Of a stretch of 64,000 nucleotides of DNA, positions 1-64,000 are shown piece after piece. A model generated the notes under the pieces. It saw nothing but the letters and a program-made list of their open reading frames with translations, did not search any database and was not told where the DNA came from. This DNA comes from Eubacteriales bacterium (GTDB lineage Bacteria; Bacillota; Clostridia; Lachnospirales; Lachnospiraceae), in assembly GCA_030524175.1 (NCBI GenBank), contig JAUNHC010000004.1, positions 62,001 to 126,000 of the forward strand, given 5' to 3'. Every line of letters starts with the position of its first letter. Position 1 is the first letter of the stretch. The translations under genes and the position numbers were made by a program.

Positions 1-181
1 CCTCGATATCCTTCTGAAATATGGGCTTGCTCCTGTTTTCATAGAGATAACCGATGATCCAGCTCTGCATATTTGTCAGGCCTTCTTTTTCCGTGAGACA
101 GGATTGGAAGGAAAAAATCATACGGCCTATCATGTTGTCCAGGGTATGGATCTCATACCCTATAATCTGTTTTGTTTCCAT
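1..181 (-). CDS. MarR-family transcriptional regulator, N-terminal part
   Basis: This minus-strand reading frame starts at ATG 179-181 with AGAGG just upstream and runs off the window edge, so only about 60 residues are visible. The visible protein has an N-terminal helix (METKQIIGYEIHTLDNMI) followed by a segment ending YENRSKPIFQKDIE. This is the dimerisation helix and the start of the winged-helix domain seen in short MarR-type repressors. The DNA-recognition helix lies outside the window. A consensus promoter and a palindrome lie about 150-200 bases upstream and suggest autoregulation. The family call is inference from a fragment; the ligand is unknown. Confidence 0.6.
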   Translation of the reverse strand, partial: METKQIIGYEIHTLDNMIGRMIFSFQSCLTEKEGLTNMQSWIIGYLYENRSKPIFQKDIE

Positions 182-324
182 AAAAACCTCTTTTCTTATG
201 GCATGATGCCGGGTGCGAAAGGGGGCCGGGGCAGGCACTGCCTCTCCAGACAGACGCTCGGTTCCCTTTTGACCCTGGCACCATGGTGTGAAACAGGTAA
301 AAGGTCCGCCCACGGACAAAAATA

Positions 325-386
325 AGTTCGTAAGCGAACTGTTAGGGAACGAACTATATTATAAGGGATGAGAAGGGAGGTGTCAA
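325..386 (-). promoter_or_regulatory. Sigma-A promoter and palindromic operator for the MarR-type gene
   Basis: On the minus strand TTGACA (381-386) and TATAAT (358-363) are separated by exactly 17 bases. Just downstream of the -10 lies AGTTCG-TAAG-CGAACT (325-340), with a further CGAACT half-site at 350-355 close to the start point. A repressor bound here would block initiation, which fits MarR autoregulation. The leader from here to the ATG is about 170 bases. The rest of the gene-free stretch 182-472 holds a 9-bp hairpin (396-404 with 423-431) between phnX and this promoter, and a dispersed repeat. Confidence 0.7.
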
Positions 387-395
387 GAGACAGAA

Positions 396-431
396 TGCCG
401 CACCAGTGTTGAAAAAATCACGGGTGCGGCA
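396..431 (-). terminator. GC-rich hairpin after phnX, possible terminator
   Basis: TGCCGCACC (396-404) pairs perfectly with GGTGCGGCA (423-431) across an A-rich loop. It lies 3' of phnX on the minus strand and is the only strong hairpin there. There is no clear T run after it on the minus strand, so intrinsic termination is uncertain. Confidence 0.4.
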
Positions 432-466
432 GATTGTCGGAATAAATTTTCAAACAGACTCTAGGG
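422..466. repeat. Dispersed repeat A, copy 1
   Basis: This intergenic segment contains AATTTTCAAAC followed within a few bases by CTCTAGG. It matches segments at 10672-10717 and 15772-15820 in the same orientation. The conserved core is about 27 bases, preceded by a GC-rich GGGGCGTG-like stretch that is clearest in the other two copies. Confidence 0.5.
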
Positions 467-472
467 TCATAG

Positions 473-1249
473 TCATATTCCAAGTGCAGAGATGAGCTGA
501 GGGAGCTGGGAGAGACTTGGAAGAACGAAGTGGGCTCCTGCGGAGCGGAAGACGGCTTCTGTCTTTAGACAGGCTTTGGATCGTTCTGAGGGGGACATTG
601 CCTCAAATTCTTTTTGGCTCAGTCCCAGTTCGGAACTTCCTTCAATGATTCCCACGGACCATACGCCTGCGCTTAAGCCTTCTTTGATATCAGAGACAGT
701 ATCTCCTACCTTGACAACGCTTTTTGTGCAGGAGACGCCCAGGGCTTTCAGGTTTTCAAAAATCATATATGGATAGGGGCGTCCTATTCCGTTTACGGCA
801 TCCGGGCTGAACCAACAGTCCGGGGTATATCCCTGTTCAGCGGCCTTGGGGACTACCATATTCATCATCGCATCAGTATAGCCGGTGGTGGAGCCGATTT
901 TTAGTCCCATTGCGCGCAGGGCAGCCACGGTTTCCAGAGTATGCGGCTTGGGAGAGGAAAAGTCCGCCAGAATGGAGAATAGTTTAGGTTCGAATTGTGC
1001 ATAAACCGCTTCTGCATCTTCGGTTCCGGGAGAGTGTCCGGTGACTTCTTTCCACTCCGCACAAATGCGGTCCATATTCAGCATAGTACGGATATGTTCG
1101 CGTTTCAGCATCCCCATGGGCTTGCGGGTTTCTTCCAGAGTAACCTGGATCCCGAAGTGGGCGAATGCATCCCGGAAGGCCTGGACCGGGGCAAAACAGC
1201 CATAGTCCACGGTAGTGCCGGCCCAATCAAAGATTACTGCCTCGATCAT
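473..1249 (-). CDS. phnX: Phosphonoacetaldehyde hydrolase
   Basis: PhnX hydrolyses phosphonoacetaldehyde to acetaldehyde and phosphate, the carbon-phosphorus cleavage step of 2-aminoethylphosphonate use. The 258-residue protein is a HAD-superfamily enzyme of normal family length. Motif I is DWAGT with nucleophile Asp8; Ala10 replaces the usual second Asp, as is characteristic of PhnX. The Schiff-base lysine is Lys49 in MGMLKREH. The later acidic motif is KVGDTVSDIKEG. Its ATG overlaps the phnW stop by four bases (ATGA), indicating translational coupling. It is last in the operon. The enzyme needs no metal other than Mg and acts in the cytoplasm. Identification is firm because both the fold motifs and the phnW neighbour agree. 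Confidence 0.95.
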   Translation of the reverse strand: MIEAVIFDWAGTTVDYGCFAPVQAFRDAFAHFGIQVTLEETRKPMGMLKREHIRTMLNMDRICAEWKEVTGHSPGTEDAEAVYAQFEPKLFSILADFSSPKPHTLETVAALRAMGLKIGSTTGYTDAMMNMVVPKAAEQGYTPDCWFSPDAVNGIGRPYPYMIFENLKALGVSCTKSVVKVGDTVSDIKEGLSAGVWSVGIIEGSSELGLSQKEFEAMSPSERSKACLKTEAVFRSAGAHFVLPSLSQLPQLISALGI

Positions 1250-2343
1250 GCCTTCACCTCCTTCAGGAAATCAGAAATAATTTCAATTAGTCTTTCAATG
1301 TCATCAGCGTAAATCTCACCGATGTTGCCGATACGGAAGGTGTCAAGCTCTGTCAGTTTGCCTGGGTAGATGGCATAGCCCCTCTCTTTGATATAGCTGT
1401 AAAAATCAGAGAACCGGAAGGATGCACCGCCGGGATAAAAAAAGGTAGTGATAATGGGGCCTTGATGGATTTTGTCTATGTAGGGGGTAAAGCCCATCTT
1501 AGTCATCCGCTGGATAAGCAGGCGGTTATTTTCCGTATAGCGGCGGTGCCGGGCAGTGATTCCGCCTTCCTGTGTCAGTTCATCAAGAGCCCTTGCAAAG
1601 GCCAGAACAACATGAGTGGGAGAGGTAAAACGCCATTTGCCGTCTTTTTCCATGGTTTTCCACTGGTCAAGAAGATCCAGGGACAGGGAACGGGCCTTGC
1701 CTTCACTTCCCAGAAGTTTGTCCCGGCGGCAGAGAACGAAGGCGAAGCCGGGAACACCCTGTATACACTTGTTGGCGCTGGACACCAGGAAATCGATGCC
1801 CCAGTGGGATACGGGGATATCTATGCCGCCGAAGGAGGACATAGCATCTATGATAAAGGTACGTCCGGCATCTCTGACCACCTTACCTACAGACTGGATA
1901 TCGTTTAGAATACCGCTTGTAGTCTCACTGTGAACCATGGCTACATGAGTAACAGCAGGATTTTGGGCAAGGAGATCTGCCACGTGGGCAGCATCAGGAA
2001 TCTTATCGTAGGATTCCTTATAATGAATGTAGGAAATACGGCTGCGGTCGCATATTTTAGTCATCCGTTCGCCGTAAGCACCGTTAGAACAGATGAGCAC
2101 CATTTCGTCATCCCCTATCACGCTGGAGAGTACGCTTTCCACACTGAAGGTGCCGCTTCCCTGCATCAGTACGGCTGTGTAGCTGTCTTCAGAGACATGG
2201 GCCAGTTCCAAGAGTTGTCTGCGGATTTTTTGGGTGACTGTTTTGTAATCATCGTCCCAGGTACAGCGGTCAACCAGCATTTCCTGCTTTACGGTGCCGG
2301 AGGTGGTAAGAGGGCCGGGGGTCAGTAATTTATAAGTATTCAT
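1246..2343 (-). CDS. phnW: 2-aminoethylphosphonate-pyruvate transaminase
   Basis: PhnW moves the amino group of 2-aminoethylphosphonate to pyruvate, giving phosphonoacetaldehyde and alanine. The 365-residue protein is a class V aminotransferase of usual length. The PLP lysine is Lys192 in SSANKCIQGVPGF, and Asp166 in FIIDAMSSFGG is the residue expected to contact the pyridine nitrogen. The N-terminus LLTPGPLTTS is typical of the family. It starts with ATG at 2343 behind an AAGGAA site and is 20 bases after the binding-protein gene. Together with phnX it forms the complete two-step pathway, so the operon yields phosphate, acetaldehyde and alanine from imported phosphonate. Confidence 0.95.
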   Translation of the reverse strand: MNTYKLLTPGPLTTSGTVKQEMLVDRCTWDDDYKTVTQKIRRQLLELAHVSEDSYTAVLMQGSGTFSVESVLSSVIGDDEMVLICSNGAYGERMTKICDRSRISYIHYKESYDKIPDAAHVADLLAQNPAVTHVAMVHSETTSGILNDIQSVGKVVRDAGRTFIIDAMSSFGGIDIPVSHWGIDFLVSSANKCIQGVPGFAFVLCRRDKLLGSEGKARSLSLDLLDQWKTMEKDGKWRFTSPTHVVLAFARALDELTQEGGITARHRRYTENNRLLIQRMTKMGFTPYIDKIHQGPIITTFFYPGGASFRFSDFYSYIKERGYAIYPGKLTELDTFRIGNIGEIYADDIERLIEIISDFLKEVKA

Positions 2344-2363
2344 GTTTTGTCAGTTCCTTTCTG

Positions 2364-3374
2364 TTAATTCTTAGCTCGTTCGGACAGTTCCTGGTGATTC
2401 TGGAACAGTTGGAAGGTGAGAGGTTCGCTGAAGGTCATGGGATAGGCTGACTGGTTGGCGGGATCAGCAGTTTCCCCATTGTACAGAGGATTGGGATAAG
2501 CTGCCAGCAGTTCCTCACGGCCATTCTCAATGATACACTGAGCCATTTCCATGGCCAGAGGGTTGGTCTTGCTGTCTTTGTCCAGTACAGACACAGACTC
2601 GGTCAGGGAGAAATTACCTTCGCTGGGGTCAACAAAGTCGATAGGCATTCCATCTGCCTTGTCGGATACAGCCTGATGGCGTAAACCGAAGCCTATGGCG
2701 ATCTCACCGGCACGGCACAGTTTCAGAGGCCCGGAGCCGGAGGTTTCAATGTGGGCATCCGCATTTTTATAAATACCGGCAAGGACTTCCTGTGCACCGT
2801 CTTCGCCGTAAGCGGAAACAAGAGCCTGGATCAGCAGCCATGCAGTTGAGGAGGACTGGATGTCAGTGACGGCAATCTGCCCTTCATAGATGGGGTCAGA
2901 CAGATCCTTTAGGCTGGCAGGGGTGGGTAAGTTCTCAGACTTCATCAGTTCAGTGTTCAAAATAATGGCTCCCTCCTGAGAAGTGACAGGTGCGGTAAAG
3001 TCAGGTACCTCCATTATGGTGTCAATATTGAATTCAAGGGGCAGGAACATGGAATTCTGTTCCTGAGCACTCTGAAGATAGAAGGTACTCATAGTGACCA
3101 TATCGGCTTCCAGATTTGTACCTTCAGCCAGGAGTTTTCCGCCTAATTCTGATGTGCCGTAGGTCTGGAAAATATACTTGCCCTCGTAGCCGTTTGTATT
3201 CAGGGCATTCTGCATGGCAGTCACGGCTTCTTCGTCTGCATTGGAATAGATGATCACCTGTTTTTCAGCGGATGTACCGGCGGCAGCAGAACTTTCGGAA
3301 GAAGTACAGCCGGACATCAGGGATAAGCACAGGGTCAGGGAAAGACTCAGTGCCGGAATTTTCTTCAATTTCAT
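2364..3374 (-). CDS. ABC transporter substrate-binding lipoprotein, probably for 2-aminoethylphosphonate
   Basis: This is a 336-residue extracellular binding protein with a lipoprotein signal: basic start, hydrophobic core, and the lipobox LMSGC with the modified cysteine at residue 23. A Ser/Ala-rich linker follows, then a two-lobe binding-protein domain (QVIIYSNADEEAV...) like those of iron(III), thiamine and 2-aminoethylphosphonate binding proteins. Its position between the permease and phnW points to 2-aminoethylphosphonate as ligand. ATG 3374 has an AAAGGAAA site. The 54-base gap to the permease contains an ATGTCTG...CAGGCAT hairpin. The substrate is inferred from context, not from binding residues. 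Confidence 0.8.
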   Translation of the reverse strand: MKLKKIPALSLSLTLCLSLMSGCTSSESSAAAGTSAEKQVIIYSNADEEAVTAMQNALNTNGYEGKYIFQTYGTSELGGKLLAEGTNLEADMVTMSTFYLQSAQEQNSMFLPLEFNIDTIMEVPDFTAPVTSQEGAIILNTELMKSENLPTPASLKDLSDPIYEGQIAVTDIQSSSTAWLLIQALVSAYGEDGAQEVLAGIYKNADAHIETSGSGPLKLCRAGEIAIGFGLRHQAVSDKADGMPIDFVDPSEGNFSLTESVSVLDKDSKTNPLAMEMAQCIIENGREELLAAYPNPLYNGETADPANQSAYPMTFSEPLTFQLFQNHQELSERAKN

Positions 3375-3393
3375 AATAGTTTCCTTTCTTTTT

Positions 3394-3420
3394 GATCGGT
3401 GATGTCTGCATCAGCAGGCA
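3394..3420. repeat. Small hairpin repeat B, copy 1
   Basis: ATGTCTG and CAGGCAT flank CATCAG here, between the permease and binding-protein genes. A near-identical hairpin with the same loop is at 12733-12752, and related stretches occur near 7272 and 33783. The structure may be an RNA hairpin that sets relative expression of binding protein and permease. Confidence 0.4.
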
Positions 3421-3428
3421 TGTCCCGT

Positions 3429-5051
3429 TTATTTATCAGATACTTTGTGATTGGCCAGCCAGGAAAAGAGAGCTTTTGCAGCAAGGTTGGTGGCCAGGAT
3501 CAACAGTGACAGCACGAATACCTCATTGAATCGGTTTACGTACTGCAGCTGCTTGATCATAGTGGTCAGTACCATGGTACGGGCACCGGCGATAAAGATC
3601 AGGGCGCTGATGGTGACCATGGAGTTGATGAAATAATAGCTGAACACTTGGATGAGGCTTGACATGGCGTTGGGAGTGACCACACGCAGGATGGTCTTGA
3701 TCCAGCTGTCCCCCATAAGCATGGCGGTGGTTTCCCACCCGGCATTCATTTTTGAAAGAGAGTTTTTCATCATCAGGTAGGGTGTGGAGAAGTAGTGGAC
3801 AATGTTGCACAGTATCATCAGCAGCAAGGTGTTCTGAAGGGATGTACCTGAGAACAGGAACAGATATGCCACACCCAGTACCATACCTGGAATTGCGTTT
3901 GTCACTAAGGCAATACTTTCAATGATCCTCTTATAGCGCTGGGAAAGATTGCTGCGGGCTGCGATAAGTGCTGCTCCGTAAGCCGCCAATGTCCCAAGTG
4001 CCGCTGTGAGAAGCGCCATCAGCAGTGAGTGCCCGTAGGCAGAAAGAAGTCCGCTGTCAAAAAATGCAGACCGGAAGTGTTCCAGGGAGAAGCCTGTTTT
4101 ATAAGGCCATTCCTCTGCCATAGGAACAACAAAGATGACTGCAAAAATAGAAAGCACGGCGATGGAAACAGCACCGCCGGATACTCCCCAGCCCATGTCA
4201 CGGATCCGGTTTTCCCGAAGTTCTGTCTGGTCTATGCGGCTATAACGGATATTGAACTGTTCCAGAATCTGGAGGATACAGATACTGCCGATGGATGGAA
4301 TCAGCATGATCATGGCGATAACCGCACCCCGGTTGAAATCCGGGATACCCCCCAGCATCTGGTTGTAAAGCAGCGTTGCGATGACTTCGTATCTGCCGCC
4401 CACGGAGGCCGGAATCCCAAAGTCAGTGAAACACAGAAAGAATGCCTGGATAAATGCACCGGCAAGTGTGCCCAGCAAAGGACGGAGCACCGCGATCCAG
4501 AAAGCAGAGATATCCTTGTCTCCCATCACCTTGGAAACTATAAGGACCTTTTTGTCCACATATCCCATGGTATTGTGTATCAGCAGAAAGGCTACGGGTA
4601 TTGTGTAGATGACATAACCCACCAGAAGTCCTCCCATGCCGTAGATATCAAAAAACTGCCGTCCCAGCAAACGTGTGATAAGGCCCTGTCTGCCGAAGGA
4701 ATATATGATAGCGAAGCCATAGGTAATGGTAGGCAGAAACATCGGCAGGGTGGCAGCCGCGGTGAGAAAACTTTTAAACCATCGGGGGAGGCCAGTGTAA
4801 TGAACTGCATAAGCCATAAGAAAGGCGAAGGCTGTGGCCAGTACCGCAGCCGCGGCGGCTACAACGAAACTGTTGCCTAAAGCTGTGAGGAACCCCTTCT
4901 TGCTTACCACTGCTGAATAGAATTCAAAGGTGAGACCTCCGTCCCACAGAGATTTTCCCAGCAGCAGTAAAATCGGCCCTGCCAGAAAAGCGGCAAATAG
5001 TATTGTGATGATCCAGAAGATAAGTTTAAGTTCCCGGTTTTTACTTTTCAT
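3429..5051 (-). CDS. ABC transporter permease with two fused membrane domains, phosphonate uptake
   Basis: The 540-residue membrane protein contains two copies of the binding-protein-dependent transport inner-membrane domain, roughly residues 1-265 and 285-540, each with about six hydrophobic segments. The coupling EAA-like loops lie near 'MGDKDISAFWIAVLRPLL' and 'LMGDSWIKTILRVVTP'. Fused permeases of this kind are known for iron(III), thiamine and a 2-aminoethylphosphonate system. It lies nine bases after the ATPase gene and is followed by the binding protein. It should form the membrane channel of the importer. A Fe(III) or thiamine role is possible by sequence alone but is made unlikely by phnWX. 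Confidence 0.85.
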   Translation of the reverse strand: MKSKNRELKLIFWIITILFAAFLAGPILLLLGKSLWDGGLTFEFYSAVVSKKGFLTALGNSFVVAAAAAVLATAFAFLMAYAVHYTGLPRWFKSFLTAAATLPMFLPTITYGFAIIYSFGRQGLITRLLGRQFFDIYGMGGLLVGYVIYTIPVAFLLIHNTMGYVDKKVLIVSKVMGDKDISAFWIAVLRPLLGTLAGAFIQAFFLCFTDFGIPASVGGRYEVIATLLYNQMLGGIPDFNRGAVIAMIMLIPSIGSICILQILEQFNIRYSRIDQTELRENRIRDMGWGVSGGAVSIAVLSIFAVIFVVPMAEEWPYKTGFSLEHFRSAFFDSGLLSAYGHSLLMALLTAALGTLAAYGAALIAARSNLSQRYKRIIESIALVTNAIPGMVLGVAYLFLFSGTSLQNTLLLMILCNIVHYFSTPYLMMKNSLSKMNAGWETTAMLMGDSWIKTILRVVTPNAMSSLIQVFSYYFINSMVTISALIFIAGARTMVLTTMIKQLQYVNRFNEVFVLSLLILATNLAAKALFSWLANHKVSDK

Positions 5052-5060
5052 ACGCGCCTC

Positions 5061-5831
5061 TTATATTGCAGAAGCTGCCTGCATAGGGACATCTCCGAAC
5101 AGAGCATAAATATTATTCCGCTTGATCTCCAGCTGATTTAAAATGAATTCACGGACGAAATCATTTTTAGGATTATGGACGATCTCCGCAGGCCGGGCGT
5201 ACTGAGAGATGGTGCCCTTCTCCATGATCAGGACACGGTCGGACAGAGTGAGGGCCTCTTCAGGATCATGTGTGACAATGATCGTGGTAAGACGGTATTC
5301 CCTGGCAATGAGTTTGATACGGTCTTTGATGGATTCCTTGATAACACCGTCCAGTGCAGACAAGGGTTCATCCAGCAGAAGGATCTTCGGCTTCATGACC
5401 ATGGTGCGTGCAAGTGCTGTACGTTGTTTCTGACCGCCGGAAAGCTGGTCGACACGTTTGTCCAGATGCTCGTGCAGCCCAAGAAGATCAATAAGGTCGT
5501 CTACCTCTGCCCGGGAGGAAACACCGGGACGGTTTTTTAATCCGTATGTTATATTCTGCCGGACATTCAGATTGGGGAACAGTGCATAATCCTGAAACAC
5601 AATATTGAATCCCCTTTTTTCCATAGCTGTGTGGGTCAGATCCTCACCGTTATAAAGGATATTTCCTCCGTCAGCATCCATAATACCCAGGATCAGATTG
5701 AGAAGTGTGGTCTTGCCGCAGCCTGACGGCCCTAATATGGAGACGATTTCTCCGTCCTCTACTTGGAGTGAAATGTCCTTCAGTACACAAACTCCGTCAA
5801 AAGACTTCTGCAGATGTTTTAATTCCAGCAT
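5061..5831 (-). CDS. ABC transporter ATP-binding protein, phosphonate uptake
   Basis: This 256-residue ATPase powers the importer. It has Walker A GPSGCGKTT, the signature LSGGQKQR, and Walker B ILLLDEPLSALD followed by the switch histidine in IIVTHDPEEA. I place the start at ATG 5829-5831 (MLELKHLQKSFDG) because GGAAG lies eight bases upstream; an upstream in-frame extension to 6002 would be hydrophobic and unlike the family. The protein ends soon after the helical subdomain, so it lacks a long C-terminal regulatory domain. It is separated from the RpiR gene by about 165 bases that carry a strong palindrome, so it may head its own transcript. Confidence 0.9.
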   Translation of the reverse strand: MLELKHLQKSFDGVCVLKDISLQVEDGEIVSILGPSGCGKTTLLNLILGIMDADGGNILYNGEDLTHTAMEKRGFNIVFQDYALFPNLNVRQNITYGLKNRPGVSSRAEVDDLIDLLGLHEHLDKRVDQLSGGQKQRTALARTMVMKPKILLLDEPLSALDGVIKESIKDRIKLIAREYRLTTIIVTHDPEEALTLSDRVLIMEKGTISQYARPAEIVHNPKNDFVREFILNQLEIKRNNIYALFGDVPMQAASAI

Positions 5832-5968
5832 AAAACTACTTCCTTTCATTTTGAATGTAAGCTCTGGTTCAACAACTCCGATGATAATTGACCGCCGGAA
5901 AAAACTCAATAAAATGCAGGTGAAGCTTTTGTAATGGTCATGTAAAAAGCAATCACATGTACTGTTGA

Positions 5969-5998
5969 AATCCTGTAGAAAAACTACAGGGATACAAG
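5969..5998 (-). promoter_or_regulatory. Candidate RpiR operator upstream of the phosphonate transport genes
   Basis: The perfect palindrome TGTAGAAAAACTACA (5974-5988; arms extend to CCTGTAG/CTACAGG) lies between the regulator and ATPase genes. The same 15-mer, with two mismatches, lies just upstream of the regulator gene (6908-6922), and a third imperfect copy is at 6975-6989. A weak minus-strand -35 (TTGTAT, 5992-5997) and -10 (AGGATT, 5969-5974) with 17-base spacing bracket the palindrome. RpiR-family proteins bind such inverted repeats. The link is inference from the shared motif. Confidence 0.55.
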
Positions 5999-6883
5999 TC
6001 ATGGTTTATTTGTGTATCCCCGGCCGGCGATAACAGCGCCGCTTTTGTCCAGACTGCGTGAAAAACGTTCATAGTCACTGAGGATAATACCCATATACAG
6101 GAGATCCACTGCCGCCAGGTCAGGAATCCGTGAAAAAACGGCAGCGCCGTATATAGTCAGGTCGGCTCCCCCGGTACAAAGAAGGATATCTGCGTACTGT
6201 GCCAGCCTTGGGTTCTTCCGGCTTGTAACAGCGATAGTCCCAGCACCGGCTTTTTTCGCCTGCATCAGTGCTTTTACCGTATCACAGGAACAGCCGGAAT
6301 GTGAGAACGCAACTGCCGTATCCGGGGAACCTAGATGAGCAGCAGAAATCTGCTGAAGGTAAGCGTCCGTGTGCATCCGTGCGTTCAGCCCAAGGTAAGT
6401 GAGCTTTGTCAGCAGATCGTTGGCAGGCGTGCAGGAATTTTCCACGCCGTAAATGTCAATGGTGCGGGCAGCAGCCAGCATATGGGATGCACGTTCCAGC
6501 TTAGCGGGGGACAATGCCTTCAAAGTTTCTTCAAGAAGCTTGCCGCTTACCCGGATTTCTTTCAGCGGCAGATCCGGCAGACAATCCCAGGGCTTCAGGT
6601 CAAATCCCCAGAGATGGTCAAAAGGCTTGGATTCTTGGGCATCAGGCCGTCCGTCCCGCACAAGACAGTATTTAAAGTTTCGGTATCCTTTAAATCCAAG
6701 GGCATGGACAAAACGCATGATGGTTGGCTGACTTACCTTTGTACGGTCTGCAAGCTGGGAGATAGTGATGTTACCCGCTTCGTCCATATGGGACAAAATA
6801 AAGTCTGCCACCTTCTGTTCTGAGGGCCGCAGAGCTGCATAGGCGCTTTTGATACGGTCTGTAAGAGATATTTCGTTCTGCAT
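5999..6883 (-). CDS. RpiR/MurR-family transcriptional regulator of the phosphonate operon
   Basis: The 294-residue protein has an N-terminal RpiR helix-turn-helix (residues about 1-80, TISQLADRTKVSQPTIMRF) and a C-terminal SIS domain (about 130-270, including AVAFSHSGCSCDTVKAL and TIAVTSRKN). SIS domains in this family bind phosphosugars or similar phosphorylated ligands. Here a phosphonate or a pathway intermediate is a reasonable guess. It starts at ATG 6883 behind AAGGAG and is the first gene of the cluster. Three related palindromes flank it, which suggests autoregulation and control of the transporter operon. RpiR control of 2-aminoethylphosphonate genes is less familiar than LysR or GntR control in Proteobacteria. 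Confidence 0.85.
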   Translation of the reverse strand: MQNEISLTDRIKSAYAALRPSEQKVADFILSHMDEAGNITISQLADRTKVSQPTIMRFVHALGFKGYRNFKYCLVRDGRPDAQESKPFDHLWGFDLKPWDCLPDLPLKEIRVSGKLLEETLKALSPAKLERASHMLAAARTIDIYGVENSCTPANDLLTKLTYLGLNARMHTDAYLQQISAAHLGSPDTAVAFSHSGCSCDTVKALMQAKKAGAGTIAVTSRKNPRLAQYADILLCTGGADLTIYGAAVFSRIPDLAAVDLLYMGIILSDYERFSRSLDKSGAVIAGRGYTNKP

Positions 6884-7220
6884 ATATGTTCAACTCCTTA
6901 TCTGATATGTAGAAAACTTACAAAGAAACAATGTTTTGGATGAAACAAGAATTCCCCCAAGGGTACAGAGTGTTTGTAGTTTTTCGTGAAAAATTATCTG
7001 TTTTACCTTAAAAAACATTTGTGGATACATTGACAGGATAAAAATCATATATTTATGGTGCTCAGGCTTCCTATGACAGACTGTCAAACTTCCACAATAT
7101 AATTATCTTCATTGTAATAAAAGCCGCTACCTCACGTTTGTAAATATCATGTTAAATTCTTAAAAGAATGAGGAAATGAAAGGGGGAAAGGGAGATTAGG
7201 CTTTTAGAGGGAAATGTCTG
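6884..7220. promoter_or_regulatory. Regulatory gap upstream of the RpiR gene with two operator copies
   Basis: This gap between divergent genes contains TGTAGAAAACTTACA (6908-6922), matching the palindrome at 5974-5988 at 13 of 15 positions. It also contains TGTAGTTTTTC at 6975-6985, which is the same site in the other orientation with a degraded second half that reads into TTTTCGTGAAAA. The rest is AT-rich. I could not assign a convincing -35/-10 pair for the regulator gene. Confidence 0.45.
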
Positions 7221-7249
7221 TTGACATGCAGGATTTGGCAGGTTATATT
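7221..7249 (+). promoter_or_regulatory. Sigma-A promoter for the phospholipase D-type gene
   Basis: TTGACA (7221-7226) and TATATT (7244-7249) are spaced by 17 bases, about 110 bases upstream of the coding start. The leader contains CTTTCATGATCAGTGATGTC, which resembles repeat B. Confidence 0.65.
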
Positions 7250-7367
7250 ATTCACTATGTAAGCCGGGAGGAATGGACTTTCATGATCAGTGATGTCCGC
7301 CCTGACCGGGAATGATATAGGAAGTGGGCGCTTTTGCCGTTCTGGGGAAAGGTGGTTTGTGAAGGGT

Positions 7368-8810
7368 ATGAGACATTTTGTGAGAAGGCACTGGAAGCTT
7401 TTGATCGTGCTTGCAGTGGTGCTTTACATAGTTATAGGTATGCTTGCACCTTTTGCGGTGCAAAAGAGGATTGCACCGGGGGAGAATCCTTTGCGTACAC
7501 AGGATTTTTATGCAGGTGCAGGAGAGGGAATGAGTGTGGACAGGGCCCATGTGGTGGAGGAGAACCGGGAGGCGCTGGAACTGAGGCTGCGTATGGCACA
7601 GGAAGCACAGGAACGTATTATTCTGTCAACCTTTGATTTCCGGGAAGACGAGAGTACCTGGGATTTAGCCGCGGCTCTTTATGAGGCGGCGCAGCGAGGA
7701 GTAAAGGTGGAGATCATGGTGGATGGTATCAGCGGCCTGCTGAGAATGGAGAGAAATCCGTTTTTCTATGCATTGTCAAGCCATCCGGATATAGAGATCC
7801 GCATTTATAATCCGCCCAATCTTTTGCTGCCATGGACCATAAACGGCAGAATGCATGACAAATATGTGATCTGTGATGATAAGGCATTGCTCCTTGGAGG
7901 AAGGAATACGTTCCGGTATTTTCTGGGCGACTATGCTACTGATGACAGAAGCTATGACAGGGAAGTGATGATATATAATACGGATTTTAAAAACGGTACG
8001 GACAAAAGTGTTATTTCACAGGTGGAGAAGTATTTCAGAGAAATCTGGGACGGACCTCACATGAAGGTATTTCATGATGATGAGAGCCTGAGCGGGAAAA
8101 GTAAGGTAAAGGCTTGTATTGATAAGATGAAAAGCCGGTATGAGGGGCTTAAAGAACAGTATCCTGAAAGCTATGGGGAATATTCCTATGAAGAAAACAC
8201 TGTGGCAGTGAAAAAGACCGCACTTATTTCAGGAGAGACAGGAATCTACGGGAAAAAGCCCCTTGTGTGGGATACTTTGAAAAAACTCATGGCGGGGGCT
8301 GAAAACAAGGTAGTATTTCATACACCCTATGCAGTGCTGGATTCTCAGATGGAGGAGGGTATGCGTGAGATTGCCGGTAATGTAGACGATTTCACTATGA
8401 TACTTAATTCTGTTGAAAATGGAGATAATGTGGTGGCTTCCAGTGATTACAGGATTCACAAAAAGGATATTATAGAGACCGGAGTCCAGATTTATGAGTT
8501 TGACGGAGGAGATTCCACTCATGGAAAATCAATACTCATCGATGATGATCTGGCTATCATCGGCTCCTACAATCTGGACATGCGCAGTACGTATATGGAT
8601 ACAGAGCTGATGCTTGCAGTCCAGGGAGAAGAATTCAGCAAGGAATTGAAAGAGCATATGGACGTTTTTCAGGAGAAGTGCAGAAAAGTCCTGGATGAAA
8701 AGAATTATGAGGTTCCCGAAGGAGTGACAGTACAGAAGCTGCCCCTTAAAAAGAAAATCATATTCAGCATACTGGGGCCGCTGCTGCAGCCATTTAGGTA
8801 TGTGGCGTAA
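7368..8810 (+). CDS. Phospholipase D-family membrane protein, cardiolipin synthase-like
   Basis: The 480-residue protein has one N-terminal membrane segment (residues about 10-30) and two phospholipase D motifs. The first is His163-x-Lys165-x4-Asp170 followed by GGRN. The second is His385-x-Lys387-x4-Asp392 followed by GSYN. Two such motifs form one active site in cardiolipin synthases, which join two phosphatidylglycerols. Length and domain order suit a cardiolipin synthase or a related phosphatidyltransferase acting at the membrane. ATG 7368 or GTG 7359 is the likely start; AGGTGG at 7350-7355 could serve either. It stands alone, followed by a long repeat region. The substrate is not certain. 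Confidence 0.8.
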   Translation: MRHFVRRHWKLLIVLAVVLYIVIGMLAPFAVQKRIAPGENPLRTQDFYAGAGEGMSVDRAHVVEENREALELRLRMAQEAQERIILSTFDFREDESTWDLAAALYEAAQRGVKVEIMVDGISGLLRMERNPFFYALSSHPDIEIRIYNPPNLLLPWTINGRMHDKYVICDDKALLLGGRNTFRYFLGDYATDDRSYDREVMIYNTDFKNGTDKSVISQVEKYFREIWDGPHMKVFHDDESLSGKSKVKACIDKMKSRYEGLKEQYPESYGEYSYEENTVAVKKTALISGETGIYGKKPLVWDTLKKLMAGAENKVVFHTPYAVLDSQMEEGMREIAGNVDDFTMILNSVENGDNVVASSDYRIHKKDIIETGVQIYEFDGGDSTHGKSILIDDDLAIIGSYNLDMRSTYMDTELMLAVQGEEFSKELKEHMDVFQEKCRKVLDEKNYEVPEGVTVQKLPLKKKIIFSILGPLLQPFRYVA

Positions 8811-9120
8811 GGGGGACGCCTTTGTGTGGGGCTGTGGCTGTGGCGGGCCGGGTGAGAAAAGGCTGCAGTACGTTCGTTTCGCATGGGATCACTAAGCGGC
8901 TGAGTCAGCCTGCTTTGTCGGATCGGTCGCCAACTCATAAAATCGTCTGATGACAATTTTATTCAAACAGGGCTCCCTTGATTTTGTGCGTGAGGCACAA
9001 AATCACCTCGGCGCAGGCAGCCTCACCCGCTAAGTGATTCCAAATGCTCACTCAAAGCACTGCAGCCTTTTCTCACCCGGCCCGCCCCAGCCACAGCCCC
9101 ACACAAAAGCTGGCGTTTCA
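8811..9120. repeat. Nested ~300-bp inverted repeat
   Basis: Outer arms at 8816-8869 and 9059-9116 are inverse complements over about 50 bases with few mismatches (left arm TTTGTGTGGGGCTGTGGC...; right arm ends GCCACAGCCCCACACAAAA). Inside, GGGATCACTAAGCGGCTG (8885-8902) mirrors 9024-9041, and a perfect hairpin GATTTTGTGC/GCACAAAATC sits at 8980-9004. No reading frame in it looks coding. The TTTGTGTGGGGC motif recurs at 15769-15781. It may be a non-autonomous mobile or structural element, and it begins directly after the stop codon of the preceding gene, where it could also terminate transcription. Confidence 0.75.
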
Positions 9121-9329
9121 AGGCGGGATATAATACAATTCAATCATAACTTTTGTCAGGGATGGAGTATGTTTGATCATATTATTCTCCCAGTCTCGAA
9201 AGTCTTCCGGTAAATAATATCACACTCCAATGGGGTGAAAACGTAGAGGAAGGGGAGGAGAAGGAAAGCCCCCGCACCGGCTTTCCTTCTCCTGCCCGTT
9301 CGACAACCTTCCGGGCCCCCATCTCTGAT

Positions 9330-9925
9330 TTCATGATTTCGGTATCCTCAGGATATTTACTCCGCATATAGGTTTAAAATACCTATAAGAATGGCGCTCC
9401 CACCAGAAGTTATAGGTACTTCTGGTGCTTCCTTCGGATATTTGTGCTGTATACAGGTTTAAAATACCTATAAGATTAGCGCACCTTCTAAATTTATAGG
9501 TACTTCCGGAGCTTTCTCAGGATATTTGCGCTGTATACCGGCTCAAAATACCTATAAAATTGGAGCTTTCCCTAAATTTATAGGTACTTTTGGAGCTTTC
9601 TCAGGATATTTGCGCTGTATACCGGCTTAAAATACCTATAAGATTGGCGTTTCCTCTAAATTTATAGGTACTTCCGGAGCTTTCTCAGGATATTTGCGCT
9701 GTATACCGGCTTAAAATACCTATAAAATTGGAGTTTCCCCTAAATTTATAGGTATTTCCGGTGCTTCATCCGGATATTTGTTCCGTATATAGGCTTAAAA
9801 TACCTATAAGATTAGCGCTCCTGACTAAATTTATAGGTACTTCCCGAGTATCTTCAGGATATTTGCTCCGTATACATGTTTGAATTACCTATATCGAAAT
9901 TTCTTCACTTATAGTCGCCTGTGGA
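9330..9925. repeat. Tandem array of 84-bp hairpin repeats
   Basis: About seven units start at 9371, 9456, 9540, 9624, 9708, 9792 and 9877, giving a period of 84-85 bases; partial units lie at both ends. Each complete unit carries TACCTATAA ... TTATAGGTA, an 8-12-bp inverted repeat around a ~20-base loop, then a conserved linker (TTCCGGAGC ... CAGGATATTTGCGCTGTATA). Hairpin arms are the best conserved part; unit 1 and the last units are the most diverged. No open frame or start signals fit. The remaining gap to the DtxR-type gene (9926-10073) shows only a GGAATC/GATTCC hairpin near 9930. Confidence 0.85.
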
Positions 9926-10073
9926 CAGGAATCGACTGCCTGATTCCAGCACATTATTCGCCAGAATGCTGTGAATATTTCCTCGGATGCCGTGCGATGG
10001 AGCGCATGACCAAGTGAATAGCAATTTACCAAGCGACCAAGCGGCATGAGGCGCGGAAATAAGTCTCCGCCAG

Positions 10074-10102
10074 TTGAAAAATACAGCATTTTATGTTAAA
10101 AT
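10074..10102 (+). promoter_or_regulatory. Promoter of the DtxR-type regulator
   Basis: TTGAAA (10074-10079) and TAAAAT (10097-10102) are spaced by 17 bases, about 25 bases upstream of the start codon. I saw no clear DtxR-type palindrome here. Confidence 0.55.
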
Positions 10103-10128
10103 TAGAAAAGTGTGACAGGAGGTATGAT

Positions 10129-10509
10129 ATGAAAATTCGAGAATCAGCAGAAGATTATCTGGAAGCGATCCTGATGCTGTCAAAAAAGGGCGGCAGTGTG
10201 CGTTCTGTGGATATTGCCACTATGCTGGAGGTGTCTAAGCCCAGTGTCAGCCATGCTATGAAGCTCCTCCGGGAGGATGGGTATATTGCCATGGACCGTT
10301 ATGGGACTGTGACGCTTTTGGATAAAGGGGAAGTGATCGCCAGCCGGATTTATGAGCGCCATACAGTGATAACGAATCTGCTGATGGCTTTGGGGGTTGA
10401 TTCAGATACTGCCAGGGCAGATGCGTGTAAGATAGAACATGCGATCAGCCAGGAAAGCTTTGATAAGATTAAAGAGCATTTTTTGAAAAACGGCGGAGAA
10501 ATTGTGTGA
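10129..10509 (+). CDS. DtxR/MntR-family metal-dependent repressor
   Basis: The 126-residue protein starts at ATG 10129, six bases after AGGAGG (10117-10122). It has the winged helix (SVDIATMLEVSKPSVSHAMKL) and the metal-binding dimerisation domain, but no C-terminal SH3-like domain, as in short MntR-type members. Candidate metal ligands are Asp9, Glu12, His78, Cys100, Glu103 and His104. Cys at position 100 (C-x-x-E-H) resembles DtxR/IdeR (iron) rather than MntR, where Glu occupies that place. A DtxR-box-like site precedes feoA at 30556, making this the best candidate regulator of iron uptake in the window. It is monocistronic with its own terminator. Confidence 0.85.
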   Translation: MKIRESAEDYLEAILMLSKKGGSVRSVDIATMLEVSKPSVSHAMKLLREDGYIAMDRYGTVTLLDKGEVIASRIYERHTVITNLLMALGVDSDTARADACKIEHAISQESFDKIKEHFLKNGGEIV

Positions 10510-10585
10510 CAGGACATAGGTGCCGTATAAGAATTAAGGTGTAATAAGAAAAGAAATTAAGGATGTATATGATGACATAACTGAT

Positions 10586-10623
10586 AAAAGCCACCGTGAA
10601 ATTTTTCGTCACGATGGCTTTTT
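10586..10623 (+). terminator. Terminator after the DtxR-type gene
   Basis: AAAGCCACCGTGA pairs with TCACGATGGCTTT across ATTTTTCG and is followed by a T run. It is nearly symmetrical and could also work on the minus strand. Confidence 0.8.
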
Positions 10624-10671
10624 CTATACCGTTTATATGCCGCAAAAATATTCTGCTTTGTGATATCAGGA

Positions 10672-10717
10672 TGGGGCGTGCAGCTTGAAAATGAATTTTC
10701 AAACTTAACGTTCTAGG
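10672..10717. repeat. Dispersed repeat A, copy 2
   Basis: TGGGGCGTGCAGCTTG followed by AATGAATTTTCAAAC and TTCTAGG. It matches 15772-15820 over about 45 bases and the 3' half of 422-466. It lies between the DtxR-type gene and the convergent EamA gene. Confidence 0.55.
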
Positions 10718-10751
10718 CTGTCAAAAGAGCGCAGATGCAGTCGCTGTCCTG

Positions 10752-11669
10752 TCAGGCGGTGACGGTCTCTTTGGACTTTTGGGGAAGCTGAGCCAGAATG
10801 ATCGCTCCGAACATGATCACGCAGCCTGTGATTTCCCGGATGCTTAAGTTCTGTCCAAGGATCAGCCATCCGGCCAGCACGGAAATGCAGGATTCCAGGC
10901 TGAGGATAAGAGAAGCGATAGTAGGATTCATATTTTTCTGTCCTACAATCTGAAGAGTATAGGCGACACCGCAGGACATTACTCCTGCATAGAGCACGGG
11001 CTGCCATGCTGCAAGGATTGAAGTGATCTGAGGGTTTTCCAGGATAAGCGCAGGAATCCCGGAAAGAACGCCGGCAACCAGAAACTGGATACATGACATT
11101 TTTACCCCGTCCGCCTTGGGCGCGAAATAGTCAATAACCAGGATATGCAGAGAAAAGAGCACCGCACATACCAGTACAAGCAAGTCGCCCTTACCTATGG
11201 AGAAACCGTCTGTGATGCACAGGAGGTAAAGGCCCACGAGAGCCATGACTACAGCCGCCCAGATGTATGAACTGCATTTTTTCTTGAGGAAAAGCCCGAT
11301 GACAGGTACGATCACAATATAACATGCAGTGATAAAACCGGCCTTGCCCACAGTAGTATATTTAATGCCAAACTGTTGAAAATTACTTGCAAGGCAGAGG
11401 AAAATCCCGCAGGAGACTCCTCCTATAATAAGTGTTTTGCGTCCGGCCCTTTTTTCATTTTCGGTGAGAGTTACCTTTGGATTACTGCGGTCTGTCATCC
11501 AGATAACCGGAAGAAGGACAATGGCACCGATGATACAGCGCACTGAGTTAAAGGTAAAGGCACCTACATAGTCCATACCCACACTTTGGGCCACAAAGGC
11601 CACGCCCCAGATGGCAGCTGTGAGCAGGAGAAGAAGTGAATTTCTTAATGGTATCTCTTGTTTTTTCAT
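10752..11669 (-). CDS. EamA-family (DMT) transporter
   Basis: The 305-residue membrane protein has ten hydrophobic segments in two EamA repeats (roughly residues 10-140 and 160-295), the arrangement of drug/metabolite exporters. The N-terminus LLLLTAAIWGVAFVAQSVGM and the PTIASLILSLESCISVLAGWL segment of the second repeat are typical. It starts at ATG 11669 with GAGGGG upstream and has no operon partner. Members export amino acids, metabolites or drugs; nothing here fixes the substrate. Confidence 0.85.
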   Translation of the reverse strand: MKKQEIPLRNSLLLLLTAAIWGVAFVAQSVGMDYVGAFTFNSVRCIIGAIVLLPVIWMTDRSNPKVTLTENEKRAGRKTLIIGGVSCGIFLCLASNFQQFGIKYTTVGKAGFITACYIVIVPVIGLFLKKKCSSYIWAAVVMALVGLYLLCITDGFSIGKGDLLVLVCAVLFSLHILVIDYFAPKADGVKMSCIQFLVAGVLSGIPALILENPQITSILAAWQPVLYAGVMSCGVAYTLQIVGQKNMNPTIASLILSLESCISVLAGWLILGQNLSIREITGCVIMFGAIILAQLPQKSKETVTA

Positions 11670-12065
11670 AAATTATTTCCCCTCGTTGTAATAAAACATA
11701 TTATGTACGGAAACAGCACTAAGAAGGTGCCATTTCCTGATTTGCCCGCATTGAGCGCAGGCAGATATTATTATACGGTATAACGGGAGATTAGAAAAGA
11801 CGCTTTTATAAAAAAAAACAATGCTTTTTGGCACTTTGTTGCCCCAATTCCCTACAGCAATATAAAACGATACGGGCAGATATAAAGAAATACCATAATA
11901 TGCTAGAGCGGGAGAAGCCCGTTTATCTTAACTGTTGACGAGAACGGCTGGCTTTACTATTCTGTACAGAGAGACATTATAATTGAAAAGTTCATATATG
12001 AGTGCTATGATATATGACATACAAATCGACAAATTGTTAAGGAAACTTGTGGAGGAACGATATAA
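11670..12065 (+). promoter_or_regulatory. Divergent intergenic region with two promoters for the cysteine hydrolase
   Basis: Two plus-strand promoters fit the consensus with 17-base spacers: TTGACG (11935-11940)/TATTCT (11958-11963), and TTGAAA (11983-11988)/TATGAT (12006-12011). The second lies about 55 bases before the start codon. The remainder is AT-rich, with one weak CGGG/CCCG hairpin near 11909. No gene was seen. Confidence 0.5.
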
Positions 12066-12563
12066 ATGAACAAAGCATTATTGGTAGTAGATATGCAAAA
12101 TATATGTGTTGGAAAAAACAGTGCTGCTGTCTTTAAGTATGACAAGGATACTTTATTAGAAAATGTAAATTTGCACATTAAAGATTATGAAACAGTTGTT
12201 TATATAAAAAATATTATGAAAAGAAATTTAATAAATCATTTTGCTCCGTTTAAGGCGTATGAAGGAACCGTTGAAACAGAGTTGGCAGAAGGTTTATTAG
12301 TAGTTTCTGGCAATATATTTAATAAATATCAAGGAGATGCTTTCTCAAATACAGAGCTTGTACAATGGATACAGAAAAATAATATAAAAGAAATAGGTAT
12401 TGTTGGTGTTGATGGTGGTGGATGTGTAGCGTTAACTGCAATGGGGGCTATTAAAAATAACTTAGATGTTGTGTTATATGAAGATGCAATAGGCACAATT
12501 TTTGTCAAAAAGAAAAATAAGTACTTTAAACAATTGAAGACTATGGGAGTGAAATTTGCATAA
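12066..12563 (+). CDS. Isochorismatase-family cysteine hydrolase
   Basis: The 165-residue protein has the catalytic set of this superfamily: Asp9 in LLVVDMQN, Lys88 in FNKYQGDAF, and nucleophile Cys120 in GGGCVALTAMGAI. Family members hydrolyse isochorismate, nicotinamide, carbamoyl sarcosine or related amides; specificity cannot be read here. GGAGG lies about 10 bases before the ATG. The gene is clearly AT-richer than its neighbours (many AAT, AAA, TTA and ATA codons), suggesting acquisition from a lower-GC relative. It is monocistronic between two terminator-like structures. Confidence 0.8.
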   Translation: MNKALLVVDMQNICVGKNSAAVFKYDKDTLLENVNLHIKDYETVVYIKNIMKRNLINHFAPFKAYEGTVETELAEGLLVVSGNIFNKYQGDAFSNTELVQWIQKNNIKEIGIVGVDGGGCVALTAMGAIKNNLDVVLYEDAIGTIFVKKKNKYFKQLKTMGVKFA

Positions 12564-12633
12564 GGATTTTCTATAAGCATCTGCAAAGGCTGAAAAGACG
12601 ATTCTGTCTATAAAATCGATGGAAATAGTATAA

Positions 12634-12681
12634 AAAAGAAGCTCTGCCGGGATTGTTCCTCATGGGCAGAGCTTCTTTTTT
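12634..12681. terminator. Bidirectional terminator
   Basis: AAGAAGCTCTGCC pairs with GGGCAGAGCTTCTT and is flanked by A and T runs on both sides. It separates the convergent cysteine hydrolase and purine permease genes. Confidence 0.9.
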
Positions 12682-12710
12682 CAATGCGCTGCGCAGGCGC
12701 AGAGCAGTTG

Positions 12711-12752
12711 GCTTTTATGATTGTTCATGTCTGCATCAACAGACATGTTCAT
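12711..12752. repeat. Small hairpin repeat B, copy 2
   Basis: CTTTTATGATTGTTCATGTC leads into the perfect hairpin CATGTCTG-CATCAA-CAGACATG. It resembles 3394-3420 (hairpin) and 33783-33810 (upstream part). Confidence 0.45.
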
Positions 12753-12753
12753 T

Positions 12754-14130
12754 TTATAAGAATATATATTTCAGTACAAACAGCACGGCCAGTATATACA
12801 TCAGTACACTGATCTTCTTTTCTTTGGCCTTTCCGGATACCAGGTTGATCACAACGTAGGAGATAACGCCCATGGCAATACCTTCGGAGATGCTGTACAT
12901 AAACGGCATGGCAATGATAGCGATGAAGCAGGGAATGGCTTCTGTCATGTCATTGAAATCAATCTTTGTCACAGAGGTCAGCATCAAAAATCCTACAATG
13001 ATGAGGGCCGGTGCAGTTGCGAAGGAAGGAATAGCCAGGAAAATGGGTGACAGAAACAGGGACAGTGCAAAGAAAATAGCTGCCACGATACCTGTCAGAC
13101 CAGTGCGCCCGCCTTCTGCAACACCGGAAGCACTTTCCACAAAGGTGGTGACTGTGGAGGTTCCGCATACAGCGCCTACGGATGTACCAACAGCGTCTGC
13201 AAGGAGTGCGCCTTTGATTTTCGGAAGCCGGCCGTCTTTGTCAAGCATATCTGCCTTGGATGCAACACCGATCAAGGTTCCCAGGGTATCGAACATGTCT
13301 ACGAACAGGAATGCGAACATGATGACAACGAAGTCCAGGGAGAACACAATGGAAAAATCCATATGCATGAAGGTTGGCGCCATGCTTGGGATGGAAATCC
13401 CCCCTGAAAAATCAGGAAGAAGGCTGAAGAAACCTGCATCAGGATTAGGAACATAAAGTCCGGTAAACTGGCAGATGATCCCAAGGAGCCATGTGATCAG
13501 AATACCCCAGAGAATATTTCCTTTCACATTTTTTACCATAAGTACCGCGGTGATCAGTACGCCGATAAGTGCAAGAAGAACAGTGATCCCCTCTGTGTTG
13601 AACGCGCCGTTGGCTGCTGCACTTTTGAAGGAAAATACACTTACCAGGGTAGAGTCATTGTTAACTACAATTTTTGCATTCTGCAGACCGATAAAGGCAA
13701 TGAACAAACCAATACCCACGGATACCGCATGTTTGAGATTCATGGGTATGGCATTGAAAATAGCTTCACGTACATTGGTCAATGACAGGACGATGAAGAT
13801 AATACCTTCCACAAATACTGCGGCCAGTGCGTTCTGCCAGGAATATCCCATTCCCAGGACAACTGTGTAGGTAAAATACGCATTCAGTCCCATTCCAGGT
13901 GCCAGGACGAAGGGATAGTTGGAAAGCAGTGCCATAAGGCAGGTGGCGATGAAGGATGCCAGTGCGGTAGCAGTAAAAACAGCACCCCGGTCCATACCGG
14001 AATCCGACAGGATATTCGGATTTACAGCCAGAATGTAGGCCATGGTCATGAAGGTGGTGATACCCGCCATTACTTCTGTTTTAATATCTGTGTTTCGTTC
14101 CTTCAGATGAAAAATTTTGTCAAGATTCAT
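12754..14130 (-). CDS. NCS2/AzgA-type purine permease
   Basis: The 458-residue membrane protein is a purine permease of the adenine/guanine/hypoxanthine branch (AzgA, PbuG, PbuO). Diagnostic segments are LAPGMGLNAYFTY near residue 78 and GTSTVTTFVESASGVAEGGR near residue 300, with 12-14 hydrophobic helices. It starts at ATG 14130 with GGGGGAAG upstream, 32 bases after the guaD stop, so both are one transcript. Under the guanine-type riboswitch upstream of guaD it most likely imports guanine or hypoxanthine. It shares a bidirectional terminator with the neighbour. Confidence 0.9.
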   Translation of the reverse strand: MNLDKIFHLKERNTDIKTEVMAGITTFMTMAYILAVNPNILSDSGMDRGAVFTATALASFIATCLMALLSNYPFVLAPGMGLNAYFTYTVVLGMGYSWQNALAAVFVEGIIFIVLSLTNVREAIFNAIPMNLKHAVSVGIGLFIAFIGLQNAKIVVNNDSTLVSVFSFKSAAANGAFNTEGITVLLALIGVLITAVLMVKNVKGNILWGILITWLLGIICQFTGLYVPNPDAGFFSLLPDFSGGISIPSMAPTFMHMDFSIVFSLDFVVIMFAFLFVDMFDTLGTLIGVASKADMLDKDGRLPKIKGALLADAVGTSVGAVCGTSTVTTFVESASGVAEGGRTGLTGIVAAIFFALSLFLSPIFLAIPSFATAPALIIVGFLMLTSVTKIDFNDMTEAIPCFIAIIAMPFMYSISEGIAMGVISYVVINLVSGKAKEKKISVLMYILAVLFVLKYIFL

Positions 14131-14162
14131 AATTCTTCCCCCTTTTATTTAGCACAAAGGTG

Positions 14163-15443
14163 CTAGAAAATTTTTGCACCGGAAACATATTTTCCGGTAA
14201 TGTTGCGGTCATCGGACAGATAAACAAGTCTTTCCAGCCGTTCCTTGGATGTGAACGGCTGTGGGTGGGGGAGGTTTGAGTCGTCGAGAATAACGGCATC
14301 AAATTCATAGCCTCCCTCGAAGCTTCCTACTTTTCCAAAGAAGGAACCACCTCCTATGGTTGCAATGTAGAAGACTTCTTCCAAAGTTAAAGGTTTCAGG
14401 GTATCGTCCACCAGCCGCCAGCGGAGCTTGGATGTCTGAATGGAATCAGCCATGGCCCGCAGCAGTGACACAGAGGTTCCCCCGGCGATGTCGCTTCCGA
14501 TCCCCACATGCAGTCCTTCGGAAAGGTATCGTCTGACAGGTGCAATTCCGGAGGAAAGGTTGGTGTTGGACTGGGAGCAGTGGGCAATGTATACACCTCT
14601 CTCTTTCATGAGAGCGATTTCTTCATCGGGGCAGTGTACACAGTGGGCCATGATGGCAGGGCCGTTTTCGCCGCCGAACAGACCGAACTGGTCATATGCT
14701 TCCCCGTAGAAGCCGGTGTTGGGACAAAGTTCCTTCACCCATGCAATCTCACCAAGATTTTCGGACAGGTGGGACTGTACAGGAAGGTGGTATTCCTTTT
14801 GGATTTCTCCGAGCATTCTCATCAGCTCATCGGTACAGGAAGGGGTAAACCGGGGAGTCAGGATGGGCTTTACATTCTGATAGCGTCCGGCTGTTTCCTG
14901 TATCCAGGCCAAGGTAGCCTGTGCTGAGGCTTGTGCACTTTCCTCCTGAAGAGCGGGAGGGCCGTTTCTGTCCATGTTTACCTTACCGATAAAGGTCTTA
15001 AGTCCCGTCTCTTCCATCAAGTCCATCAGAAGCTCTGTTGCGGCTACGTGGAGGGTGGCAAAAATAGAAGCACGGGTAGTTGCACTTTTCTTCATATCTT
15101 CTGCGAAGATGGAATAGGCCTTTCTGGCATAATCCAGGTCTGCGTACTTTGATTCCTGAGGAAAAGTGATGGTGTCCAGCCATTCCAGCAGTTCCAGGTC
15201 CATGCCGATACTCCGGAAACTGTACTGAGGAGCATGGAGGTGCAAATCTGTAAGTCCGGGTATGATCAGACAGTCACCCACATCCCGGCAGGGGATTCCG
15301 TTGTACTTTTCCGGGAGATTTGTAAATACTCCGGCGCAGACACCATTTTCGCAGACAAGATACCCATTCTCTGTGATGGAAAGCTTTTCGGGGCTTTCAT
15401 TGTAACAGACAGTACCTTTCAGTGCGAATGTTTTTTCGTTCAT
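14163..15443 (-). CDS. guaD: Guanine deaminase
   Basis: GuaD deaminates guanine to xanthine and ammonia in purine salvage or breakdown. The 426-residue amidohydrolase has the metal motif His68-x-His70 in PGLTDLHLHAPQY, His225 in VQSHLSEN, His267 in MAHCVHC and Asp318 in GSDIAGG, all expected zinc or catalytic residues. I choose ATG 15443 (MNEKTFALKG) because GAAGG lies eight bases upstream; a GTG at 15452 would overlap that site. The gene is led by a purine riboswitch and followed by a purine permease, which supports guanine over other amidohydrolase substrates. Confidence 0.92.
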   Translation of the reverse strand: MNEKTFALKGTVCYNESPEKLSITENGYLVCENGVCAGVFTNLPEKYNGIPCRDVGDCLIIPGLTDLHLHAPQYSFRSIGMDLELLEWLDTITFPQESKYADLDYARKAYSIFAEDMKKSATTRASIFATLHVAATELLMDLMEETGLKTFIGKVNMDRNGPPALQEESAQASAQATLAWIQETAGRYQNVKPILTPRFTPSCTDELMRMLGEIQKEYHLPVQSHLSENLGEIAWVKELCPNTGFYGEAYDQFGLFGGENGPAIMAHCVHCPDEEIALMKERGVYIAHCSQSNTNLSSGIAPVRRYLSEGLHVGIGSDIAGGTSVSLLRAMADSIQTSKLRWRLVDDTLKPLTLEEVFYIATIGGGSFFGKVGSFEGGYEFDAVILDDSNLPHPQPFTSKERLERLVYLSDDRNITGKYVSGAKIF

Positions 15444-15493
15444 GTACGTCACCTTCTTTCCTGCGCAAGAGACCTGTACAGCATTATGGGCAC

Positions 15494-15596
15494 AAAAAAA
15501 CTACCTGATCATGCCGACAAAGTCCCTGAATAGAACTTATAGACAACTATTACGGTAGTTGGTAGAGACGTCCAACCGATTATGGACCTATATAAG
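15494..15596 (-). ncRNA. Purine (guanine-type) riboswitch upstream of guaD
   Basis: The aptamer spans 15536-15596 on the minus strand. P1 is CTTATA/TATAAG, P2 is GTCCA/TGGAC with a loop containing the conserved GG, the core J2/3 is GTCTCTACC, and P3 is AACTA/TAGTT with loop CCGTAA. The specificity base before the 3' P1 strand is C, which marks guanine/hypoxanthine rather than adenine binding. A T7 run (15494-15500) follows GGTAG; GGTAGTT is complementary to AACTACC in the P3 5' strand. I do not see a separate ordinary terminator 5' arm, so the switching direction is open. Confidence 0.88.
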
Positions 15597-15631
15597 CTGC
15601 TGCATTTACGCGATATTTATATTACATTAAT

Positions 15632-15660
15632 ATTATAAAAGATATAAATTTTTCTGTCAA
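15632..15660 (-). promoter_or_regulatory. Promoter of the riboswitch-guaD-permease operon
   Basis: Minus-strand TTGACA (15655-15660) and TATAAT (15632-15637) are spaced by 17 bases, a consensus sigma-A promoter about 35 bases upstream of the aptamer. Confidence 0.85.
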
Positions 15661-15771
15661 TTGATTTTGCAAAATTATAGAAGTCGAAATAGATAAAGTT
15701 TTAGTATACATTTTGGACAGAATATACAACAAAATTTATTTTTGTTTTTTTAGCATTGATAAAATTATTTT

Positions 15772-15820
15772 TGTGTGGGGCGTGGAACTTATGGAAATGA
15801 ATTTTCAACATACTCTAGGC
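15772..15820. repeat. Dispersed repeat A, copy 3
   Basis: TGTGTGGGGCGTGGAACTT followed by GGAAATGAATTTTCAAC and ACTCTAGGC. It aligns with copies at 422-466 and 10672-10717. The TTTGTGTGGGGC beginning also occurs in the arms of the palindrome at 8811-9120. Confidence 0.55.
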
Positions 15821-15948
15821 AAAATTTTAATTTCGTGCTAAAATGTGCAGTATTAACTTGCAGAGTAGGGAGATTCTGTATCTGGCTGGGTATATTTGCA
15901 GCAGTCGGTACAGAGTTTCAGTTTATTATTGTAAAACGGAGGGATTCG

Positions 15949-17130
15949 GTGGAATTACACAAAGGAAATATGAAGAAAATCATGTATCTGATCACCTTTG
16001 CGGTTCTTCTTTATGTAGGAGTGCAGAACCTGGGTATCGTACTGGATTTTATAGGTGTTATATGGGGGCTTTCTTTTCCCTTTATTCTGGGAGGTGCCAT
16101 AGCCTTTGTACTTAATGTTCCTATGAAGTTTGCGGAGAAACATCTCTTTGAAAGGGCAAAAAAGAAGGGAAACAAGGCAGCCAGGAATCTGGCCCGGCCG
16201 GTGAGCCTTGTCCTGGCGATCCTGCTTGTTGTTGTTATTATACTGGTGGTAGTCCTTGTGGTGGCTCCTGAGCTTGGAAATACCATTGTAAGTGTGGCAA
16301 AGAAGATTGAGGAAAGCATACCAAAGCTGCAGGACTGGATAGAGCATACCTTCAGCAGTAATCCTATGATCATACAGTGGGCCAACTCTATTGACTTCCA
16401 GACTGAGAAAATGCTGAATTCTGCTTTAAGCGTGCTGAAAAGCGGAGTGGACAATATTTTGTCCTCTACGATTTCCGTCACTATGGGCATTTTAAGTACG
16501 GCTATGAATGTAGGTATCGGTTTCATTTTTGCATGTTATGTCCTGCTTCAGAAGGAACGGCTGATCGTACAGGTAAAGAAAGCCTTGTATGCTATGTTTC
16601 CTAAAAAAGGTGTGGAGACTGCCGGACATGTATTCTCTCTGGCAAACAGAACCTTTGCAAACTTTATCACAGGGCAGTGTATAGAGGCTGTTATCCTGGG
16701 CAGTATGTTCTTTGTCACTATGACGGTTTTTAAGTTCCCATATGCATTGCTGGTGGGCGTGCTTATTTCCTTTACTGCTTTGATCCCTGTATTTGGGGGG
16801 ATCATAGGCTGCTGGATCGGATTTTTCCTGATTCTTATGGTGAGCCCCATGCAGGCGGTAATGTTTCTGATTCTGTTCCTTGTCCTGCAGCAAATAGAAG
16901 GAAACCTGATTTATCCCCATGTTGTGGGAAATTCAGTAGGACTTCCTTCAATCTGGGTGCTGGTAGCGGTTACTATGGGCGGCAGCCTCATGGGGGTTGT
17001 GGGTATGCTGGTGTTTATTCCTCTTGTCTCAGTCATCTATTCCCTGTTCAGGGAATGGGCATGTAAACGGCTGGAAGAGAAAAAAATCCAGGTGGAGCCC
17101 AGAGCTGCTGAGACAGAAGAGAGCCGGTAA
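15949..17130 (+). CDS. AI-2E family transporter
   Basis: The protein has about 393 residues and eight hydrophobic segments arranged as in the AI-2E/YdiK/PerM family (Pfam AI-2E_transport). The conserved C-terminal block runs from LIPVFGGIIGCWIGFF to PSIWVLVAVTMGGSLMGVVG. I prefer GTG 15949 because GGAGGG lies five bases upstream; ATG 15970 is the alternative, with AAAGGA too close. Members are implicated in signal export, Na+/H+ antiport or other transport, so no substrate is assigned. It converges on the response regulator gene with only 15 bases between stops and no terminator, just the palindrome CTGAAATTTCAG (17138-17149). Confidence 0.85.
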   Translation: MELHKGNMKKIMYLITFAVLLYVGVQNLGIVLDFIGVIWGLSFPFILGGAIAFVLNVPMKFAEKHLFERAKKKGNKAARNLARPVSLVLAILLVVVIILVVVLVVAPELGNTIVSVAKKIEESIPKLQDWIEHTFSSNPMIIQWANSIDFQTEKMLNSALSVLKSGVDNILSSTISVTMGILSTAMNVGIGFIFACYVLLQKERLIVQVKKALYAMFPKKGVETAGHVFSLANRTFANFITGQCIEAVILGSMFFVTMTVFKFPYALLVGVLISFTALIPVFGGIIGCWIGFFLILMVSPMQAVMFLILFLVLQQIEGNLIYPHVVGNSVGLPSIWVLVAVTMGGSLMGVVGMLVFIPLVSVIYSLFREWACKRLEEKKIQVEPRAAETEESR

Positions 17131-17145
17131 GAGTAAACTGAAATT

Positions 17146-17769
17146 TCAGGATTGATTTCTGTAATAGAATACAGCCAGCTGGGTGCGGTCACGAAGATTC
17201 ATTTTTTCCAGCAGGGCGCTTATATAGTTGCGGACAGTTCCTTCGCTTAGGAAGAGAATGTCCGCAATTTCTTTATTGTTCAGGCCCTTTGCCACCAGTT
17301 CTGTTATCTCTGCTTCCCGGGGATTCAGGTTGAATTTTTCCGGACAGAAGGTGGGTTTGGTGTTTATCAGGGCAGGAAATCTTGTGACGATTTCATTGCC
17401 GAAGACATTCTGACCGCTCATTACTGCCTGAAGGGCAGGAAGGAGGGCCTCAATATCCTGTTTGATCAAATAGCCTTTGGCACCCATGCCAAGGGCTTTT
17501 ATTATGTACTCGTTATCGGAAAAGGTGGTGAGGAAAAGGATGCGGGCATCCGGGTGGCGCCTGAGGATCTCTTCTCCTGCGGCAAGGCCGCCCATGCCTT
17601 TCATCTGGATATCCATGAGGAGGATATGGGGAAGATGCTGTTCGTACAGTTCAATAGCTTCCTCTCCGCTTGTACCGATGGCGGCCACCTGGATCCGGGA
17701 ATCAGCCTGAAGGATGGTCTTTAAGGAAAGGCATACAAGATTATCGTCATCTATGAGAATTATTTTCAT
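17146..17769 (-). CDS. NarL/FixJ-type response regulator (linearmycin-resistance-like system)
   Basis: The 207-residue protein has an N-terminal receiver domain with phospho-acceptor Asp53 in ILLMDIQMKGMGG and a C-terminal LuxR helix-turn-helix (LNPREAEITELVAKGLNNKEIADIL...). Its ATG 17769 overlaps the kinase gene by 23 bases, with AGGAGG upstream, so the pair is coupled. The divergent ABC exporter at 19131 is the obvious target. The set resembles LnrJK/LnrLMN of Bacillus, which senses and exports membrane-active polyenes; that analogy is inference from gene order and type. Confidence 0.85.
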   Translation of the reverse strand: MKIILIDDDNLVCLSLKTILQADSRIQVAAIGTSGEEAIELYEQHLPHILLMDIQMKGMGGLAAGEEILRRHPDARILFLTTFSDNEYIIKALGMGAKGYLIKQDIEALLPALQAVMSGQNVFGNEIVTRFPALINTKPTFCPEKFNLNPREAEITELVAKGLNNKEIADILFLSEGTVRNYISALLEKMNLRDRTQLAVFYYRNQS

Positions 17770-18835
17770 TTAGGGTTCCTCCTTTTGGAATTGAGATGAA
17801 CACTTTAAAACCGCTGCGCCTGTCTATATGAAAAATACCGTCCAAAGCCCGGATCCGCTCCTCCATACTGGAGAGCCCAAGGCCTTTTGAAGAGGATACA
17901 GTGTTTTTCGTGCCGTTGTCGCTGATGACCACCTGGTAGAGGGACGGATGCTCCAGTACGGTTACGGATGCCTCAGTGGCATTACTGTGGCGTGCTATAT
18001 TGGACAGCGCTTCTTTTACGATTGCAATGACAGCATAGTTTATTTCTCTGGGCAGGATTCCGGAGTCGAAAGTGAGCTGTACCGGACAGAAGGTGAAGGC
18101 TTCCAACAGGCCGGTAAGCTGCTGTTTCAGGTCCACAGAATCCTCGTGGAGATCATGTACGCTGCTGCGGACATTATCCATTGCGTCCGTGAGAGTAGTT
18201 TTTACAGAATTAAGCTGTTCTGTAAGCTCCTGATCCTGGCGGTGGACAACCAGGAGTGCACTTACCTGGAGGATAGAACGGGTGAGCAGATGTCCCACAT
18301 TATCATGGATTTCTCTGGCAATACGGTTACGTTCTGCCAGAGTGGCCAGCTCCACCTCGTAATCCTGATTTTTGAGCAAGTCTTTATTTTGTTTTTGTAA
18401 GAGCATGGCAGCCTCGGTGGAATCGTCTCTTACCTGGTGGTATTCTTTTAAAAGCTGTTCATATTGGCTGGTTTTTTGCACCAGTATGCAGGCCAGGATA
18501 CAGAGGATCGTACAGGAGATGAGGGCGGCAGGAGTCTCTGTGGTCAGGCACCGCAGCAGAGGAAGCAGCCACAGGCCGCGGAGATAAAGGTTTTTCTGGT
18601 TATAGCAGTCGTAGGCGGCCAAAGGAAGAAATGGAAACATGGGCAGCCAGACAGCGGACAGGATGCAGTGAGCCGCGCTGAGCAGCAGTCCTGTTCTTCC
18701 TTCATAGTAGCTGCTTAAAGAGCTTAATATCAAGGCAGCAATCATTGCAGATATTATAACAGAAGCTTCTCTGTCCCGGATAAGAAAGGTCAGGGACAGG
18801 ACCAATAATATGCATTTGTTTATAAGTGTGTACAT
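17747..18835 (-). CDS. Sensor histidine kinase, HisKA_3 type
   Basis: The 362-residue kinase starts at ATG 18835, six bases after GGAGG. The first ~120 residues form about five membrane helices with very short loops, so it has no extracellular sensor domain, as in intramembrane-sensing kinases such as LnrJ or DesK-like proteins. A coiled-coil stretch (about 125-165) leads to the HisKA_3 box with His177 in RIAREIHDNVGH, and a HATPase domain follows (ISDNGTKNTVSSSKGLGLSSM). It is cotranscribed with the LuxR-type regulator and divergent from the ABC exporter. Confidence 0.87.
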   Translation of the reverse strand: MYTLINKCILLVLSLTFLIRDREASVIISAMIAALILSSLSSYYEGRTGLLLSAAHCILSAVWLPMFPFLPLAAYDCYNQKNLYLRGLWLLPLLRCLTTETPAALISCTILCILACILVQKTSQYEQLLKEYHQVRDDSTEAAMLLQKQNKDLLKNQDYEVELATLAERNRIAREIHDNVGHLLTRSILQVSALLVVHRQDQELTEQLNSVKTTLTDAMDNVRSSVHDLHEDSVDLKQQLTGLLEAFTFCPVQLTFDSGILPREINYAVIAIVKEALSNIARHSNATEASVTVLEHPSLYQVVISDNGTKNTVSSSKGLGLSSMEERIRALDGIFHIDRRSGFKVFISIPKGGTLNENNSHR

Positions 18836-18969
18836 AGGATACCTCCGTTTGAGGGGACTGTCGTTGGGAAAGGGACAGTGCCTCGCCTTTGCAGGGGAAG
18901 GACAGCATTGGATCATGTATTTATGATAGCATGAATAAAGAATGGAATCTATGGTGTAAATTAAAATGG

Positions 18970-19000
18970 TGACATTTGTCATGAGGAAATGTGATATGGT
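18970..19000 (+). promoter_or_regulatory. Candidate response-regulator site and promoter for the ABC exporter
   Basis: A perfect palindrome TGACA-TT-TGTCA lies at 18970-18981, in the gap between the divergent kinase and exporter genes. A weak -10 (TATGGT, 18995-19000) follows at a distance that would put the palindrome over the -35 region. A poor -35 plus a dyad suggests activator dependence. This is inference; the site could equally serve the kinase gene. Confidence 0.35.
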
Positions 19001-19130
19001 TCACTTCAAAAACGAAGGAGAGTCTGATACACTGATGCCAGAGTCAAACAAAGAGGGCGGCGGACCGGAATGAAATGATCCGGTGCTGCAAGTTTTCAGA
19101 CTGTGGTGATAAAGAAGGAGGATTCTTATA

Positions 19131-20060
19131 ATGATAGAGGTAAAAAATCTTGTTAAGCGCTATGGCGATGTGGTGGCGTTGGATCATTTTAATCTGGAGG
19201 TAAGGGACGGAGAAATTTTCGGATTGCTGGGACCAAATGGTTCAGGAAAATCCACAGCCATTAACTGTATGTTGTCTTTGCTGAAATATGATAAAGGCGA
19301 CATTGAACTTTTCGGAAAGCCAATGTCACCGGATAACTATGAAGCCAAGAAGAAAATAGGAGTGGTCCTGCAGAACGTCGCTGTATATTATGAACTTACA
19401 GTGGAGGAAAATATTGACTATTTTTGCGGATTATATGTGAATGACAAAAAATTACGGAAGACCTTGGTAAATGAGGCCGTGGAGTTTGTGGGACTGGAGG
19501 ATTACCGGAAATTCCTGCCGAGAAAGCTTTCCGGCGGACTGCTCCGGAGACTGAATATAGCCTGCGGGATTGCCCATAAGCCCCAGCTTATATTTATGGA
19601 TGAGCCTACAGTGGCTGTAGATCCTCAAAGCCGGAACAGTATTCTGGAAGGGATACGCAGGCTGAATGCCCAAGGTGCCACCATTGTCTATACTTCCCAT
19701 TATATGGAGGAAGTAGAACAGCTTTGTACCAGAATAGCCATCATGGACAAAGGGCAGGTTGTGGCCACAGGCACAAAGGATGAGCTTAAGGCTATGATCC
19801 GCAGCGGAGAAAAGATCACCATTGAAGCCATGGGCCTTCAGTTAGAACAGCTTGCCGCCCTGCGGGCAATGGAGGATGTATTATCAGCAGATTATATGGA
19901 TGGAATCCTCTCAGTCCGCTGCCCTGCACAGAGCAGAGGGCTTGCAGAAATTCTTTCCTATTTGAAAAAGGAAAAGATATCCATGGGCAAGATTTTTTCT
20001 GAGCCGCCTACGCTCAATGATGTATTCCTGGAGATTACGGGAAAACAGCTGAGGGATTAA
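19131..20060 (+). CDS. ABC exporter ATPase, LnrL-like
   Basis: The 309-residue ATPase has Walker A GPNGSGKST (residues 34-42), a signature LSGGLLRRL, and Walker B LIFMDEPTVAVD. A C-terminal ~80-residue domain follows, as in DrrA/LnrL exporters. The block IACGIAHKPQLIFMDEPTVA is typical of the linearmycin-type subgroup. It starts at ATG 19131 with AAGGAGGA upstream. It is separated from the first permease gene by a tandem repeat region (20070-20231). The complex likely expels amphipathic antibiotics or host membrane-active compounds. Confidence 0.88.
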   Translation: MIEVKNLVKRYGDVVALDHFNLEVRDGEIFGLLGPNGSGKSTAINCMLSLLKYDKGDIELFGKPMSPDNYEAKKKIGVVLQNVAVYYELTVEENIDYFCGLYVNDKKLRKTLVNEAVEFVGLEDYRKFLPRKLSGGLLRRLNIACGIAHKPQLIFMDEPTVAVDPQSRNSILEGIRRLNAQGATIVYTSHYMEEVEQLCTRIAIMDKGQVVATGTKDELKAMIRSGEKITIEAMGLQLEQLAALRAMEDVLSADYMDGILSVRCPAQSRGLAEILSYLKKEKISMGKIFSEPPTLNDVFLEITGKQLRD

Positions 20061-20069
20061 GGAAAATGA

Positions 20070-20231
20070 GGAGGTAACACCAAAGGTGTACCATAATGCC
20101 CAGTGGACATTGGGCAATAGGAGGTAACACCAGAGGTGTACCATAATGCCCTGTAAACATTGGGCAATGAGGAGGTAACACCAAAGGTGTACCATAATGC
20201 CCAGTGGACATTGGGCAATGAGGAGGTAATT
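20070..20231 (+). repeat. Three tandem 50-51-bp units, each with two hairpins and a Shine-Dalgarno site
   Basis: GAGGTAACAC begins at 20071, 20121 and 20172, and the fourth GAGGTAAT at 20223 is the working ribosome site of the next gene. Each unit contains ACACC-AAA-GGTGT (AGA in unit 2), then TGCCC...GGGCA around an eight-base loop, then GAGGAGGT or AGGAGGT. The last unit is joined directly to the start codon. Unit lengths of 50 and 51 break any common reading frame, so the repeats are not coding. The same design with other sequences precedes argC and argJ. Confidence 0.85.
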
Positions 20232-21386
20232 ATGTTTTGGAATATTTATAAGAAGAGTATTCTGCGTTCGCTGCGCAGTAAGGAAATGGTGATCTGGACG
20301 GCAGTGTTTCCGATCATGCTTTCCACATTGTTTTATTTCGCTTTTTCATCTCTTGACAAGAACGATATGCTGGATTCCATACCGGTAGCTATTGTCAGAA
20401 ATCAGGAGTATGAACAGGAAAAGTATTTTCAGGAGATGGTGGAGGAACTGTCGGACAGTGATGACGCTCTTTTGGATGTGAAGCTTGTGGACGAAGAGAA
20501 AGATGCGGACCTTTTATTAAAAGAGGGAGAGATCACTGGGTATATTACAATAGATCACGGGGCTCCCGGGCTTTTTGTTAAAGGGGAAGGAATGTCACAG
20601 ACGGTTCTTAAAAATATTTTGGATCGTTATATACAGACAAAGGATACTGTGGAAAATATTGTTAAGTCAAACCCTCTTTCTGCTCTTGGATTGATCGCGT
20701 CGGGTAAAAATGGGCTGACACAGGGGGAGGCAGGGGTAGAAGAGATTTCATTTACCAGCCGCAAGCCTTCTTCCGTTGTGCATTACTATTATGCCCTGCT
20801 GGCCATGACTTGCCTTTATGGGGGATTTTACGGGGTCATGATCATTGAGGCTATGCAGGCAAACTTATCACCCCAGGGAGCCAGGGGAGCAGTTTCACCG
20901 GGAAGTAAATGGACGATCTTTGGGGCGTCATTTCTTGCATCTCTGACTGCGCTTTCTGCCAGCCTTTTTATAGTGGTCTGTTACATGCAGTTTATACTGG
21001 GGGTAGGCTTTGGAGGGCAATTTTTCTATGCACTGCTCACTTGTTTTGTGGGAGGTCTTGTAGGGATTGCTTTCGGATGTCTGATCGCGCTGCCATCCAG
21101 ATGGAAGGGAGGATTTAAGACTGCTGTGGTAGTGGGAATATCTATGATATGCTGCTTTTTTGCAGGGCTTATGATCGGCGGTATCAATTATATCGTGTCT
21201 CAGAGTGCGCCTGTACTGTCAATGATCAATCCGGCGGCAAGGATTTCTGATGCTTTTTACTGCCTGTATTATTATGATGATCATATAAGATACTTTCAAA
21301 ATCTTGGGATTTTGGTCGTCATGGCAGCGGTGATGCTTGGAATCGTGTTGGTATTCACAGGGAGGAAACAATATGAGAGTATTTAG
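20232..21386 (+). CDS. ABC-2 type permease, LnrM-like
   Basis: The 384-residue membrane protein has one N-terminal helix (about residues 20-40), a ~150-residue extracellular region, and five to six C-terminal helices from about residue 180. This is the ABC-2 layout. I place the start at ATG 20232, directly after the last AGGAGG; the longer frame from 20160 would translate repeat sequence. It overlaps the next permease by 14 bases. The two permeases differ in sequence and presumably form a heterodimer with the ATPase at 19131. Confidence 0.85.
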   Translation: MFWNIYKKSILRSLRSKEMVIWTAVFPIMLSTLFYFAFSSLDKNDMLDSIPVAIVRNQEYEQEKYFQEMVEELSDSDDALLDVKLVDEEKDADLLLKEGEITGYITIDHGAPGLFVKGEGMSQTVLKNILDRYIQTKDTVENIVKSNPLSALGLIASGKNGLTQGEAGVEEISFTSRKPSSVVHYYYALLAMTCLYGGFYGVMIIEAMQANLSPQGARGAVSPGSKWTIFGASFLASLTALSASLFIVVCYMQFILGVGFGGQFFYALLTCFVGGLVGIAFGCLIALPSRWKGGFKTAVVVGISMICCFFAGLMIGGINYIVSQSAPVLSMINPAARISDAFYCLYYYDDHIRYFQNLGILVVMAAVMLGIVLVFTGRKQYESI

Positions 21387-22584
21387 TGCATGCCTGAAAA
21401 TGATGAAATATTATAAAACCACATTTGTTATCTATTTTCTGGTGTTCGTTGGTCTGCTTCTGTCTATGACACTTCTGGGTGATACAAATATGTATGGGGA
21501 TTTCCGGGAGAATAAGCCCAATTACACACTGATCGCCAGAGACGAAGGGGGTGTTTTGGAGAATGGACTCAGGGAAATCCTGGATGAATACGGGACTTAT
21601 GTAGAACTTGAAGACTCCAAAGAAGCTATGATGGATGCAGGTTTCTATGAAGCTGTGGACGGGATTTTCATTGTCCCCCAAGGCTTCGAAGATGATTTTT
21701 GGAGCGGCAAAGAACAAAAACTGGGGTTGTGGCAGCGTCCGGGAACTGCTTCCGGATACTATCTGCAGTCGGTGGCGGAGCAATACCTTACTATGATGCG
21801 GCTTTACCGGGACAGCGGGAGCGGCACGGACAGGGAAGAAATCAGCAGCGAGGCTGTTGCCTCCATGAAAAAAGAGACAGAGGTCACTATGCGTAGATAT
21901 TTAAACGGTGGAATGGTATCTGAGAAAATAAAACTTTTCCAGAGATTCCTGCCGTATGTGCTGCTGCTGTTGTGCCTTTCCGGGGTGAATATTGTATTCC
22001 TGAATCTAAAACGGCCTGAGATACGCATGAGAAATCTCTGCAGCCCTATCCGTCCTTTTCATATGGCATTCCAAAAACTGCTTTATGTGTGTGTGATTGG
22101 TACGGGAAGCTGGGCTCTCATGAATGTGGTAGGGAGTTTGGTATGCTTTAAAGAATGGGCGGGAATGGATTGGAGATTTCCTGCACTTATGATCCTGAAC
22201 AGTATTTTCCTTCTGCTTGTTGTAATCTCAATTTCATTGCTGTGCAGCAGCTTTATCCAGAGCAGTAATGCGCAGAATTTTGTCACAAATTTATGCTCCT
22301 TGGGATTGTGCTTCTTAAGCGGTGTTTTTGTTCCTCTTGAAGTGCTGAGTTCGGGTATCCTGCATATAGCTAAATTCATTCCGGTATACTGGTACGAGGA
22401 TAATCTGAATAAAATATGTGGGCTGACAGGCTTCACTACGGAAAACCTGAATCCCATCTGGCAGGGGATGGCCTTGCAGGCAGGGTTTGCGGCAGCTATA
22501 TTCTGTGTTTATCTGCTGGTAAACAAATATAAAGAACAGGCAGCAGAAGCATATGGGGCAGTGCGCACGGAGATTGAAAATTGA
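21373..22584 (+). CDS. ABC-2 type permease, LnrN-like
   Basis: The 403-residue membrane protein shares the ABC-2 plan: N-terminal helix (TTFVIYFLVFVGLLLSMTLL), a long outside region, and six helices from about residue 195 on, including CSLGLCFLSGVFVPLEVLS, a segment typical of ABC2_membrane_3 proteins. ATG 21373 follows GGGAGGAAAC. It is the last gene of the exporter operon and is followed by a terminator. Function is inferred from the operon: export of a membrane-active compound under the adjacent two-component system. Confidence 0.85.
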   Translation: MRVFSACLKMMKYYKTTFVIYFLVFVGLLLSMTLLGDTNMYGDFRENKPNYTLIARDEGGVLENGLREILDEYGTYVELEDSKEAMMDAGFYEAVDGIFIVPQGFEDDFWSGKEQKLGLWQRPGTASGYYLQSVAEQYLTMMRLYRDSGSGTDREEISSEAVASMKKETEVTMRRYLNGGMVSEKIKLFQRFLPYVLLLLCLSGVNIVFLNLKRPEIRMRNLCSPIRPFHMAFQKLLYVCVIGTGSWALMNVVGSLVCFKEWAGMDWRFPALMILNSIFLLLVVISISLLCSSFIQSSNAQNFVTNLCSLGLCFLSGVFVPLEVLSSGILHIAKFIPVYWYEDNLNKICGLTGFTTENLNPIWQGMALQAGFAAAIFCVYLLVNKYKEQAAEAYGAVRTEIEN

Positions 22585-22671
22585 CGGGCAGAGATTATAA
22601 AAAATTAATTTCCTGTTGAAAGATACAGCCCATTGCGTTCTTGTATCTGATATGGTAATATATATGAAAGA

Positions 22672-22714
22672 AGGCAGGTAACTGCTCAGGCAGGCCTGAA
22701 TTGTTACCTGCCTT
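22672..22714 (+). terminator. Terminator of the ABC exporter operon
   Basis: AGGCAGGTAAC pairs perfectly with GTTACCTGCCT around a 20-base loop and is followed by TTTGTTG. Confidence 0.8.
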
Positions 22715-22862
22715 TGTTGCTGTTTACTGGTAATATCCCGGGAGGTGTTTTCACGCAAATGTGCATGAAAATCCCGAGACATACAACGTGCGAAATTATG
22801 CAGTATGCATAATTTCTGTACATCGCGAAGCGTGTTGCTGGTCACGGAGTGAACGGTAACAC
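22715..22862. repeat. Palindrome-rich intergenic repeat (~148 bp)
   Basis: Three hairpins lie in series: TTTTCA-c-GCA with TGC-a-TGAAAA (22750-22773), the perfect GAAATTATGC/GCATAATTTC pair (about 22791-22815), and TGTTGCTGGTCAC with GTGAACGGTAACA (22833-22861). The start, TTGCTGTTTACTGGTAA, resembles an inverted copy of the end. The last hairpin recurs at 30917-30944. It is probably a REP- or MITE-like element; the rest of the gap to 23019 holds no gene. Confidence 0.6.
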
Positions 22863-23019
22863 ATTCTAATCTCATATTCTTAAAATTTCATAAAATCCTT
22901 GTGGCTTAGAACTGTTTGTGGTAAGCTGAATTTACATTTCAGGAATTTCTATACTTCTTGCCGTTCGGCAGCAGAACTCCTGTAAATTCAATATAACACA
23001 ATAGAAAGCGAGTGATTTT

Positions 23020-24033
23020 TTGGGAATTAAGGAGCAGGGATTGCTGAGATACCTTAAAGACCCCGCACGTTATGCAGACCTGATGAATGGAACAATTTTT
23101 CGGGGCGAGCAGGTGGTGTCTCCGCAATATCTCAGGGAAGTACCAAGGAAGAAAAGCGTATTGCTTGCTGCTGCGCGAAAAGACACATTACAGAAGATAA
23201 ATGGTTCGAGCGGAGAAATACAGTACCTTGAGCGGGAAAGAGATATCATTATGCTTCATGATGAAGAGAAAAAAAGATTTTTCCTGGCATGTGAAGGTCA
23301 GTCGTATTCTGATTATACGATGCCGTTGAGACTTTTTACTTATGATGGAATTGAATATTCAGCTCAGGTACAAGGAGATGTAGAAGATCAGGACTGGACA
23401 GGTAAGCCGGGGACCCCACTTACTCCAGTGTTTCACCAGGTACTTTATCTGGGGGAGAAAAAATGGCTGAGCAAGCATGATCTCCAGGAGATGATGGAAG
23501 TCCCGGAGGAAATGGAAAAGTTCAGATCTCTTCTGCCTGATTATCATATCCATCTGGTGGATATCCATGACCAGGATCCGGCGCATTTCCATACGGAATG
23601 GAAAGACATTTTCCTCCTGATGAACCACAGCCGCAAAAAAGACGAACTGAAAAGATACATAGAAGAGAATAAGGGCCAGCTTAAGAAACTTACCAAAGAG
23701 ACGAAGCTGTTTCTGGCTATTTTGCTGGATCAGTATGAATTGTTGGATAATGGTGAAGTGGAGGTGAAGGATTTGTGTAAAGCATGGGATGGAGCAATGA
23801 TGATGTATAGAGAAGAAGCCCTTGAGGAAGGATTGAGGGAGGGCATGGAGCGTGGCATGCGTGAAGGCAAGCGGGTAGGCAAGCGTGAAGGCAAACGGAT
23901 AGGCATGCAGGAGACAATGAAGAGGACCGCGTTAAATATGTATCGCAGAGGATATACCCCAGAGGAAACCGCAGGCATTGTAGAGGAGTCTGTGGATACT
24001 GTGAACAAATGGTATCGAGAGTTTCAAGCATAA
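23020..24033 (+). CDS. Rpn-family recombination-promoting nuclease / putative transposase
   Basis: The 337-residue protein belongs to the Rpn/YhgA-like PD-(D/E)xK group. The conserved stretch is RERDIIMLHDEEKKRFFLAC, then EGQSYSDYTMPLRLFTYDG (residues about 70-112), where acidic Asp73 and Glu91-x-Gln93 are probable active-site residues. The C-terminal tail has repeated EG-M-REG and GKREGKR turns (about 275-300) and a helix-turn-helix-like end (RGYTPEETAGIVEESVDTV). The start appears to be TTG 23020; the ribosome site is weak. It has no partner genes. Such genes are often mobile and stimulate RecA-independent recombination in the characterised members. Confidence 0.75.
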   Translation: MGIKEQGLLRYLKDPARYADLMNGTIFRGEQVVSPQYLREVPRKKSVLLAAARKDTLQKINGSSGEIQYLERERDIIMLHDEEKKRFFLACEGQSYSDYTMPLRLFTYDGIEYSAQVQGDVEDQDWTGKPGTPLTPVFHQVLYLGEKKWLSKHDLQEMMEVPEEMEKFRSLLPDYHIHLVDIHDQDPAHFHTEWKDIFLLMNHSRKKDELKRYIEENKGQLKKLTKETKLFLAILLDQYELLDNGEVEVKDLCKAWDGAMMMYREEALEEGLREGMERGMREGKRVGKREGKRIGMQETMKRTALNMYRRGYTPEETAGIVEESVDTVNKWYREFQA

Positions 24034-24065
24034 AAGGATAGGGTCAAAACAACTATAGAGAAAAC

Positions 24066-24115
24066 GTAAAAACGGAAGCTGCACCCCAAAAATCGGGTAC
24101 GGCTTCCGTTTTTAC
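24066..24115. terminator. Bidirectional terminator between rpn-type gene and argG
   Basis: GTAAAAACGGAAGC pairs with GGCTTCCGTTTTTAC, with an inner ACCC/GGGT pair. A and T runs on both sides serve the two convergent genes. Confidence 0.9.
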
Positions 24116-24138
24116 ATTTATATGAAAAAGAGATCAAC

Positions 24139-25365
24139 TTATTTATTGGAATTTTCAGCCTCAGCCATTTTCATAGCCCGAACCTTCAGAGGAAGTCCGA
24201 AGAGGGTGATAAATCCGTCTGCATCGTGATGGTCATAAAGATCACCGGTGGTAAAGGAAGCAAGTGATTCACTGTACAGGCTGTATGGGGAAGTGGTTCC
24301 GGCTTTGATGATATTGCCTTTGTAAAGCTTGAATTTTACTTCTCCGGTCACATATTTCTGGGTGGATTCTACAAATGCCTGAATTGCTTCACGCAGAGGT
24401 GTGAACCATTTTCCTTCATAAACGATCTGAGCAAACTGGCTGCCCAGTTTCTTCTTAGTCTCCATGGTGTCGCGGTCAAGGATAAGTTCCTCTAACTGGT
24501 CGTGTGCTTCCATAAGGATAGTACCGCCCGGTGTTTCATATACACCCCGTGATTTCATACCTACAACACGGTTTTCAACGATATCGACAATACCGATACC
24601 ATTTTCACCGCCTAATTTATTAAGCTCAGTGATGATTTCAGAAACTTTCATAGCCTTCCCGTTTAAGGTTTTTGGTACGCCGGATTCAAAGGTGATAGTA
24701 ACTTCAGTCTCCTTGTCCGGAGCTTTCTGCGGTGTTACACCTAATACAAGAAGATCATCATAGTTTGGCTCCTGGGCAGGGTCTTCCAGTTCCAGACCTT
24801 CATGGCTGATGTGCCATAAATTCCGGTCACGGCTGTAGCTGTGGCTTGCATCAAAAGGAAGGTTGATTCCATGGGCCTGGCAATATGCAATTTCATCTTC
24901 ACGGGACTGCATGGTCCATACATCAGTCATACGCCAGGGAGCGATGATTTTTAAATCAGGGGCAAGAGCTTTGATTCCAAGCTCAAAACGGATCTGGTCA
25001 TTTCCTTTACCTGTTGCACCGTGGCAGATGGCAGAGGCACCTTCCTTGCGGGCGATTTCCACTAATCTTTTTGCGATTCCCGGACGTGCCATTGATGTGC
25101 CAAGGAGATATTTGTGCTCATAAACAGCACCTGCCTGTACACATGGCATAATGTATTCATCACAGAACTCATCGATAATATTTTCAATATATAATTTAGA
25201 AGCGCCGGAAAGCTGCGCTCTCTCTTCCAGGCCGTCCAGTTCATTTCCCTGCCCGCAGTCAATGCAGCAGCAGATAACCTCATAATCAAAATTTTCTTTC
25301 AGCCACGGAATCAGTGCTGTGGTATCAAGACCGCCTGAGTACGCTAAGATAACTTTTTCTTTCAT
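24139..25365 (-). CDS. argG: Argininosuccinate synthase
   Basis: ArgG joins citrulline and aspartate with ATP to form argininosuccinate. The 408-residue protein begins with the PP-loop motif AYSGGLDTT and contains [19 protein letters not shown] and [11 protein letters not shown], all family hallmarks, and has normal length. ATG 25365 follows AGGAGGAG. It is transcribed away from argCJBD; argH, carbamoyltransferase and carbamoyl phosphate genes are not in the window. Candidate ArgR boxes overlap its promoter, so arginine repression is likely. Confidence 0.97.
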
Positions 25366-25442
25366 AATGATCTCCTCCTGGAATTCTGAATTTTTTATCG
25401 CCCTGCACTAACAGCGGAGCGTTAATCTCTTTGATTTCGTTT

Positions 25443-25572
25443 TGTATAAATATTCATCTTCAACGGAGGATTTTTGCCTCCGTGGTGCTGACAATGGATA
25501 ATATACAACATTTTTTATAAATATGCAAGAGGTATTTCGAAAAAACTCAAAAAATTTTTGCATAAAAATTCA
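25443..25572. promoter_or_regulatory. argG promoter with three candidate ARG boxes
   Basis: Minus-strand TTGCAT (25523-25528) and TATATT (25500-25505) are 17 bases apart. Three 14-mers fit the ArgR pattern TGNAT-N4-ATNCA: TGTATAAATATTCA (25443-25456), TTTATAAATATGCA (25514-25527, overlapping the -35; first position less exact) and TGCATAAAAATTCA (25559-25572). A perfect ACGGAGG/CCTCCGT hairpin (25463-25483) lies in the argG leader. ArgR boxes are established in Firmicutes; the assignment here is by pattern only. Confidence 0.6.
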
Positions 25573-25646
25573 TAATATAATAGGAAAAAACATATGATAA
25601 TGCACAAAACAATGAAAAATTACCGGGATGATAATGAAAATGGCTA

Positions 25647-25675
25647 TTGCATAATATGCAGAAAAGATGTATAAT
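25647..25675 (+). promoter_or_regulatory. Promoter of argCJBD
   Basis: TTGCAT (25647-25652) and TATAAT (25670-25675) are 17 bases apart. TGCATAATATGCA at 25648-25660 overlaps the -35 and resembles an ARG box with one base less in the centre. Confidence 0.7.
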
Positions 25676-25701
25676 CTATCCATTGTTACATAGGAAACAC
25701 A

Positions 25702-25860
25702 GGGGCTGCGCACCCCGGAATATAGCCGCAGCGAGTACGGCAGAGGAGGAATGGGCTTGCGCCCACCCCGGAATGCAGCCGCAGAGAATGTGGCAGAGGA
25801 GGAATGGGCTTGCGCCCACCCCAGAATGCAGCCGCAGTAAATGCGGCAGAGGAGGAAGTT
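25702..25860 (+). repeat. Three tandem 53-bp hairpin plus Shine-Dalgarno units before argC
   Basis: GAGGAGGA recurs at 25743, 25796 and 25849. Each unit has a GGGC...GCCC-type hairpin (GGGCTTGCGCCC in units 2 and 3), a GCCGCA...TGYGGC-type hairpin (degenerate in unit 1) and AGAGGAGGAA. The final ribosome site serves the argC ATG five bases on. A 53-base period cannot stay in frame, so the array is not a protein extension. Units 2 and 3 are nearly identical, implying recent duplication. Confidence 0.88.
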
Positions 25861-26901
25861 ATGATCAGAGTTGGTATTATTGGGGCTACGGGTTATGCCG
25901 GGTCGGAGATTGTGAGACTGGTGCTGGGACATAAGGATGCTGAAATTGCATGGTATGGGTCCAGAAGTTATATTGACAAGAATTACGCAGGGATCTATCA
26001 GAACTTTTTTAAGCTGGTGGATGCAAAGTGTATGGATGACAATATGGCAGCTTTGGCAGATGAAGTAGATGTGATTTTTACAGCAACACCGCAGGGCCTG
26101 TGTGCGTCCCTTATAAATGAAGAGATCCTTTCTAAAGTTAAGGTGATCGATCTGAGCGCAGATTTCCGTATCAAGGATGTGGCAAAATATGAGAAATGGT
26201 ACGGGATTGAGCATAAGTCTCCCCAGTATGTGGAGGAGGCAGTGTATGGGCTTTGTGAGATTAACCGTGAGGATATTAAAAAAGCAAGGCTTATCGCAAA
26301 TCCGGGATGTTATCCTACTTGCTCAACTTTGTCAATCTATCCGTTGTTAAAGGAAGGGATCATTGATCCGTCCACTATTATTATTGATGCCAAGTCCGGA
26401 ACTTCAGGTGCCGGAAGAGGGGCTAAGGTGGATAATCTTTATTGTGAGGTCAATGAGAATATCAAGGCTTATGGTGTGGCCAGCCACAGGCATACGCCGG
26501 AGATCGAAGACCAGTTAAGCTACGCATGCGGCCAGGACATATTAATTAACTTCACGCCCCATCTCGTACCAATGAACAGGGGGATTCTTGTAACGGCTTA
26601 TGCATCTTTGTGTAAGGATGTGTCTTATGAGGAAGTGAAAGCTGTCTATGACAAATATTATGACAAAGAAACGTTTGTCAGAGTTTTGGACAAAGATGTA
26701 TGCCCCCAGACAAAATGGGTGGAAGGCAGTAATTATGTGGATGTCAATTTCAAGATCGATCCAAGGACTAAGAGGATCATCATGATGGGAGCAATGGATA
26801 ATCTAGTGAAGGGCGCGGCAGGACAGGCAGTACAGAATATGAATCTGCTGTTCGGATTCAATGAGGCTGAAGGTCTTTTACAGGTGCCCATGTTCCCGTA
26901 A
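25861..26901 (+). CDS. argC: N-acetyl-gamma-glutamyl-phosphate reductase
   Basis: ArgC reduces N-acetylglutamyl phosphate to the semialdehyde with NADPH. The 346-residue protein has the nucleotide motif GATGYAG (residues 9-15) and catalytic Cys150 in ANPGCYPT, and ends with the expected dimerisation domain. The start is ATG 25861 (MIRVGIIGATG), directly behind the last repeat's AGGAGG; an upstream in-frame ATG at 25804 would read through the repeats and is rejected. It is first in argC-argJ-argB-argD and separated from argJ by another repeat array. Confidence 0.97.
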   Translation: MIRVGIIGATGYAGSEIVRLVLGHKDAEIAWYGSRSYIDKNYAGIYQNFFKLVDAKCMDDNMAALADEVDVIFTATPQGLCASLINEEILSKVKVIDLSADFRIKDVAKYEKWYGIEHKSPQYVEEAVYGLCEINREDIKKARLIANPGCYPTCSTLSIYPLLKEGIIDPSTIIIDAKSGTSGAGRGAKVDNLYCEVNENIKAYGVASHRHTPEIEDQLSYACGQDILINFTPHLVPMNRGILVTAYASLCKDVSYEEVKAVYDKYYDKETFVRVLDKDVCPQTKWVEGSNYVDVNFKIDPRTKRIIMMGAMDNLVKGAAGQAVQNMNLLFGFNEAEGLLQVPMFP

Positions 26902-26914
26902 TATACAGTAACTG

Positions 26915-27058
26915 TACCAGAATATAGCCGCAGTAAATGCGGCATGGGAGGAAACGGCGAAGCCGTACCAGAATGTAGCCGCAGTAAATGCGGCATGGGA
27001 GGAAACGGCGAAGCCGTACCAGAATATAGCCGCAGTAAATGCGGCATGGGAGGAAAAT
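26915..27058 (+). repeat. Three tandem 51-bp hairpin plus Shine-Dalgarno units before argJ
   Basis: GGGAGG recurs at 26946, 26997 and 27048. Units contain GCCGCA-GTAAA-TGCGGC, then ATGGGAGGAAA, then ACGGC-GAA-GCCGT (between units). The three copies are almost identical. The last GGGAGG lies five bases before the argJ ATG. The GCCGCA hairpin is shared with the argC and argB leaders, so the three arg leaders are related. Confidence 0.9.
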
Positions 27059-28282
27059 ATGAAGATAATTACAGGTGGTGTTACTGCTGCAAAGGGGTTC
27101 AGGGCGGCAGCGGCAGCGGCAGAAATCAAATATAAGAACCGTACGGATATGGCAATGATATACAGCGAGATGCCGTGTGCGGCGGCAGGTACTTTTACTA
27201 CTAATGTGGTAAAGGCAGCGCCCGTAAAGTGGGATCAGGAAATTGTATATAATCACACCTATGCTCAGGCAGTGGTCTGCAACAGCGGTATTGCCAATGC
27301 TTGTACAGGGGCGGAAGGATACGGGTACTGTAAGGATACGGCCGATGCAGCTGCAGAAGCACTGGGAATCCCGGCAGACAGTGTTCTGGTGGCTTCCACA
27401 GGTGTGATCGGGATGCAGATTCCTATGGAGCGGATTAAAAATGGAGTGAAAGCCATGGCTCCCGAGCTGTCACCTGCGTTGGAGGCTGGTTCGGAGGCTG
27501 CCAAGGCGATCATGACTACAGACACTGTTAAAAAAGAAGCGGCAGTACAGGTGGAAATCGGCGGAAAGACTGTTACAGTGGGAGGGATGTGTAAAGGATC
27601 TGGCATGATCCATCCCAATATGTGTACAATGCTGGGGTTTGTGACCACAGATGCCTGTATTTCCAAGAAAATGCTTCAGGAAGCGTTGAGCGAGGACGTA
27701 AAGGATACCTATAATATGGTTTCCGTGGACGGGGATACATCTACAAATGATACGGTTCTGCTGCTGGCAAACGGAATGGCAGGAAATCCGGAAATCACTG
27801 AAAAAGATGAAGATTATGAGACATTTAAGAAGGCCTTGAATTATGTGAACACATGTCTGGCAAAGAAAATTGCCGGGGACGGTGAAGGGGCCACAGCCTT
27901 ATTTGAAGTGAAAATAATAGGGGCTGAAAATAAGGAACAGGCAGTTACCCTGAGTAAGTCAGTTGTCACCTCATCTTTGACAAAAGCGGCTATTTACGGA
28001 CATGATGCCAACTGGGGGAGAATACTGTGTGCCATGGGTTATTCCGGCGCTCAGTTTGACCCGGAAAAGGTAGATTTATACTTTGAGAGCCGGGCCGGCA
28101 AGATTAAAATCATTGAAAACGGTGTATCTACAGGCTACAGCGAAGAAGAGGCTACGAAAATCCTTTCAGAAAACGAAGTGACCGCTATTGCTGACATGAA
28201 AATGGGAAATGCCTCTGCCACAGCCTGGGGTTGTGACTTGACTTATGACTATGTGAAAATTAATGCGGATTACCGCTCTTGA
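27059..28282 (+). CDS. argJ: Bifunctional ornithine acetyltransferase / N-acetylglutamate synthase
   Basis: ArgJ recycles the acetyl group from N-acetylornithine to glutamate. The 407-residue precursor should cleave itself before Thr190 in SGMIHPNMCTMLGFV, giving alpha and beta chains; the usual ATML is CTML here. The N-terminus GGVTAAKGFRAAA and the later VDGDTSTNDT and HDANWGRI blocks are family hallmarks. As no argA or argE is in this operon, the cyclic route is implied. Whether it can also use acetyl-CoA cannot be told from sequence alone. Confidence 0.96.
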   Translation: MKIITGGVTAAKGFRAAAAAAEIKYKNRTDMAMIYSEMPCAAAGTFTTNVVKAAPVKWDQEIVYNHTYAQAVVCNSGIANACTGAEGYGYCKDTADAAAEALGIPADSVLVASTGVIGMQIPMERIKNGVKAMAPELSPALEAGSEAAKAIMTTDTVKKEAAVQVEIGGKTVTVGGMCKGSGMIHPNMCTMLGFVTTDACISKKMLQEALSEDVKDTYNMVSVDGDTSTNDTVLLLANGMAGNPEITEKDEDYETFKKALNYVNTCLAKKIAGDGEGATALFEVKIIGAENKEQAVTLSKSVVTSSLTKAAIYGHDANWGRILCAMGYSGAQFDPEKVDLYFESRAGKIKIIENGVSTGYSEEEATKILSENEVTAIADMKMGNASATAWGCDLTYDYVKINADYRS

Positions 28283-28300
28283 GATTTTGGTAAAGCAGGA

Positions 28301-28351
28301 AGGGCTTCAGCCCTGGAAAGGAGCCGCAGCAGCTGCGGCAAAGGAGGAAGT
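28301..28351 (+). promoter_or_regulatory. Single hairpin plus Shine-Dalgarno unit before argB
   Basis: AGGGCT-TC-AGCCCT (28301-28314), then GCCGCAGC-A-GCTGCGGC (28323-28339), then AAAGGAGGAA directly before the argB ATG. It has the same order and the same GCCGCA stem as the argC and argJ units but only one copy. Confidence 0.7.
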
Positions 28352-29248
28352 ATGGTTAATCAGAAGTATCTGGATAAAGCGGAGGTGTTGATTGAGGCAC
28401 TTCCTTACATTCAGCGGTTTAACCGCAAAATAGTAGTGGTGAAATACGGTGGAAGTGCCATGCTGGATGAAGAACTGAAAAAGAATGTCATCAAGGATGT
28501 TGTGCTCTTAAAGCTTGTAGGATTTAAGCCTATTATCGTCCACGGGGGCGGTAAGGAAATCAGCCGGTGGGTAGGCAAGGTAGGAATGGAGGCTAAGTTC
28601 ATCAACGGGCTGCGTGTCACAGACAAGGATACCATGGAGATTGCGGAAATGGTACTTGCAAAGGTGAATAACGAGCTTGTGACTTTGGTACAGTCACTTG
28701 GCGTAAAGGCTGTAGGCATCAGCGGCAAGGACGGAGGACTGCTTCAGTGTAAAAAGAAACTGTCCGGCGGAGAAGATATCGGTTATGTAGGTGATATCAC
28801 AAAAGTAGACCCGCAGGTTCTTTATGACCTTCTGGAAAAAGATTTCCTGCCCATCATCTTTCCGGTGGGTTATGATGAAAATTTCGATACCTATAATATT
28901 AATGCCGATGATGCTGCCTGTGCCATTGCAGAAGCCGTAAATGCGGAAAAGCTTGCTTTCCTTTCAGATATCGAGGGTGTCTATAAGGACCAGAACGATC
29001 CGGCCTCATTAATATCAGAGCTTCATGTGAATGAGGCTGAGGGGCTTATTTCCGACGGGTATGTTGGGGGAGGAATGATTCCAAAGCTGCGCAATTGTAT
29101 TGATGCCATAGAAAACGGTGTCAACCGTGTACATATTCTTGACGGCAGGATCCCCCACAGCCTGCTGCTGGAAATTTTCACCAACAAAGGTATCGGCACG
29201 GCTATTTTGAGAGAGGACGGTGAGAAATACTATCATGAACATGCTTGA
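28352..29248 (+). CDS. argB: Acetylglutamate kinase
   Basis: ArgB phosphorylates N-acetylglutamate. The 298-residue protein has the amino-acid-kinase motifs VVKYGGSAM (residues about 28-36), [11 protein letters not shown], and DGGLLQCKK, and ends with [11 protein letters not shown], typical of the family; the length matches arginine-sensitive hexameric enzymes. ATG 28352 lies behind AAAGGAGGAA. Its 3' end overlaps argD by 14 bases. Confidence 0.97.
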
Positions 29249-30422
29249 GCAGATGGAAGAAGCAGAAGTAAATATACTGCATACTTATAATCGTTTTCCC
29301 GTAGTATTTCAGCGGGGTGAGGGATGCTATCTTTACGATACAGAGGGAAAGAAATACCTGGATTTTGCGGCCGGGATTGCAGTGAATGCCCTTGGATACC
29401 ATTACCCGGGGTATGACGAAGCGCTGAAGGAGCAGATTGACAAGCTCATCCATATTTCCAATTTATATTATAACCAGCCGATCATTGAAGCCGGTGCAAA
29501 GCTGGTGCTCACAAGCCGGATGAGTAAGGCGTTTTTTACCAACAGCGGAACTGAGGCCATTGAGGGTGCTCTGAAGGCTGCCAAGAAATATGCTTATGCA
29601 AGAGACGGCCATGCGGATCATGAAATTATAGCCATGAATCATTCTTTCCACGGAAGAAGTATAGGGGCCTTGTCTGTGACAGGCAATGCCCATTACCGGG
29701 AAGCCTTCGAGCCTTTAATGGGGGGAGTGAAATTTGCTGATTTCAATGACCTGGAAAGCGTGAAGGCACAGATCACAGATAAAACCTGTGCGATCATCAC
29801 AGAGACAGTGCAAGGTGAGGGGGGCATCTATCCTGCGGAAAAAGAATTCCTGGAAGGGCTTCGTAAGATCTGCGATGAAAAAGATATCATCCTCATATTT
29901 GATGAAATCCAGTGTGGAATGGGAAGGACCGGCTATTACTTTGCATGGCAGGCATATGGAGTCCAGCCTGATATCATGACTTGTGCCAAAGCTCTGGGAA
30001 GCGGGGTGCCTGTAGGGGCCTTTGTCCTTAATGAAAAGGCGGCCGCCTCATCTCTGGAACCGGGGGATCATGGCACTACTTACGGGGGAAATCCCTTTGC
30101 ATGTGCTGCGGTGAGCAAGGTGTTCAGCATCTTTGAAAAGGATATGATACTTGCCCATGTCCAGGAGCTTACCCCCTATCTGGAGGAGAAACTGGATGCT
30201 TTAAAAGAAAAATATGACTGTATTTCCGAAAGAAGAGGGATGGGCTTTATGCAGGGACTTGTGATAACCGGCCGTCCTGTAGGAGAAATTGTAAAAAAAG
30301 CTCTTGATGCAGGCCTTCTGGTGATTTCTGCCGGCAGTGATGTCCTGCGCCTTGTGCCGCCCCTTGTGATCACAAAGGCTCATGTGGATGAGATGGTGGG
30401 CATACTGGAAGAGGTGTTATAG
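29235..30422 (+). CDS. argD: Acetylornithine aminotransferase
   Basis: ArgD converts N-acetylglutamate semialdehyde to N-acetylornithine using glutamate and PLP. The ~395-residue protein has the class III aminotransferase blocks [26 protein letters not shown] and the PLP lysine in [14 protein letters not shown]. The likely start is ATG 29235, inside the argB 3' end; ATG 29241 and 29253 are possible. It closes the operon and is followed by a terminator. Confidence 0.95.
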
Positions 30423-30432
30423 GAATGTGTAT

Positions 30433-30457
30433 AGGGACCGTGATGCGGTCCCTTTTG
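30433..30457 (+). terminator. Terminator of argCJBD
   Basis: GGGACCG/CGGTCCC hairpin followed by TTTTGT. Confidence 0.8.
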
Positions 30458-30538
30458 TATTACCCTTGCAGCAGTTCTCAGCTGCCTGAACCGCTGTATT
30501 TAACCTTCAGAAAAATGGAAAAATTATTCAATAAGGGA

Positions 30539-30580
30539 TTGACAACAGCATATAATTAGTATAAACTAACTTAAGAGTTA
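30539..30580 (+). promoter_or_regulatory. feo promoter with DtxR-box-like operator
   Basis: TTGACA (30539-30544) precedes TATAAA (30560-30565) with a short 15-base spacer. TTAGTATAAACTAACTTAA (30556-30574) matches 14 of 19 positions of the IdeR/DtxR consensus TTAGGTTAGSCTAACCTAA and covers the -10. A second dyad CTAACT-TAAG-AGTTAG (30566-30581) overlaps it. Iron-dependent repression is inferred; the DtxR-type gene at 10129 is a candidate regulator. Confidence 0.55.
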
Positions 30581-30630
30581 GAAAGAAATAACTTTCTTGT
30601 GGAATGAATCTTGTGGAATGGAGGTAGCTT

Positions 30631-30843
30631 ATGCAGCCATTAGTATTTTTACAACCAGGTGATGATGGGACTATTAAGCGGATCAGCGGTGCGGAAGAAA
30701 CCCGTAGGTTTTTAGCCGGGCTTGGGTTTGTGGAATCATCGTGTGTAAGAGTCATATCCCGTTTTAACGGGAATATGATCGTAAATGTGAAGGATTCAAG
30801 GGTTGCCATTAATAAAGAGATGGCCAGGCATATTATGGTCTGA
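30631..30843 (+). CDS. feoA: FeoA-domain protein 1
   Basis: The 70-residue protein is a single FeoA (SH3-like) domain: LQPGDDGTIKRISG, then LGFVESSCVRVISRFNGNMIVNVKDSRVAINKEMA. FeoA proteins assist FeoB in ferrous iron import from the cytoplasmic side. ATG 30631 has GGAGG six bases upstream. It is the first of two feoA genes in the operon and is more divergent than the second; a 128-base gap with a repeat separates them. Confidence 0.88.
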   Translation: MQPLVFLQPGDDGTIKRISGAEETRRFLAGLGFVESSCVRVISRFNGNMIVNVKDSRVAINKEMARHIMV

Positions 30844-30916
30844 GACCAATGTCTGTGCGGGAAATCAGACAGCCGGAAACTGTTTTTTCAGCAGTTAAGG
30901 ATAGTATGTAATTATC

Positions 30917-30944
30917 GGTTACTGGTCACGGAGAGAACAATAAC
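30917..30944. repeat. Partial palindromic repeat between the feoA genes
   Basis: GGTTACTGGTCACGGAGAG followed by AACAATAAC matches the last hairpin of the element at 22715-22862 (TTRCTGGTCACGGAGWGAAC). Pairing within this copy is weaker. Confidence 0.5.
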
Positions 30945-30971
30945 AATTATTGACAGGGAGGAAGAGATAAG

Positions 30972-31199
30972 ATGACTTTACGCGAGGCGAAAGTAGGTTC
31001 TACAGTGGTTGTCGCCAAAATTGACGGCGACGGGGCATACAAACGCAGGATTATGGACATGGGAATTACCAAAGGCAGCGATATTTTTATACGGAAAGTG
31101 GCGCCCCTCGGAGATCCGGTAGAGATTACCGTGAGAGGCTATGAGCTTTCTCTGCGCAAGCAGGATGCAGGCTGTGTGGAAGTAAGATTGAAAAATTAA
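30972..31199 (+). CDS. feoA: FeoA-domain protein 2
   Basis: The 75-residue protein is a canonical FeoA domain: MTLREAKVGSTVVVAKIDGD, RRIMDMGITKGSDIFIRKVAPLGDP and EITVRGYELSLRKQDA. ATG 30972 follows GGGAGGAAGAG. It is 53 bases upstream of feoB and is the likely direct FeoB partner. Two feoA copies are common in Clostridia. Confidence 0.93.
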   Translation: MTLREAKVGSTVVVAKIDGDGAYKRRIMDMGITKGSDIFIRKVAPLGDPVEITVRGYELSLRKQDAGCVEVRLKN

Positions 31200-31252
31200 G
31201 ACTGTTTTTTTATAGTTGAGTTAATCAGAACTAACAAGAGGAGGATGAAAAA

Positions 31253-33439
31253 ATGTCTGTAACCATTGCTTTGGCCGGTAATCCTAATTGCGGCAAAACC
31301 ACAATGTTCAATGCCCTTACAGGTGCCAATCAGTATGTTGGAAACTGGCCCGGCGTTACCGTGGAGAAAAAAGAAGGGAAATTGAAGAATAAAACAGGGG
31401 AAGATGTGACCATCACAGACCTTCCGGGTATTTATTCCCTTTCTCCTTATACTTTGGAGGAAGTAGTAAGCCGCGATTATCTTTTGAAGGAAAATCCGGA
31501 TGTGATCATTGACTTGGTAGATGCCACAAATATTGAGAGAAACCTATATTTGACCACCCAGCTTGTGGAAACGGGGATTCCTGTGGTGGTGGCTTTAAAC
31601 ATGAGCGACCTGCTTTCGAAAAACAATATACATATTGATGTAAAGCGCTTAAGCACAGCTCTTGGCTGTCCTGTCGTGGAAACCTCTGCCCTGAAGGGGA
31701 CAGGGTTAAAGGAAGTGGTGCAGGAGGCAGTAAGACTTTCCACAATGAAGAACCACGGGGGATGCAGGAAAATATTCCCCAAAGAGGTGGAATCTGCAAT
31801 TGCAGAGGTACAGAGTGTGCTGCCGGATCGTATCCCTGAGTACAGCAAACGCTGGTATGCAGTAAAGTTTTTGGAACGGGACAGCAAGGTTCTTGAGTCT
31901 GTACAGATTCCCGCATCAGCTATGAGCAAAATAGAGACAGAAGCAAAGAAGCTGGAAAAGGCCAATGATGATGATATGGAAAGTATTATCACTGACGGAC
32001 GGTATCAGTATATCCAGAAGTTAGTTGAAGCTAATGTTAAGAAATCCGGTGAGAGACTTACGGTGTCTGATAAGATTGACAGGATTGTCACTAACCGTAT
32101 TTTAGGCCTTCCTATCTTTATTGCAGTTATGTTTCTTGTGTATTATGTGTCAGTGTCAACAGTGGGGACTATGGTGACTGACTGGACAAATGACAGCTTT
32201 GTAGGTTCTATACAAGGGGCAGTATCAGGATTTCTGGAAAATGCCGGAGTCTCTGCTTTGATCATCAGCCTTGTTTCTGACGGTATTATAGGCGGTGTGG
32301 GTGCTGTCCTTGGATTTGTTCCCCAGATGGCAATCCTGTTTTTATTTCTCTCTGTGCTGGAAGATTGTGGATATATGGTACGCATCGCATTTGTCATGGA
32401 CCGTATATTCCGGCATTTCGGATTATCAGGGAAAAGTTTCATCCCTCTGTTGATTTCCTCCGGCTGCGGTATTCCGGGCATTATGGCATCAAAAACAATA
32501 GAAAATGACAATGACAGACGTCTGACCATCATGACTGCCACATTTGTTCCCTGCGGAGCGAAGCTTCCTGTTATCGCCCTTATGGGAGGCGTTATGGTAA
32601 GCTACAGCACCGGAAGTTTCGAGGCAGGCGGTCTCATGGCACCTCTTATGTATCTTGTGGGTGTGGCCGCAGTATTGGTCTCTGCCATTATCCTGAAGAA
32701 GACAAAACCTTTCTCAGGAAAACCTGCGCCTTTTGTTATGGAGCTTCCTCAGTATCATCTCCCGTCAGTAAAAACAGTCCTTTTACATGTATGGGAAAGA
32801 TTAAAAGGATTTATTATTAAAGCAGGTACAATTCTATTCCTGGCATGTGTGGTTATGTGGTTCTTAAGCAGCTTTGGTTTTGCCGGAGGACATTTCGGAC
32901 TGGTGGAAGACAGTAACAGCAGTCTTCTGGCTATGATCGGTGGATTTATCGCTCCTCTATTTGCACCTCTGGGATTTGGAGAGTGGCAGCCGGTTGCCGC
33001 ATCTATTTCCGGGTTTACGGCAAAGGAAGCCATTGTAAGCACCATGGGTGTACTGGCGAACGTAGGAGAGGAGCTGGCAGAGGATACAGTGACAGTGGGA
33101 GCTGCGATCCAGACTTGGTTCCCAAGTGCTGCTGCCGCATTTTCATTCCTGCTGTTTAACCTTCTGGATTCTCCGTGTCTGGCGGCTATTGCTACAATAG
33201 CCCAGCAGATGCAGTCCAGAAAGTGGTTCTGGTTCGCAATTCTCTTCCAGAACATATTTGCTTATGTTGTGTGCCTCTGTGTATATCAGATAGGTTCTGT
33301 ACTTACTGGCGGTGCTTTCGGGGCAGGTACAGTTGCGGCATTGATTCTTCTTGCCGGCCTTTTGTTCCTGTTATTCAGGCCGGATCCTTATAAGGATCAG
33401 AAAAGTTATTCGAAGCGGTCCGTACAGGCGGTACAGTAA
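31253..33439 (+). CDS. feoB: Ferrous iron transporter B
   Basis: FeoB imports Fe(II) through the membrane. The 728-residue protein has an N-terminal GTPase domain with G1 GNPNCGKT (residues 9-16), G3 DLPG and G4 NMSD, a helical spacer (about 170-270), and a membrane part with two Gate motifs (SGCGIPGIMASKTIEN and FVPCGAKLPVIALMG) and the C-terminal nucleoside-recognition-like domain. ATG 31253 follows GAGGAGGA. It lies in one operon with two feoA genes and the Cys-rich partner. Confidence 0.97.
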   Translation: MSVTIALAGNPNCGKTTMFNALTGANQYVGNWPGVTVEKKEGKLKNKTGEDVTITDLPGIYSLSPYTLEEVVSRDYLLKENPDVIIDLVDATNIERNLYLTTQLVETGIPVVVALNMSDLLSKNNIHIDVKRLSTALGCPVVETSALKGTGLKEVVQEAVRLSTMKNHGGCRKIFPKEVESAIAEVQSVLPDRIPEYSKRWYAVKFLERDSKVLESVQIPASAMSKIETEAKKLEKANDDDMESIITDGRYQYIQKLVEANVKKSGERLTVSDKIDRIVTNRILGLPIFIAVMFLVYYVSVSTVGTMVTDWTNDSFVGSIQGAVSGFLENAGVSALIISLVSDGIIGGVGAVLGFVPQMAILFLFLSVLEDCGYMVRIAFVMDRIFRHFGLSGKSFIPLLISSGCGIPGIMASKTIENDNDRRLTIMTATFVPCGAKLPVIALMGGVMVSYSTGSFEAGGLMAPLMYLVGVAAVLVSAIILKKTKPFSGKPAPFVMELPQYHLPSVKTVLLHVWERLKGFIIKAGTILFLACVVMWFLSSFGFAGGHFGLVEDSNSSLLAMIGGFIAPLFAPLGFGEWQPVAASISGFTAKEAIVSTMGVLANVGEELAEDTVTVGAAIQTWFPSAAAAFSFLLFNLLDSPCLAAIATIAQQMQSRKWFWFAILFQNIFAYVVCLCVYQIGSVLTGGAFGAGTVAALILLAGLLFLLFRPDPYKDQKSYSKRSVQAVQ

Positions 33440-33507
33440 TATCCCGATAAAACAGTTGCGTATGAGAAGGTATGGTGTTACTCTTAATATAATGGAAAGG
33501 TGGTAAA

Positions 33508-33681
33508 ATGGCAGCAGATATTATTATTTTGGCGTTAGTGTTTGGTTATGGCGGCTATGTAATTTACCGCAGCCATAAGCAGAAAAAAGCAGGCGGAGGG
33601 TGTACAGGATGCGGCGGAAGCTGCAGCGGCTGTCACGGCTGTGCCGGAAGTACGCCTCCCGGCGGCTTCAGAGAAGAATGA
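33508..33681 (+). CDS. FeoB-associated Cys-rich membrane protein
   Basis: The 57-residue protein starts at ATG 33508 after GGAAAGGTGG. It has one N-terminal membrane helix (ADIIILALVFGYGGYVIY) and a cytoplasmic tail with five cysteines at 32, 35, 39, 42 and 45 (GCTGCGGSCSGCHGC). This is the layout of the FeoB_associated family found next to feoB in Firmicutes. The cysteines could bind or pass on iron; the molecular role is not established. A strong terminator follows. Confidence 0.9.
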   Translation: MAADIIILALVFGYGGYVIYRSHKQKKAGGGCTGCGGSCSGCHGCAGSTPPGGFREE

Positions 33682-33697
33682 TAAATAACAGTTATAG

Positions 33698-33743
33698 AAA
33701 GACCAGCAGGCAATGTTCAGCAATTTGCCTTGCTGGTCTTTTT
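33698..33743 (+). terminator. Terminator of the feo operon
   Basis: AAAGACCAGCA-GGCAA pairs with TTGCC-TTGCTGGTCTTT and is followed by a T run. Confidence 0.9.
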
Positions 33744-33782
33744 ATATCAAGAAGGCTGTTTGGCAGTTGCACATTGGGCCAC

Positions 33783-33850
33783 GAAGCAATGGGCTTTCAT
33801 GATTGGTCGTGTCTGTTGTGAAGGGAAGTGGATGCGGACACAGACACAGA
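33783..33850. repeat. Small repeat B, copy 3, with GTGTCTG/CAGACAC hairpin
   Basis: GGGCTTTCATGATTGGTCGT aligns with 12711-12730 and 7272-7291. GTGTCTG at 33811-33817 can pair with CAGACAC about 30 bases later. No gene is seen between 33682 and 34094. Confidence 0.4.
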
Positions 33851-33919
33851 CACTGTACTCCTTGGATGAATCAGAAATTTTCAGTATTTTATAAAAAGTA
33901 AAATAATTGTATAAACGTG

Positions 33920-33992
33920 TTGACAACAATAATTGTCAGTGTTATGATGTGTATGACAAGAAAAGTTGTCAAATTGACAAAAGAATAAGTCA
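33920..33992 (+). promoter_or_regulatory. Promoter and tandem operators of the XRE-ABC operon
   Basis: TTGACA (33920-33925) and TATGAT (33943-33948) are 17 bases apart. Three sites share TGACAA-N6-TTGTCA: a perfect one at 33921-33938 overlapping the -35 and spacer, a perfect one at 33954-33971, and a degraded one at 33975-33992. Centre spacings are 33 and 21 bases, i.e. close to whole helical turns. The natural ligands are the two XRE proteins encoded directly downstream. Confidence 0.7.
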
Positions 33993-34094
33993 TATACATT
34001 TAGCGGCATAAGAAAGCTACGCATCTATTAAGGATTGTACATGAACACGGAGAGAGTACATGTCAGAAAAGGATAACGGAAGGAGGCATAGCCT

Positions 34095-34295
34095 ATGAAT
34101 AAATTATTTTATTTGAAGGAATACCGCAGAAAACTGGGGATCACTCAGGCGGAGATGGGACGCAAGGCAGGTGTTGCCCGCGGAACGATCAGCAGGATCG
34201 AGCGTGGGGCCTACACACCGTCCGTTACCTTGGCCATGAGGCTGGCAGATATCTGCCAGGCATCGGTGGAAGAGATTTTTCCCCGCCGGGAATAA
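34095..34295 (+). CDS. XRE-family regulator 1
   Basis: The 66-residue protein is a lone Cro/CI helix-turn-helix domain (LGITQAEMGRKAGVARGTIS, ending SVEEIFPRRE). It starts at ATG 34095 behind GGAGG. It is paralogous to the next gene (shared TPSVTLAMRLADICQASVEEIF pattern). Such 65-70-residue regulators commonly precede membrane-protein or ABC operons and repress them. Tandem palindromes upstream are candidate targets. Confidence 0.88.
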   Translation: MNKLFYLKEYRRKLGITQAEMGRKAGVARGTISRIERGAYTPSVTLAMRLADICQASVEEIFPRRE

Positions 34296-34319
34296 AAACG
34301 GGAGAAGGAGGGGCGGAAG

Positions 34320-34532
34320 ATGCCGCTGGAGAACCACTTGAAGGAACAGAGAGCAAGACTTGGAATTAACCAGGCAGATATGGGGAAACTTGCAGGAGTA
34401 TCAAGGCAGACGATCAGCCTGATAGAACGGGGCGATTACTCCCCTTCAGTCACCCTGGCTCTGAAACTGGCAAAAATCTGCCAGGTAACGGTGGAGGATA
34501 TTTTTTCTTATATTGAGGAGGACGAAGAATGA
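34320..34532 (+). CDS. XRE-family regulator 2
   Basis: The 70-residue helix-turn-helix protein (LGINQADMGKLAGVSRQTIS) is about half identical to its upstream neighbour, so the pair arose by tandem duplication and could form heterodimers. It starts at ATG 34320 with AGGAGG upstream, and its stop overlaps the ATG of the next gene (ATGA), indicating coupling to the DUF3169 protein. The acidic end EEDEE is distinct from copy 1. Confidence 0.88.
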   Translation: MPLENHLKEQRARLGINQADMGKLAGVSRQTISLIERGDYSPSVTLALKLAKICQVTVEDIFSYIEEDEE

Positions 34533-35326
34533 AGGCGGAACATAAAAGTATGAATACATACCTCAAATACACCTTGATATTGGCGGGAAGCCTTTGCCTG
34601 GGAGGACTTCTGGGAATAGGATTTGTTTATTTCAATGCAGATGACTGGGGGGACGGTTTTAAAGGGATTTTCCGCATTATCCGCGGGAATTTGCTGCCCA
34701 TACTTGTGATGGTATTCATAATATCTGTTGTTTACGGAGAAATTGTATTGAGAAAGATGAAGGCTTTGACAGGCAGTCTTTCCCGGGCAGAGGATGAGGA
34801 GAGCGACCGTCTGGAGTATGAACTGGATCAGGTGGGGAATGCCGGGGTCATAGCCAATAATATTTTAAGTGTATTGGCAATACTGATACTTTCAACCGGA
34901 TATTCGCTTCAGTACATATCAGACGTAGTCAAAGAAGAGAAGATTTTCGTATTGTCTGCTTTTGTGATTTTTGTGATCCACAGTGCTTACGGCGGATACT
35001 GGCAGATGCGTTATGTGAAGCTTGTCCAGAAAGCATATCCGGAGAAAAAAGGCGATCCTGCATCAAGAAAGTTTCAGCAGCAGTGGCTTGAGAGCTGTGA
35101 TGAGGCTGAAAAGGAGATTGTATTTCAGGGGACTTACAAATCTTACATGAGTGTCATGAAGATTCTGCCCATGCTTGCCGCAGTTTCCATGATCACACAC
35201 CTTTTGTGGAATACAGGTATCATGGCAGTGTTTATGGTAGGGATCATCTGGATCGTCACAGTCGTATCCTACTGCCGTGCCTGCATGATCAAGAAGGGAC
35301 AGCAGATAGGACGCGGGACTAAATAG
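34529..35326 (+). CDS. DUF3169-family membrane protein
   Basis: The 265-residue protein has about six hydrophobic helices (near residues 12-32, 55-72, 108-128, 140-160, 210-225 and 232-250). The first third contains the cytoplasmic stretch ALTGSLSRAEDEESDRLEYE typical of DUF3169. The function of this family is not established; members are regularly found with short XRE regulators and ABC exporters, as here. Translation is coupled to the preceding regulator. Confidence 0.78.
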   Translation: MKAEHKSMNTYLKYTLILAGSLCLGGLLGIGFVYFNADDWGDGFKGIFRIIRGNLLPILVMVFIISVVYGEIVLRKMKALTGSLSRAEDEESDRLEYELDQVGNAGVIANNILSVLAILILSTGYSLQYISDVVKEEKIFVLSAFVIFVIHSAYGGYWQMRYVKLVQKAYPEKKGDPASRKFQQQWLESCDEAEKEIVFQGTYKSYMSVMKILPMLAAVSMITHLLWNTGIMAVFMVGIIWIVTVVSYCRACMIKKGQQIGRGTK

Positions 35327-35371
35327 GATCAGGCTGCATACAGTTATCAACATAGAAAAGTGAGGAGCATT

Positions 35372-36289
35372 ATGAAATTAGAAGTAAAAGGCTTAAAGAA
35401 AAATTTTGGTGAGCAGGAAATCCTTCATGGAATCTCTTTTTCCGTGGAGAGCGGAAGTGCCCTGGGACTTTTGGGCCGGAACGGTGCGGGCAAGACAACC
35501 ACGATCCGTATTCTTATGGATGTGTTCAAGGGAAACGGGGGAAGTGTGCTCATGGATGGGAAACCATTCAGACCGAGAGAGTACCAGATCGGCTACCTGC
35601 CTGAGGAGAGAGGACTGTATCCTAAGAAAACTGTCAGCGAACAGCTGATCTACCTGGGTATGCTGCGGGGCCTGAGTGCAAAAGCAGCAAAGGACAGTAT
35701 GAAAAAGTGGATTGAACGTATGGGTGTCTCCGAGTACGAGAACCGTAAGCTGGAAACCTTGTCAAAAGGAAACCAGCAGAAGGTACAGCTTGCCCAGACG
35801 CTGATCTGTGACCCGGCTGTTATCATACTGGATGAACCATTTTCCGGTTTGGATCCTGTAAATTCACAGATACTTAAGGACGTTATCAAGGAGCAGATAC
35901 AGGCAGGAAAGCTGGTGATATTTTCCAGCCATCAGATGAGTTATGTGGAGGAATTCTGTGAGGAGATCGCCATATTAAACCATGGGCAGATCGTGCTTTC
36001 CGGAGATCTGAAGGAAATTAAGCGTGAATTCGGCCGTGACCGGCTGGTGATGTCAAGTCTTGACGAAGAGGCACCGGATTTGGCCCGGAGGCTTAATGAT
36101 ACCTTTTCTGACCTTCTGGAGGTGGAAAAAATCCAGAAGGACAGAGTGATCATCAAAAAGAAACAGCCTGAAAACAAGCCGGCCATTTTGAAGCGGCTTT
36201 TGGAGCAGGATGTGGACCTGGAATATTTTGGATTATACGAACCGTCACTGAATGACATTTTTGTAGAAAAGGCAGGGGATGAAGCATGA
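35372..36289 (+). CDS. ABC exporter ATPase, NatA-like
   Basis: The 305-residue ATPase has Walker A GRNGAGKTT (residues 35-43), signature LSKGNQQKVQ and Walker B VIILDEPFSGLD. The LSKGNQQKV form and the C-terminal ~90 residues are typical of the NatA/YhaQ group that pairs with NatB-type permeases. ATG 35372 follows GAGGAG. Its stop overlaps the permease start (ATGA). Proposed roles of this group are Na+ extrusion or antibiotic/peptide export. Confidence 0.88.
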   Translation: MKLEVKGLKKNFGEQEILHGISFSVESGSALGLLGRNGAGKTTTIRILMDVFKGNGGSVLMDGKPFRPREYQIGYLPEERGLYPKKTVSEQLIYLGMLRGLSAKAAKDSMKKWIERMGVSEYENRKLETLSKGNQQKVQLAQTLICDPAVIILDEPFSGLDPVNSQILKDVIKEQIQAGKLVIFSSHQMSYVEEFCEEIAILNHGQIVLSGDLKEIKREFGRDRLVMSSLDEEAPDLARRLNDTFSDLLEVEKIQKDRVIIKKKQPENKPAILKRLLEQDVDLEYFGLYEPSLNDIFVEKAGDEA

Positions 36290-37533
36290 AACAATTTGTG
36301 ACTGTATTAAAATTCGAACTGAATAATTATTTCAAAAATAAAAGCTTTATGCTTACCACGATCCTGCTGGCAGTTCTGATGGTGGGAGTTATCGTAGTTC
36401 CAACCTTTATCCCCGGACTTTTAAAAGAGGACACATCAGGGAAAAAACAGGACACGCAGATACAGGAAGAAGCTGAGGAATCGGAAAGCCTGGGTATTTT
36501 TGTGGACACCGGGGAAGTGCAGGATGTGGATAGTCTCCTTTCCTCCATGCCGTACCAGTGGAAAACCTATGAAGACGAGAACAGTATCAAAGAGGCGGTA
36601 AAAGCCAATGAGATTGAAGGCGGTTTCATCCTTCACAGTGCTTCCGAAGTGACCTATGTGGTGAATAATCTTGCTGTGGAGGACAGACTTTCCGAAGAAT
36701 TTTCCAGTGCCCTTGCAGCCCACGAAAAACGTGCATATCTCATGGGAAAAGGCCTTACAGCAGAGGAAGCAGCCGCTGCTGATATGGTGAATATTAATCT
36801 GGAGCCGGAAATCCTTGGGAAAAACAGTGTCCGCAATTATGCTTATACGTATGCACTGGTGTTTATCATTTATTTCCTCATTCTTTTCTATGGACAGATG
36901 ATCGCAGTTTCCGTGACAACAGAGAAGAGCAACCGTGCCATTGAGATCCTTGTGACAAGCGTGAATCCCAATAGTCTCATATTCGGCAAGGTGCTGGCAG
37001 GAGCCATTGCAGGGGTACTCCAGATGGTTCTTATTGTGGGGAGCGGATTTGCAGCATACGGAGCATTTAAGGATGCCTGGGGCGGAGGCCTTGACTTCCT
37101 CTTTAATATTCCGGGAAGGGTACTGGCAGCTTATGCGGTATTCGGAACTTTAAGTTATCTTCTCTATGCGTTTATATACGGAACCTTAGGTGCGTTGGTA
37201 TCCAAGACAGAGGATATCAGCAAAAGCTCTACTCCTATCACTATCGTTTATGTTGCTTCCTTCCTTGTGGCTATGCTGGGACTGACCAACACAGACAGCC
37301 TTATGGTGAAAGTGGCTTCCTATATTCCCTTTACTTCCGGAAATGCAATGTTTATCCGGGTTTCCATGGGAAGTGTGGGAGCGTGGGAGATTATCCTGTC
37401 CGGTTTGATCCTGCTTTTGTCCTGTATTGTGACAGGGATTTTTGCAGCAAAGCTTTTCCGTTTCGGGACTTTGCATTACGGCAATCCTCTGAAATTCACA
37501 AAGGCTCTGAAAAGTGTAAAAGAGCAGCAATAG
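36286..37533 (+). CDS. ABC-2 permease, NatB-like
   Basis: The 415-residue protein has an N-terminal helix (SFMLTTILLAVLMVGVIVVP), an outside domain of about 140 residues, and six C-terminal helices. The block VTTEKSNRAIEILVTSVNPN is typical of NatB-type ABC2_membrane_3 permeases. It is coupled to the ATPase by a four-base overlap and ends the operon. The substrate is unknown; with XRE and DUF3169 partners an envelope-stress or bacteriocin-type role is plausible. Confidence 0.87.
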   Translation: MKQFVTVLKFELNNYFKNKSFMLTTILLAVLMVGVIVVPTFIPGLLKEDTSGKKQDTQIQEEAEESESLGIFVDTGEVQDVDSLLSSMPYQWKTYEDENSIKEAVKANEIEGGFILHSASEVTYVVNNLAVEDRLSEEFSSALAAHEKRAYLMGKGLTAEEAAAADMVNINLEPEILGKNSVRNYAYTYALVFIIYFLILFYGQMIAVSVTTEKSNRAIEILVTSVNPNSLIFGKVLAGAIAGVLQMVLIVGSGFAAYGAFKDAWGGGLDFLFNIPGRVLAAYAVFGTLSYLLYAFIYGTLGALVSKTEDISKSSTPITIVYVASFLVAMLGLTNTDSLMVKVASYIPFTSGNAMFIRVSMGSVGAWEIILSGLILLLSCIVTGIFAAKLFRFGTLHYGNPLKFTKALKSVKEQQ

Positions 37534-37586
37534 TAAAAATTCCGCATAATTTTTCCAGTAATCGTATATGCTAGTAGAAAATAAAA

Positions 37587-37618
37587 AAAGAGGTGTTGCA
37601 AAGGCAGCGCCTCTTTTT
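37587..37618 (+). terminator. Terminator of the XRE-ABC operon
   Basis: AAAGAGGTG pairs with CGCCTCTTT (one wobble), followed by TTTT. The next gene starts only 23 bases later, so some read-through may feed it. Confidence 0.75.
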
Positions 37619-37640
37619 AGCAGGCTACGGAGGAAGCATT

Positions 37641-38075
37641 ATGTGGGGAATATTAATTGCATTACTGTCAGGCGCACTGATGAGCGTACAAGGTGTGTTT
37701 AACACAGAAGTTACCAAACAGACCAGTCTATGGGTATCTACGGGATGGGTACAGTTTTCTGCTTTCCTGGTGTGTATTCTGGCATGGCTGTTTACGGGGC
37801 GGGAGAGCATTGGAACTTTGTGGCAGGTGGATAATAAGTACACGCTGCTTGGCGGTGTCATCGGAGCCTTTATCACTGTGACGGTTATCCAGAGTATGGG
37901 TTCTCTGGGACCGGCTAAAGCGGCTATGCTTATTGTGGTATCCCAGCTTGCCGTGGCATACCTCATCGAGCTGTTCGGTATGTTCGGGGTGGATAAGCAG
38001 CCCTTTGAATGGAGGAAAATCTTGGGAATGGCGGTATCTATCATAGGAATCATCATATTTAAATGGCAAAAATAG
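37641..38075 (+). CDS. DMT-family transporter, YdcZ/DUF606 type
   Basis: The 144-residue membrane protein starts at ATG 37641 behind GGAGG. It has about five helices and the DUF606 pattern: ALMSVQGVFNTEV near the N-terminus, GVIGAFITVTVIQSMGSLGP, and a final helix GMAVSIIGIIIFKWQ. Proteins of this family are small EmrE/EamA-like half-transporters of unknown substrate and probably dimerise. It is a single gene between a terminator and the comEA promoter. Confidence 0.85.
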   Translation: MWGILIALLSGALMSVQGVFNTEVTKQTSLWVSTGWVQFSAFLVCILAWLFTGRESIGTLWQVDNKYTLLGGVIGAFITVTVIQSMGSLGPAKAAMLIVVSQLAVAYLIELFGMFGVDKQPFEWRKILGMAVSIIGIIIFKWQK

Positions 38076-38085
38076 TAGATTACTA

Positions 38086-38165
38086 TTGTAAAATTTGTAA
38101 TATTTCGTTAAAATAAGATATGGTGAAGTATGAGTGACGGGGAGCTTACTGCAAATTTGCGGTAA
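38086..38165 (+). promoter_or_regulatory. Promoter and leader hairpin of comEA
   Basis: TTGTAA (38086-38091) and TAAAAT (38109-38114) are 17 bases apart. The leader has TTACTGCAAA/TTTGCGGTAA (38146-38165) as a near-perfect hairpin immediately before AAGGAG, again placing a hairpin against a ribosome site. Confidence 0.55.
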
Positions 38166-38185
38166 AGGAGTGAACCGGCTTAACC

Positions 38186-38971
38186 ATGAGAGATTACAAC
38201 AAAGTTTTGAAAAGCTGCAGCCTGCTGTTTGCAGGCTTTCTGCTGTTATGCACAGGATTGACAGGTTGTGCTGACAGAGAGGCACAGTTTCTTAAGGAAA
38301 ATGCGGAAGTTCAGGACAGTGCCTCAGGGGACGATGCTGACAGTGCCCGGGAGAACCTAAGTGTGGGTGAGAATCATGTCACGGACAGTATGGATTCGGG
38401 AGATAAGCAGACTGTGTCCGACGGAGAATTGCATGATGGGGCAGTTTCCGCACAGGAACAGAATGTGCAGCAGGACAAGGCAGAGATATATGTAGATGTG
38501 TGCGGAGCTGTGGCGGATCCCGGGGTTTATGTCCTTGAGGACGGAAGCCGTGTGTTCCAGGCTGTTGAGGCGGCCGGAGGTTTTCTGCCGGAAGCATCAC
38601 AGACTTATGTGAATCAGGCTAAAGGCCTGGAGGACGGGCAGCAGATATATATCCCCACACAGGAGGAAGTGGAACAACAGTCACAGGAGGGGCAAGGCCA
38701 GGCCTTTCCGGTTTTACAGGCTGACGGAGGCGGTAGTGCTTTGGCTGACGGAGACGCTGTATCAGAAGACACAGCAGGAAAAGTAAATTTAAACACGGCA
38801 GATGAAGCTGCTCTTACTGCTCTTACCGGAATCGGGGCATCCAAGGCGAGAGCCATTATTGCCTATAGGGAAGAGAACGGACCGTTTACAGCCATAGAGG
38901 ATATTATGAATGTACAAGGTATCAAGGAAGGTACCTTTGCTAAGATAAAAGATGAGATTGTAGTAGGATAA
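38186..38971 (+). CDS. comEA: ComEA-like DNA-binding lipoprotein
   Basis: ComEA binds double-stranded DNA outside the membrane during uptake. The 261-residue protein has a lipobox LTGC with Cys28, an acidic Ser/Asp-rich linker (30-95), an SLBB domain (about 99-150, EIYVDVCGAVADPGVYVLED) and a C-terminal helix-hairpin-helix domain (about 198-260, VNLNTADEAALTALTGIGAS). A lipid anchor replaces the transmembrane anchor of Bacillus ComEA. The start ATG 38186 has its AAGGAG rather far upstream (about 15 bases). comEC lies 3 kb downstream. Confidence 0.9.
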   Translation: MRDYNKVLKSCSLLFAGFLLLCTGLTGCADREAQFLKENAEVQDSASGDDADSARENLSVGENHVTDSMDSGDKQTVSDGELHDGAVSAQEQNVQQDKAEIYVDVCGAVADPGVYVLEDGSRVFQAVEAAGGFLPEASQTYVNQAKGLEDGQQIYIPTQEEVEQQSQEGQGQAFPVLQADGGGSALADGDAVSEDTAGKVNLNTADEAALTALTGIGASKARAIIAYREENGPFTAIEDIMNVQGIKEGTFAKIKDEIVVG

Positions 38972-38982
38972 GGAGAACATAA

Positions 38983-39672
38983 ATGAGCAGGAAAGTATTG
39001 GTAGTGGATGATGAGAAGCTTATTGTCAAAGGAATCCGGTTTAGTCTGGAGCAGGACGGAATGGAAGTGGACTGCGCTTATGACGGTGAGGAAGCAGTGG
39101 AAATGGCAAAGGATAAGAAATACGACATTATTCTTCTTGATCTGATGCTTCCCAAGATGGACGGACTTGAGGTGTGCCAGCAGATCCGTGATTTTTCCAA
39201 TGTGCCTATTGTCATGCTGACTGCCAAGGGTGAGGATATGGATAAGATCCTGGGTCTTGAGTACGGTGCAGATGATTATATCACCAAGCCCTTTAACATT
39301 TTGGAGGTAAAGGCCCGTATCAAGGCTATCATGAGACGTGCAGGCAGCGACCATGACGGGAAGGAGAAGGCTAAGACTATCGAGGTAGGAGATTTGCGCA
39401 TGGACTGCGAAGGGCGCCGTGTCTTTATTGCAGGAAAAGAAATCAACCTGACAGCCAAAGAGTTCGATGTTTTGGAGCTTCTGGTGTTTAATCCCAACAA
39501 GGTTTACAGCCGGGAGAATCTGTTGAATATTGTATGGGGATACGAGTATCCCGGAGATGTGAGGACCGTGGATGTACATATCCGCCGTCTGCGGGAGAAG
39601 ATTGAGGCGAATCCCAGTGAGCCGAAATATGTACACACAAAATGGGGAGTCGGATATTATTTCCAGGCCTAA
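38983..39672 (+). CDS. OmpR/PhoB-type response regulator
   Basis: The 229-residue regulator has a receiver domain with Asp53 in IILLDLMLPKMDG and a C-terminal winged helix (FDVLELLVFNPNKVYSRENLL, then GYEYPGDVRTVDVHIRRLRE). It follows comEA by 11 bases and precedes the kinase by three bases. The order regulator, kinase, GerMN lipoprotein parallels MtrA-MtrB-LpqB of Actinobacteria and WalRK-type systems, so a role in cell-envelope or division control is plausible. Signal and regulon are not shown by sequence. Confidence 0.9.
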   Translation: MSRKVLVVDDEKLIVKGIRFSLEQDGMEVDCAYDGEEAVEMAKDKKYDIILLDLMLPKMDGLEVCQQIRDFSNVPIVMLTAKGEDMDKILGLEYGADDYITKPFNILEVKARIKAIMRRAGSDHDGKEKAKTIEVGDLRMDCEGRRVFIAGKEINLTAKEFDVLELLVFNPNKVYSRENLLNIVWGYEYPGDVRTVDVHIRRLREKIEANPSEPKYVHTKWGVGYYFQA

Positions 39673-39675
39673 AAT

Positions 39676-41097
39676 ATGAAGAAGAAGTCACGCTATTTCA
39701 AAAGTCTGCGCTTCCGTATCCTGATTATCCTGATCATTCTGGGAATAGTGCCGAGTGTCATAGTGACAAAAATGGTCATCAGCAATTATGAGGACCGTGC
39801 TATCGCCAGCCGTGAGGAAAAGGTGAAAAGTCAGTGTGACATCCTGTGCAACCTGTTAATTAAAGAAAACTATCTCAATGACTCCAGCTCGCAGGTTGTC
39901 AACAGCAAGCTGGAGTTATTGTCTAATGTTTACAGCGGCAGGATCCTGCTGGTGGACAGGGATTTTAAGATAGTCAAGGATACGTTCGGTGTAGACGAGG
40001 GGAAGACCCTGCTGTCCCCGCTGGTCATCCAGTGTTTCAAGGGGGAGAGGGCCAGTGTTTATAACAAAAGATCACAGATGCTGAAGCTGGCTGTCCCTGT
40101 CAGAAGTCCCGATGTGAAGCAGCTTCAGGGAGCCATGCTCATATCTGTATCCTCAGATGAGATTGCACAGACGATTTCAGATCTGGACCAGAAGGGTATC
40201 CTCATTATAGGAATCATCGTGGCCCTGGCTATCCTTGTGGGGTATGTGCTTTCTACTGTGCTGGTGAAGCCTTTTGCCAGAGTTACAAAGGCCATTGAGG
40301 ATCTGACAGACGGATATCAGAATGACGAGATATCTGTGCCGGACTACACAGAGACAGAGTTGATTACAGATGCATTCAACAAGATGCTGAACAGAATGAA
40401 GATCCTGGATGAATCCAGACAGGAATTCGTTTCCAATGTGTCCCATGAGCTGAAAACCCCGCTCACTTCCATGAAGGTGCTTGCAGATTCCCTGGTGGGG
40501 CAGGAAGGGGTTCCCGAGGAACTTTATCAGGAATTTATGCGGGATATCACTGCAGAGATCGACAGGGAGAACAAGATCATCACAGATTTGCTTTCTCTGG
40601 TGAAAATGGACAAGAAGGTAGCAGACATAAATATTGAACATATAGATATCAACCAGCTTCTGGAGGATATCTTAAAAAGGCTGCGCCCTATTGCCGACAA
40701 GCGAAATATTGATTTGATCCTTGACTGTTTCCGCCCTGTGGAGGCAGACGTGGACGAAGTGAAATTCACCCTTGCTGTGAGCAATCTGGTTGAAAATGGT
40801 ATCAAATACAATGTAGACGACGGATGGGTAAGAGTCACCCTGGATGCAGACCACAAGTATTTCTATGTCACTGTGGCTGATTCCGGCATGGGGATTCCCC
40901 AGGAATCCATTGACCGTATTTTTGAGCGGTTCTACCGTGTGGATAAATCCCATTCAAAAGAGATCGGCGGAACAGGCCTTGGCCTGGCGATCACCAGGAG
41001 CTCCATTGCCATGCATCACGGGGCTATTAAGGTGTTCAGCAAGGAAGGGGAAGGTACAACTTTTTCCGTCCGTATCCCGTTGTCATATATTCCGTAG
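39676..41097 (+). CDS. HAMP-domain sensor histidine kinase
   Basis: The 473-residue kinase has a first membrane helix (about 13-31), an extracellular Cache-like sensor domain (about 35-170), a second helix (174-196), a HAMP region, the HisKA box with His257 in SNVSHELKTPLTSM, and a HATPase domain with NLVENGIKYN, DSGMGIP and GTGLGLAI. It is the partner of the upstream regulator. The system is likely membrane or cell-wall sensing; the GerMN lipoprotein encoded next may modulate it as LpqB does MtrB, which is inference. Confidence 0.9.
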   Translation: MKKKSRYFKSLRFRILIILIILGIVPSVIVTKMVISNYEDRAIASREEKVKSQCDILCNLLIKENYLNDSSSQVVNSKLELLSNVYSGRILLVDRDFKIVKDTFGVDEGKTLLSPLVIQCFKGERASVYNKRSQMLKLAVPVRSPDVKQLQGAMLISVSSDEIAQTISDLDQKGILIIGIIVALAILVGYVLSTVLVKPFARVTKAIEDLTDGYQNDEISVPDYTETELITDAFNKMLNRMKILDESRQEFVSNVSHELKTPLTSMKVLADSLVGQEGVPEELYQEFMRDITAEIDRENKIITDLLSLVKMDKKVADINIEHIDINQLLEDILKRLRPIADKRNIDLILDCFRPVEADVDEVKFTLAVSNLVENGIKYNVDDGWVRVTLDADHKYFYVTVADSGMGIPQESIDRIFERFYRVDKSHSKEIGGTGLGLAITRSSIAMHHGAIKVFSKEGEGTTFSVRIPLSYIP

Positions 41098-41107
41098 GAG
41101 GTGCCAG

Positions 41108-42073
41108 GTGAAAAGACTGATTTATATGATTCTTTCAGCAATGACTGCCTGTATCCTTCTGGCGGGATGCCAGATAGAGGTGCAGGAGGACAAAAAAGAA
41201 GAAACCAGCGGCTATAATTTTTATTATATCAATGAGGATGAGAGTGATCTGAAGAAGGAGGAGTATGTTCCCCAGGAGGAAACTGCGGATTATATGATCC
41301 CGGACCTTATGCAGAAGCTGAACAACAAAACCCTGCAAGGCGGCGCCGTCAATCTCCTGCCTAAAGATGTACAGATGAATTACACCATTGAGCCCTCTGA
41401 AGAAGGCGGGGACCACAACTCAGTCCTGGTGATCGATTTTAATAATACGTATAACGATATGAGCCGGGCCCGGGAAATCCTGGTGCGTTCCGGTGTGGTG
41501 AAGACGTTTATACAGGTACCCGGAATTTCAGCCGTACGATTTACCGTGGGCGGCAAAGAGCTTGTGGATACAAAAGGCCAGCCTGTGGGAAATATGACGG
41601 CTTCCACCTTCGTGGAGCTTTCCGGTGCAGATAAGGACAACTACCGTTATGATACTTTTACTCTGTATTTCACGGATAAAAGCGGCAGCAGTCTGGTGGA
41701 AGAGAAGCGGAATGTGGGTTACAGGAGAAGTATTCCAAAAGAGCGGGTTATTCTGGAACAGCTTGCAAAGGGCCCCATGGTGAAGGGACACTATCCCACA
41801 ATACCTGAGAATACAGGGATTCTCAGCGTTCTTACTTCAGACAACATCTGCTATGTCAATGTGGATCAGGTTTTTTCTGATTATGCCCTGGAGGTACCCG
41901 AGCACATTGCTGTTTATTCTGTGGTAGACTCCCTTCTGGCATCGGCTGAGGCAGACAAAGTAAAGTTGTCTGTAGGCGGTGACGGAGAAGGAACCTTTGG
42001 AGAGAATATGCCGCTGTATAATTTTTATGAATGGAATGATGATCTGATTACTGTGGAGGAAAGTGCACAGTAA
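41108..42073 (+). CDS. GerMN-domain lipoprotein
   Basis: The 321-residue lipoprotein starts at GTG 41108, six bases after AGGAGG. The lipobox is LLAGC with Cys21. A linker leads to two GerMN-like regions (about 85-160 and 180-300), the second with RVILEQLAKGPMVKGHYPTI and CYVNVDQVFSDYA. GerMN domains occur in the spore protein GerM and in actinobacterial LpqB. Its place directly after a two-component kinase is the same as LpqB. It probably sits outside the membrane and binds cell-wall or sensor components. Confidence 0.87.
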   Translation: MKRLIYMILSAMTACILLAGCQIEVQEDKKEETSGYNFYYINEDESDLKKEEYVPQEETADYMIPDLMQKLNNKTLQGGAVNLLPKDVQMNYTIEPSEEGGDHNSVLVIDFNNTYNDMSRAREILVRSGVVKTFIQVPGISAVRFTVGGKELVDTKGQPVGNMTASTFVELSGADKDNYRYDTFTLYFTDKSGSSLVEEKRNVGYRRSIPKERVILEQLAKGPMVKGHYPTIPENTGILSVLTSDNICYVNVDQVFSDYALEVPEHIAVYSVVDSLLASAEADKVKLSVGGDGEGTFGENMPLYNFYEWNDDLITVEESAQ

Positions 42074-42097
42074 TGGGAGGATTAAGAAAGGAGCGCA

Positions 42098-44326
42098 ATG
42101 GGAAGACGCCCAATGTGTCTTCTGTGCCTGCTTTTCATGGCGTTTTTATGTCTGACCGACTGGCTGGGGATGCCCCTTATAAAAGGAAATCCTCTGCCGG
42201 ACAGACTGAAATCATGGGTCAGCCGCCATCCGGAAGCTTCCGTCTGCGGGGAGGTGGAACGGTGTACAGAGACAGAATTTTCCCAATCTATCTATCTGAA
42301 ACAAGCCTGTCTGATTTACAAATCTGAAAAAGTTTCCATTGAAAATGTAAGAGTATTTTTAAAGACAAAAGAGAGGGTTCCGGCAGGAACTCTGCTTGTG
42401 CTGTCAGGAACCCTGCAGGAAGTGGAAGGACCGCGGAATCCGGGAGAATTTGACAGCAGACAGTATTATGCCTGCAGGCATATTTACTATTTTTTGAAAA
42501 AAGCTGTAATTATAAAAAAATCCAACAATTATTCCGGCTACGGCCAGTTTCTTTTAGACATGCAGGAGAAGTTCGCCCGGGTACTGGAGCAGACAACAGG
42601 GGAGCATGCCCCTGTATTCTCTGCTGTTGTGCTGGGGGATAAGAGCGGCCTTGACACAGAGACAAAAATGCGGTATCAGATGGCAGGGATCATTCATATG
42701 CTGGCCATTTCCGGACTTCACATCAGTGTTCTGGGCATGGGGCTTTACCAGATTTTAAAGCGGGTTGGACTTGGTATCTGGCCTTCCGGAATGATTTCTC
42801 TTGTGATAATGCTCCAGTACGGGATGATGACAGGAGGAAGTGTATCCACCATGAGAGCTGTGTGCATGTTCCTTTTGTCAGTAGGAGCGAAAATCCTGGG
42901 GAGAATCTATGATATGATGACGGCTCTCTCTGTGGCGGCTATATTGATCCTGCTGGAGTCCCCGGCATATTTGTACAGTAGCAGCTTTCTGCTGTCTTTT
43001 GGAGCAGTGCTAGGCATTGGGGCTGCGGCGCCTGCATTATGCACCATCGCCGGACTGGACAGAGTGGCTAAAGGGGCGGGGGAAAAACTGCTGAAAGCAT
43101 TTCTTAGCTCTTTTGCTGTACAGGCTGTCACTTTGCCTGTGGTGTTAACCTTCTACGGGGAAGTTTCCGTGGCAGGGATTTTATTGAATCTTATTGTTCT
43201 TCCTACAGTAGGAGTGGTTCTGGCAAGCGGAGTGGGGGCAGTGCTTACAGGTATCTTTTGCATTTCGGCAGGAAGAGCTGCAGCTCTGCCTGGGAGAGCA
43301 TTGCTCATCCTCTACGGGAAACTCTGTGAGCTTGCCGGCAGAATACCTTTTTGTACGTGGATCGGCGGGCAGCCGAAATGGTGGCAGGTAATGGCATTCT
43401 ACAGCGTGCTGGGGATAATACTGGCATTGGGTTATCTGGCACGGAAGAAAGACAGTAAAAGAAAGCTGCTGGCACTTGGCAGTGTATTTTTGTTCGCAGG
43501 GGGAATCCTTCTTCTCGCACCTTTCCCGTCTAAAGAACTGAGGGTCACCTGTCTGGATGTGGGTCAGGGAGACGGATGTGTCATTGAGTTACCGGAAGGA
43601 TATTGTTTTCTTATTGACGGAGGCAGCAGCAATAAGGCCGCACTGGGACAATACCAGCTTCTTCCTTATCTGAAAAGCCGGGGTATCTCCTATTTGGACG
43701 GAATTCTCATTTCCCACACAGATGAGGATCATATCAGCGGAGTCCGGGAGCTTTTGGAATTTATGGGAAAGGGTCTGACTACCGTCCGGGCAGGAGCCTT
43801 GATCCTTCCGGGCTGGACTGAAAAGCCCCAGGCCTACATGGAATTGGAGAAGGCGGCGGAAAAGGCAGGGGTGAAGGTGATCCCCGGAAATACAGGAGAC
43901 ATATTTCAAGCCGGAGAAGTAAAACTTACTCTGCTGGCACCTGAAAAAGGGCAGAAGGGCGGAGATGTGAATGAAGAAGGTATGGTAGTACAGCTGGACT
44001 ATGGGGAATTCCAAGGCCTTTTTACAGGAGATATAGGAGAAAAAAGTGAGAAGCTGCTGATGGAGCGCCTTGTGGATGTGGACTTTCTCAAGGTGGGCCA
44101 TCATGGGTCAAGATACTCCTCAAGTACAGCTTTCCTGGAGAAAATCAAGCCGGAAACCGCGGTCATATCCTGTTCCTCCACAAACACATACGGACACCCG
44201 TCAGATGAGACAATAAACCGCCTGGAAGATGCCGGTGCAAAAGTGGAGTACACCATGAAGAGTGGGGCAGTCACTGTGATTACAGATGGAAAAAGAATGA
44301 GAGTGGAGAGATTTAAACAGAAATAA
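42098..44326 (+). CDS. comEC: ComEC/Rec2 DNA-uptake channel
   Basis: ComEC forms the channel that passes single-stranded DNA into the cell. The 742-residue protein has an N-terminal DUF4131-type domain, the Competence domain with about ten helices (residues about 190-460; VLGDKSGLDTETKMRYQMAG, AISGLHISVLGMGL), and a C-terminal metallo-beta-lactamase domain (about 480-740; DVGQGDGCVIELP, SHTDEDHISGV, KVGHHGSRYSS). Full-length and intact. ATG 42098 follows AAAGGAG. With comEA it suggests a competence system, though sigma and pilus genes are outside the window. Confidence 0.95.
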   Translation: MGRRPMCLLCLLFMAFLCLTDWLGMPLIKGNPLPDRLKSWVSRHPEASVCGEVERCTETEFSQSIYLKQACLIYKSEKVSIENVRVFLKTKERVPAGTLLVLSGTLQEVEGPRNPGEFDSRQYYACRHIYYFLKKAVIIKKSNNYSGYGQFLLDMQEKFARVLEQTTGEHAPVFSAVVLGDKSGLDTETKMRYQMAGIIHMLAISGLHISVLGMGLYQILKRVGLGIWPSGMISLVIMLQYGMMTGGSVSTMRAVCMFLLSVGAKILGRIYDMMTALSVAAILILLESPAYLYSSSFLLSFGAVLGIGAAAPALCTIAGLDRVAKGAGEKLLKAFLSSFAVQAVTLPVVLTFYGEVSVAGILLNLIVLPTVGVVLASGVGAVLTGIFCISAGRAAALPGRALLILYGKLCELAGRIPFCTWIGGQPKWWQVMAFYSVLGIILALGYLARKKDSKRKLLALGSVFLFAGGILLLAPFPSKELRVTCLDVGQGDGCVIELPEGYCFLIDGGSSNKAALGQYQLLPYLKSRGISYLDGILISHTDEDHISGVRELLEFMGKGLTTVRAGALILPGWTEKPQAYMELEKAAEKAGVKVIPGNTGDIFQAGEVKLTLLAPEKGQKGGDVNEEGMVVQLDYGEFQGLFTGDIGEKSEKLLMERLVDVDFLKVGHHGSRYSSSTAFLEKIKPETAVISCSSTNTYGHPSDETINRLEDAGAKVEYTMKSGAVTVITDGKRMRVERFKQK

Positions 44327-44434
44327 GTTGCTGGGTTATAGCCGTTGCGATATAATTGATTCCAGAATTGGAGAAACTCCAGCGGCTATGAACACAGGAG
44401 CAGCGCTGACAAAAACAGTGATAGGAGCAGAATT

Positions 44435-45415
44435 TTGAAAAGCATACAGGAAGATATTAAAACAGGAAATTTTAAACAGGCATATCTTTTTTATGGAGAA
44501 GAATCATATTTGAAGCAGCAGTACAAGCATAATCTCATAAAAGCGCTAAACCCGGAGGGTGATACCATGAATTACACCCATTATGAGGGTAAGAATATCG
44601 ACGTGAAAGGACTTATTGATCTGTGTGAGACCATGCCCTTTTTTGCCGACCGCCGTGTCCTGCTTTTGGAGGATACCGGATTTTTTAAGAATAAATGCGA
44701 TGAACTGGCAGATTATATGAAAACTCTGCCGGAATATGTGTGTATGGTTTTTGCAGAGACAGAAGTGGATAAGCGAAGCCGGATGTACAAGGCTGTGAAA
44801 TCCATCGGACGTGTGACAGAGTTTGTAAAGCAGGACGAGAAAACTCTCATGCGCTGGGCCGCGGGAATCCTGGGAAAAGAGGGGAAGAAGATCACCCAGA
44901 GGGATATGGAGCTTCTGCTCACTAAGACAGGCACCGATATGGGCAATCTCCGCATGGAACTGGAAAAATTGATCACCTATACCTACGGACGTGATATAGT
45001 GTCATCCTCTGACATAGAGGCTGTGTGCACCACCCAGACCACAAACAAGATTTTTGACATGGTCCGGGCAGTTACAGAAAAGAACCAGAAAAAGGCATTG
45101 GATCTTTACTATGACCTTTTAACCCTCAGAGAGCCGCCCATGAGAATCCTTTTCCTCCTGGCAAAACAATTCCGGCAGCTGCTTCTGACAAAGAAAATGT
45201 CAGCCGAAGGAGCCTCTCAAAATGATATTGCCTCCAGGCTTGGAGTTCCCTCCTTTGTTGTGCGGAACATTGCATCCTGCGCCCGTTCCTATTCAACAGA
45301 AACCCTGGAACAAGCTGTGGCAGACTTCGTAGACGCCGAAGAAGCTGTGAAGACAGGAAGACTGGGAGATGTATTGAGTGTGGAACTGTTGATCGTGAAG
45401 TATAGTGCTGGTTAG
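44435..45415 (+). CDS. holA: DNA polymerase III delta subunit
   Basis: HolA opens the sliding clamp as part of the clamp loader. The 326-residue protein starts at TTG 44435 with GGAG seven bases upstream. Family hallmarks are QAYLFYGEESYLKQQY at the N-terminus, an AAA+-like fold, and the C-terminal AKQFRQLLLTKKMSAEGASQ collar region. In Clostridia holA is normally followed by rpsT; here 13.8 kb including a catabolic island and two repeat elements intervene. Confidence 0.93.
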   Translation: MKSIQEDIKTGNFKQAYLFYGEESYLKQQYKHNLIKALNPEGDTMNYTHYEGKNIDVKGLIDLCETMPFFADRRVLLLEDTGFFKNKCDELADYMKTLPEYVCMVFAETEVDKRSRMYKAVKSIGRVTEFVKQDEKTLMRWAAGILGKEGKKITQRDMELLLTKTGTDMGNLRMELEKLITYTYGRDIVSSSDIEAVCTTQTTNKIFDMVRAVTEKNQKKALDLYYDLLTLREPPMRILFLLAKQFRQLLLTKKMSAEGASQNDIASRLGVPSFVVRNIASCARSYSTETLEQAVADFVDAEEAVKTGRLGDVLSVELLIVKYSAG

Positions 45416-45423
45416 TGCGAGAG

Positions 45424-45848
45424 GGGGTTGCGAGAGGGGCAAGCTCAGAGTTGCGAAGCCCGCATGCCCCTCTCGCGCTCTCCCCTGTTGGGCACGTTGG
45501 GTTGTGGTGTGTTAGAGTGTGTTGGAGGGGACTAAATGAGGAATGAGGGGGTGGAGTATGAATTGAGATTGTTGTGCCGGAAGGGTTGCGGCCATTTTTG
45601 CATTGTATTTTTTGTCGAACTCTGATGCAGGGGAGTATAGCACAGGGAGATGCTGCTTATTTTTCTCATGCACGGACAGTATACCTCAAGGAACCTCTAT
45701 TCATGCACGTCTAGCGCACTTCAAAAAAAACCCGGTAAATTCGCAAAGTTTCACCCCGATCATTATGCGCAGCCACCACCTGCGTGCCCAACAGGGGAGA
45801 GCTCGAGAGGGGCATGCGGGCTTCGCAACTCTGAGCTTGCCCCTCTCG
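45424..45848. mobile_element. Palindrome-flanked repeat element, copy 1
   Basis: The element has 66-bp inverted termini at 45431-45496 and 45783-45848 with one mismatch. Each arm is itself a hairpin (CGAGAGGGGCA 45431-45441 with TGCCCCTCTCG 45465-45475). The core of ~290 bases is about three-quarters identical to copy 2 at 58664-59087. GGGGTTG precedes the left arm in both. No transposase is encoded; a short frame starting LIFLMHGQY is present in both copies but the two diverge in frame after FHP. It lies just after the holA stop. Confidence 0.85.
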
Positions 45849-45942
45849 TATCAGTAGTGGGTGCGATAACTTGCACCATATGGTAAAGCATTCAAAGGCA
45901 TTGCAATCCCAAATAATAATTATCCATATAGTATAAATAAAG

Positions 45943-45976
45943 GTTGTTGTACCGCAGAGTACAGCAGCTTTTTTTG
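45943..45976 (+). terminator. Terminator downstream of repeat element copy 1
   Basis: GTTGTTGTAC pairs with GTACAGCAGC (G-T wobbles) around CGCAGA and is followed by a T7 run. The rest of 45849-46127 holds the promoter region of the next operon. Confidence 0.75.
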
Positions 45977-46015
45977 TTGGGGCGGAGGGGGAGTAATAAT
46001 TTTGAACTTTTTAGT

Positions 46016-46056
46016 AATGTGAACACATTCAGTATGACAATTGCCTTTGATATAAT
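46016..46056 (+). promoter_or_regulatory. Promoter of the catabolic island with palindromic site
   Basis: TATAAT (46051-46056) has only a weak -35 (TTCAGT, 46028-46033, 17-base spacing). The perfect palindrome AATGTG-AA-CACATT (46016-46029) abuts it. A poor -35 next to a dyad suggests activator control, for example by the YesN-type regulator in the same cluster. Confidence 0.5.
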
Positions 46057-46127
46057 GGGATTACAACAAGGAAAGCGGCGCGCGGCAGTTTTGTATTGGG
46101 ATTAGTGATTGAAAAGGAGAAGGAAAT

Positions 46128-47402
46128 ATGATGAAAAAAAGTATCTGGAAGAAAGCAGTTGCTGTGGGGGCGGCTGCGGCTATGACAATCAGTGTAGGTG
46201 GTTCTTTGGTTTGGGCTGAGGGAGGAGATAAGAAGACGATCAATATATTTACATTGTATTCTGAGTCAAATTCTGATGCAGGGGCAGCGTATTTCAGGGA
46301 AGCTCTGGCAGAAGCCCAGGAGGCATTCCCGGATTATGAACTTGTCCATGAGACAGCAGATGTGGAAACTTATAAGACAAAGATCAAGGCCATGGTGGCA
46401 GCGGATGAAGTGCCTGATATTTTCTTTGCATGGGGTGCCGGATTTGTAAAACCTTTTGTGGATGCAGGGAAGGTTATGGCGTTGGATGAGTATATGGATG
46501 AGGAAACAAATTCACGGCTGCTGGCAGGCGCCAATGATGAGTTTTTATTTGACGGAAAAACCTATGGACTGACTTCTTATAAGTGGATTGGTGCGCTGTA
46601 CTGTAATACGGAGTTGTTTGAGAAATATGAAGTTAAGATACCGGAAACCTATGAGGAATTAATGACTGCATGTAAAACCTTCAGGGAAGCAGGCTTGAAT
46701 CCAATGGTTGTGGGCATGAAGGATAAGTGGCCGGGGCAGCAGTATCTGAACGAATTTACTGTGCAGCTGGCTGGTTCAGAAGAAACGAATAAGATGGCAT
46801 CCAAGGAAACAAGCTTTGACAATGAATACCTTGCAAAGGCGGCTCAGCTTACAAAGGATTTAGTGGATGCAGGTGCATTTAATGACGGAGCCCTCGGACT
46901 TACAAGGGACGAGTCTGAGGCTGCATTCCTTCAGGGAGAAGTTCCGATGAATTTCACCGGCTCTTGGTTTTCAGAGCTGACATCGGGAGAAAACAGTAAG
47001 GTTGACGGAAAAGTCACAGCTGTACGGTTCCCGGTTGTGGAGGAGTGCAAGGATGTAAATAATTTCTTTGGGGGTGCGATCAATGGCCTTTGTGTGGCTG
47101 CGGATTGTGAATATCCTGAGGAAACCGCAGAAGTATGTAAGTTCCTGGCAGAGCATTCAGCTATTGCAGACGGCGGGCTTGTGACATGGGAAGTACCGGA
47201 GGAGGCGAAAGCCAGTGTACACTCTCTGAATCAGGAAATTATCGAGTTTTCAAAGGATGCAGCCGGGTATTCTCTGGCCTGGGATACTCTTCTTGAGGCA
47301 GCCGATGCGCAGGAGTGGCTGAACCTTGTGGCACAGCTGTTCGGCGGTGAGGTTGAAAGCGGCGAAGCATTTGCAAAAACGTTACAGGATACTATTGGGT
47401 AA
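46128..47402 (+). CDS. Family 1 (CUT1) sugar-binding protein
   Basis: The 424-residue protein has a signal peptide (MMKKSIWKKAVAVGAAAAMT..., probable cleavage after VWA) and a two-lobe extracellular domain (IPETYEELMTACKTFREAGL, GEVPMNFTGSWF) of the MalE/SBP_bac_1 class. No lipobox cysteine is present, which is unusual for a Gram-positive binding protein; it may be released or retained through uncleaved signal or contact with the permeases. ATG 46128 follows AAGGAGAAGG. It opens the catabolic operon and is followed by an intercistronic hairpin. The ligand is unknown; candidates are oligosaccharides, polyols or sugar acids. Confidence 0.87.
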   Translation: MMKKSIWKKAVAVGAAAAMTISVGGSLVWAEGGDKKTINIFTLYSESNSDAGAAYFREALAEAQEAFPDYELVHETADVETYKTKIKAMVAADEVPDIFFAWGAGFVKPFVDAGKVMALDEYMDEETNSRLLAGANDEFLFDGKTYGLTSYKWIGALYCNTELFEKYEVKIPETYEELMTACKTFREAGLNPMVVGMKDKWPGQQYLNEFTVQLAGSEETNKMASKETSFDNEYLAKAAQLTKDLVDAGAFNDGALGLTRDESEAAFLQGEVPMNFTGSWFSELTSGENSKVDGKVTAVRFPVVEECKDVNNFFGGAINGLCVAADCEYPEETAEVCKFLAEHSAIADGGLVTWEVPEEAKASVHSLNQEIIEFSKDAAGYSLAWDTLLEAADAQEWLNLVAQLFGGEVESGEAFAKTLQDTIG

Positions 47403-47421
47403 AAGGATATGAAGGATAGAA

Positions 47422-47448
47422 CGGCCCTGGTCATTTTGGCCAGGGCTG
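47422..47448 (+). terminator. Intercistronic hairpin after the binding-protein gene
   Basis: CGGCCCTGG pairs with CCAGGGCTG (one wobble) around a nine-base loop, without a T run. Such hairpins stabilise the upstream message or reduce read-through, so binding protein exceeds permease. Confidence 0.6.
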
Positions 47449-47511
47449 TATCTGAATTATCCGTAATACATAAATATCCGGGGAAAGCCGTGAGTGACAG
47501 GAGAGTAATTT

Positions 47512-48405
47512 ATGAATCGGATTTTATCAAGCAAAAAAAATATTCTGGTATTTATGCTTCCGGCAAGCCTGATATTTTTGAGTGTCATGATCATTCCCAT
47601 CGTGGCCACAACATATTACAGTACACTTGACTGGGACGGAATAGGCAGAGGAACTTTTGTGGGGCTGGAGAATTATTTTAAGATCATGGGGAAAAATGCT
47701 TACAATTTCTGGCCTTCGGTGGGGCACTCTTTTATTGTACTGCTGCTTTCTGTTCTGGTACAGGAACCAATAGCCATGGTACTGGCTCTTATTTTGGGAA
47801 AAGGAATTAAGGGGGAGAGTTTTTTCAGAACCACCTTCTTTATTCCGATGGTAGTGTCCACAGTTGTCATTGCCCAGCTTTTTATCAAAGTATACCATCC
47901 GCAGTACGGACTTTTAAATGTGTTTCTGGACACTCTTGGTCTGGATTTTCTCAGGCAGGAATGGCTGGCAGACAAAGGCACAGCCCTTTGGGCAGTTTTT
48001 ATACCGCTTATCTGGCAGTATATCGGTTATCATATGCTTCTTTATTATGGAGCTATTAAATCAGTTTCCACTGAGGTGGTAGAGGCTGCAAAAATAGACG
48101 GAGCTAATTATTTTCAGATTTCCACAAGAATTCTGATTCCTCTTATAACTCCGGTGATTGAAACATGTGTTGTAATTGCTGTTGTAGGAAGTTTGAAGAC
48201 CTTTGATTTTGTATATATCATGACGAACGGAGGCCCGCTGGGGGCTACGGATGTACCCAGTACAGTAATGTATGACTTACTGATCAAGAGAAATCTCTAT
48301 GGGCAAGGAAGTATGGTTGCTGTATTTATTGTCGCAGAATGTCTGTTGTTCACGGTTGTACTGCAGACGGTATTCAAAAAATTAAGGAATACAGGCGGGG
48401 AGTAG
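47512..48405 (+). CDS. CUT1 ABC permease, MalF-like
   Basis: The 297-residue protein has six membrane helices and the EAA loop 'VEAAKIDGANYFQISTRIL' (about residues 192-210) followed by LIPLITPVIE. ATG 47512 follows AGGAGAG. It is ten bases from the second permease and forms a heterodimer with it. No ATPase is encoded in the cluster, so a shared MsmK/MsiK-type ATPase elsewhere must energise transport, as is common for CUT1 systems in Firmicutes. Confidence 0.9.
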   Translation: MNRILSSKKNILVFMLPASLIFLSVMIIPIVATTYYSTLDWDGIGRGTFVGLENYFKIMGKNAYNFWPSVGHSFIVLLLSVLVQEPIAMVLALILGKGIKGESFFRTTFFIPMVVSTVVIAQLFIKVYHPQYGLLNVFLDTLGLDFLRQEWLADKGTALWAVFIPLIWQYIGYHMLLYYGAIKSVSTEVVEAAKIDGANYFQISTRILIPLITPVIETCVVIAVVGSLKTFDFVYIMTNGGPLGATDVPSTVMYDLLIKRNLYGQGSMVAVFIVAECLLFTVVLQTVFKKLRNTGGE

Positions 48406-48415
48406 GAGGGACAGA

Positions 48416-49246
48416 ATGAAAAAAAGGACATTGACCAACACTTTGACATATGCTTTTTTGTTGATTTTTACGGTGATCCAGGTGTATCCATTGTTTTGGC
48501 TGTTTACCTTTTCCCTTAAAAATAATGATGAAATATTCGGAGGGAATGTGGCAGGGCTGCCGGCTCATTGGCTTTGGGGAAATTATGGGAAGGCCTGGGT
48601 GGATGGTAATGTGGGACGGTATTTTATCAATACTCTGGTGGTTACGCTGCTGACAATCGGAGGGACTGTAGTCTTTGCTGCTATGGCGGGATATGCGATT
48701 TCCCGCATGAAATGGAAATTTCAGAGGACAGCCCTCACAATATTTCTTTTGGGTCTGATGATTCCCATTCATGCAGCACTGCTCCCATTGTTTGTAGCCT
48801 ATGTGAAAATAAAAATATTAAATACATATATATGCCTGGTGATTCCATATATCGCATTTGCCCTCCCTCTTGCCATTTATATTTATGTGGGATTTACGGA
48901 AGGAATACCGAAAGAGATGGAGGAGAGTGCCTTTCTTGACGGATGTAATATATACAGATGTTTTTTCCGTATTATTCTTCCGCTGCTAAAACCAGTGTTT
49001 GCCACAGTTACAATACTTACTTTTATCAATACATGGAATGAATTCATGCTGGCATCAATTTTTATGACAAAAAGTGAGATGAAGACACTGACTGTAGGTA
49101 TCCAGGAGATGGTGGGGCAATTTACCACAAGCTGGGGCCCCATTGGGGCGGCCCTTGTGATGGCCTCCATACCCACTCTTTTTATGTATATTGTCATGAG
49201 TAAGGAAGTCCAGAAAAGTTTTATCACAGGAGCCGTCAAAGGGTGA
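48416..49246 (+). CDS. CUT1 ABC permease, MalG-like
   Basis: The 276-residue protein has six helices and the EAA loop 'MEESAFLDGCNIYRCFFRII' (about residues 168-187) followed by LPLLKPVFATV. ATG 48416 lies behind GGAGGGACAG. It is the second half of the permease pair. It is followed within 70 bases by the first dehydrogenase gene, so transport and catabolism share a transcript. Confidence 0.9.
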   Translation: MKKRTLTNTLTYAFLLIFTVIQVYPLFWLFTFSLKNNDEIFGGNVAGLPAHWLWGNYGKAWVDGNVGRYFINTLVVTLLTIGGTVVFAAMAGYAISRMKWKFQRTALTIFLLGLMIPIHAALLPLFVAYVKIKILNTYICLVIPYIAFALPLAIYIYVGFTEGIPKEMEESAFLDGCNIYRCFFRIILPLLKPVFATVTILTFINTWNEFMLASIFMTKSEMKTLTVGIQEMVGQFTTSWGPIGAALVMASIPTLFMYIVMSKEVQKSFITGAVKG

Positions 49247-49312
49247 GCATATGCGGGAAAACAGAAGGATCATGCGGAACATCATTGGGATTGTACCCGG
49301 GAGGAAATCATA

Positions 49313-50515
49313 ATGTGGGAAGAAATAAAGGAAGCGACAGGAACAAAGGAAGTAATAGGACAGCGGGGAAAGCTGGCGGTTTTCCGCGGCCCGTATGACA
49401 TAACCATTGAGGAGTACAAGCTCCCTGAGGTGAAGGAGGACGGGATTTTAATAAAAGTGGAGGCAGCATCCATCTGCGGTTCAGACGGTCATGGAGTTAA
49501 GATGACTCCGGATGAACCATGTACAATAGGACATGAGTTTGCAGGCAGGATCATTGCTATGGGAGAGAAGGCTAATGAAAGCATTTACAGTTTCGGAGGT
49601 CCTCTGAAGGTTGGGGACAGGATTGTACCGTATCCCTGGATTACCTGCGGTACTTGTCCTGACTGTCTGGAACAGGGTAACGGAGTTTGTATGATATGTG
49701 AAAATGGATTCTGTTACGGAGGACGGGACACCATGGGGACGAGCAAGATTACTGCATCGGTGGAGGATGCCCCCCATTTTAAAGGGGGATTTGCAGAATA
49801 TGTGTATATTTTTCCGGGAACCTATGTGTGGAAGATTCCGGAGGATATGCCCAGCACCATAGCAAGTCTGCTGGATCCTCTGGCGGTTGCTGTCCGGGCA
49901 GTAGAAATGGCGCAGACAGAAGCCGGGGTGCCGGGGGAATCCCTCAACACCAGCACGCAGGCGGTAGTGATAGGGGCCGGGGCTGTGGGGATACTGACTG
50001 CTATGATTCTGAAAATCCAGGGCTGTCAAAAGGTGATAGTCACAGACTTTAAAAAGGAAAAGCTTCAGCTTGCCAAAGAAATTTCCGGCTGTGATGAGGT
50101 TCTGGATTCCAGTACCATGAGCCTGGAGGAGAGAATTTCCAAAATCCGTACATTAACTGGCCAAGGCCCCCATTTGGTGATCCAGTGTGCAAATTCTACA
50201 CGTGCATCCATAGAAGGTCTGCAGATGGTGAGAAAACTGGGTACTTACATTGAGGTAGGAGTGCCCTTTGGATTTGGTGAGGAGTTTAAGATTGACCTGC
50301 CAAGGCTGGCATTCAGCAAGAATGTGAGAATAAACAGTCTTGTGGCCAACAGTCCGAGAGTGTTTCATAAGGCATTTCATCTGCTGGAACGCCACACAAA
50401 GTATCCTTTTTTCAAACTGTTTACCCATAAATTTTACTGTTTGGAAGATCTGCTTCCCACCATAGGGAAAATGGGTGATTCTGATTATATTAAAGGTATT
50501 ATGATTTTAAAATAG
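49313..50515 (+). CDS. Zinc-dependent medium-chain dehydrogenase 1
   Basis: The 400-residue protein is an MDR (alcohol/polyol) dehydrogenase. Catalytic zinc residues are in SICGSDGHG and GHEFAG; the structural-zinc cysteines are in CGTCPDCLEQGNGVC; the nucleotide fold has VVIGAGAVGILTA. It is longer than usual (about 350) because of an N-terminal extension of about 20 residues and an insert near 140-170. ATG 49313 follows GGGAGGAAATC. It probably oxidises a polyol or sugar acid hydroxyl with NAD(P). Substrate unknown. Confidence 0.87.
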   Translation: MWEEIKEATGTKEVIGQRGKLAVFRGPYDITIEEYKLPEVKEDGILIKVEAASICGSDGHGVKMTPDEPCTIGHEFAGRIIAMGEKANESIYSFGGPLKVGDRIVPYPWITCGTCPDCLEQGNGVCMICENGFCYGGRDTMGTSKITASVEDAPHFKGGFAEYVYIFPGTYVWKIPEDMPSTIASLLDPLAVAVRAVEMAQTEAGVPGESLNTSTQAVVIGAGAVGILTAMILKIQGCQKVIVTDFKKEKLQLAKEISGCDEVLDSSTMSLEERISKIRTLTGQGPHLVIQCANSTRASIEGLQMVRKLGTYIEVGVPFGFGEEFKIDLPRLAFSKNVRINSLVANSPRVFHKAFHLLERHTKYPFFKLFTHKFYCLEDLLPTIGKMGDSDYIKGIMILK

Positions 50516-50532
50516 GACAGGAGAGTGAGCTT

Positions 50533-51579
50533 ATGAAAGCATTACTGTATACAGAGGCTGGAAGAGAAAATGGAAAGATAACTGACATTCCCTATCCGGT
50601 TTGCGGAGATCATCAGGTGATCGTGAAAGTGATGTGCTGCGGTATCTGTATCGGCGTGGAACAGGGACATGATACTACAGGCACATCTATGTCGGTGTAT
50701 CCTGTAGTACCGGGCCATGAATTTGCCGGATATGTTTATGAGACAGGTGCAAAGGTGAAATCATGTAAAGTAGGAGACAGAGTAACTGTGGACAACACGG
50801 TACCTTGCCAGACTTGCTATTACTGTAAAAGACATGACCCTATTCACTGCCGTAATTTAGGCTCCCTTGGACATAATATAAACGGAGGCATGGCAGAGTA
50901 TGTCCTGGTGAGTGCAGAGAAGGTTTACCATATCCCGGACAACATTTCCTTCGAGGAGGCCAGTATGACAGAACCGGTTGCCTGTTGTGTCCACGCAATG
51001 GATCAGATAGATATCCGCTGCGGTGATGAGGTTCTGGTCATGGGAGCAGGTCCTCAGGGGCTGATCCTGGCACAGCTCGCCAGAAATTCAGGTGCAGCCA
51101 GGGTAATCGTGTGTGCATCCACACAGTGTAAGCTTGACATATTGGAAAAATTGGGAATAGAGACGGTGCTTATGGACAGACAGGATTATTCTAAGCACGA
51201 AAAAATACTGAAAGAGAAATTCCCTCTTGGATTTGACAGAGCTATAGATGCCACAGGCGCTTCGGAGGTGGTTTATTCTCTTCCAAAGCTGATGAAGATG
51301 GGCGGGAAAATACTGGGATATGGTTATTATCATGAAGAGCATGCAGATTTGCGTTTTCCGTTTTCTGATTTCTGGGACCGTGAACTGAGTTATGTTACAC
51401 CTCTGAGTCAGGTTGGGGACTTCGACAGAGCTGTCCTTGCCATAGCAGAGGGAAAAGTAAACACGAAAGTGCTGATCAGTGATGAATTTAGTCTGGATGA
51501 TTATTTTAAAGCGCTGGACTTCAATATTCAGGACAGAAATGCAGTCAAAGTCTTGATCCATCCCAACAGAGAGGAATAA
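50533..51579 (+). CDS. Zinc-dependent medium-chain dehydrogenase 2
   Basis: The 348-residue protein has the MDR pattern: MCCGICIGVEQGHD (catalytic Cys), PGHEFAG, structural cysteines CQTCYYCKRHDPIHC, and the fold VLVMGAGPQGLILAQ. Length is typical of sorbitol or threonine dehydrogenases. In the catalytic site the usual CGTD/CGSD is CGICIGVE, so the residue following the zinc cysteine differs from most polyol dehydrogenases. Two distinct dehydrogenases in one operon suggest two oxidation or reduction steps or an epimerisation through a keto intermediate. Confidence 0.87.
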   Translation: MKALLYTEAGRENGKITDIPYPVCGDHQVIVKVMCCGICIGVEQGHDTTGTSMSVYPVVPGHEFAGYVYETGAKVKSCKVGDRVTVDNTVPCQTCYYCKRHDPIHCRNLGSLGHNINGGMAEYVLVSAEKVYHIPDNISFEEASMTEPVACCVHAMDQIDIRCGDEVLVMGAGPQGLILAQLARNSGAARVIVCASTQCKLDILEKLGIETVLMDRQDYSKHEKILKEKFPLGFDRAIDATGASEVVYSLPKLMKMGGKILGYGYYHEEHADLRFPFSDFWDRELSYVTPLSQVGDFDRAVLAIAEGKVNTKVLISDEFSLDDYFKALDFNIQDRNAVKVLIHPNREE

Positions 51580-51626
51580 GTGGCTAAGCAAGCTGCGGCA
51601 TGAATGGTATGGATCATGTTGTAAGA

Positions 51627-51664
51627 AAGGGCGCCTGCAACCGGGTTGGTGGCAGACGCCTTTT
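51627..51664 (+). terminator. Attenuator-like hairpin before the YesM-type kinase gene
   Basis: GGCG-CCTGC-AACC pairs with TGGT-GGCAG-ACGCC and is followed by TTTT. It could separate the metabolic genes from the regulatory genes, lowering expression of the latter. Confidence 0.65.
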
Positions 51665-51689
51665 AGGAATGACAGAAGGGAGCAGCAGA

Positions 51690-53465
51690 ATGGACATAGT
51701 AAGAAAGAAAATCAGAATTAAATTAAAGAAGTTTAAAAGTTTGCCCTTCAGCAGACAGATTCTGGGATATTATATGTTGCTTCTTGTGATCACCATATCC
51801 TTCTGCAGTTTTTTGTATATCTATATTATAAAGTCTTCAGTCTCACGTATGGAGGACAGCGCATTAGAGAAGGCACTTCAGACAGTGGAGTCAAGTTTTG
51901 CGGCAACCATTGACAGGGCAGACGAATATTCTAAAATTATTGGATTTGATACAAGTGTACAGAAATCCCTGGGAAAATCGGAACAGGGGAATAAAAACCT
52001 GATATCAGTGGATCAGACGGTGATGAGGCTGATCATAAGCAGCACATTTGTAGATTCAGTTTATATTTTTGATAATTTTGGAAATATGTATTCAGCAGCC
52101 AATGACTCAAGAAGGGAGAAAGTTTCCAATCCAATTACAGCGGCATCCTGGTACCGGGAGGTTCTGGAGCGTAAAGGCGGATTTATAGTCAGAATGAATT
52201 CAGGGGAATTTTTCGAACAGAATGCCGGGGGCGGAAAGTATATATCACTGATCCGTATCATCAATGACCTTGACAGTCAGAAGTCTGTAGGCACCATTAT
52301 TTTAAATATATCCTATGGGGAAATACGCAGAGCCTGTTCTCTGGCCCAGAAGGAAAATGATGTCATAATAGAAATTCTTGATCAGGATGATCAGATTGTG
52401 ATTTATGAAGGTGAAGACGGATTCGGCAGAGAGCTTACGGAGCGTTATGAAAAAGGTGAGAACTATTTCTCCTTTGAGAAGGGCAGTGAAAATTATAAAG
52501 CAGCTTTTTTGGGTGACAGGAAGACAGGATGGAAAATATGGGGGATCAGGAAGAACGAGCCCGGAATGGGGGAATTTAAATCTTTTGGAATTTGGACATT
52601 TGTTATTCTGGCACTCAATGCCGTACTCCTGAGTGTGGGGGCGATCATTATCACTAAATTTATTGAGGTTCCGGTTCAGCATTTGCTGCAGTCTATGAAT
52701 CAAGTGGAAAAAAAGGAATTCAGCCCGGTGCCTGTAGTGGAGGCAAACGCAGAGCTTAATCAGCTTCAGGAAGGATATAACTGTATGGTCACTGTGCTGA
52801 ATGAATTATTTCAGAAGGTATTGCGGGAGCAAAAAATGAAACGGAAATATGAACTGGATGTGCTGCACGCACAGATTAAACCGCACTTTCTGTACAATAC
52901 CTTTGATTCAGTAAGTGCCCTGGCGCTTATGGACCGTTCGGAAGATGTTTTTATCATGATGCAGGCATTGGGGAAATATTACAGGACCAGTCTGCATAAA
53001 GGGCAGGAAATTATTACCATTGAGGAAGAAATTAAAATTATCTATAATTACCTGATCATACAGAAATATCGTTATGAAGATGTCTTTGAAGTCTCCTATG
53101 AGATTGACGAATTGATGAAAAAGTACAGGGTCTTAAAGCTTGTTCTGCAGCCTTTTGTGGAGAATGCAATTTACCATGGACTGAAAACCCTTGGTACCTG
53201 CGGACATATAACGATCCGCGTATGTAATGACGGTGAATTTGTACTTCTGCAGGTGGAGGATGACGGTGCGGGCATGAGCGAGGAAAAAGTGCGGGAAATC
53301 ATGGAGGGAACCGGTGTCGGGGAAGATAAAAGTTTCGGAGTCCATGGGACGATAGAACGTATTGCTCTTTTTTACGGAAGAGATGATCTTGTGCGGATTG
53401 ACAGTGAAGCCGGGGCAGGAACCATTATTAATGTGAGGGTGCCCAAGGAGATAGAGGACCATTGA
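51690..53465 (+). CDS. YesM-type sensor histidine kinase
   Basis: The 591-residue kinase starts at ATG 51690 (GGGAG upstream). It has a first helix (about 27-48), an extracellular Cache-type domain (about 50-290), a second helix (about 305-325), a HAMP linker, and the His_kinase domain with His399 in HAQIKPHFLYNTFDS, followed by a HATPase (LQPFVENAIYHGL, VEDDGAGMSEE). This is the class that senses sugars or binding protein-sugar complexes and works with AraC-type regulators. It sits between the dehydrogenases and the regulator, so it should control this island. Confidence 0.9.
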   Translation: MDIVRKKIRIKLKKFKSLPFSRQILGYYMLLLVITISFCSFLYIYIIKSSVSRMEDSALEKALQTVESSFAATIDRADEYSKIIGFDTSVQKSLGKSEQGNKNLISVDQTVMRLIISSTFVDSVYIFDNFGNMYSAANDSRREKVSNPITAASWYREVLERKGGFIVRMNSGEFFEQNAGGGKYISLIRIINDLDSQKSVGTIILNISYGEIRRACSLAQKENDVIIEILDQDDQIVIYEGEDGFGRELTERYEKGENYFSFEKGSENYKAAFLGDRKTGWKIWGIRKNEPGMGEFKSFGIWTFVILALNAVLLSVGAIIITKFIEVPVQHLLQSMNQVEKKEFSPVPVVEANAELNQLQEGYNCMVTVLNELFQKVLREQKMKRKYELDVLHAQIKPHFLYNTFDSVSALALMDRSEDVFIMMQALGKYYRTSLHKGQEIITIEEEIKIIYNYLIIQKYRYEDVFEVSYEIDELMKKYRVLKLVLQPFVENAIYHGLKTLGTCGHITIRVCNDGEFVLLQVEDDGAGMSEEKVREIMEGTGVGEDKSFGVHGTIERIALFYGRDDLVRIDSEAGAGTIINVRVPKEIEDH

Positions 53466-53480
53466 TGGGAGGTTGCTGAA

Positions 53481-55067
53481 ATGTTGAAGGTATTAGTGGT
53501 GGATGATGAGAAACTGGTCCGTCAGATGATTCTCAGATGTATTGACTGGACTGAACTTGGGCTGGAAATTGTGGGGGAGGCTTCCGGTTCTGAAGAGGGA
53601 TTGAAGATGGCAGCAGAACTGCATCCCAATATAGTTTTTACGGATATCCGTATGCCTGTGATGGATGGCCTGGAGTTTGCCAGGAGGATCACAGAACGGT
53701 ACCCGGATACAAAAATTATTATCCTTTCAGGACATGATGAGTTTGAATATGCAAGTGAGGGGATTAAAATAGGTGTTTTTGACTATCTGCTGAAGCCTAT
53801 TGACCAGGAAGAAATCCGTGATGCAGCAGTTAAAGTAAGAGATGCCATTTTGCAGGAGCAGGATTATCAACAGTCTATCAGGAGGCTGAAACAGGAACTT
53901 TCGGCCAATGCCGGCTATATCAGGGAAAAACAGCTGGCAGCACTGGTGCGCAGCCAGAAGCCGGATTCTCTCCTGGACAGCCTGGAATATCTGGATGTGC
54001 GCTTGAGAAAGGATATTTTTCAAGTGGCCCTTGTAGAAGTTCTGTTTGACAACAGCAGCGGCATGGATGAAGAGAACAAATTGCTGCTTAAGATGAAGTG
54101 TCAGGAACTCATGCAGGAATACTTTAAAAAAGATGAACACATATATGTGATCAGCAGCGGAATGCAGTCTATTATGATTTTGAATAACCAGATGAAAGAG
54201 GAGTTTTTTGAAATCTGTGATATTTTAAAGGAGCATCTCATCAAACATACAAAATGCGGAATCTGTATAGGTGTGGGAGAAGCGTATACAGAGCTGGAAC
54301 AGCTGCATATTTCTTACAGAGAGGCAAAAGATGCTTTGAAATACAGATTCACTGCAGGAAAGAACCAGACCATCAGCTTCCGGGATATATATCCGTATTA
54401 TGATACAGAGATAAATATGAGTGAAGAAAAAATCCATGAATTTGGTTTTTCTATACGATCAGGTTCCCTTAACGGAACTTTGGAATTACTGGATGAAACC
54501 TTTGAAAAAATGAGGATCATGAATTTTTCAAAGGATGAGACGTTACTTTTTGCACTGAGATTTGTCATGGAGGTTATGACAATTCTTCTGGAGCTGAAAA
54601 TCCATCCGGAGGATATGCCAAAGGGGCAAAGCCAGATGATACAGGAAATATTTTCTTTATCAAGCCTTGATGAAATCCGGGGATATCTGGAACAGCTTAC
54701 CCGGGAGGCATCCCGGATGATTTCCCGTGAGCTTGGGGATAAGGAGAAGGATATGGTGAGAAAGGTGACGGATCATCTTCAGGAACATTACCAAGAGGAA
54801 GAAATTTCTTTATCTTCGTTAGCCAAGGATTTCTACACCAATTCCAGTTATCTCAGCCGCGTGTTTAAAGAAAAAACAGGAAAGACTTTCAGCGGATATT
54901 TGTTTGAACTGCGTATGGGAAAGGCAATGAAGCTTTTTGCCCAGTCAGATTTAAAATCATACGAGGTAGCTGAGAGGGTTGGAATCAAGGACCCCCATTA
55001 TTTCAGTGTCTGCTTTAAGAAACATACAGGCATGTCAGTGAGTGAATACAAAAAAAGCTTACATTAA
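53481..55067 (+). CDS. YesN-type response regulator with AraC helix-turn-helix
   Basis: The 528-residue regulator has a receiver domain with Asp55 in IVFTDIRMPVMDG, a central ~280-residue region, and a C-terminal AraC domain with two helix-turn-helix motifs (SLSSLAKDFYTNSSYLSRVF and SYEVAERVGIKDPHYFSVCF). ATG 53481 lies behind GGGAGG, 15 bases after the kinase stop. It most likely activates the island promoter at 46016-46056. Family knowledge: YesMN pairs control carbohydrate ABC operons in Firmicutes. Confidence 0.92.
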   Translation: MLKVLVVDDEKLVRQMILRCIDWTELGLEIVGEASGSEEGLKMAAELHPNIVFTDIRMPVMDGLEFARRITERYPDTKIIILSGHDEFEYASEGIKIGVFDYLLKPIDQEEIRDAAVKVRDAILQEQDYQQSIRRLKQELSANAGYIREKQLAALVRSQKPDSLLDSLEYLDVRLRKDIFQVALVEVLFDNSSGMDEENKLLLKMKCQELMQEYFKKDEHIYVISSGMQSIMILNNQMKEEFFEICDILKEHLIKHTKCGICIGVGEAYTELEQLHISYREAKDALKYRFTAGKNQTISFRDIYPYYDTEINMSEEKIHEFGFSIRSGSLNGTLELLDETFEKMRIMNFSKDETLLFALRFVMEVMTILLELKIHPEDMPKGQSQMIQEIFSLSSLDEIRGYLEQLTREASRMISRELGDKEKDMVRKVTDHLQEHYQEEEISLSSLAKDFYTNSSYLSRVFKEKTGKTFSGYLFELRMGKAMKLFAQSDLKSYEVAERVGIKDPHYFSVCFKKHTGMSVSEYKKSLH

Positions 55068-55243
55068 GTGTCTGCCGGCCGAAATACATAAGTAAAAATA
55101 TTGAATCATTCAGTCATCTTAGCACATGTATTCTTCAAAAAGCTGTTGCTATAATGTAGGAAAATCAGAGGGAAAAATGTATGAAACTGCTGTACAGTTT
55201 ATTCTCTCCAGGCACTCAGAGAAAAATAGCAGGAGGAAATGAA

Positions 55244-56302
55244 ATGGATAAGATAAAGGTTCTGTTTGCAGCGGATTTTTCTATTACGAAAAAGGATATT
55301 CTGGATAATGCATATCTTTTTGAAAAGTATAATGCGCAAGTTGAGGTGGTGGACATTGATTTAGGCAATACGGAAGAAGAACGGGCGGCATACATATTAA
55401 AAATAGAGAAGGAAGGGCCGGGAAGCATACACACATCTCCGGAATTACTGGACAAGGTAAGAGATGCAGAAATACTGATCACTGATTTTGGGGCTGTCGG
55501 GAGAGACGTGATCGAGGCTGGAATCCATCTTAAACTTATCGGTGTGCTGAGAAGCGGAGTAGAGAATGTGGATACGCAGGCAGCTTCAGAGAGGAACATT
55601 CCTGTCATCAATGCTCCCGGAAGGGTGGCTGCAGCAGTTGCCGATTATACGGTGGGTATGATGATCGCTGAAGCGCGGAATATCTGCAGAAGCAGTCTTA
55701 CTGCCAACGGAGGAGCGTGGAAAATAAGATTTTCTAATTTTCCTTATTCCCATAACCTGGAAGGTAAGACTGTAGGCATAATTGGTTTTGGCGCCATCGG
55801 GCAGATGGTAGCGGCAAGACTGGTGCCGTTTGGAGTAAAACTGCTTACATATGAGCCGTACCTTCCCGTTGAAAAAATACGGGAAGCAGGGGCACAGCCG
55901 GTACCCCTGGAGGAATTACTCCGTGTATCGGATTACGTTACCATTCATGCCAGGCTATGCAGGGATACCGAGAAAATGATGGGGAGAGAACAGTTTGCTT
56001 TGATGAAACCAACAGCGTTTTTCATTAATACAGCCAGGGCAGGGCTGGTGGACGAAGTGGCTCTGACAGAAGTTTTGGCGGAGCATAAAATAGGGGGTGC
56101 AGCTCTGGATGTGTTTGCCAGGGAACCGATCTCTGCAGATGATCCCCTTCTGAAGCTGGATAATGTAACCCTGACGCCGCATCTTGCCGGAACTACCAGC
56201 AATGTGGGGCACAATTCTATAGCTGTGATACTGAAGGATTTGGATTGTTATTTTAATGGAAAGCCTATGAGAAATATTAAAAATAAGGTTACCGGCTGGT
56301 GA
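55244..56302 (+). CDS. D-2-hydroxyacid dehydrogenase, phosphoglycerate-dehydrogenase-like
   Basis: The 352-residue enzyme has the NAD motif GFGAIG (181-186) and the catalytic set Arg265 (NTARAGLVDE), Glu294 (FAREPI) and His313 (TPHLAG). It lacks a C-terminal ACT domain, so it is not a regulated serine-pathway enzyme. ATG 55244 with AGGAGG seven bases upstream is preferred; ATG 55181 is possible. It is the first gene after the regulators and leads the kinase and aldolase genes. A sugar acid or its phosphate is the likely substrate, which would be unusual for a plain polyol pathway. Confidence 0.87.
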   Translation: MDKIKVLFAADFSITKKDILDNAYLFEKYNAQVEVVDIDLGNTEEERAAYILKIEKEGPGSIHTSPELLDKVRDAEILITDFGAVGRDVIEAGIHLKLIGVLRSGVENVDTQAASERNIPVINAPGRVAAAVADYTVGMMIAEARNICRSSLTANGGAWKIRFSNFPYSHNLEGKTVGIIGFGAIGQMVAARLVPFGVKLLTYEPYLPVEKIREAGAQPVPLEELLRVSDYVTIHARLCRDTEKMMGREQFALMKPTAFFINTARAGLVDEVALTEVLAEHKIGGAALDVFAREPISADDPLLKLDNVTLTPHLAGTTSNVGHNSIAVILKDLDCYFNGKPMRNIKNKVTGW

Positions 56303-56306
56303 CCGG

Positions 56307-57782
56307 ATGAAATGGCAGGGTTGTGATAACATGGATACAGTTATAGTTTTAGATTTTGGAACGTCAAAGGTACGCGCCTGCCTTGCAAACCTTGAAGACG
56401 GGCGGATTGTAAAACTGTCTTCAAAGGCTAATTCCTGGTTCCGGCCCCGGAGCGGATGGGCGGAGATGGATGCAGAGTCCATTTGGAATCTTGCCCAGGA
56501 AGTTATGGAGGGACTTCTCAGGCAGTTGGACGGGAGTGAGACAGTATATGGTATTGGATTTTCGTTTTTTGGTGATTCTCTCATCCTTTTGGATGAGAAC
56601 TATGAAGTGCTGTACCCTATGATCATGGCTTTTGATACAAGGGCCCAGGAGGAAGCACAGTATATAAGGGAAGCGGCAGGCAGTCATATATTCAGGGAGA
56701 TTACAGGCGGTGAGTGCCTGTCTATGCTGGTTCCCGCTAAACTTCTTTGGATAAAGAACCATTGTCCCCAGATATATAAAAACACCAGATATGTAATGAA
56801 TATTCAAGAGTTTATTTTGAATCGTATGGGCCTTCCGGTATGTACAGACTATACACTGGCTAACAGAAAAATGCTCTTGGATATCCGGCAGAAGGAATGG
56901 TCACTTTTATTATTGAAGCTGTTGTGTATTGACAGAGAGACTGTGGGTAAAAGAATAGAGGAATCCACTTGCCGGGTAGGAGAAATTGGGCATTTCGGCA
57001 GAGTTAAACTTCCGTGGAGGCTTCCTGTCATCCTGGGCGCCCATGATTCAGAATGCGGGTTTCTGGGAATGGGATTGAATCCCCAAGGGGCACGGGTGCT
57101 GGGAAATGTATCAGGCACCTATGAGATAGCAGGCTGCTTTACAGATGAGTATATGGATTTGCCGGAGCAGGCAAATGTGGAGCTGGGCTGCGGGCTTATG
57201 AGGGACAGCATGAGTCTTAACGGTTCAAGCATTGCAGGATCGTATATCAACTGGTTTCGGGAACTGACAGGGAATCAACCCCCAAATTTCTTTGCAGAGG
57301 CAGAGAAGTGTGTGAAGTATGACGGCAAGGGTGAGATATTTTTCCTTGCAGACAATGACAAGGCAGAGTTTCATATACATGGACTTTCACCGGTAACAAA
57401 AAGCATACAACTTTTTCAGGCTGTAACAGAAGGAATCACCTTTCGGCTGAAAGAAATCGCAGATGGTATGGAGGAACTCAACGGCTATCCGTTTTCCGGG
57501 ATTTTTTGCGGAGGAGGAGGGACCTCATCTGAGAAATGGCTTCAGTTTAAGGCAGACTTATTTCAAAGTCCTGTAAGTCTGGTGCAGCAGGAAGAAGTAT
57601 CCTGTGCGGGCGCTGCCATGATAACGGCAGTGGGAGTGGGCTATTATTCTGATTTTGATGCTGCAATAAAAAAGATGGTGAAAATTAAAAAGAAGTTGAT
57701 ACCAAATGAGGAAACTTCAGAGAGATACCAGGAGAAGTTTCGTATTTACCAGAAAATCATGAAAGAGCAAAGGAGAAGATGA
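56307..57782 (+). CDS. FGGY-family carbohydrate kinase
   Basis: The ~490-residue kinase has the N-terminal phosphate motif VIVLDFGTSKVRA, the central adenosine region, and the catalytic Asp in ILGAHDSECGFLGMG, where the HDS form resembles rhamnulokinase and fuculokinase types rather than xylulokinase (GGD). The C-terminal FGGY_C domain has IFCGGGGTSSEKWLQ. The start is ATG 56307 or ATG 56331; neither has a strong ribosome site. The stop overlaps the aldolase ATG. It should phosphorylate a ketose or keto sugar acid before aldol cleavage. Confidence 0.88.
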   Translation: MKWQGCDNMDTVIVLDFGTSKVRACLANLEDGRIVKLSSKANSWFRPRSGWAEMDAESIWNLAQEVMEGLLRQLDGSETVYGIGFSFFGDSLILLDENYEVLYPMIMAFDTRAQEEAQYIREAAGSHIFREITGGECLSMLVPAKLLWIKNHCPQIYKNTRYVMNIQEFILNRMGLPVCTDYTLANRKMLLDIRQKEWSLLLLKLLCIDRETVGKRIEESTCRVGEIGHFGRVKLPWRLPVILGAHDSECGFLGMGLNPQGARVLGNVSGTYEIAGCFTDEYMDLPEQANVELGCGLMRDSMSLNGSSIAGSYINWFRELTGNQPPNFFAEAEKCVKYDGKGEIFFLADNDKAEFHIHGLSPVTKSIQLFQAVTEGITFRLKEIADGMEELNGYPFSGIFCGGGGTSSEKWLQFKADLFQSPVSLVQQEEVSCAGAAMITAVGVGYYSDFDAAIKKMVKIKKKLIPNEETSERYQEKFRIYQKIMKEQRRR

Positions 57783-58663
57783 AAATGGGCTTAGTGACTT
57801 TGAAGGAAATATTAAGTGAAAGTATAGAAAAAAAATATGCAGTAGGAGCGTTTGATACCCTGGATGATAATTTCACAGAAGCGATTATCGAAGCAGCAGA
57901 GGAAGAGGGGCTGCCCGTGATTCTTATGATACCTAATTTTTTCTGGGAGAAAAATGATCTGTCGTTTTATTTCACAAGACTGTTAGACCGGTGCCGGAGA
58001 GCAACTGTGCCTGTATGTCTTCATCTTGACCACGGCCGTTCCTTTGAGGATGTGATGAAAGCTATTCACGGAGGCTGTACTTCTGTTATGTTTGACGGTT
58101 CTGCACTCCCTATAGAAGAGAATATTGCCGTCACCAGAAAAGTTGTTGAGGCGGCCCATGCCTGCGGCGTGAGCGTTGAGGCTGAAATCGGTCATGTGGC
58201 CAGCCCGGAAGGGGAACTGCAGGCAAGTGAAGCAGATGAAACCATGTATACCAGCCCGGAAGATGCAGCTCACTTTGTGCAGCAGACACAGGTGGATGCA
58301 CTGGCCGTTGCAGTAGGAACCGTACATGGAATATACAAAGGAACCCCGAAAATTGACACCCGCAGACTGGATGAAATACGCAGCAGAGTATCCATTCCCC
58401 TTGTCCTTCACGGCGGCTCCGGCCTGCCGGAAGAAGAATTCCGGGCCGCCATCGCCCACGGCATTAATAAAGTAAACTTCTTCACAGGCCTCTCCCTGGA
58501 AGCCGTAAAAGCCATCAGGCAGACATTAGATGATGCCCCAACCGGAAAAGTTCACTACATTGAGCTAAAAGAAGCCTCTCACACGGCCGTAAAAAATACC
58601 ATCAAACACCAAATGAAAATATTTGGGACTCTTCCCTTTAACCGGAAATTGCTTGTCCAGTAA
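57779..58663 (+). CDS. Class II aldolase, fructose-bisphosphate/tagatose-bisphosphate family
   Basis: The 294-residue protein has the class II features: catalytic Asp84 and zinc ligand His85 in LHLDHGRS, the block VEAEIGHVASPEGE, His183 in GTVHGIYKG, and His211 in LVLHGGSG. It resembles the GatY/KbaY/FbaA group. ATG 57779 overlaps the kinase stop; ATG 57785 (MGLVTLKEIL) has better spacing from GGAG. It would cleave the phosphorylated product to a triose phosphate and a second fragment, linking the island to glycolysis. Repeat element copy 2 follows directly after its stop. Confidence 0.9.
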   Translation: MKMGLVTLKEILSESIEKKYAVGAFDTLDDNFTEAIIEAAEEEGLPVILMIPNFFWEKNDLSFYFTRLLDRCRRATVPVCLHLDHGRSFEDVMKAIHGGCTSVMFDGSALPIEENIAVTRKVVEAAHACGVSVEAEIGHVASPEGELQASEADETMYTSPEDAAHFVQQTQVDALAVAVGTVHGIYKGTPKIDTRRLDEIRSRVSIPLVLHGGSGLPEEEFRAAIAHGINKVNFFTGLSLEAVKAIRQTLDDAPTGKVHYIELKEASHTAVKNTIKHQMKIFGTLPFNRKLLVQ

Positions 58664-59087
58664 GGGGTTGCGAGAGGGGCAAGCTCAGAGTTGCGAAGCC
58701 CGCATGCCCCTCTCGCGCTCTCCCCTGTTGGGCACGCTGGGCTGTGGTTTACCAGAGGGTGTTGGAGGGGACTAGATGTGGGAATGAGAAGATGGAGTAT
58801 GAAGAGAGGCCGCTGTGTTGGAGAAGACAGCGGTTATTTTTGTTTTGTATTTTTTTGAACTCTGATGCAAGGAGAACATAGCTCAGGGAGGTGATGCTTA
58901 TTTTTCTCATGCACGGACAGTATATCTCAAGGAAGCTCTATTCGTGTAGCTCCAGCGTACATCAAGAAAGCTGCGGTAAATTCGTAAAGTTTCACCCAAT
59001 TCCTCTGCGCACCCACCACCTGCGTGCCCAACAGGGGAGAGCTCGAGAGGGGCATGCGGGCTTCGCAACTCTGAGCTTGCCCTCTCG
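58664..59087. mobile_element. Palindrome-flanked repeat element, copy 2
   Basis: Inverted termini lie at 58671-58736 and 59023-59087. The arms match copy 1 except for the missing C in the right arm. The core shares long blocks with copy 1 (CTTATTTTTCTCATGCACGG; GGTAAATTCG...AAAGTTTCACCC). Same orientation as copy 1. It begins with GGGGTTG directly after the aldolase stop. The frame beginning LIFLMHGQY diverges from that of copy 1 partway, so I do not call a gene. Confidence 0.85.
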
Positions 59088-59143
59088 AAATACTCCCGCA
59101 GCCAATTCCTTCATCTCAAAATAGACCAAATAAAATAATCTAA

Positions 59144-59190
59144 TAAAAAAAAGAGAGCAATCACATGACGGTATGATTGCTCTCCCTTTT
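59144..59190 (-). terminator. Terminator of rpsT
   Basis: GAGAGCAATCA (59153-59163) and TGATTGCTCTC (59174-59184) form a perfect 11-bp stem. On the minus strand it is followed by a T9 run. Confidence 0.92.
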
Positions 59191-59225
59191 AATTATAAGC
59201 TTATAACTAAAAATTACCTCTTCTA

Positions 59226-59489
59226 TTAGCCGATGCTGTTAACGGCTTTTGTTAAACGAGAAACTTTTCTTGCGCAGTTGTTTTTGTGGTAAACTCCTTT
59301 AGAAGTTGCTTTGCTGATTGTGGAGATTGCATCTTTTAATGCGGTCTCAGCAACTGCCTTGTCGTTGTTTGCTACAGCAGCTTCAACTTTCTTGATGGAT
59401 GTCTTAACAGCAGATCTGACAGCTTTATTTCTCGCAGCTTTTGTCTTGTTTACTAAAATTCTTTTTTTAGCAGATTTGATATTAGCCAA
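59226..59489 (-). CDS. rpsT: 30S ribosomal protein S20
   Basis: The 87-residue protein begins at TTG 59489 (LANIKSAKKR, read as Met-Ala-Asn), with GGAGG eight bases upstream; an earlier frame start would translate the ribosome site. It is rich in Lys and Ala with two long helices, as in all S20 proteins. It binds 16S rRNA early in assembly. It is transcribed opposite to holA and gpr, as is common in Clostridia. Confidence 0.97.
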   Translation of the reverse strand: MANIKSAKKRILVNKTKAARNKAVRSAVKTSIKKVEAAVANNDKAVAETALKDAISTISKATSKGVYHKNNCARKVSRLTKAVNSIG

Positions 59490-59583
59490 TTCGTACACCT
59501 CCAATTCCAGGATAAAATAATAGTGAAAATATTTTCTTCTCCATAGAAACAGACACGGGCGTTTCTATGAAACATGCTTATAT

Positions 59584-59612
59584 AGTTTAGTATAATTGCC
59601 AGAGAATGTCAA
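59584..59612 (-). promoter_or_regulatory. Promoter of rpsT
   Basis: Minus-strand TTGACA (59607-59612) and TAAACT (59584-59589) with 17-base spacing. The ~90-base leader could host S20 autoregulation but no structure was identified. Confidence 0.65.
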
Positions 59613-59706
59613 TACATATTTCTGCAAAAAATGTAAAAAATAAAAAGAAATAAGCTGCTGGACATGAAATAAAGTACAGCAAAAAAGGAAGCTGGAGGAT
59701 GAAAGG

Positions 59707-60615
59707 ATGTTGGGAAATTATCGAATCAGAACAGACCTGGCAGTGGAGACAACAGAGCGGTATAAAGAGGAAAATGTAGAGATCCGCGGGGTGGAGATCA
59801 AGGAGGATTATGATAAAGAGAAGGATATACGTACGACGGTGGTAAAAATTAAGACTGAGAACGGTGCAAAGGCTATGGGCAGGCCTCAGGGAAATTATAT
59901 TACCATTGAGGCACCTAATCTTTCGTCTCCGGATGAGGATTACCACAGGGAGGTTTCTGAGGAGGTGGCGAAACATCTGAGACAGCTTATCGATCTTTCA
60001 AAAGAGCAGTCGATTCTGGTAGTGGGACTTGGAAACCAGGGTATCACAGCGGATTCGCTGGGTCCCCATGTGGTGGAGAATCTGCGCATGACAAGACATA
60101 TCATCCGTGAATATGGTCTTAAGGGCATGGGGGAAGAGAAAATGCACCGCACCAGCGGCATTATTCCGGGAGTTATGGCTCAGACAGGCATGGAGACATC
60201 TGAGATCATACAGGGTGTTGTTTCTGAGACTCAGCCTGATGTGGTCATTGCCATCGACGCACTGGCTGCACGCAGTACAAGAAGACTGAACCGCACCATT
60301 CAGATCACGGATACGGGAATCAATCCGGGCTCCGGCGTGGGAAACCACCGTATCGGGCTTACAGAGGAAAACCTGCAGGTAAAAGTGATAGGCATCGGTG
60401 TGCCTACAGTGGTGGACGCTGCCACTATTGTTCACGATTCCATGGCTCATCTTCTGGATGCTCTGGATGAAGCGGAGCAAAAGGAATTTCTTGAGGAAAT
60501 GATCTCGCCCCATCTTCATAGTATGTTTGTCACCCCAAAGGATGTGGATGAAACAGTAAAATATTTAAGCTTTACCATTTCCGAGGGACTGAATCTTGCT
60601 TTTGCACAAGTATAA
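59707..60615 (+). CDS. gpr: Germination protease GPR
   Basis: GPR degrades small acid-soluble spore proteins when spores germinate. The 302-residue zymogen has the prosegment RTDLAVE near the start, then LVVGLGNQGITADSLGPHVVENL and HRTSGIIPGVMAQTGMETSE, which contain the conserved active-site region of this aspartic-type peptidase. Somewhat shorter than the Bacillus enzyme. ATG 59707 has GGAGG eight bases upstream. I could not pick a convincing sigma-G promoter in the AT-rich gap before it. Presence marks the organism as a spore former. Confidence 0.95.
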   Translation: MLGNYRIRTDLAVETTERYKEENVEIRGVEIKEDYDKEKDIRTTVVKIKTENGAKAMGRPQGNYITIEAPNLSSPDEDYHREVSEEVAKHLRQLIDLSKEQSILVVGLGNQGITADSLGPHVVENLRMTRHIIREYGLKGMGEEKMHRTSGIIPGVMAQTGMETSEIIQGVVSETQPDVVIAIDALAARSTRRLNRTIQITDTGINPGSGVGNHRIGLTEENLQVKVIGIGVPTVVDAATIVHDSMAHLLDALDEAEQKEFLEEMISPHLHSMFVTPKDVDETVKYLSFTISEGLNLAFAQV

Positions 60616-60658
60616 TCCGTCCGGTTCTGTCATAGGATACCTTTAAAGAGGTGATTGT

Positions 60659-62083
60659 GTGACAAATTTCCAGAGGGCATTCTGTGTATTTTTAAGCCTG
60701 TGTTTTTTTCTCGTTCTGGCTGTGATGCCGGGGCCTTTTTTCCTGCGCGGCAATGTGTACAGGCAGTTCCCGCTGTATTGCTTTCTGGAAGATGAGGCCA
60801 CCGATATACCTCAGAGCGAAGACCCTGAGACTTACGAAAAAATTATTGAGAGTAATGCTGATTACCTTGGGAAAAAGGCTCAGGAGGAGAATCATTCCCA
60901 ACAAGAGGAAACTTTGCTTGCCAAGGCTGCAAAAGAACAGGCGGCTGCAGAGAAAAAAAAGGATACTTCTTCAAAGGACAAAGACAAAACCCAAAAAGAG
61001 GACAAACTTCAGGAAGAAAAATCAGAAGAGGACAGCAGCCTGCAGGATGAAGAAGACAGTAGGGATACTGAAAAGAAAGAAAACAACACGGCAGATACAA
61101 AGTCTGAAGATGAAACAAAAGGTCAGGATTCACAAGATAAAGGGTTAGACAGCAAAAAAAATGCACAGGGTGAGACTCAGGGTGATAAGGCTCAGGGCGA
61201 GGACGAGGGCGATAAGCCCCAAGGTGAGGAACAGGGCGGAGATTCCCGGGGAGAAGACCTGAGGGCTGCGGCTGCGGCCATTGAACCTCATCCTGTGGTT
61301 GATCTTTCTCCGGAAAGTCTGGCTGACTATGATTATCTTCTGGGTCAGTTTTTTATCCTGGATCCTAATACGGCCACCAGTGCAGACCAGCTCAATGCAG
61401 CCCGGTTCCTGGGTGAGGACTTTACCATGAAGCAGGATGCCTCGGCACCCCAGATACTCATTTACCACAGCCACTCCCAGGAAACCTTTGTGGATTCACG
61501 GGAAGGGGAACCGGAGGATACTGTTGTGGGGGTAGGGAATTACCTGACTCAGCTTCTCACAGACACATATGGGTATAATGTCATGCATGTGACAGAAACC
61601 TTTGACATAATTGACGGTGAAATTGACCGCAGCCGGGCATATGATTATGCCCGGGAGTACATTGAACAGGTTCTTGAGGAAAATCCTAGTATTGAGGTGA
61701 TCATTGACCTGCACAGGGACGGCGTGCCGGAGGACCGTCATCTGGTGACGGAGATCAACGGAAAAGACACGGCACAGATCATGTTTTACAACGGTTTAAG
61801 CTATACGGTGAGCCACGGGAAGGTGGAATACCTGCCTAATCCCTATATTGAAGATAACCTGGCTTTTTCTTTTCAGCTGGAATATCAGGCAGCACAGTAT
61901 TATCCTGATATTTACCGTGGAATTTACCTTGCTGGCCTCCGGTATAACCTGCATCTGCGCCCGAAGGCCCTTCTTTTGGAGGCGGGAGCCCAGACCAATA
62001 CGGTGCAGGAGGTGAAGAATGCAATGGAGCCCTTTGCAGATATCCTTGACAGAGTATTAAAAGGCGGTGACAAACCAAGGTAA
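60659..62083 (+). CDS. spoIIP: Stage II sporulation protein P
   Basis: SpoIIP is the amidase/endopeptidase of the engulfment machine DMP. The 474-residue protein starts at GTG 60659 with AGAGGTGA upstream. It has one N-terminal helix (about 5-25), a very acidic/basic low-complexity linker of Lys, Glu, Asp and Gln (about 75-205), and the C-terminal SpoIIP domain (about 235-470) with IYHSHSQETF, VIIDLHRDGVPEDRH and LLEAGAQTNT. The linker is longer than in Bacillus. It follows gpr, as is usual in Clostridia. Confidence 0.95.
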   Translation: MTNFQRAFCVFLSLCFFLVLAVMPGPFFLRGNVYRQFPLYCFLEDEATDIPQSEDPETYEKIIESNADYLGKKAQEENHSQQEETLLAKAAKEQAAAEKKKDTSSKDKDKTQKEDKLQEEKSEEDSSLQDEEDSRDTEKKENNTADTKSEDETKGQDSQDKGLDSKKNAQGETQGDKAQGEDEGDKPQGEEQGGDSRGEDLRAAAAAIEPHPVVDLSPESLADYDYLLGQFFILDPNTATSADQLNAARFLGEDFTMKQDASAPQILIYHSHSQETFVDSREGEPEDTVVGVGNYLTQLLTDTYGYNVMHVTETFDIIDGEIDRSRAYDYAREYIEQVLEENPSIEVIIDLHRDGVPEDRHLVTEINGKDTAQIMFYNGLSYTVSHGKVEYLPNPYIEDNLAFSFQLEYQAAQYYPDIYRGIYLAGLRYNLHLRPKALLLEAGAQTNTVQEVKNAMEPFADILDRVLKGGDKPR

Positions 62084-62147
62084 ATTGTGCTATAATACAA
62101 AATTAGCAAACAGACAGTAAGATGAAGATAGAGGAGGAACTCCTGGA

Positions 62148-63956
62148 ATGATAGACCAGAGTAAAATTCGTAATTTCTGTATTATTGCACATATTGATCA
62201 CGGAAAATCCACACTGGCCGACAGGATTATTGAGAAAACAGGCCTTCTCACCGAGCGTGAGATGCAGTCCCAGGTACTGGACAATATGGATTTGGAACGG
62301 GAGCGCGGAATTACTATAAAATCCCAGGCCGTGCGTATTGTCTACAGGGCAAAAGACGGTGAAGAATATATTTTTAATTTAATTGATACCCCAGGTCATG
62401 TAGATTTTAACTATGAGGTGTCTCGAAGCCTGGCAGCCTGCGACGGTGCCATTCTGGTGGTGGATGCTGCACAGGGGATCGAAGCTCAGACCCTGGCAAA
62501 TGTTTACCTTGCTCTTGACCATGACCTGGATGTGCTTCCGGTGATCAATAAAATTGACCTTCCAAGTGCAGATCCGTCCCGGGTTATCAGTGAAATAGAG
62601 GATGTTATCGGGCTGGAAGCTCATGATGCGCCTCAGATATCTGCCAAGACAGGCATAAATATTGAAGATGTTCTGGAGCAGATCGTGAAGAAAATCCCGG
62701 CGCCCCAGGGAGACGTTCAGGCCCCCTTGAAGGCTTTGATTTTTGACTCCATCTATGATCCGTATAAAGGGGTGATCGTATTCTGCCGTATTATGGACGG
62801 CAGCGTGAAAAAAGGAACCCCCATCAGGATGATGGCTACCGGATTTAAGACGGAAGTGGTGGAAGTGGGATATTTCGGCGCAGGACAGTTTCTCCCCTGT
62901 GAGGAGCTGACCGCAGGAATGGTTGGTTATATCACTGCCAGTATTAAAAATGTACAGGATACACGGGTTGGTGATACAGTCACTGACGATTCCCGTCCCT
63001 GCGCAGAGGCACTGCCGGGATACAAAAAAGTAAATCCCATGGTTTACTGCGGGCTTTATCCGGCAGATGGTGCCAAATACGGAGATTTGCGGGACGCTCT
63101 GGAGAAACTCCAGCTTAACGATGCTTCTCTTTTCTATGAGCCGGAGACTTCCGTGGCCTTAGGATTTGGGTTCCGCTGCGGTTTTCTGGGACTGCTTCAC
63201 CTGGAGATCATCCAGGAACGTTTGGAGAGAGAGTACAATCTTGATTTAGTCACTACCGCGCCCAGTGTTATCTATAAAGTGTATAAGACAAATGGGGAGG
63301 TAATGGATCTGACTAACCCCACCAACCTTCCGGACCCTTCCGAGATTGAATACATGGAAGAGCCTATGGTCAATGCAGAGATTATGGTGACTACAGAGTT
63401 TATCGGAGCCATTATGGATCTCTGCCAGGAGCGCAGGGGCCAGTATCTGGGAATGGATTATATGGAAGAGACACGTGCTCTTTTGAAGTACAAGCTTCCA
63501 TTGAATGAAATAATTTACGACTTTTTTGACGCCCTGAAGTCCCGTTCCAGAGGGTATGCGTCCCTGGACTATGAGCTTTGCGGTTATGAGCGCAGCGAGC
63601 TTGTGAAGCTGGATATTCTGGTGAACAAAGAGGAAGTGGATGCATTGTCCTTTATTGTCCACGGGGATACCGCTTATGAGCGGGGCCGTAAAATGTGTGA
63701 AAAATTGAAGGAAGAAATCCCCCGCCAGCTTTTTGAGATTCCTATCCAGGCAGCAGTAGGCAGTAAGATCATCGCCAGGGAGACTGTAAAGGCCATGCGC
63801 AAGGATGTGCTGGCAAAGTGCTATGGCGGAGATATTACCAGAAAGAAGAAGCTGCTGGAGAAACAAAAAGAAGGCAAGAAGCGTATGCGCCAGGTGGGAA
63901 ATGTGGAGATACCTCAGAAAGCCTTTATGAGTGTATTGAAGCTGGATGATAAATGA
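62148..63956 (+). CDS. lepA: Translation elongation factor 4
   Basis: LepA is a ribosome-bound GTPase that remodels stalled or paused ribosomes. The 602-residue protein has G1 AHIDHGKST, the G3 region DTPGHVDF, G4 NKID, and the LepA-specific C-terminal domain ending [23 protein letters not shown] 62148 follows GAGGAGGA. Full length. The last 44 bases of the window show no gene; hemW would be expected next in Clostridia. Confidence 0.98.
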
Positions 63957-64000
63957 CCGGAGGCCATTGTGCGGGGCAGAGCGCTGACATTGTCCCGTTT

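Follow-up and report, generated by a model that had tools for sequence, protein, structure and literature searches.

The holA-rpsT Locus

The window, by which we mean the whole 64,000-nucleotide stretch of DNA analyzed, comes from a gut Blautia host and contains a 13.2-kb catabolic (sugar-use) cluster in the gap between holA and rpsT. This island encodes an ABC binding protein with two permeases, two zinc dehydrogenases, a YesM/YesN-type pair, a 2-hydroxyacid dehydrogenase, an FGGY kinase, and a class II aldolase. The annotation, from ABC transporter to aldolase, agrees with the cargo listed in the original prediction. The features of the locus are (., no strand assigned):

44435..45415, +, holA, left boundary gene (ORF; 59 of the 64 Blautia genomes have a match)
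45424..45848,., E1, copy 1 of the two-armed element (direct repeat of E2, inverted arms)
46128..47402, +, ABC sugar-binding protein (SBP_bac_1)
47512..48405, +, ABC permease 1
48416..49246, +, ABC permease 2
49313..50515, +, zinc-binding dehydrogenase 1
50533..51579, +, zinc-binding dehydrogenase 2
51600..53465, +, YesM-type sensor histidine kinase
53481..55067, +, YesN-type response regulator
55181..56302, +, 2-hydroxyacid dehydrogenase
56307..57782, +, FGGY carbohydrate kinase
57779..58663, +, class II aldolase
58664..59087,., E2, copy 2 of the two-armed element
59146..59192, -, terminator-like hairpin behind rpsT (by eye; also at the empty site in the 7 relatives inspected)
59226..59504, -, rpsT, right boundary gene

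It had been supposed that holA and rpsT are neighbors in most Clostridia. We compared 57 relative holA loci, having dropped one of 58 matches in which tblastn detected no holA. At 22 of them the rpsT gene is 72-316 bp downstream, at 11 it is further off in that direction, and at 10 it is immediately upstream of holA; at 14 it was not found within the stretch examined around holA. Given these positions, adjacency is common, yet not universal. The island was seen at holA-rpsT in none of the relatives examined, and in B. schinkii DSM 10518 the site is empty, with 87 bp between the two genes. Because it is empty in others too, comparison supports the view that the island is derived.

In a sample of 299 genomes of the family, with the best five candidates per genome scored, a match to the kinase at E <= 1e-100 was found in the host alone. 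Within the genus, the kinase and hydroxyacid dehydrogenase adjoin only in genome G010 (50% and 65% identity), whose full gene set is 29-74% identical to that of the island and differently ordered; both are also present in G015, at 32% and 44%.

Two Copies of a Palindrome-Flanked Element Bracket the Island

E1 starts 8 bases behind the holA stop codon and E2 follows the aldolase stop without a gap, so both lie where they had been predicted, directly behind these genes. The two copies have the same orientation, are 13,240 bp apart, and are 85.3% identical over 428 aligned columns, with a longest common exact run of 73 bp. Between the copies, 1 of 75 sites differs in the left arm, 2 of 69 in the right arm (together 3 of 144), and 61 of 285 in the interior. 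Since the interiors are 21% diverged, the pair is not recent. Inside each copy the arms are inverted and 97-98% complementary, forming terminal inverted repeats; the same inversion holds for all 20 close arm pairs described below. The four arms were scored with a covariance model, R1:

45429..45498, -, E1 left arm (its GTG-first strand is the - strand), 96.7 bits
45781..45850, +, E1 right arm, 98.5 bits
58669..58738, -, E2 left arm, 98.8 bits
59021..59089, +, E2 right arm, 88.0 bits

A 45-bp arm core with up to three mismatches occurs three times in the window and in none of 100 shuffles; the fourth arm was detected by the covariance model. The full element has only two copies in the host assembly (5.95 Mb, 119 contigs), and its interior has no match in 63 other genomes of the genus. 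By eye, terminator-like hairpins are visible in the element interiors, and no clear target duplication is seen at the flanks of E1, E2, or the copies in G015.

The Arms Belong to a Dispersed Blautia Family

Genome comparison reveals that the arms (about 70 nt) form a dispersed family, found in at least 31 of 64 Blautia genomes, a lower bound because Infernal was run with stricter filters and up to 79 candidates were scored per genome. In the family-wide sample of 299 genomes, only two Blautia genomes match and none of the 297 genomes of other genera, absences that are not absolute for the same reason (up to 16 candidates scored per genome); this search recovered 12 of the 13 host (G000) matches and 7 of 9 in G016. 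For closer study we used 108 arms (109 matches minus L221, a duplicate of the L145 arm) which come from 16 genomes among the 31 with arms, with a selection from each (G015 26, G017 13, G000 12). In the 20 close pairs the spacer between the arms measures 132-502 bp, which leaves no room for an island, and all have their hairpins outward; some of the 108 arms and of the 20 pairs represent the same site in related genomes. G015 contains 12 exact 68-bp arm copies with unrelated flanks.

Several known identities were considered for the arms and rejected. Phage carriage was set aside, as the exact core pattern was found in none of the viral contigs. A known RNA family was likewise dismissed: positions 40000-62000 of the window gave no Rfam match at gathering score, and six arm loci gave only sub-threshold matches, the best being MIR528 (33.3 bits, threshold 62). 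GCCCAAC fits the RYYYAAC box of attC sites; an integron attC-like site was considered for this reason and dropped, with no matching second box found by eye. We found no earlier description of the Blautia arm family among the matches listed by one open-access library, nor did that library yield anything on Blautia with triplex DNA or on the arm core sequence; the work listed there on palindromic repeats in Lachnospiraceae deals, judging by title, almost entirely with CRISPR or genome editing.

A Putative Triplex Clamped by a Pseudoknot

From 5' to 3', an arm consists of GTGSCC, a third purine strand, a turn of about 3 nt, the purine stem strand, CGGSC, a conserved loop, and the pyrimidine stem strand. 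GTGSCC pairs with GGSC as a pseudoknot, and the long second loop, which has 23 nt in E1's right arm and a similar length in the other arms shown, contains the conserved stretch CGGSCTTCGCAACTC. The order third strand, purine, pyrimidine on a single strand is that of class I triplexes. By sequence, we interpret the arm as a class I purine-motif intrastrand triplex clamped by a pseudoknot, and infer that it may form physically as such. In the E1 right arm the parts are:

45784..45789, +, pseudoknot strand GTGCCC (partner GGGC at 45818-45821), supported by covariation over arms
45794..45801, +, third purine strand, mirroring the purine strand of the stem, supported by mirror covariation over 53 distinct sequences
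45805..45814, +, purine stem strand (partner pyrimidine strand at 45838-45847), supported by Watson-Crick covariation

Among the 104 of 108 arms that fit the strict pattern, 91 combine GTGCCC with CGGGC and 13 combine GTGGCC with CGGCC, the second type being present in 7 of these 16 genomes. The other four depart from it; by eye, two with TGGCC and one with GTGCTC could still pair, and L171 does not fit. In alignment A5 (53 distinct arms) the pseudoknot helix is 99.1% paired, with double-sided change at just one of its four pairs. Covariation over the whole structure reaches 0.367 vs. 0.191 in shuffles, none of 500 being as high. The purine-pyrimidine stem forms 8.79 of 9 Watson-Crick pairs with its own partner (total 466 vs. 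408 for permuted partners, maximum 420); it is 83.2% paired in fixed columns because registers shift.

The third strand forms 8.11 of 9 triplets with its own stem vs. 6.93 (maximum 7.30) with permuted stems, and none of 2000 permutations reached the own-stem sum, in a scoring where registers were picked to maximize the score and permutations ignore relatedness. The same strands aligned in parallel still reach 7.11 of 9, and for the median arm 20% of other arms' stems match or beat its own. Where the stem base is A, the third strand has A in 84 cases, T in 13, G in 3, and C in 5; where it is G, the third strand has G in 333, A in 7, C in 2, and T in none. For T (13 opposite A, none opposite G) the Fisher p is 4e-9, and the pattern as a whole fits the purine-motif code (G.GC, A(T).AT).

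The closest parallel is with the bacterial repeats BoxC, PIT, and TM_ECO, described as intrastrand triplex repeats by Holder et al. (2015; PMC4666352). Like the Blautia arms, these are short, dispersed, G/C-rich, and intergenic, use a G.GC and A/T.AT code, have a 3-nt loop between purine tracts, and in some copies form close inverted pairs; the E. coli type A/B pairs recall the GTGCCC/GTGGCC pairs of some Blautia genomes. TM_ECO, however, is a class II repeat (pyrimidine-purine-third strand) of proteobacterial genomes whereas the Blautia arms are class I, and on reading the arms do not follow the TM_ECO/BoxC consensus Py-N3-6-Pu-N3-Pu. Instead of 1-6 nt, the second loop of the Blautia arm, with its 23 nt in E1, carries the conserved stretch and pairs with a GTGSCC clamp that lies outside the triplex; the published ITxF limits, 1-6 nt for both loops, would exclude the Blautia arms. 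The E. coli copies are more often upstream of ORFs, without strand bias, in contrast to the 3'-end bias on the hairpin side in Blautia. Earlier work on BoxC and PIT, as summarized by Holder et al., detected neither promoter nor terminator activity nor any effect in vivo (PMC4666352), a point against the explanation favored below.

The SAM-V and guanidine III riboswitches are H-type pseudoknots with triple helices, in which a loop strand likewise follows the stem. The Blautia arm differs from both in that its third strand is of the purine motif, antiparallel to the stem purines, and in being a dispersed repeat rather than a leader RNA.

Possible Recombination Between Arms

In G017, a GH31 gene lies between two same-orientation arms. 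G009 has one arm at this place, joined to the left flank of the first arm (93-95%) and the right flank of the second (99.2%), with the switch falling within ~20 nt of the arm's beginning. Recombination between the arms can account exactly for the loss of the GH31 gene; alternatively, the gene may have been inserted in G017 rather than deleted in G009. This is the one arm-by-arm junction that was worked out. A second locus, C50, speaks against arms as general cargo brackets, an idea that we rejected: its 9.3-kb operon is at the same place in G015, which lacks one of the two flanking arms, so a bracket can arise while the cargo stays where it is.

The original prediction, which saw in the island a cargo gained or lost through repeat recombination, proposed that the holA-rpsT interval of relatives be searched for strains with a single element. 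Within the stretch examined, arms were found around holA at none of the 57 relative loci, and thus no single-element intermediate was found. The proposal stands in part: the island is derived and G017/G009 offers a precedent, against which weigh the missing intermediate, interiors 21% apart, and C50. Repeats scattered over numerous places and unrelated to cargo would have spoken against it, and the dispersed arms, the short-spaced pairs, and C50 go some way in that direction.

The explanation that we favor, and hold to be somewhat probable, is that the arms are dispersed, structure-forming, recombinogenic repeats, and that same-orientation arms make the cargo between them deletable. Arms would disperse to positions between genes, favoring 3' ends, and a same-orientation pair would offer a short, near-identical substrate, recombination at which would delete the enclosed gene exactly and leave one arm. 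The structure itself may promote this recombination. BoxC, PIT, and TM_ECO repeats are associated with local genome variability by Holder et al., where the link of bacterial triplex repeats to genome instability is left without a clear mechanism (PMC4666352). The holA-rpsT island would be an old catabolic insertion, specific to its lineage and enclosed by two such elements; lying between them, it is predicted to be deletable, and may itself have moved via the arms.

Alternative Explanations

A serious competitor, which we nevertheless rather doubt, is ordinary horizontal transfer into a permissive gap between convergent genes, gene-end repeats having settled beside the island with no part in its acquisition. 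Such permissiveness is suggested by loci L034, L043, and L049, where unrelated cargo without arms lies between holA and rpsT, and the C50 arm sits behind an operon that stayed put. Placement of the arms also agrees. For each arm we scored the closest long ORF no more than 400 bp away, using longest-ORF guesses rather than gene-finder calls: on the hairpin side of the 108 arms, this ORF ends towards the arm in 57 cases, starts there in 27, and is absent in 24, a 3'-end bias (57 of the 84 arms with a near ORF, p 0.001), while the spacer side has no clear bias (44 vs. 33, p 0.25). Less easily reconciled with settling at gene ends is the duplication of the entire element, including an interior unmatched in 63 other genomes, and the E1 right arm faces the start of the first island gene, not a gene end.

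Placement could also suggest that the arm acts as RNA, namely as a 3'-UTR pseudoknot (a sense-strand pyrimidine-motif triple helix) that stabilizes or ends transcripts, its copies marking operon ends. Many arms lie directly behind stop codons, the interiors contain the terminator-like hairpins mentioned above, and the flank on the arm strand, rich in C and poor in G, could serve Rho. We consider this reading unlikely. The near ORF has its 5' end at the arm in 27 of 84 cases, the spacer side lacks a clear bias, and third-strand T found opposite A and never opposite G fits the purine motif, triplexes of which cannot form in RNA according to Holder et al. (PMC4666352). A strict 3'-UTR element was rejected, since the arms have a 3'-end bias only and two arms of G017 lie ~580 bp upstream of 16S genes.

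REP/BIME sequences, associated with RAYT transposases, are intergenic palindromes that occur singly or in inverted pairs with a bias to gene ends, as the Blautia arms do, and a REP has a conserved tetranucleotide 5' of its hairpin; the arms differ in being longer, with a pseudoknot and a mirror third strand. That a transposase acting in trans mobilizes the element as a MITE or REP/BIME, with the island as composite-element cargo, is quite improbable: the 12 exact copies with unrelated flanks in G015 and the inverted arms would fit, but the Y1 transposase (PF01797) has no match in the host (assembly 90.7% complete) and its presence does not follow that of the arms (matches in 20 of 31 arm-bearing vs. 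20 of 33 arm-free genomes), target duplication is not clear by eye, and the interior is not common to other genomes. On these Y1 results REP/RAYT identity was rejected, and the search for this transposase found no mobilizer.

Implications for Blautia

Returning to the recombinogenic repeats that we favor, we tentatively suggest, while granting that it may well prove otherwise, that the arms represent a new structural repeat class, a pseudoknot-clamped intrastrand DNA triplex, spread in Blautia and acting as a recombination node for losing, and perhaps gaining, sugar-use genes. G017 and G009 provide a natural before-and-after pair in which arm recombination would account for an absent glycoside hydrolase gene. 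If this is true, searches for triplexes would gain a long, clamped second-loop form that published limits exclude, and a link between non-B DNA and the gain and loss of diet-related genes would become directly testable.

A catabolic island between two repeat elements

Ten catabolic genes, confirmed by Pfam, lie between holA and rpsT in the host assembly (5.95 Mb, 119 contigs), flanked by two elements that each carry two arms, the arm being a repeat unit of about 70 nt. The window spans positions 62001-126000 of contig C45; the coordinates below are counted within the window.

44435-45415, holA, left boundary of the island
45424-45848, element E1, same orientation as E2
58664-59087, element E2, same orientation as E1
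59226-59504, minus strand, rpsT, right boundary of the island

The GC content of the island (44.5%) is close to that of its flanks (46.6 and 46.7%), and composition therefore says little. E1 and E2 differ at 3 of 144 positions in their arms and at 61 of 285 in their interiors. The duplication is old, and the arms have been either kept under constraint or converted. In the host genome the 282-bp interior matches only its two copies, apart from a weak 40-bp match in a neighbouring gene, and none of the 63 remaining genomes of the genus has a match to it. This 40-bp segment of E1 (45594-45633) shares 83% identity with a stretch of the binding-protein gene (46245-46284), probably by chance. By eye, a terminator-like hairpin with a T run is present at 45940-45980 (+ strand), upstream of the first island gene, possibly as a remnant of a former upstream gene.

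The holA-rpsT gap in relatives

The best named match of the window's holA is that of Blautia schinkii DSM 10518 (89% identity), where the site is empty: the gap measures 87 bp and contains a terminator-like hairpin (L026). On the strength of this holA match we take the genus to be Blautia. The same hairpin is found behind rpsT in the window, with the island, E1 and E2 sitting between it and the holA stop. A second B. schinkii record, strain MSK.6.26, has a gap of 714 bp (L042). Among 57 relative loci, rpsT is 72-316 bp downstream of holA in 22, directly upstream of it in 10, at a longer distance in 11, and absent from the examined stretch in 14. Three loci carry unrelated, arm-free cargo in the gap (L034:10978-14563, L043:3329-12551, L049:10972-15572); that of L043 and L049 resembles NAD-synthesis genes by eye. 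The empty site and this unrelated cargo suggest that the gap is a permissive insertion place, and the island in the window is derived. Another Blautia genome (G010) has a similar gene set at 29-74% identity and in a different order, with no arm match by covariance model search.

It had been proposed that recombination between E1 and E2 removes the island, leaving holA-element-rpsT. Such a deletion is plausible because the two elements share an exact run of 73 bp, their longest, available for recombination; the resulting allele was not seen, and the single-element relatives sought on this basis did not appear, as model searches placed arms around holA in none of the 57 relative loci. The comparisons cover one genome per species. 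As to its entry, the island may have integrated through recombination between element copies, or may have arrived by ordinary insertion, the element being copied afterwards.

Covariation and fold of the arm

Across arms of differing sequence we found three covarying relations: a stem, a pseudoknot and a mirror-related third strand. The purine:pyrimidine stem forms 8.79 of 9 pairs when each arm is given its own partner (466 in total; permuted partners give 408), and 83.2% of pairs in a fixed alignment of 53 distinct arms. The pseudoknot joins the segment before the third strand to the stem loop. Of 108 arms examined, 104 fit, 91 pairing GTGCCC with CGGGC and 13 pairing GTGGCC with CGGCC, the latter type occurring in 7 of 16 genomes. 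Its helix is 99.1% paired over the 53 distinct arms, and both sides change in only one of four pairs. The whole structure reaches a covariation score of 0.367, whereas shuffles give 0.191 and none of 500 scores as high; the score drops at every slide.

Ahead of the stem lies a purine tract that is a mirror image of the stem's purine strand at 8.11 of 9 positions, compared with 6.93 for permuted partners (maximum 7.30; these permutations ignore kinship among arms), 7.11 in parallel alignment and 6.10 after shuffling of the tract's own bases. The third strand of the median arm is fitted equally well or better by 20% of the stems of other arms, so the mirror signal resides in the set and not in each arm. 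The third base facing a stem A is A in 84 cases, T in 13, G in 3 and C in 5; the one facing a stem G is G in 333, A in 7, C in 2 and T in none. These deviations obey the purine-motif code. A mirror relation is expected from an intrastrand triple helix and not from Watson-Crick pairing, and we infer from these sequence patterns that the arm is an intrastrand triplex former. Its order, third strand-purine-pyrimidine, corresponds to class I in the scheme of PMC4666352. That paper describes the TM_ECO/BoxC repeats as intergenic, with inverted A/B pairs in five cases in E. coli K-12, and as associated with local genome variability by an unclear mechanism. It adds that previous studies of these elements had detected no promoter, terminator or in vivo effect.

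Distribution and placement of arms

With a covariance model built from the arm, matches were obtained in at least 31 of the 64 genomes of the genus, 16 of which supplied the arms analysed here. In a family-wide sample of 299 genomes only the host and G016, both of the genus, gave matches; the other 297 gave none among the best candidates scored per genome under stricter filters. In the Blautia genome G015, 12 of 26 arms consist of an identical 68-bp sequence set in unrelated flanks, and the single arm is therefore the dispersing unit there. At several G015 arms (L156, L157, L160, L161, L162, L164, L166) we noted by eye, immediately past the hairpin end, degraded partial copies of the hairpin 3' half. 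These often terminate once more in CCCCCTCGAA, as though slippage had copied them repeatedly.

Arms less than 700 bp apart form 20 pairs in 9 of the 16 genomes, some of them a single site shared by related genomes. Every one of the 20 pairs is inverted, with its hairpins facing outward and a spacer of 132-502 bp. The first 50 bp on the spacer side of the arm strand are C-rich and G-poor (34% C, 13% G, against 24% and 18% beyond 181 control ORF ends). On the hairpin side, gene 3' ends are favoured (57 against 27; 24 without a near ORF), and the spacer side has no clear such bias (44 against 33; 31 without). Two arms of the genome G017 (L202, L204) each precede a 16S rRNA gene by about 580 bp.

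Arms and local gene content

In G017 a GH31 gene is enclosed by two arms of the same orientation, spaced 1.7 kb apart. G009 has one arm, whose left flank matches that of the first G017 arm at 93-95% and whose right flank matches that of the second at 99.2%. Within this arm, informative positions switch in the first ~20 bases, scattered sites aside. By comparison, this single case of an exact arm x arm junction suggests arm recombination as a mechanism. The gene may have been gained in G017 instead, but G044 has an arm followed by the GH31 gene, an arrangement that favours loss in G009. At another site common to G017 and G009 (L199 and L230; flanks 95-97% identical), the inter-arm spacer is 215 vs 354 bp.

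At C50, a further contig site, a 9.3-kb operon lies between two direct arms. G015 has this operon at the equivalent position and lacks the arm behind the aldolase, which speaks against a general cargo role of arms. Elsewhere (L145/L221, G015:C18, vs L024), G015 is about 1.8 kb longer than the host genome between a DeoR-type gene and a shared arm, a further insertion or deletion beside an arm. Together, C50 and the G017/G009 case indicate that brackets can form when an arm inserts, and that recombination between the arms can then delete what the bracket contains.
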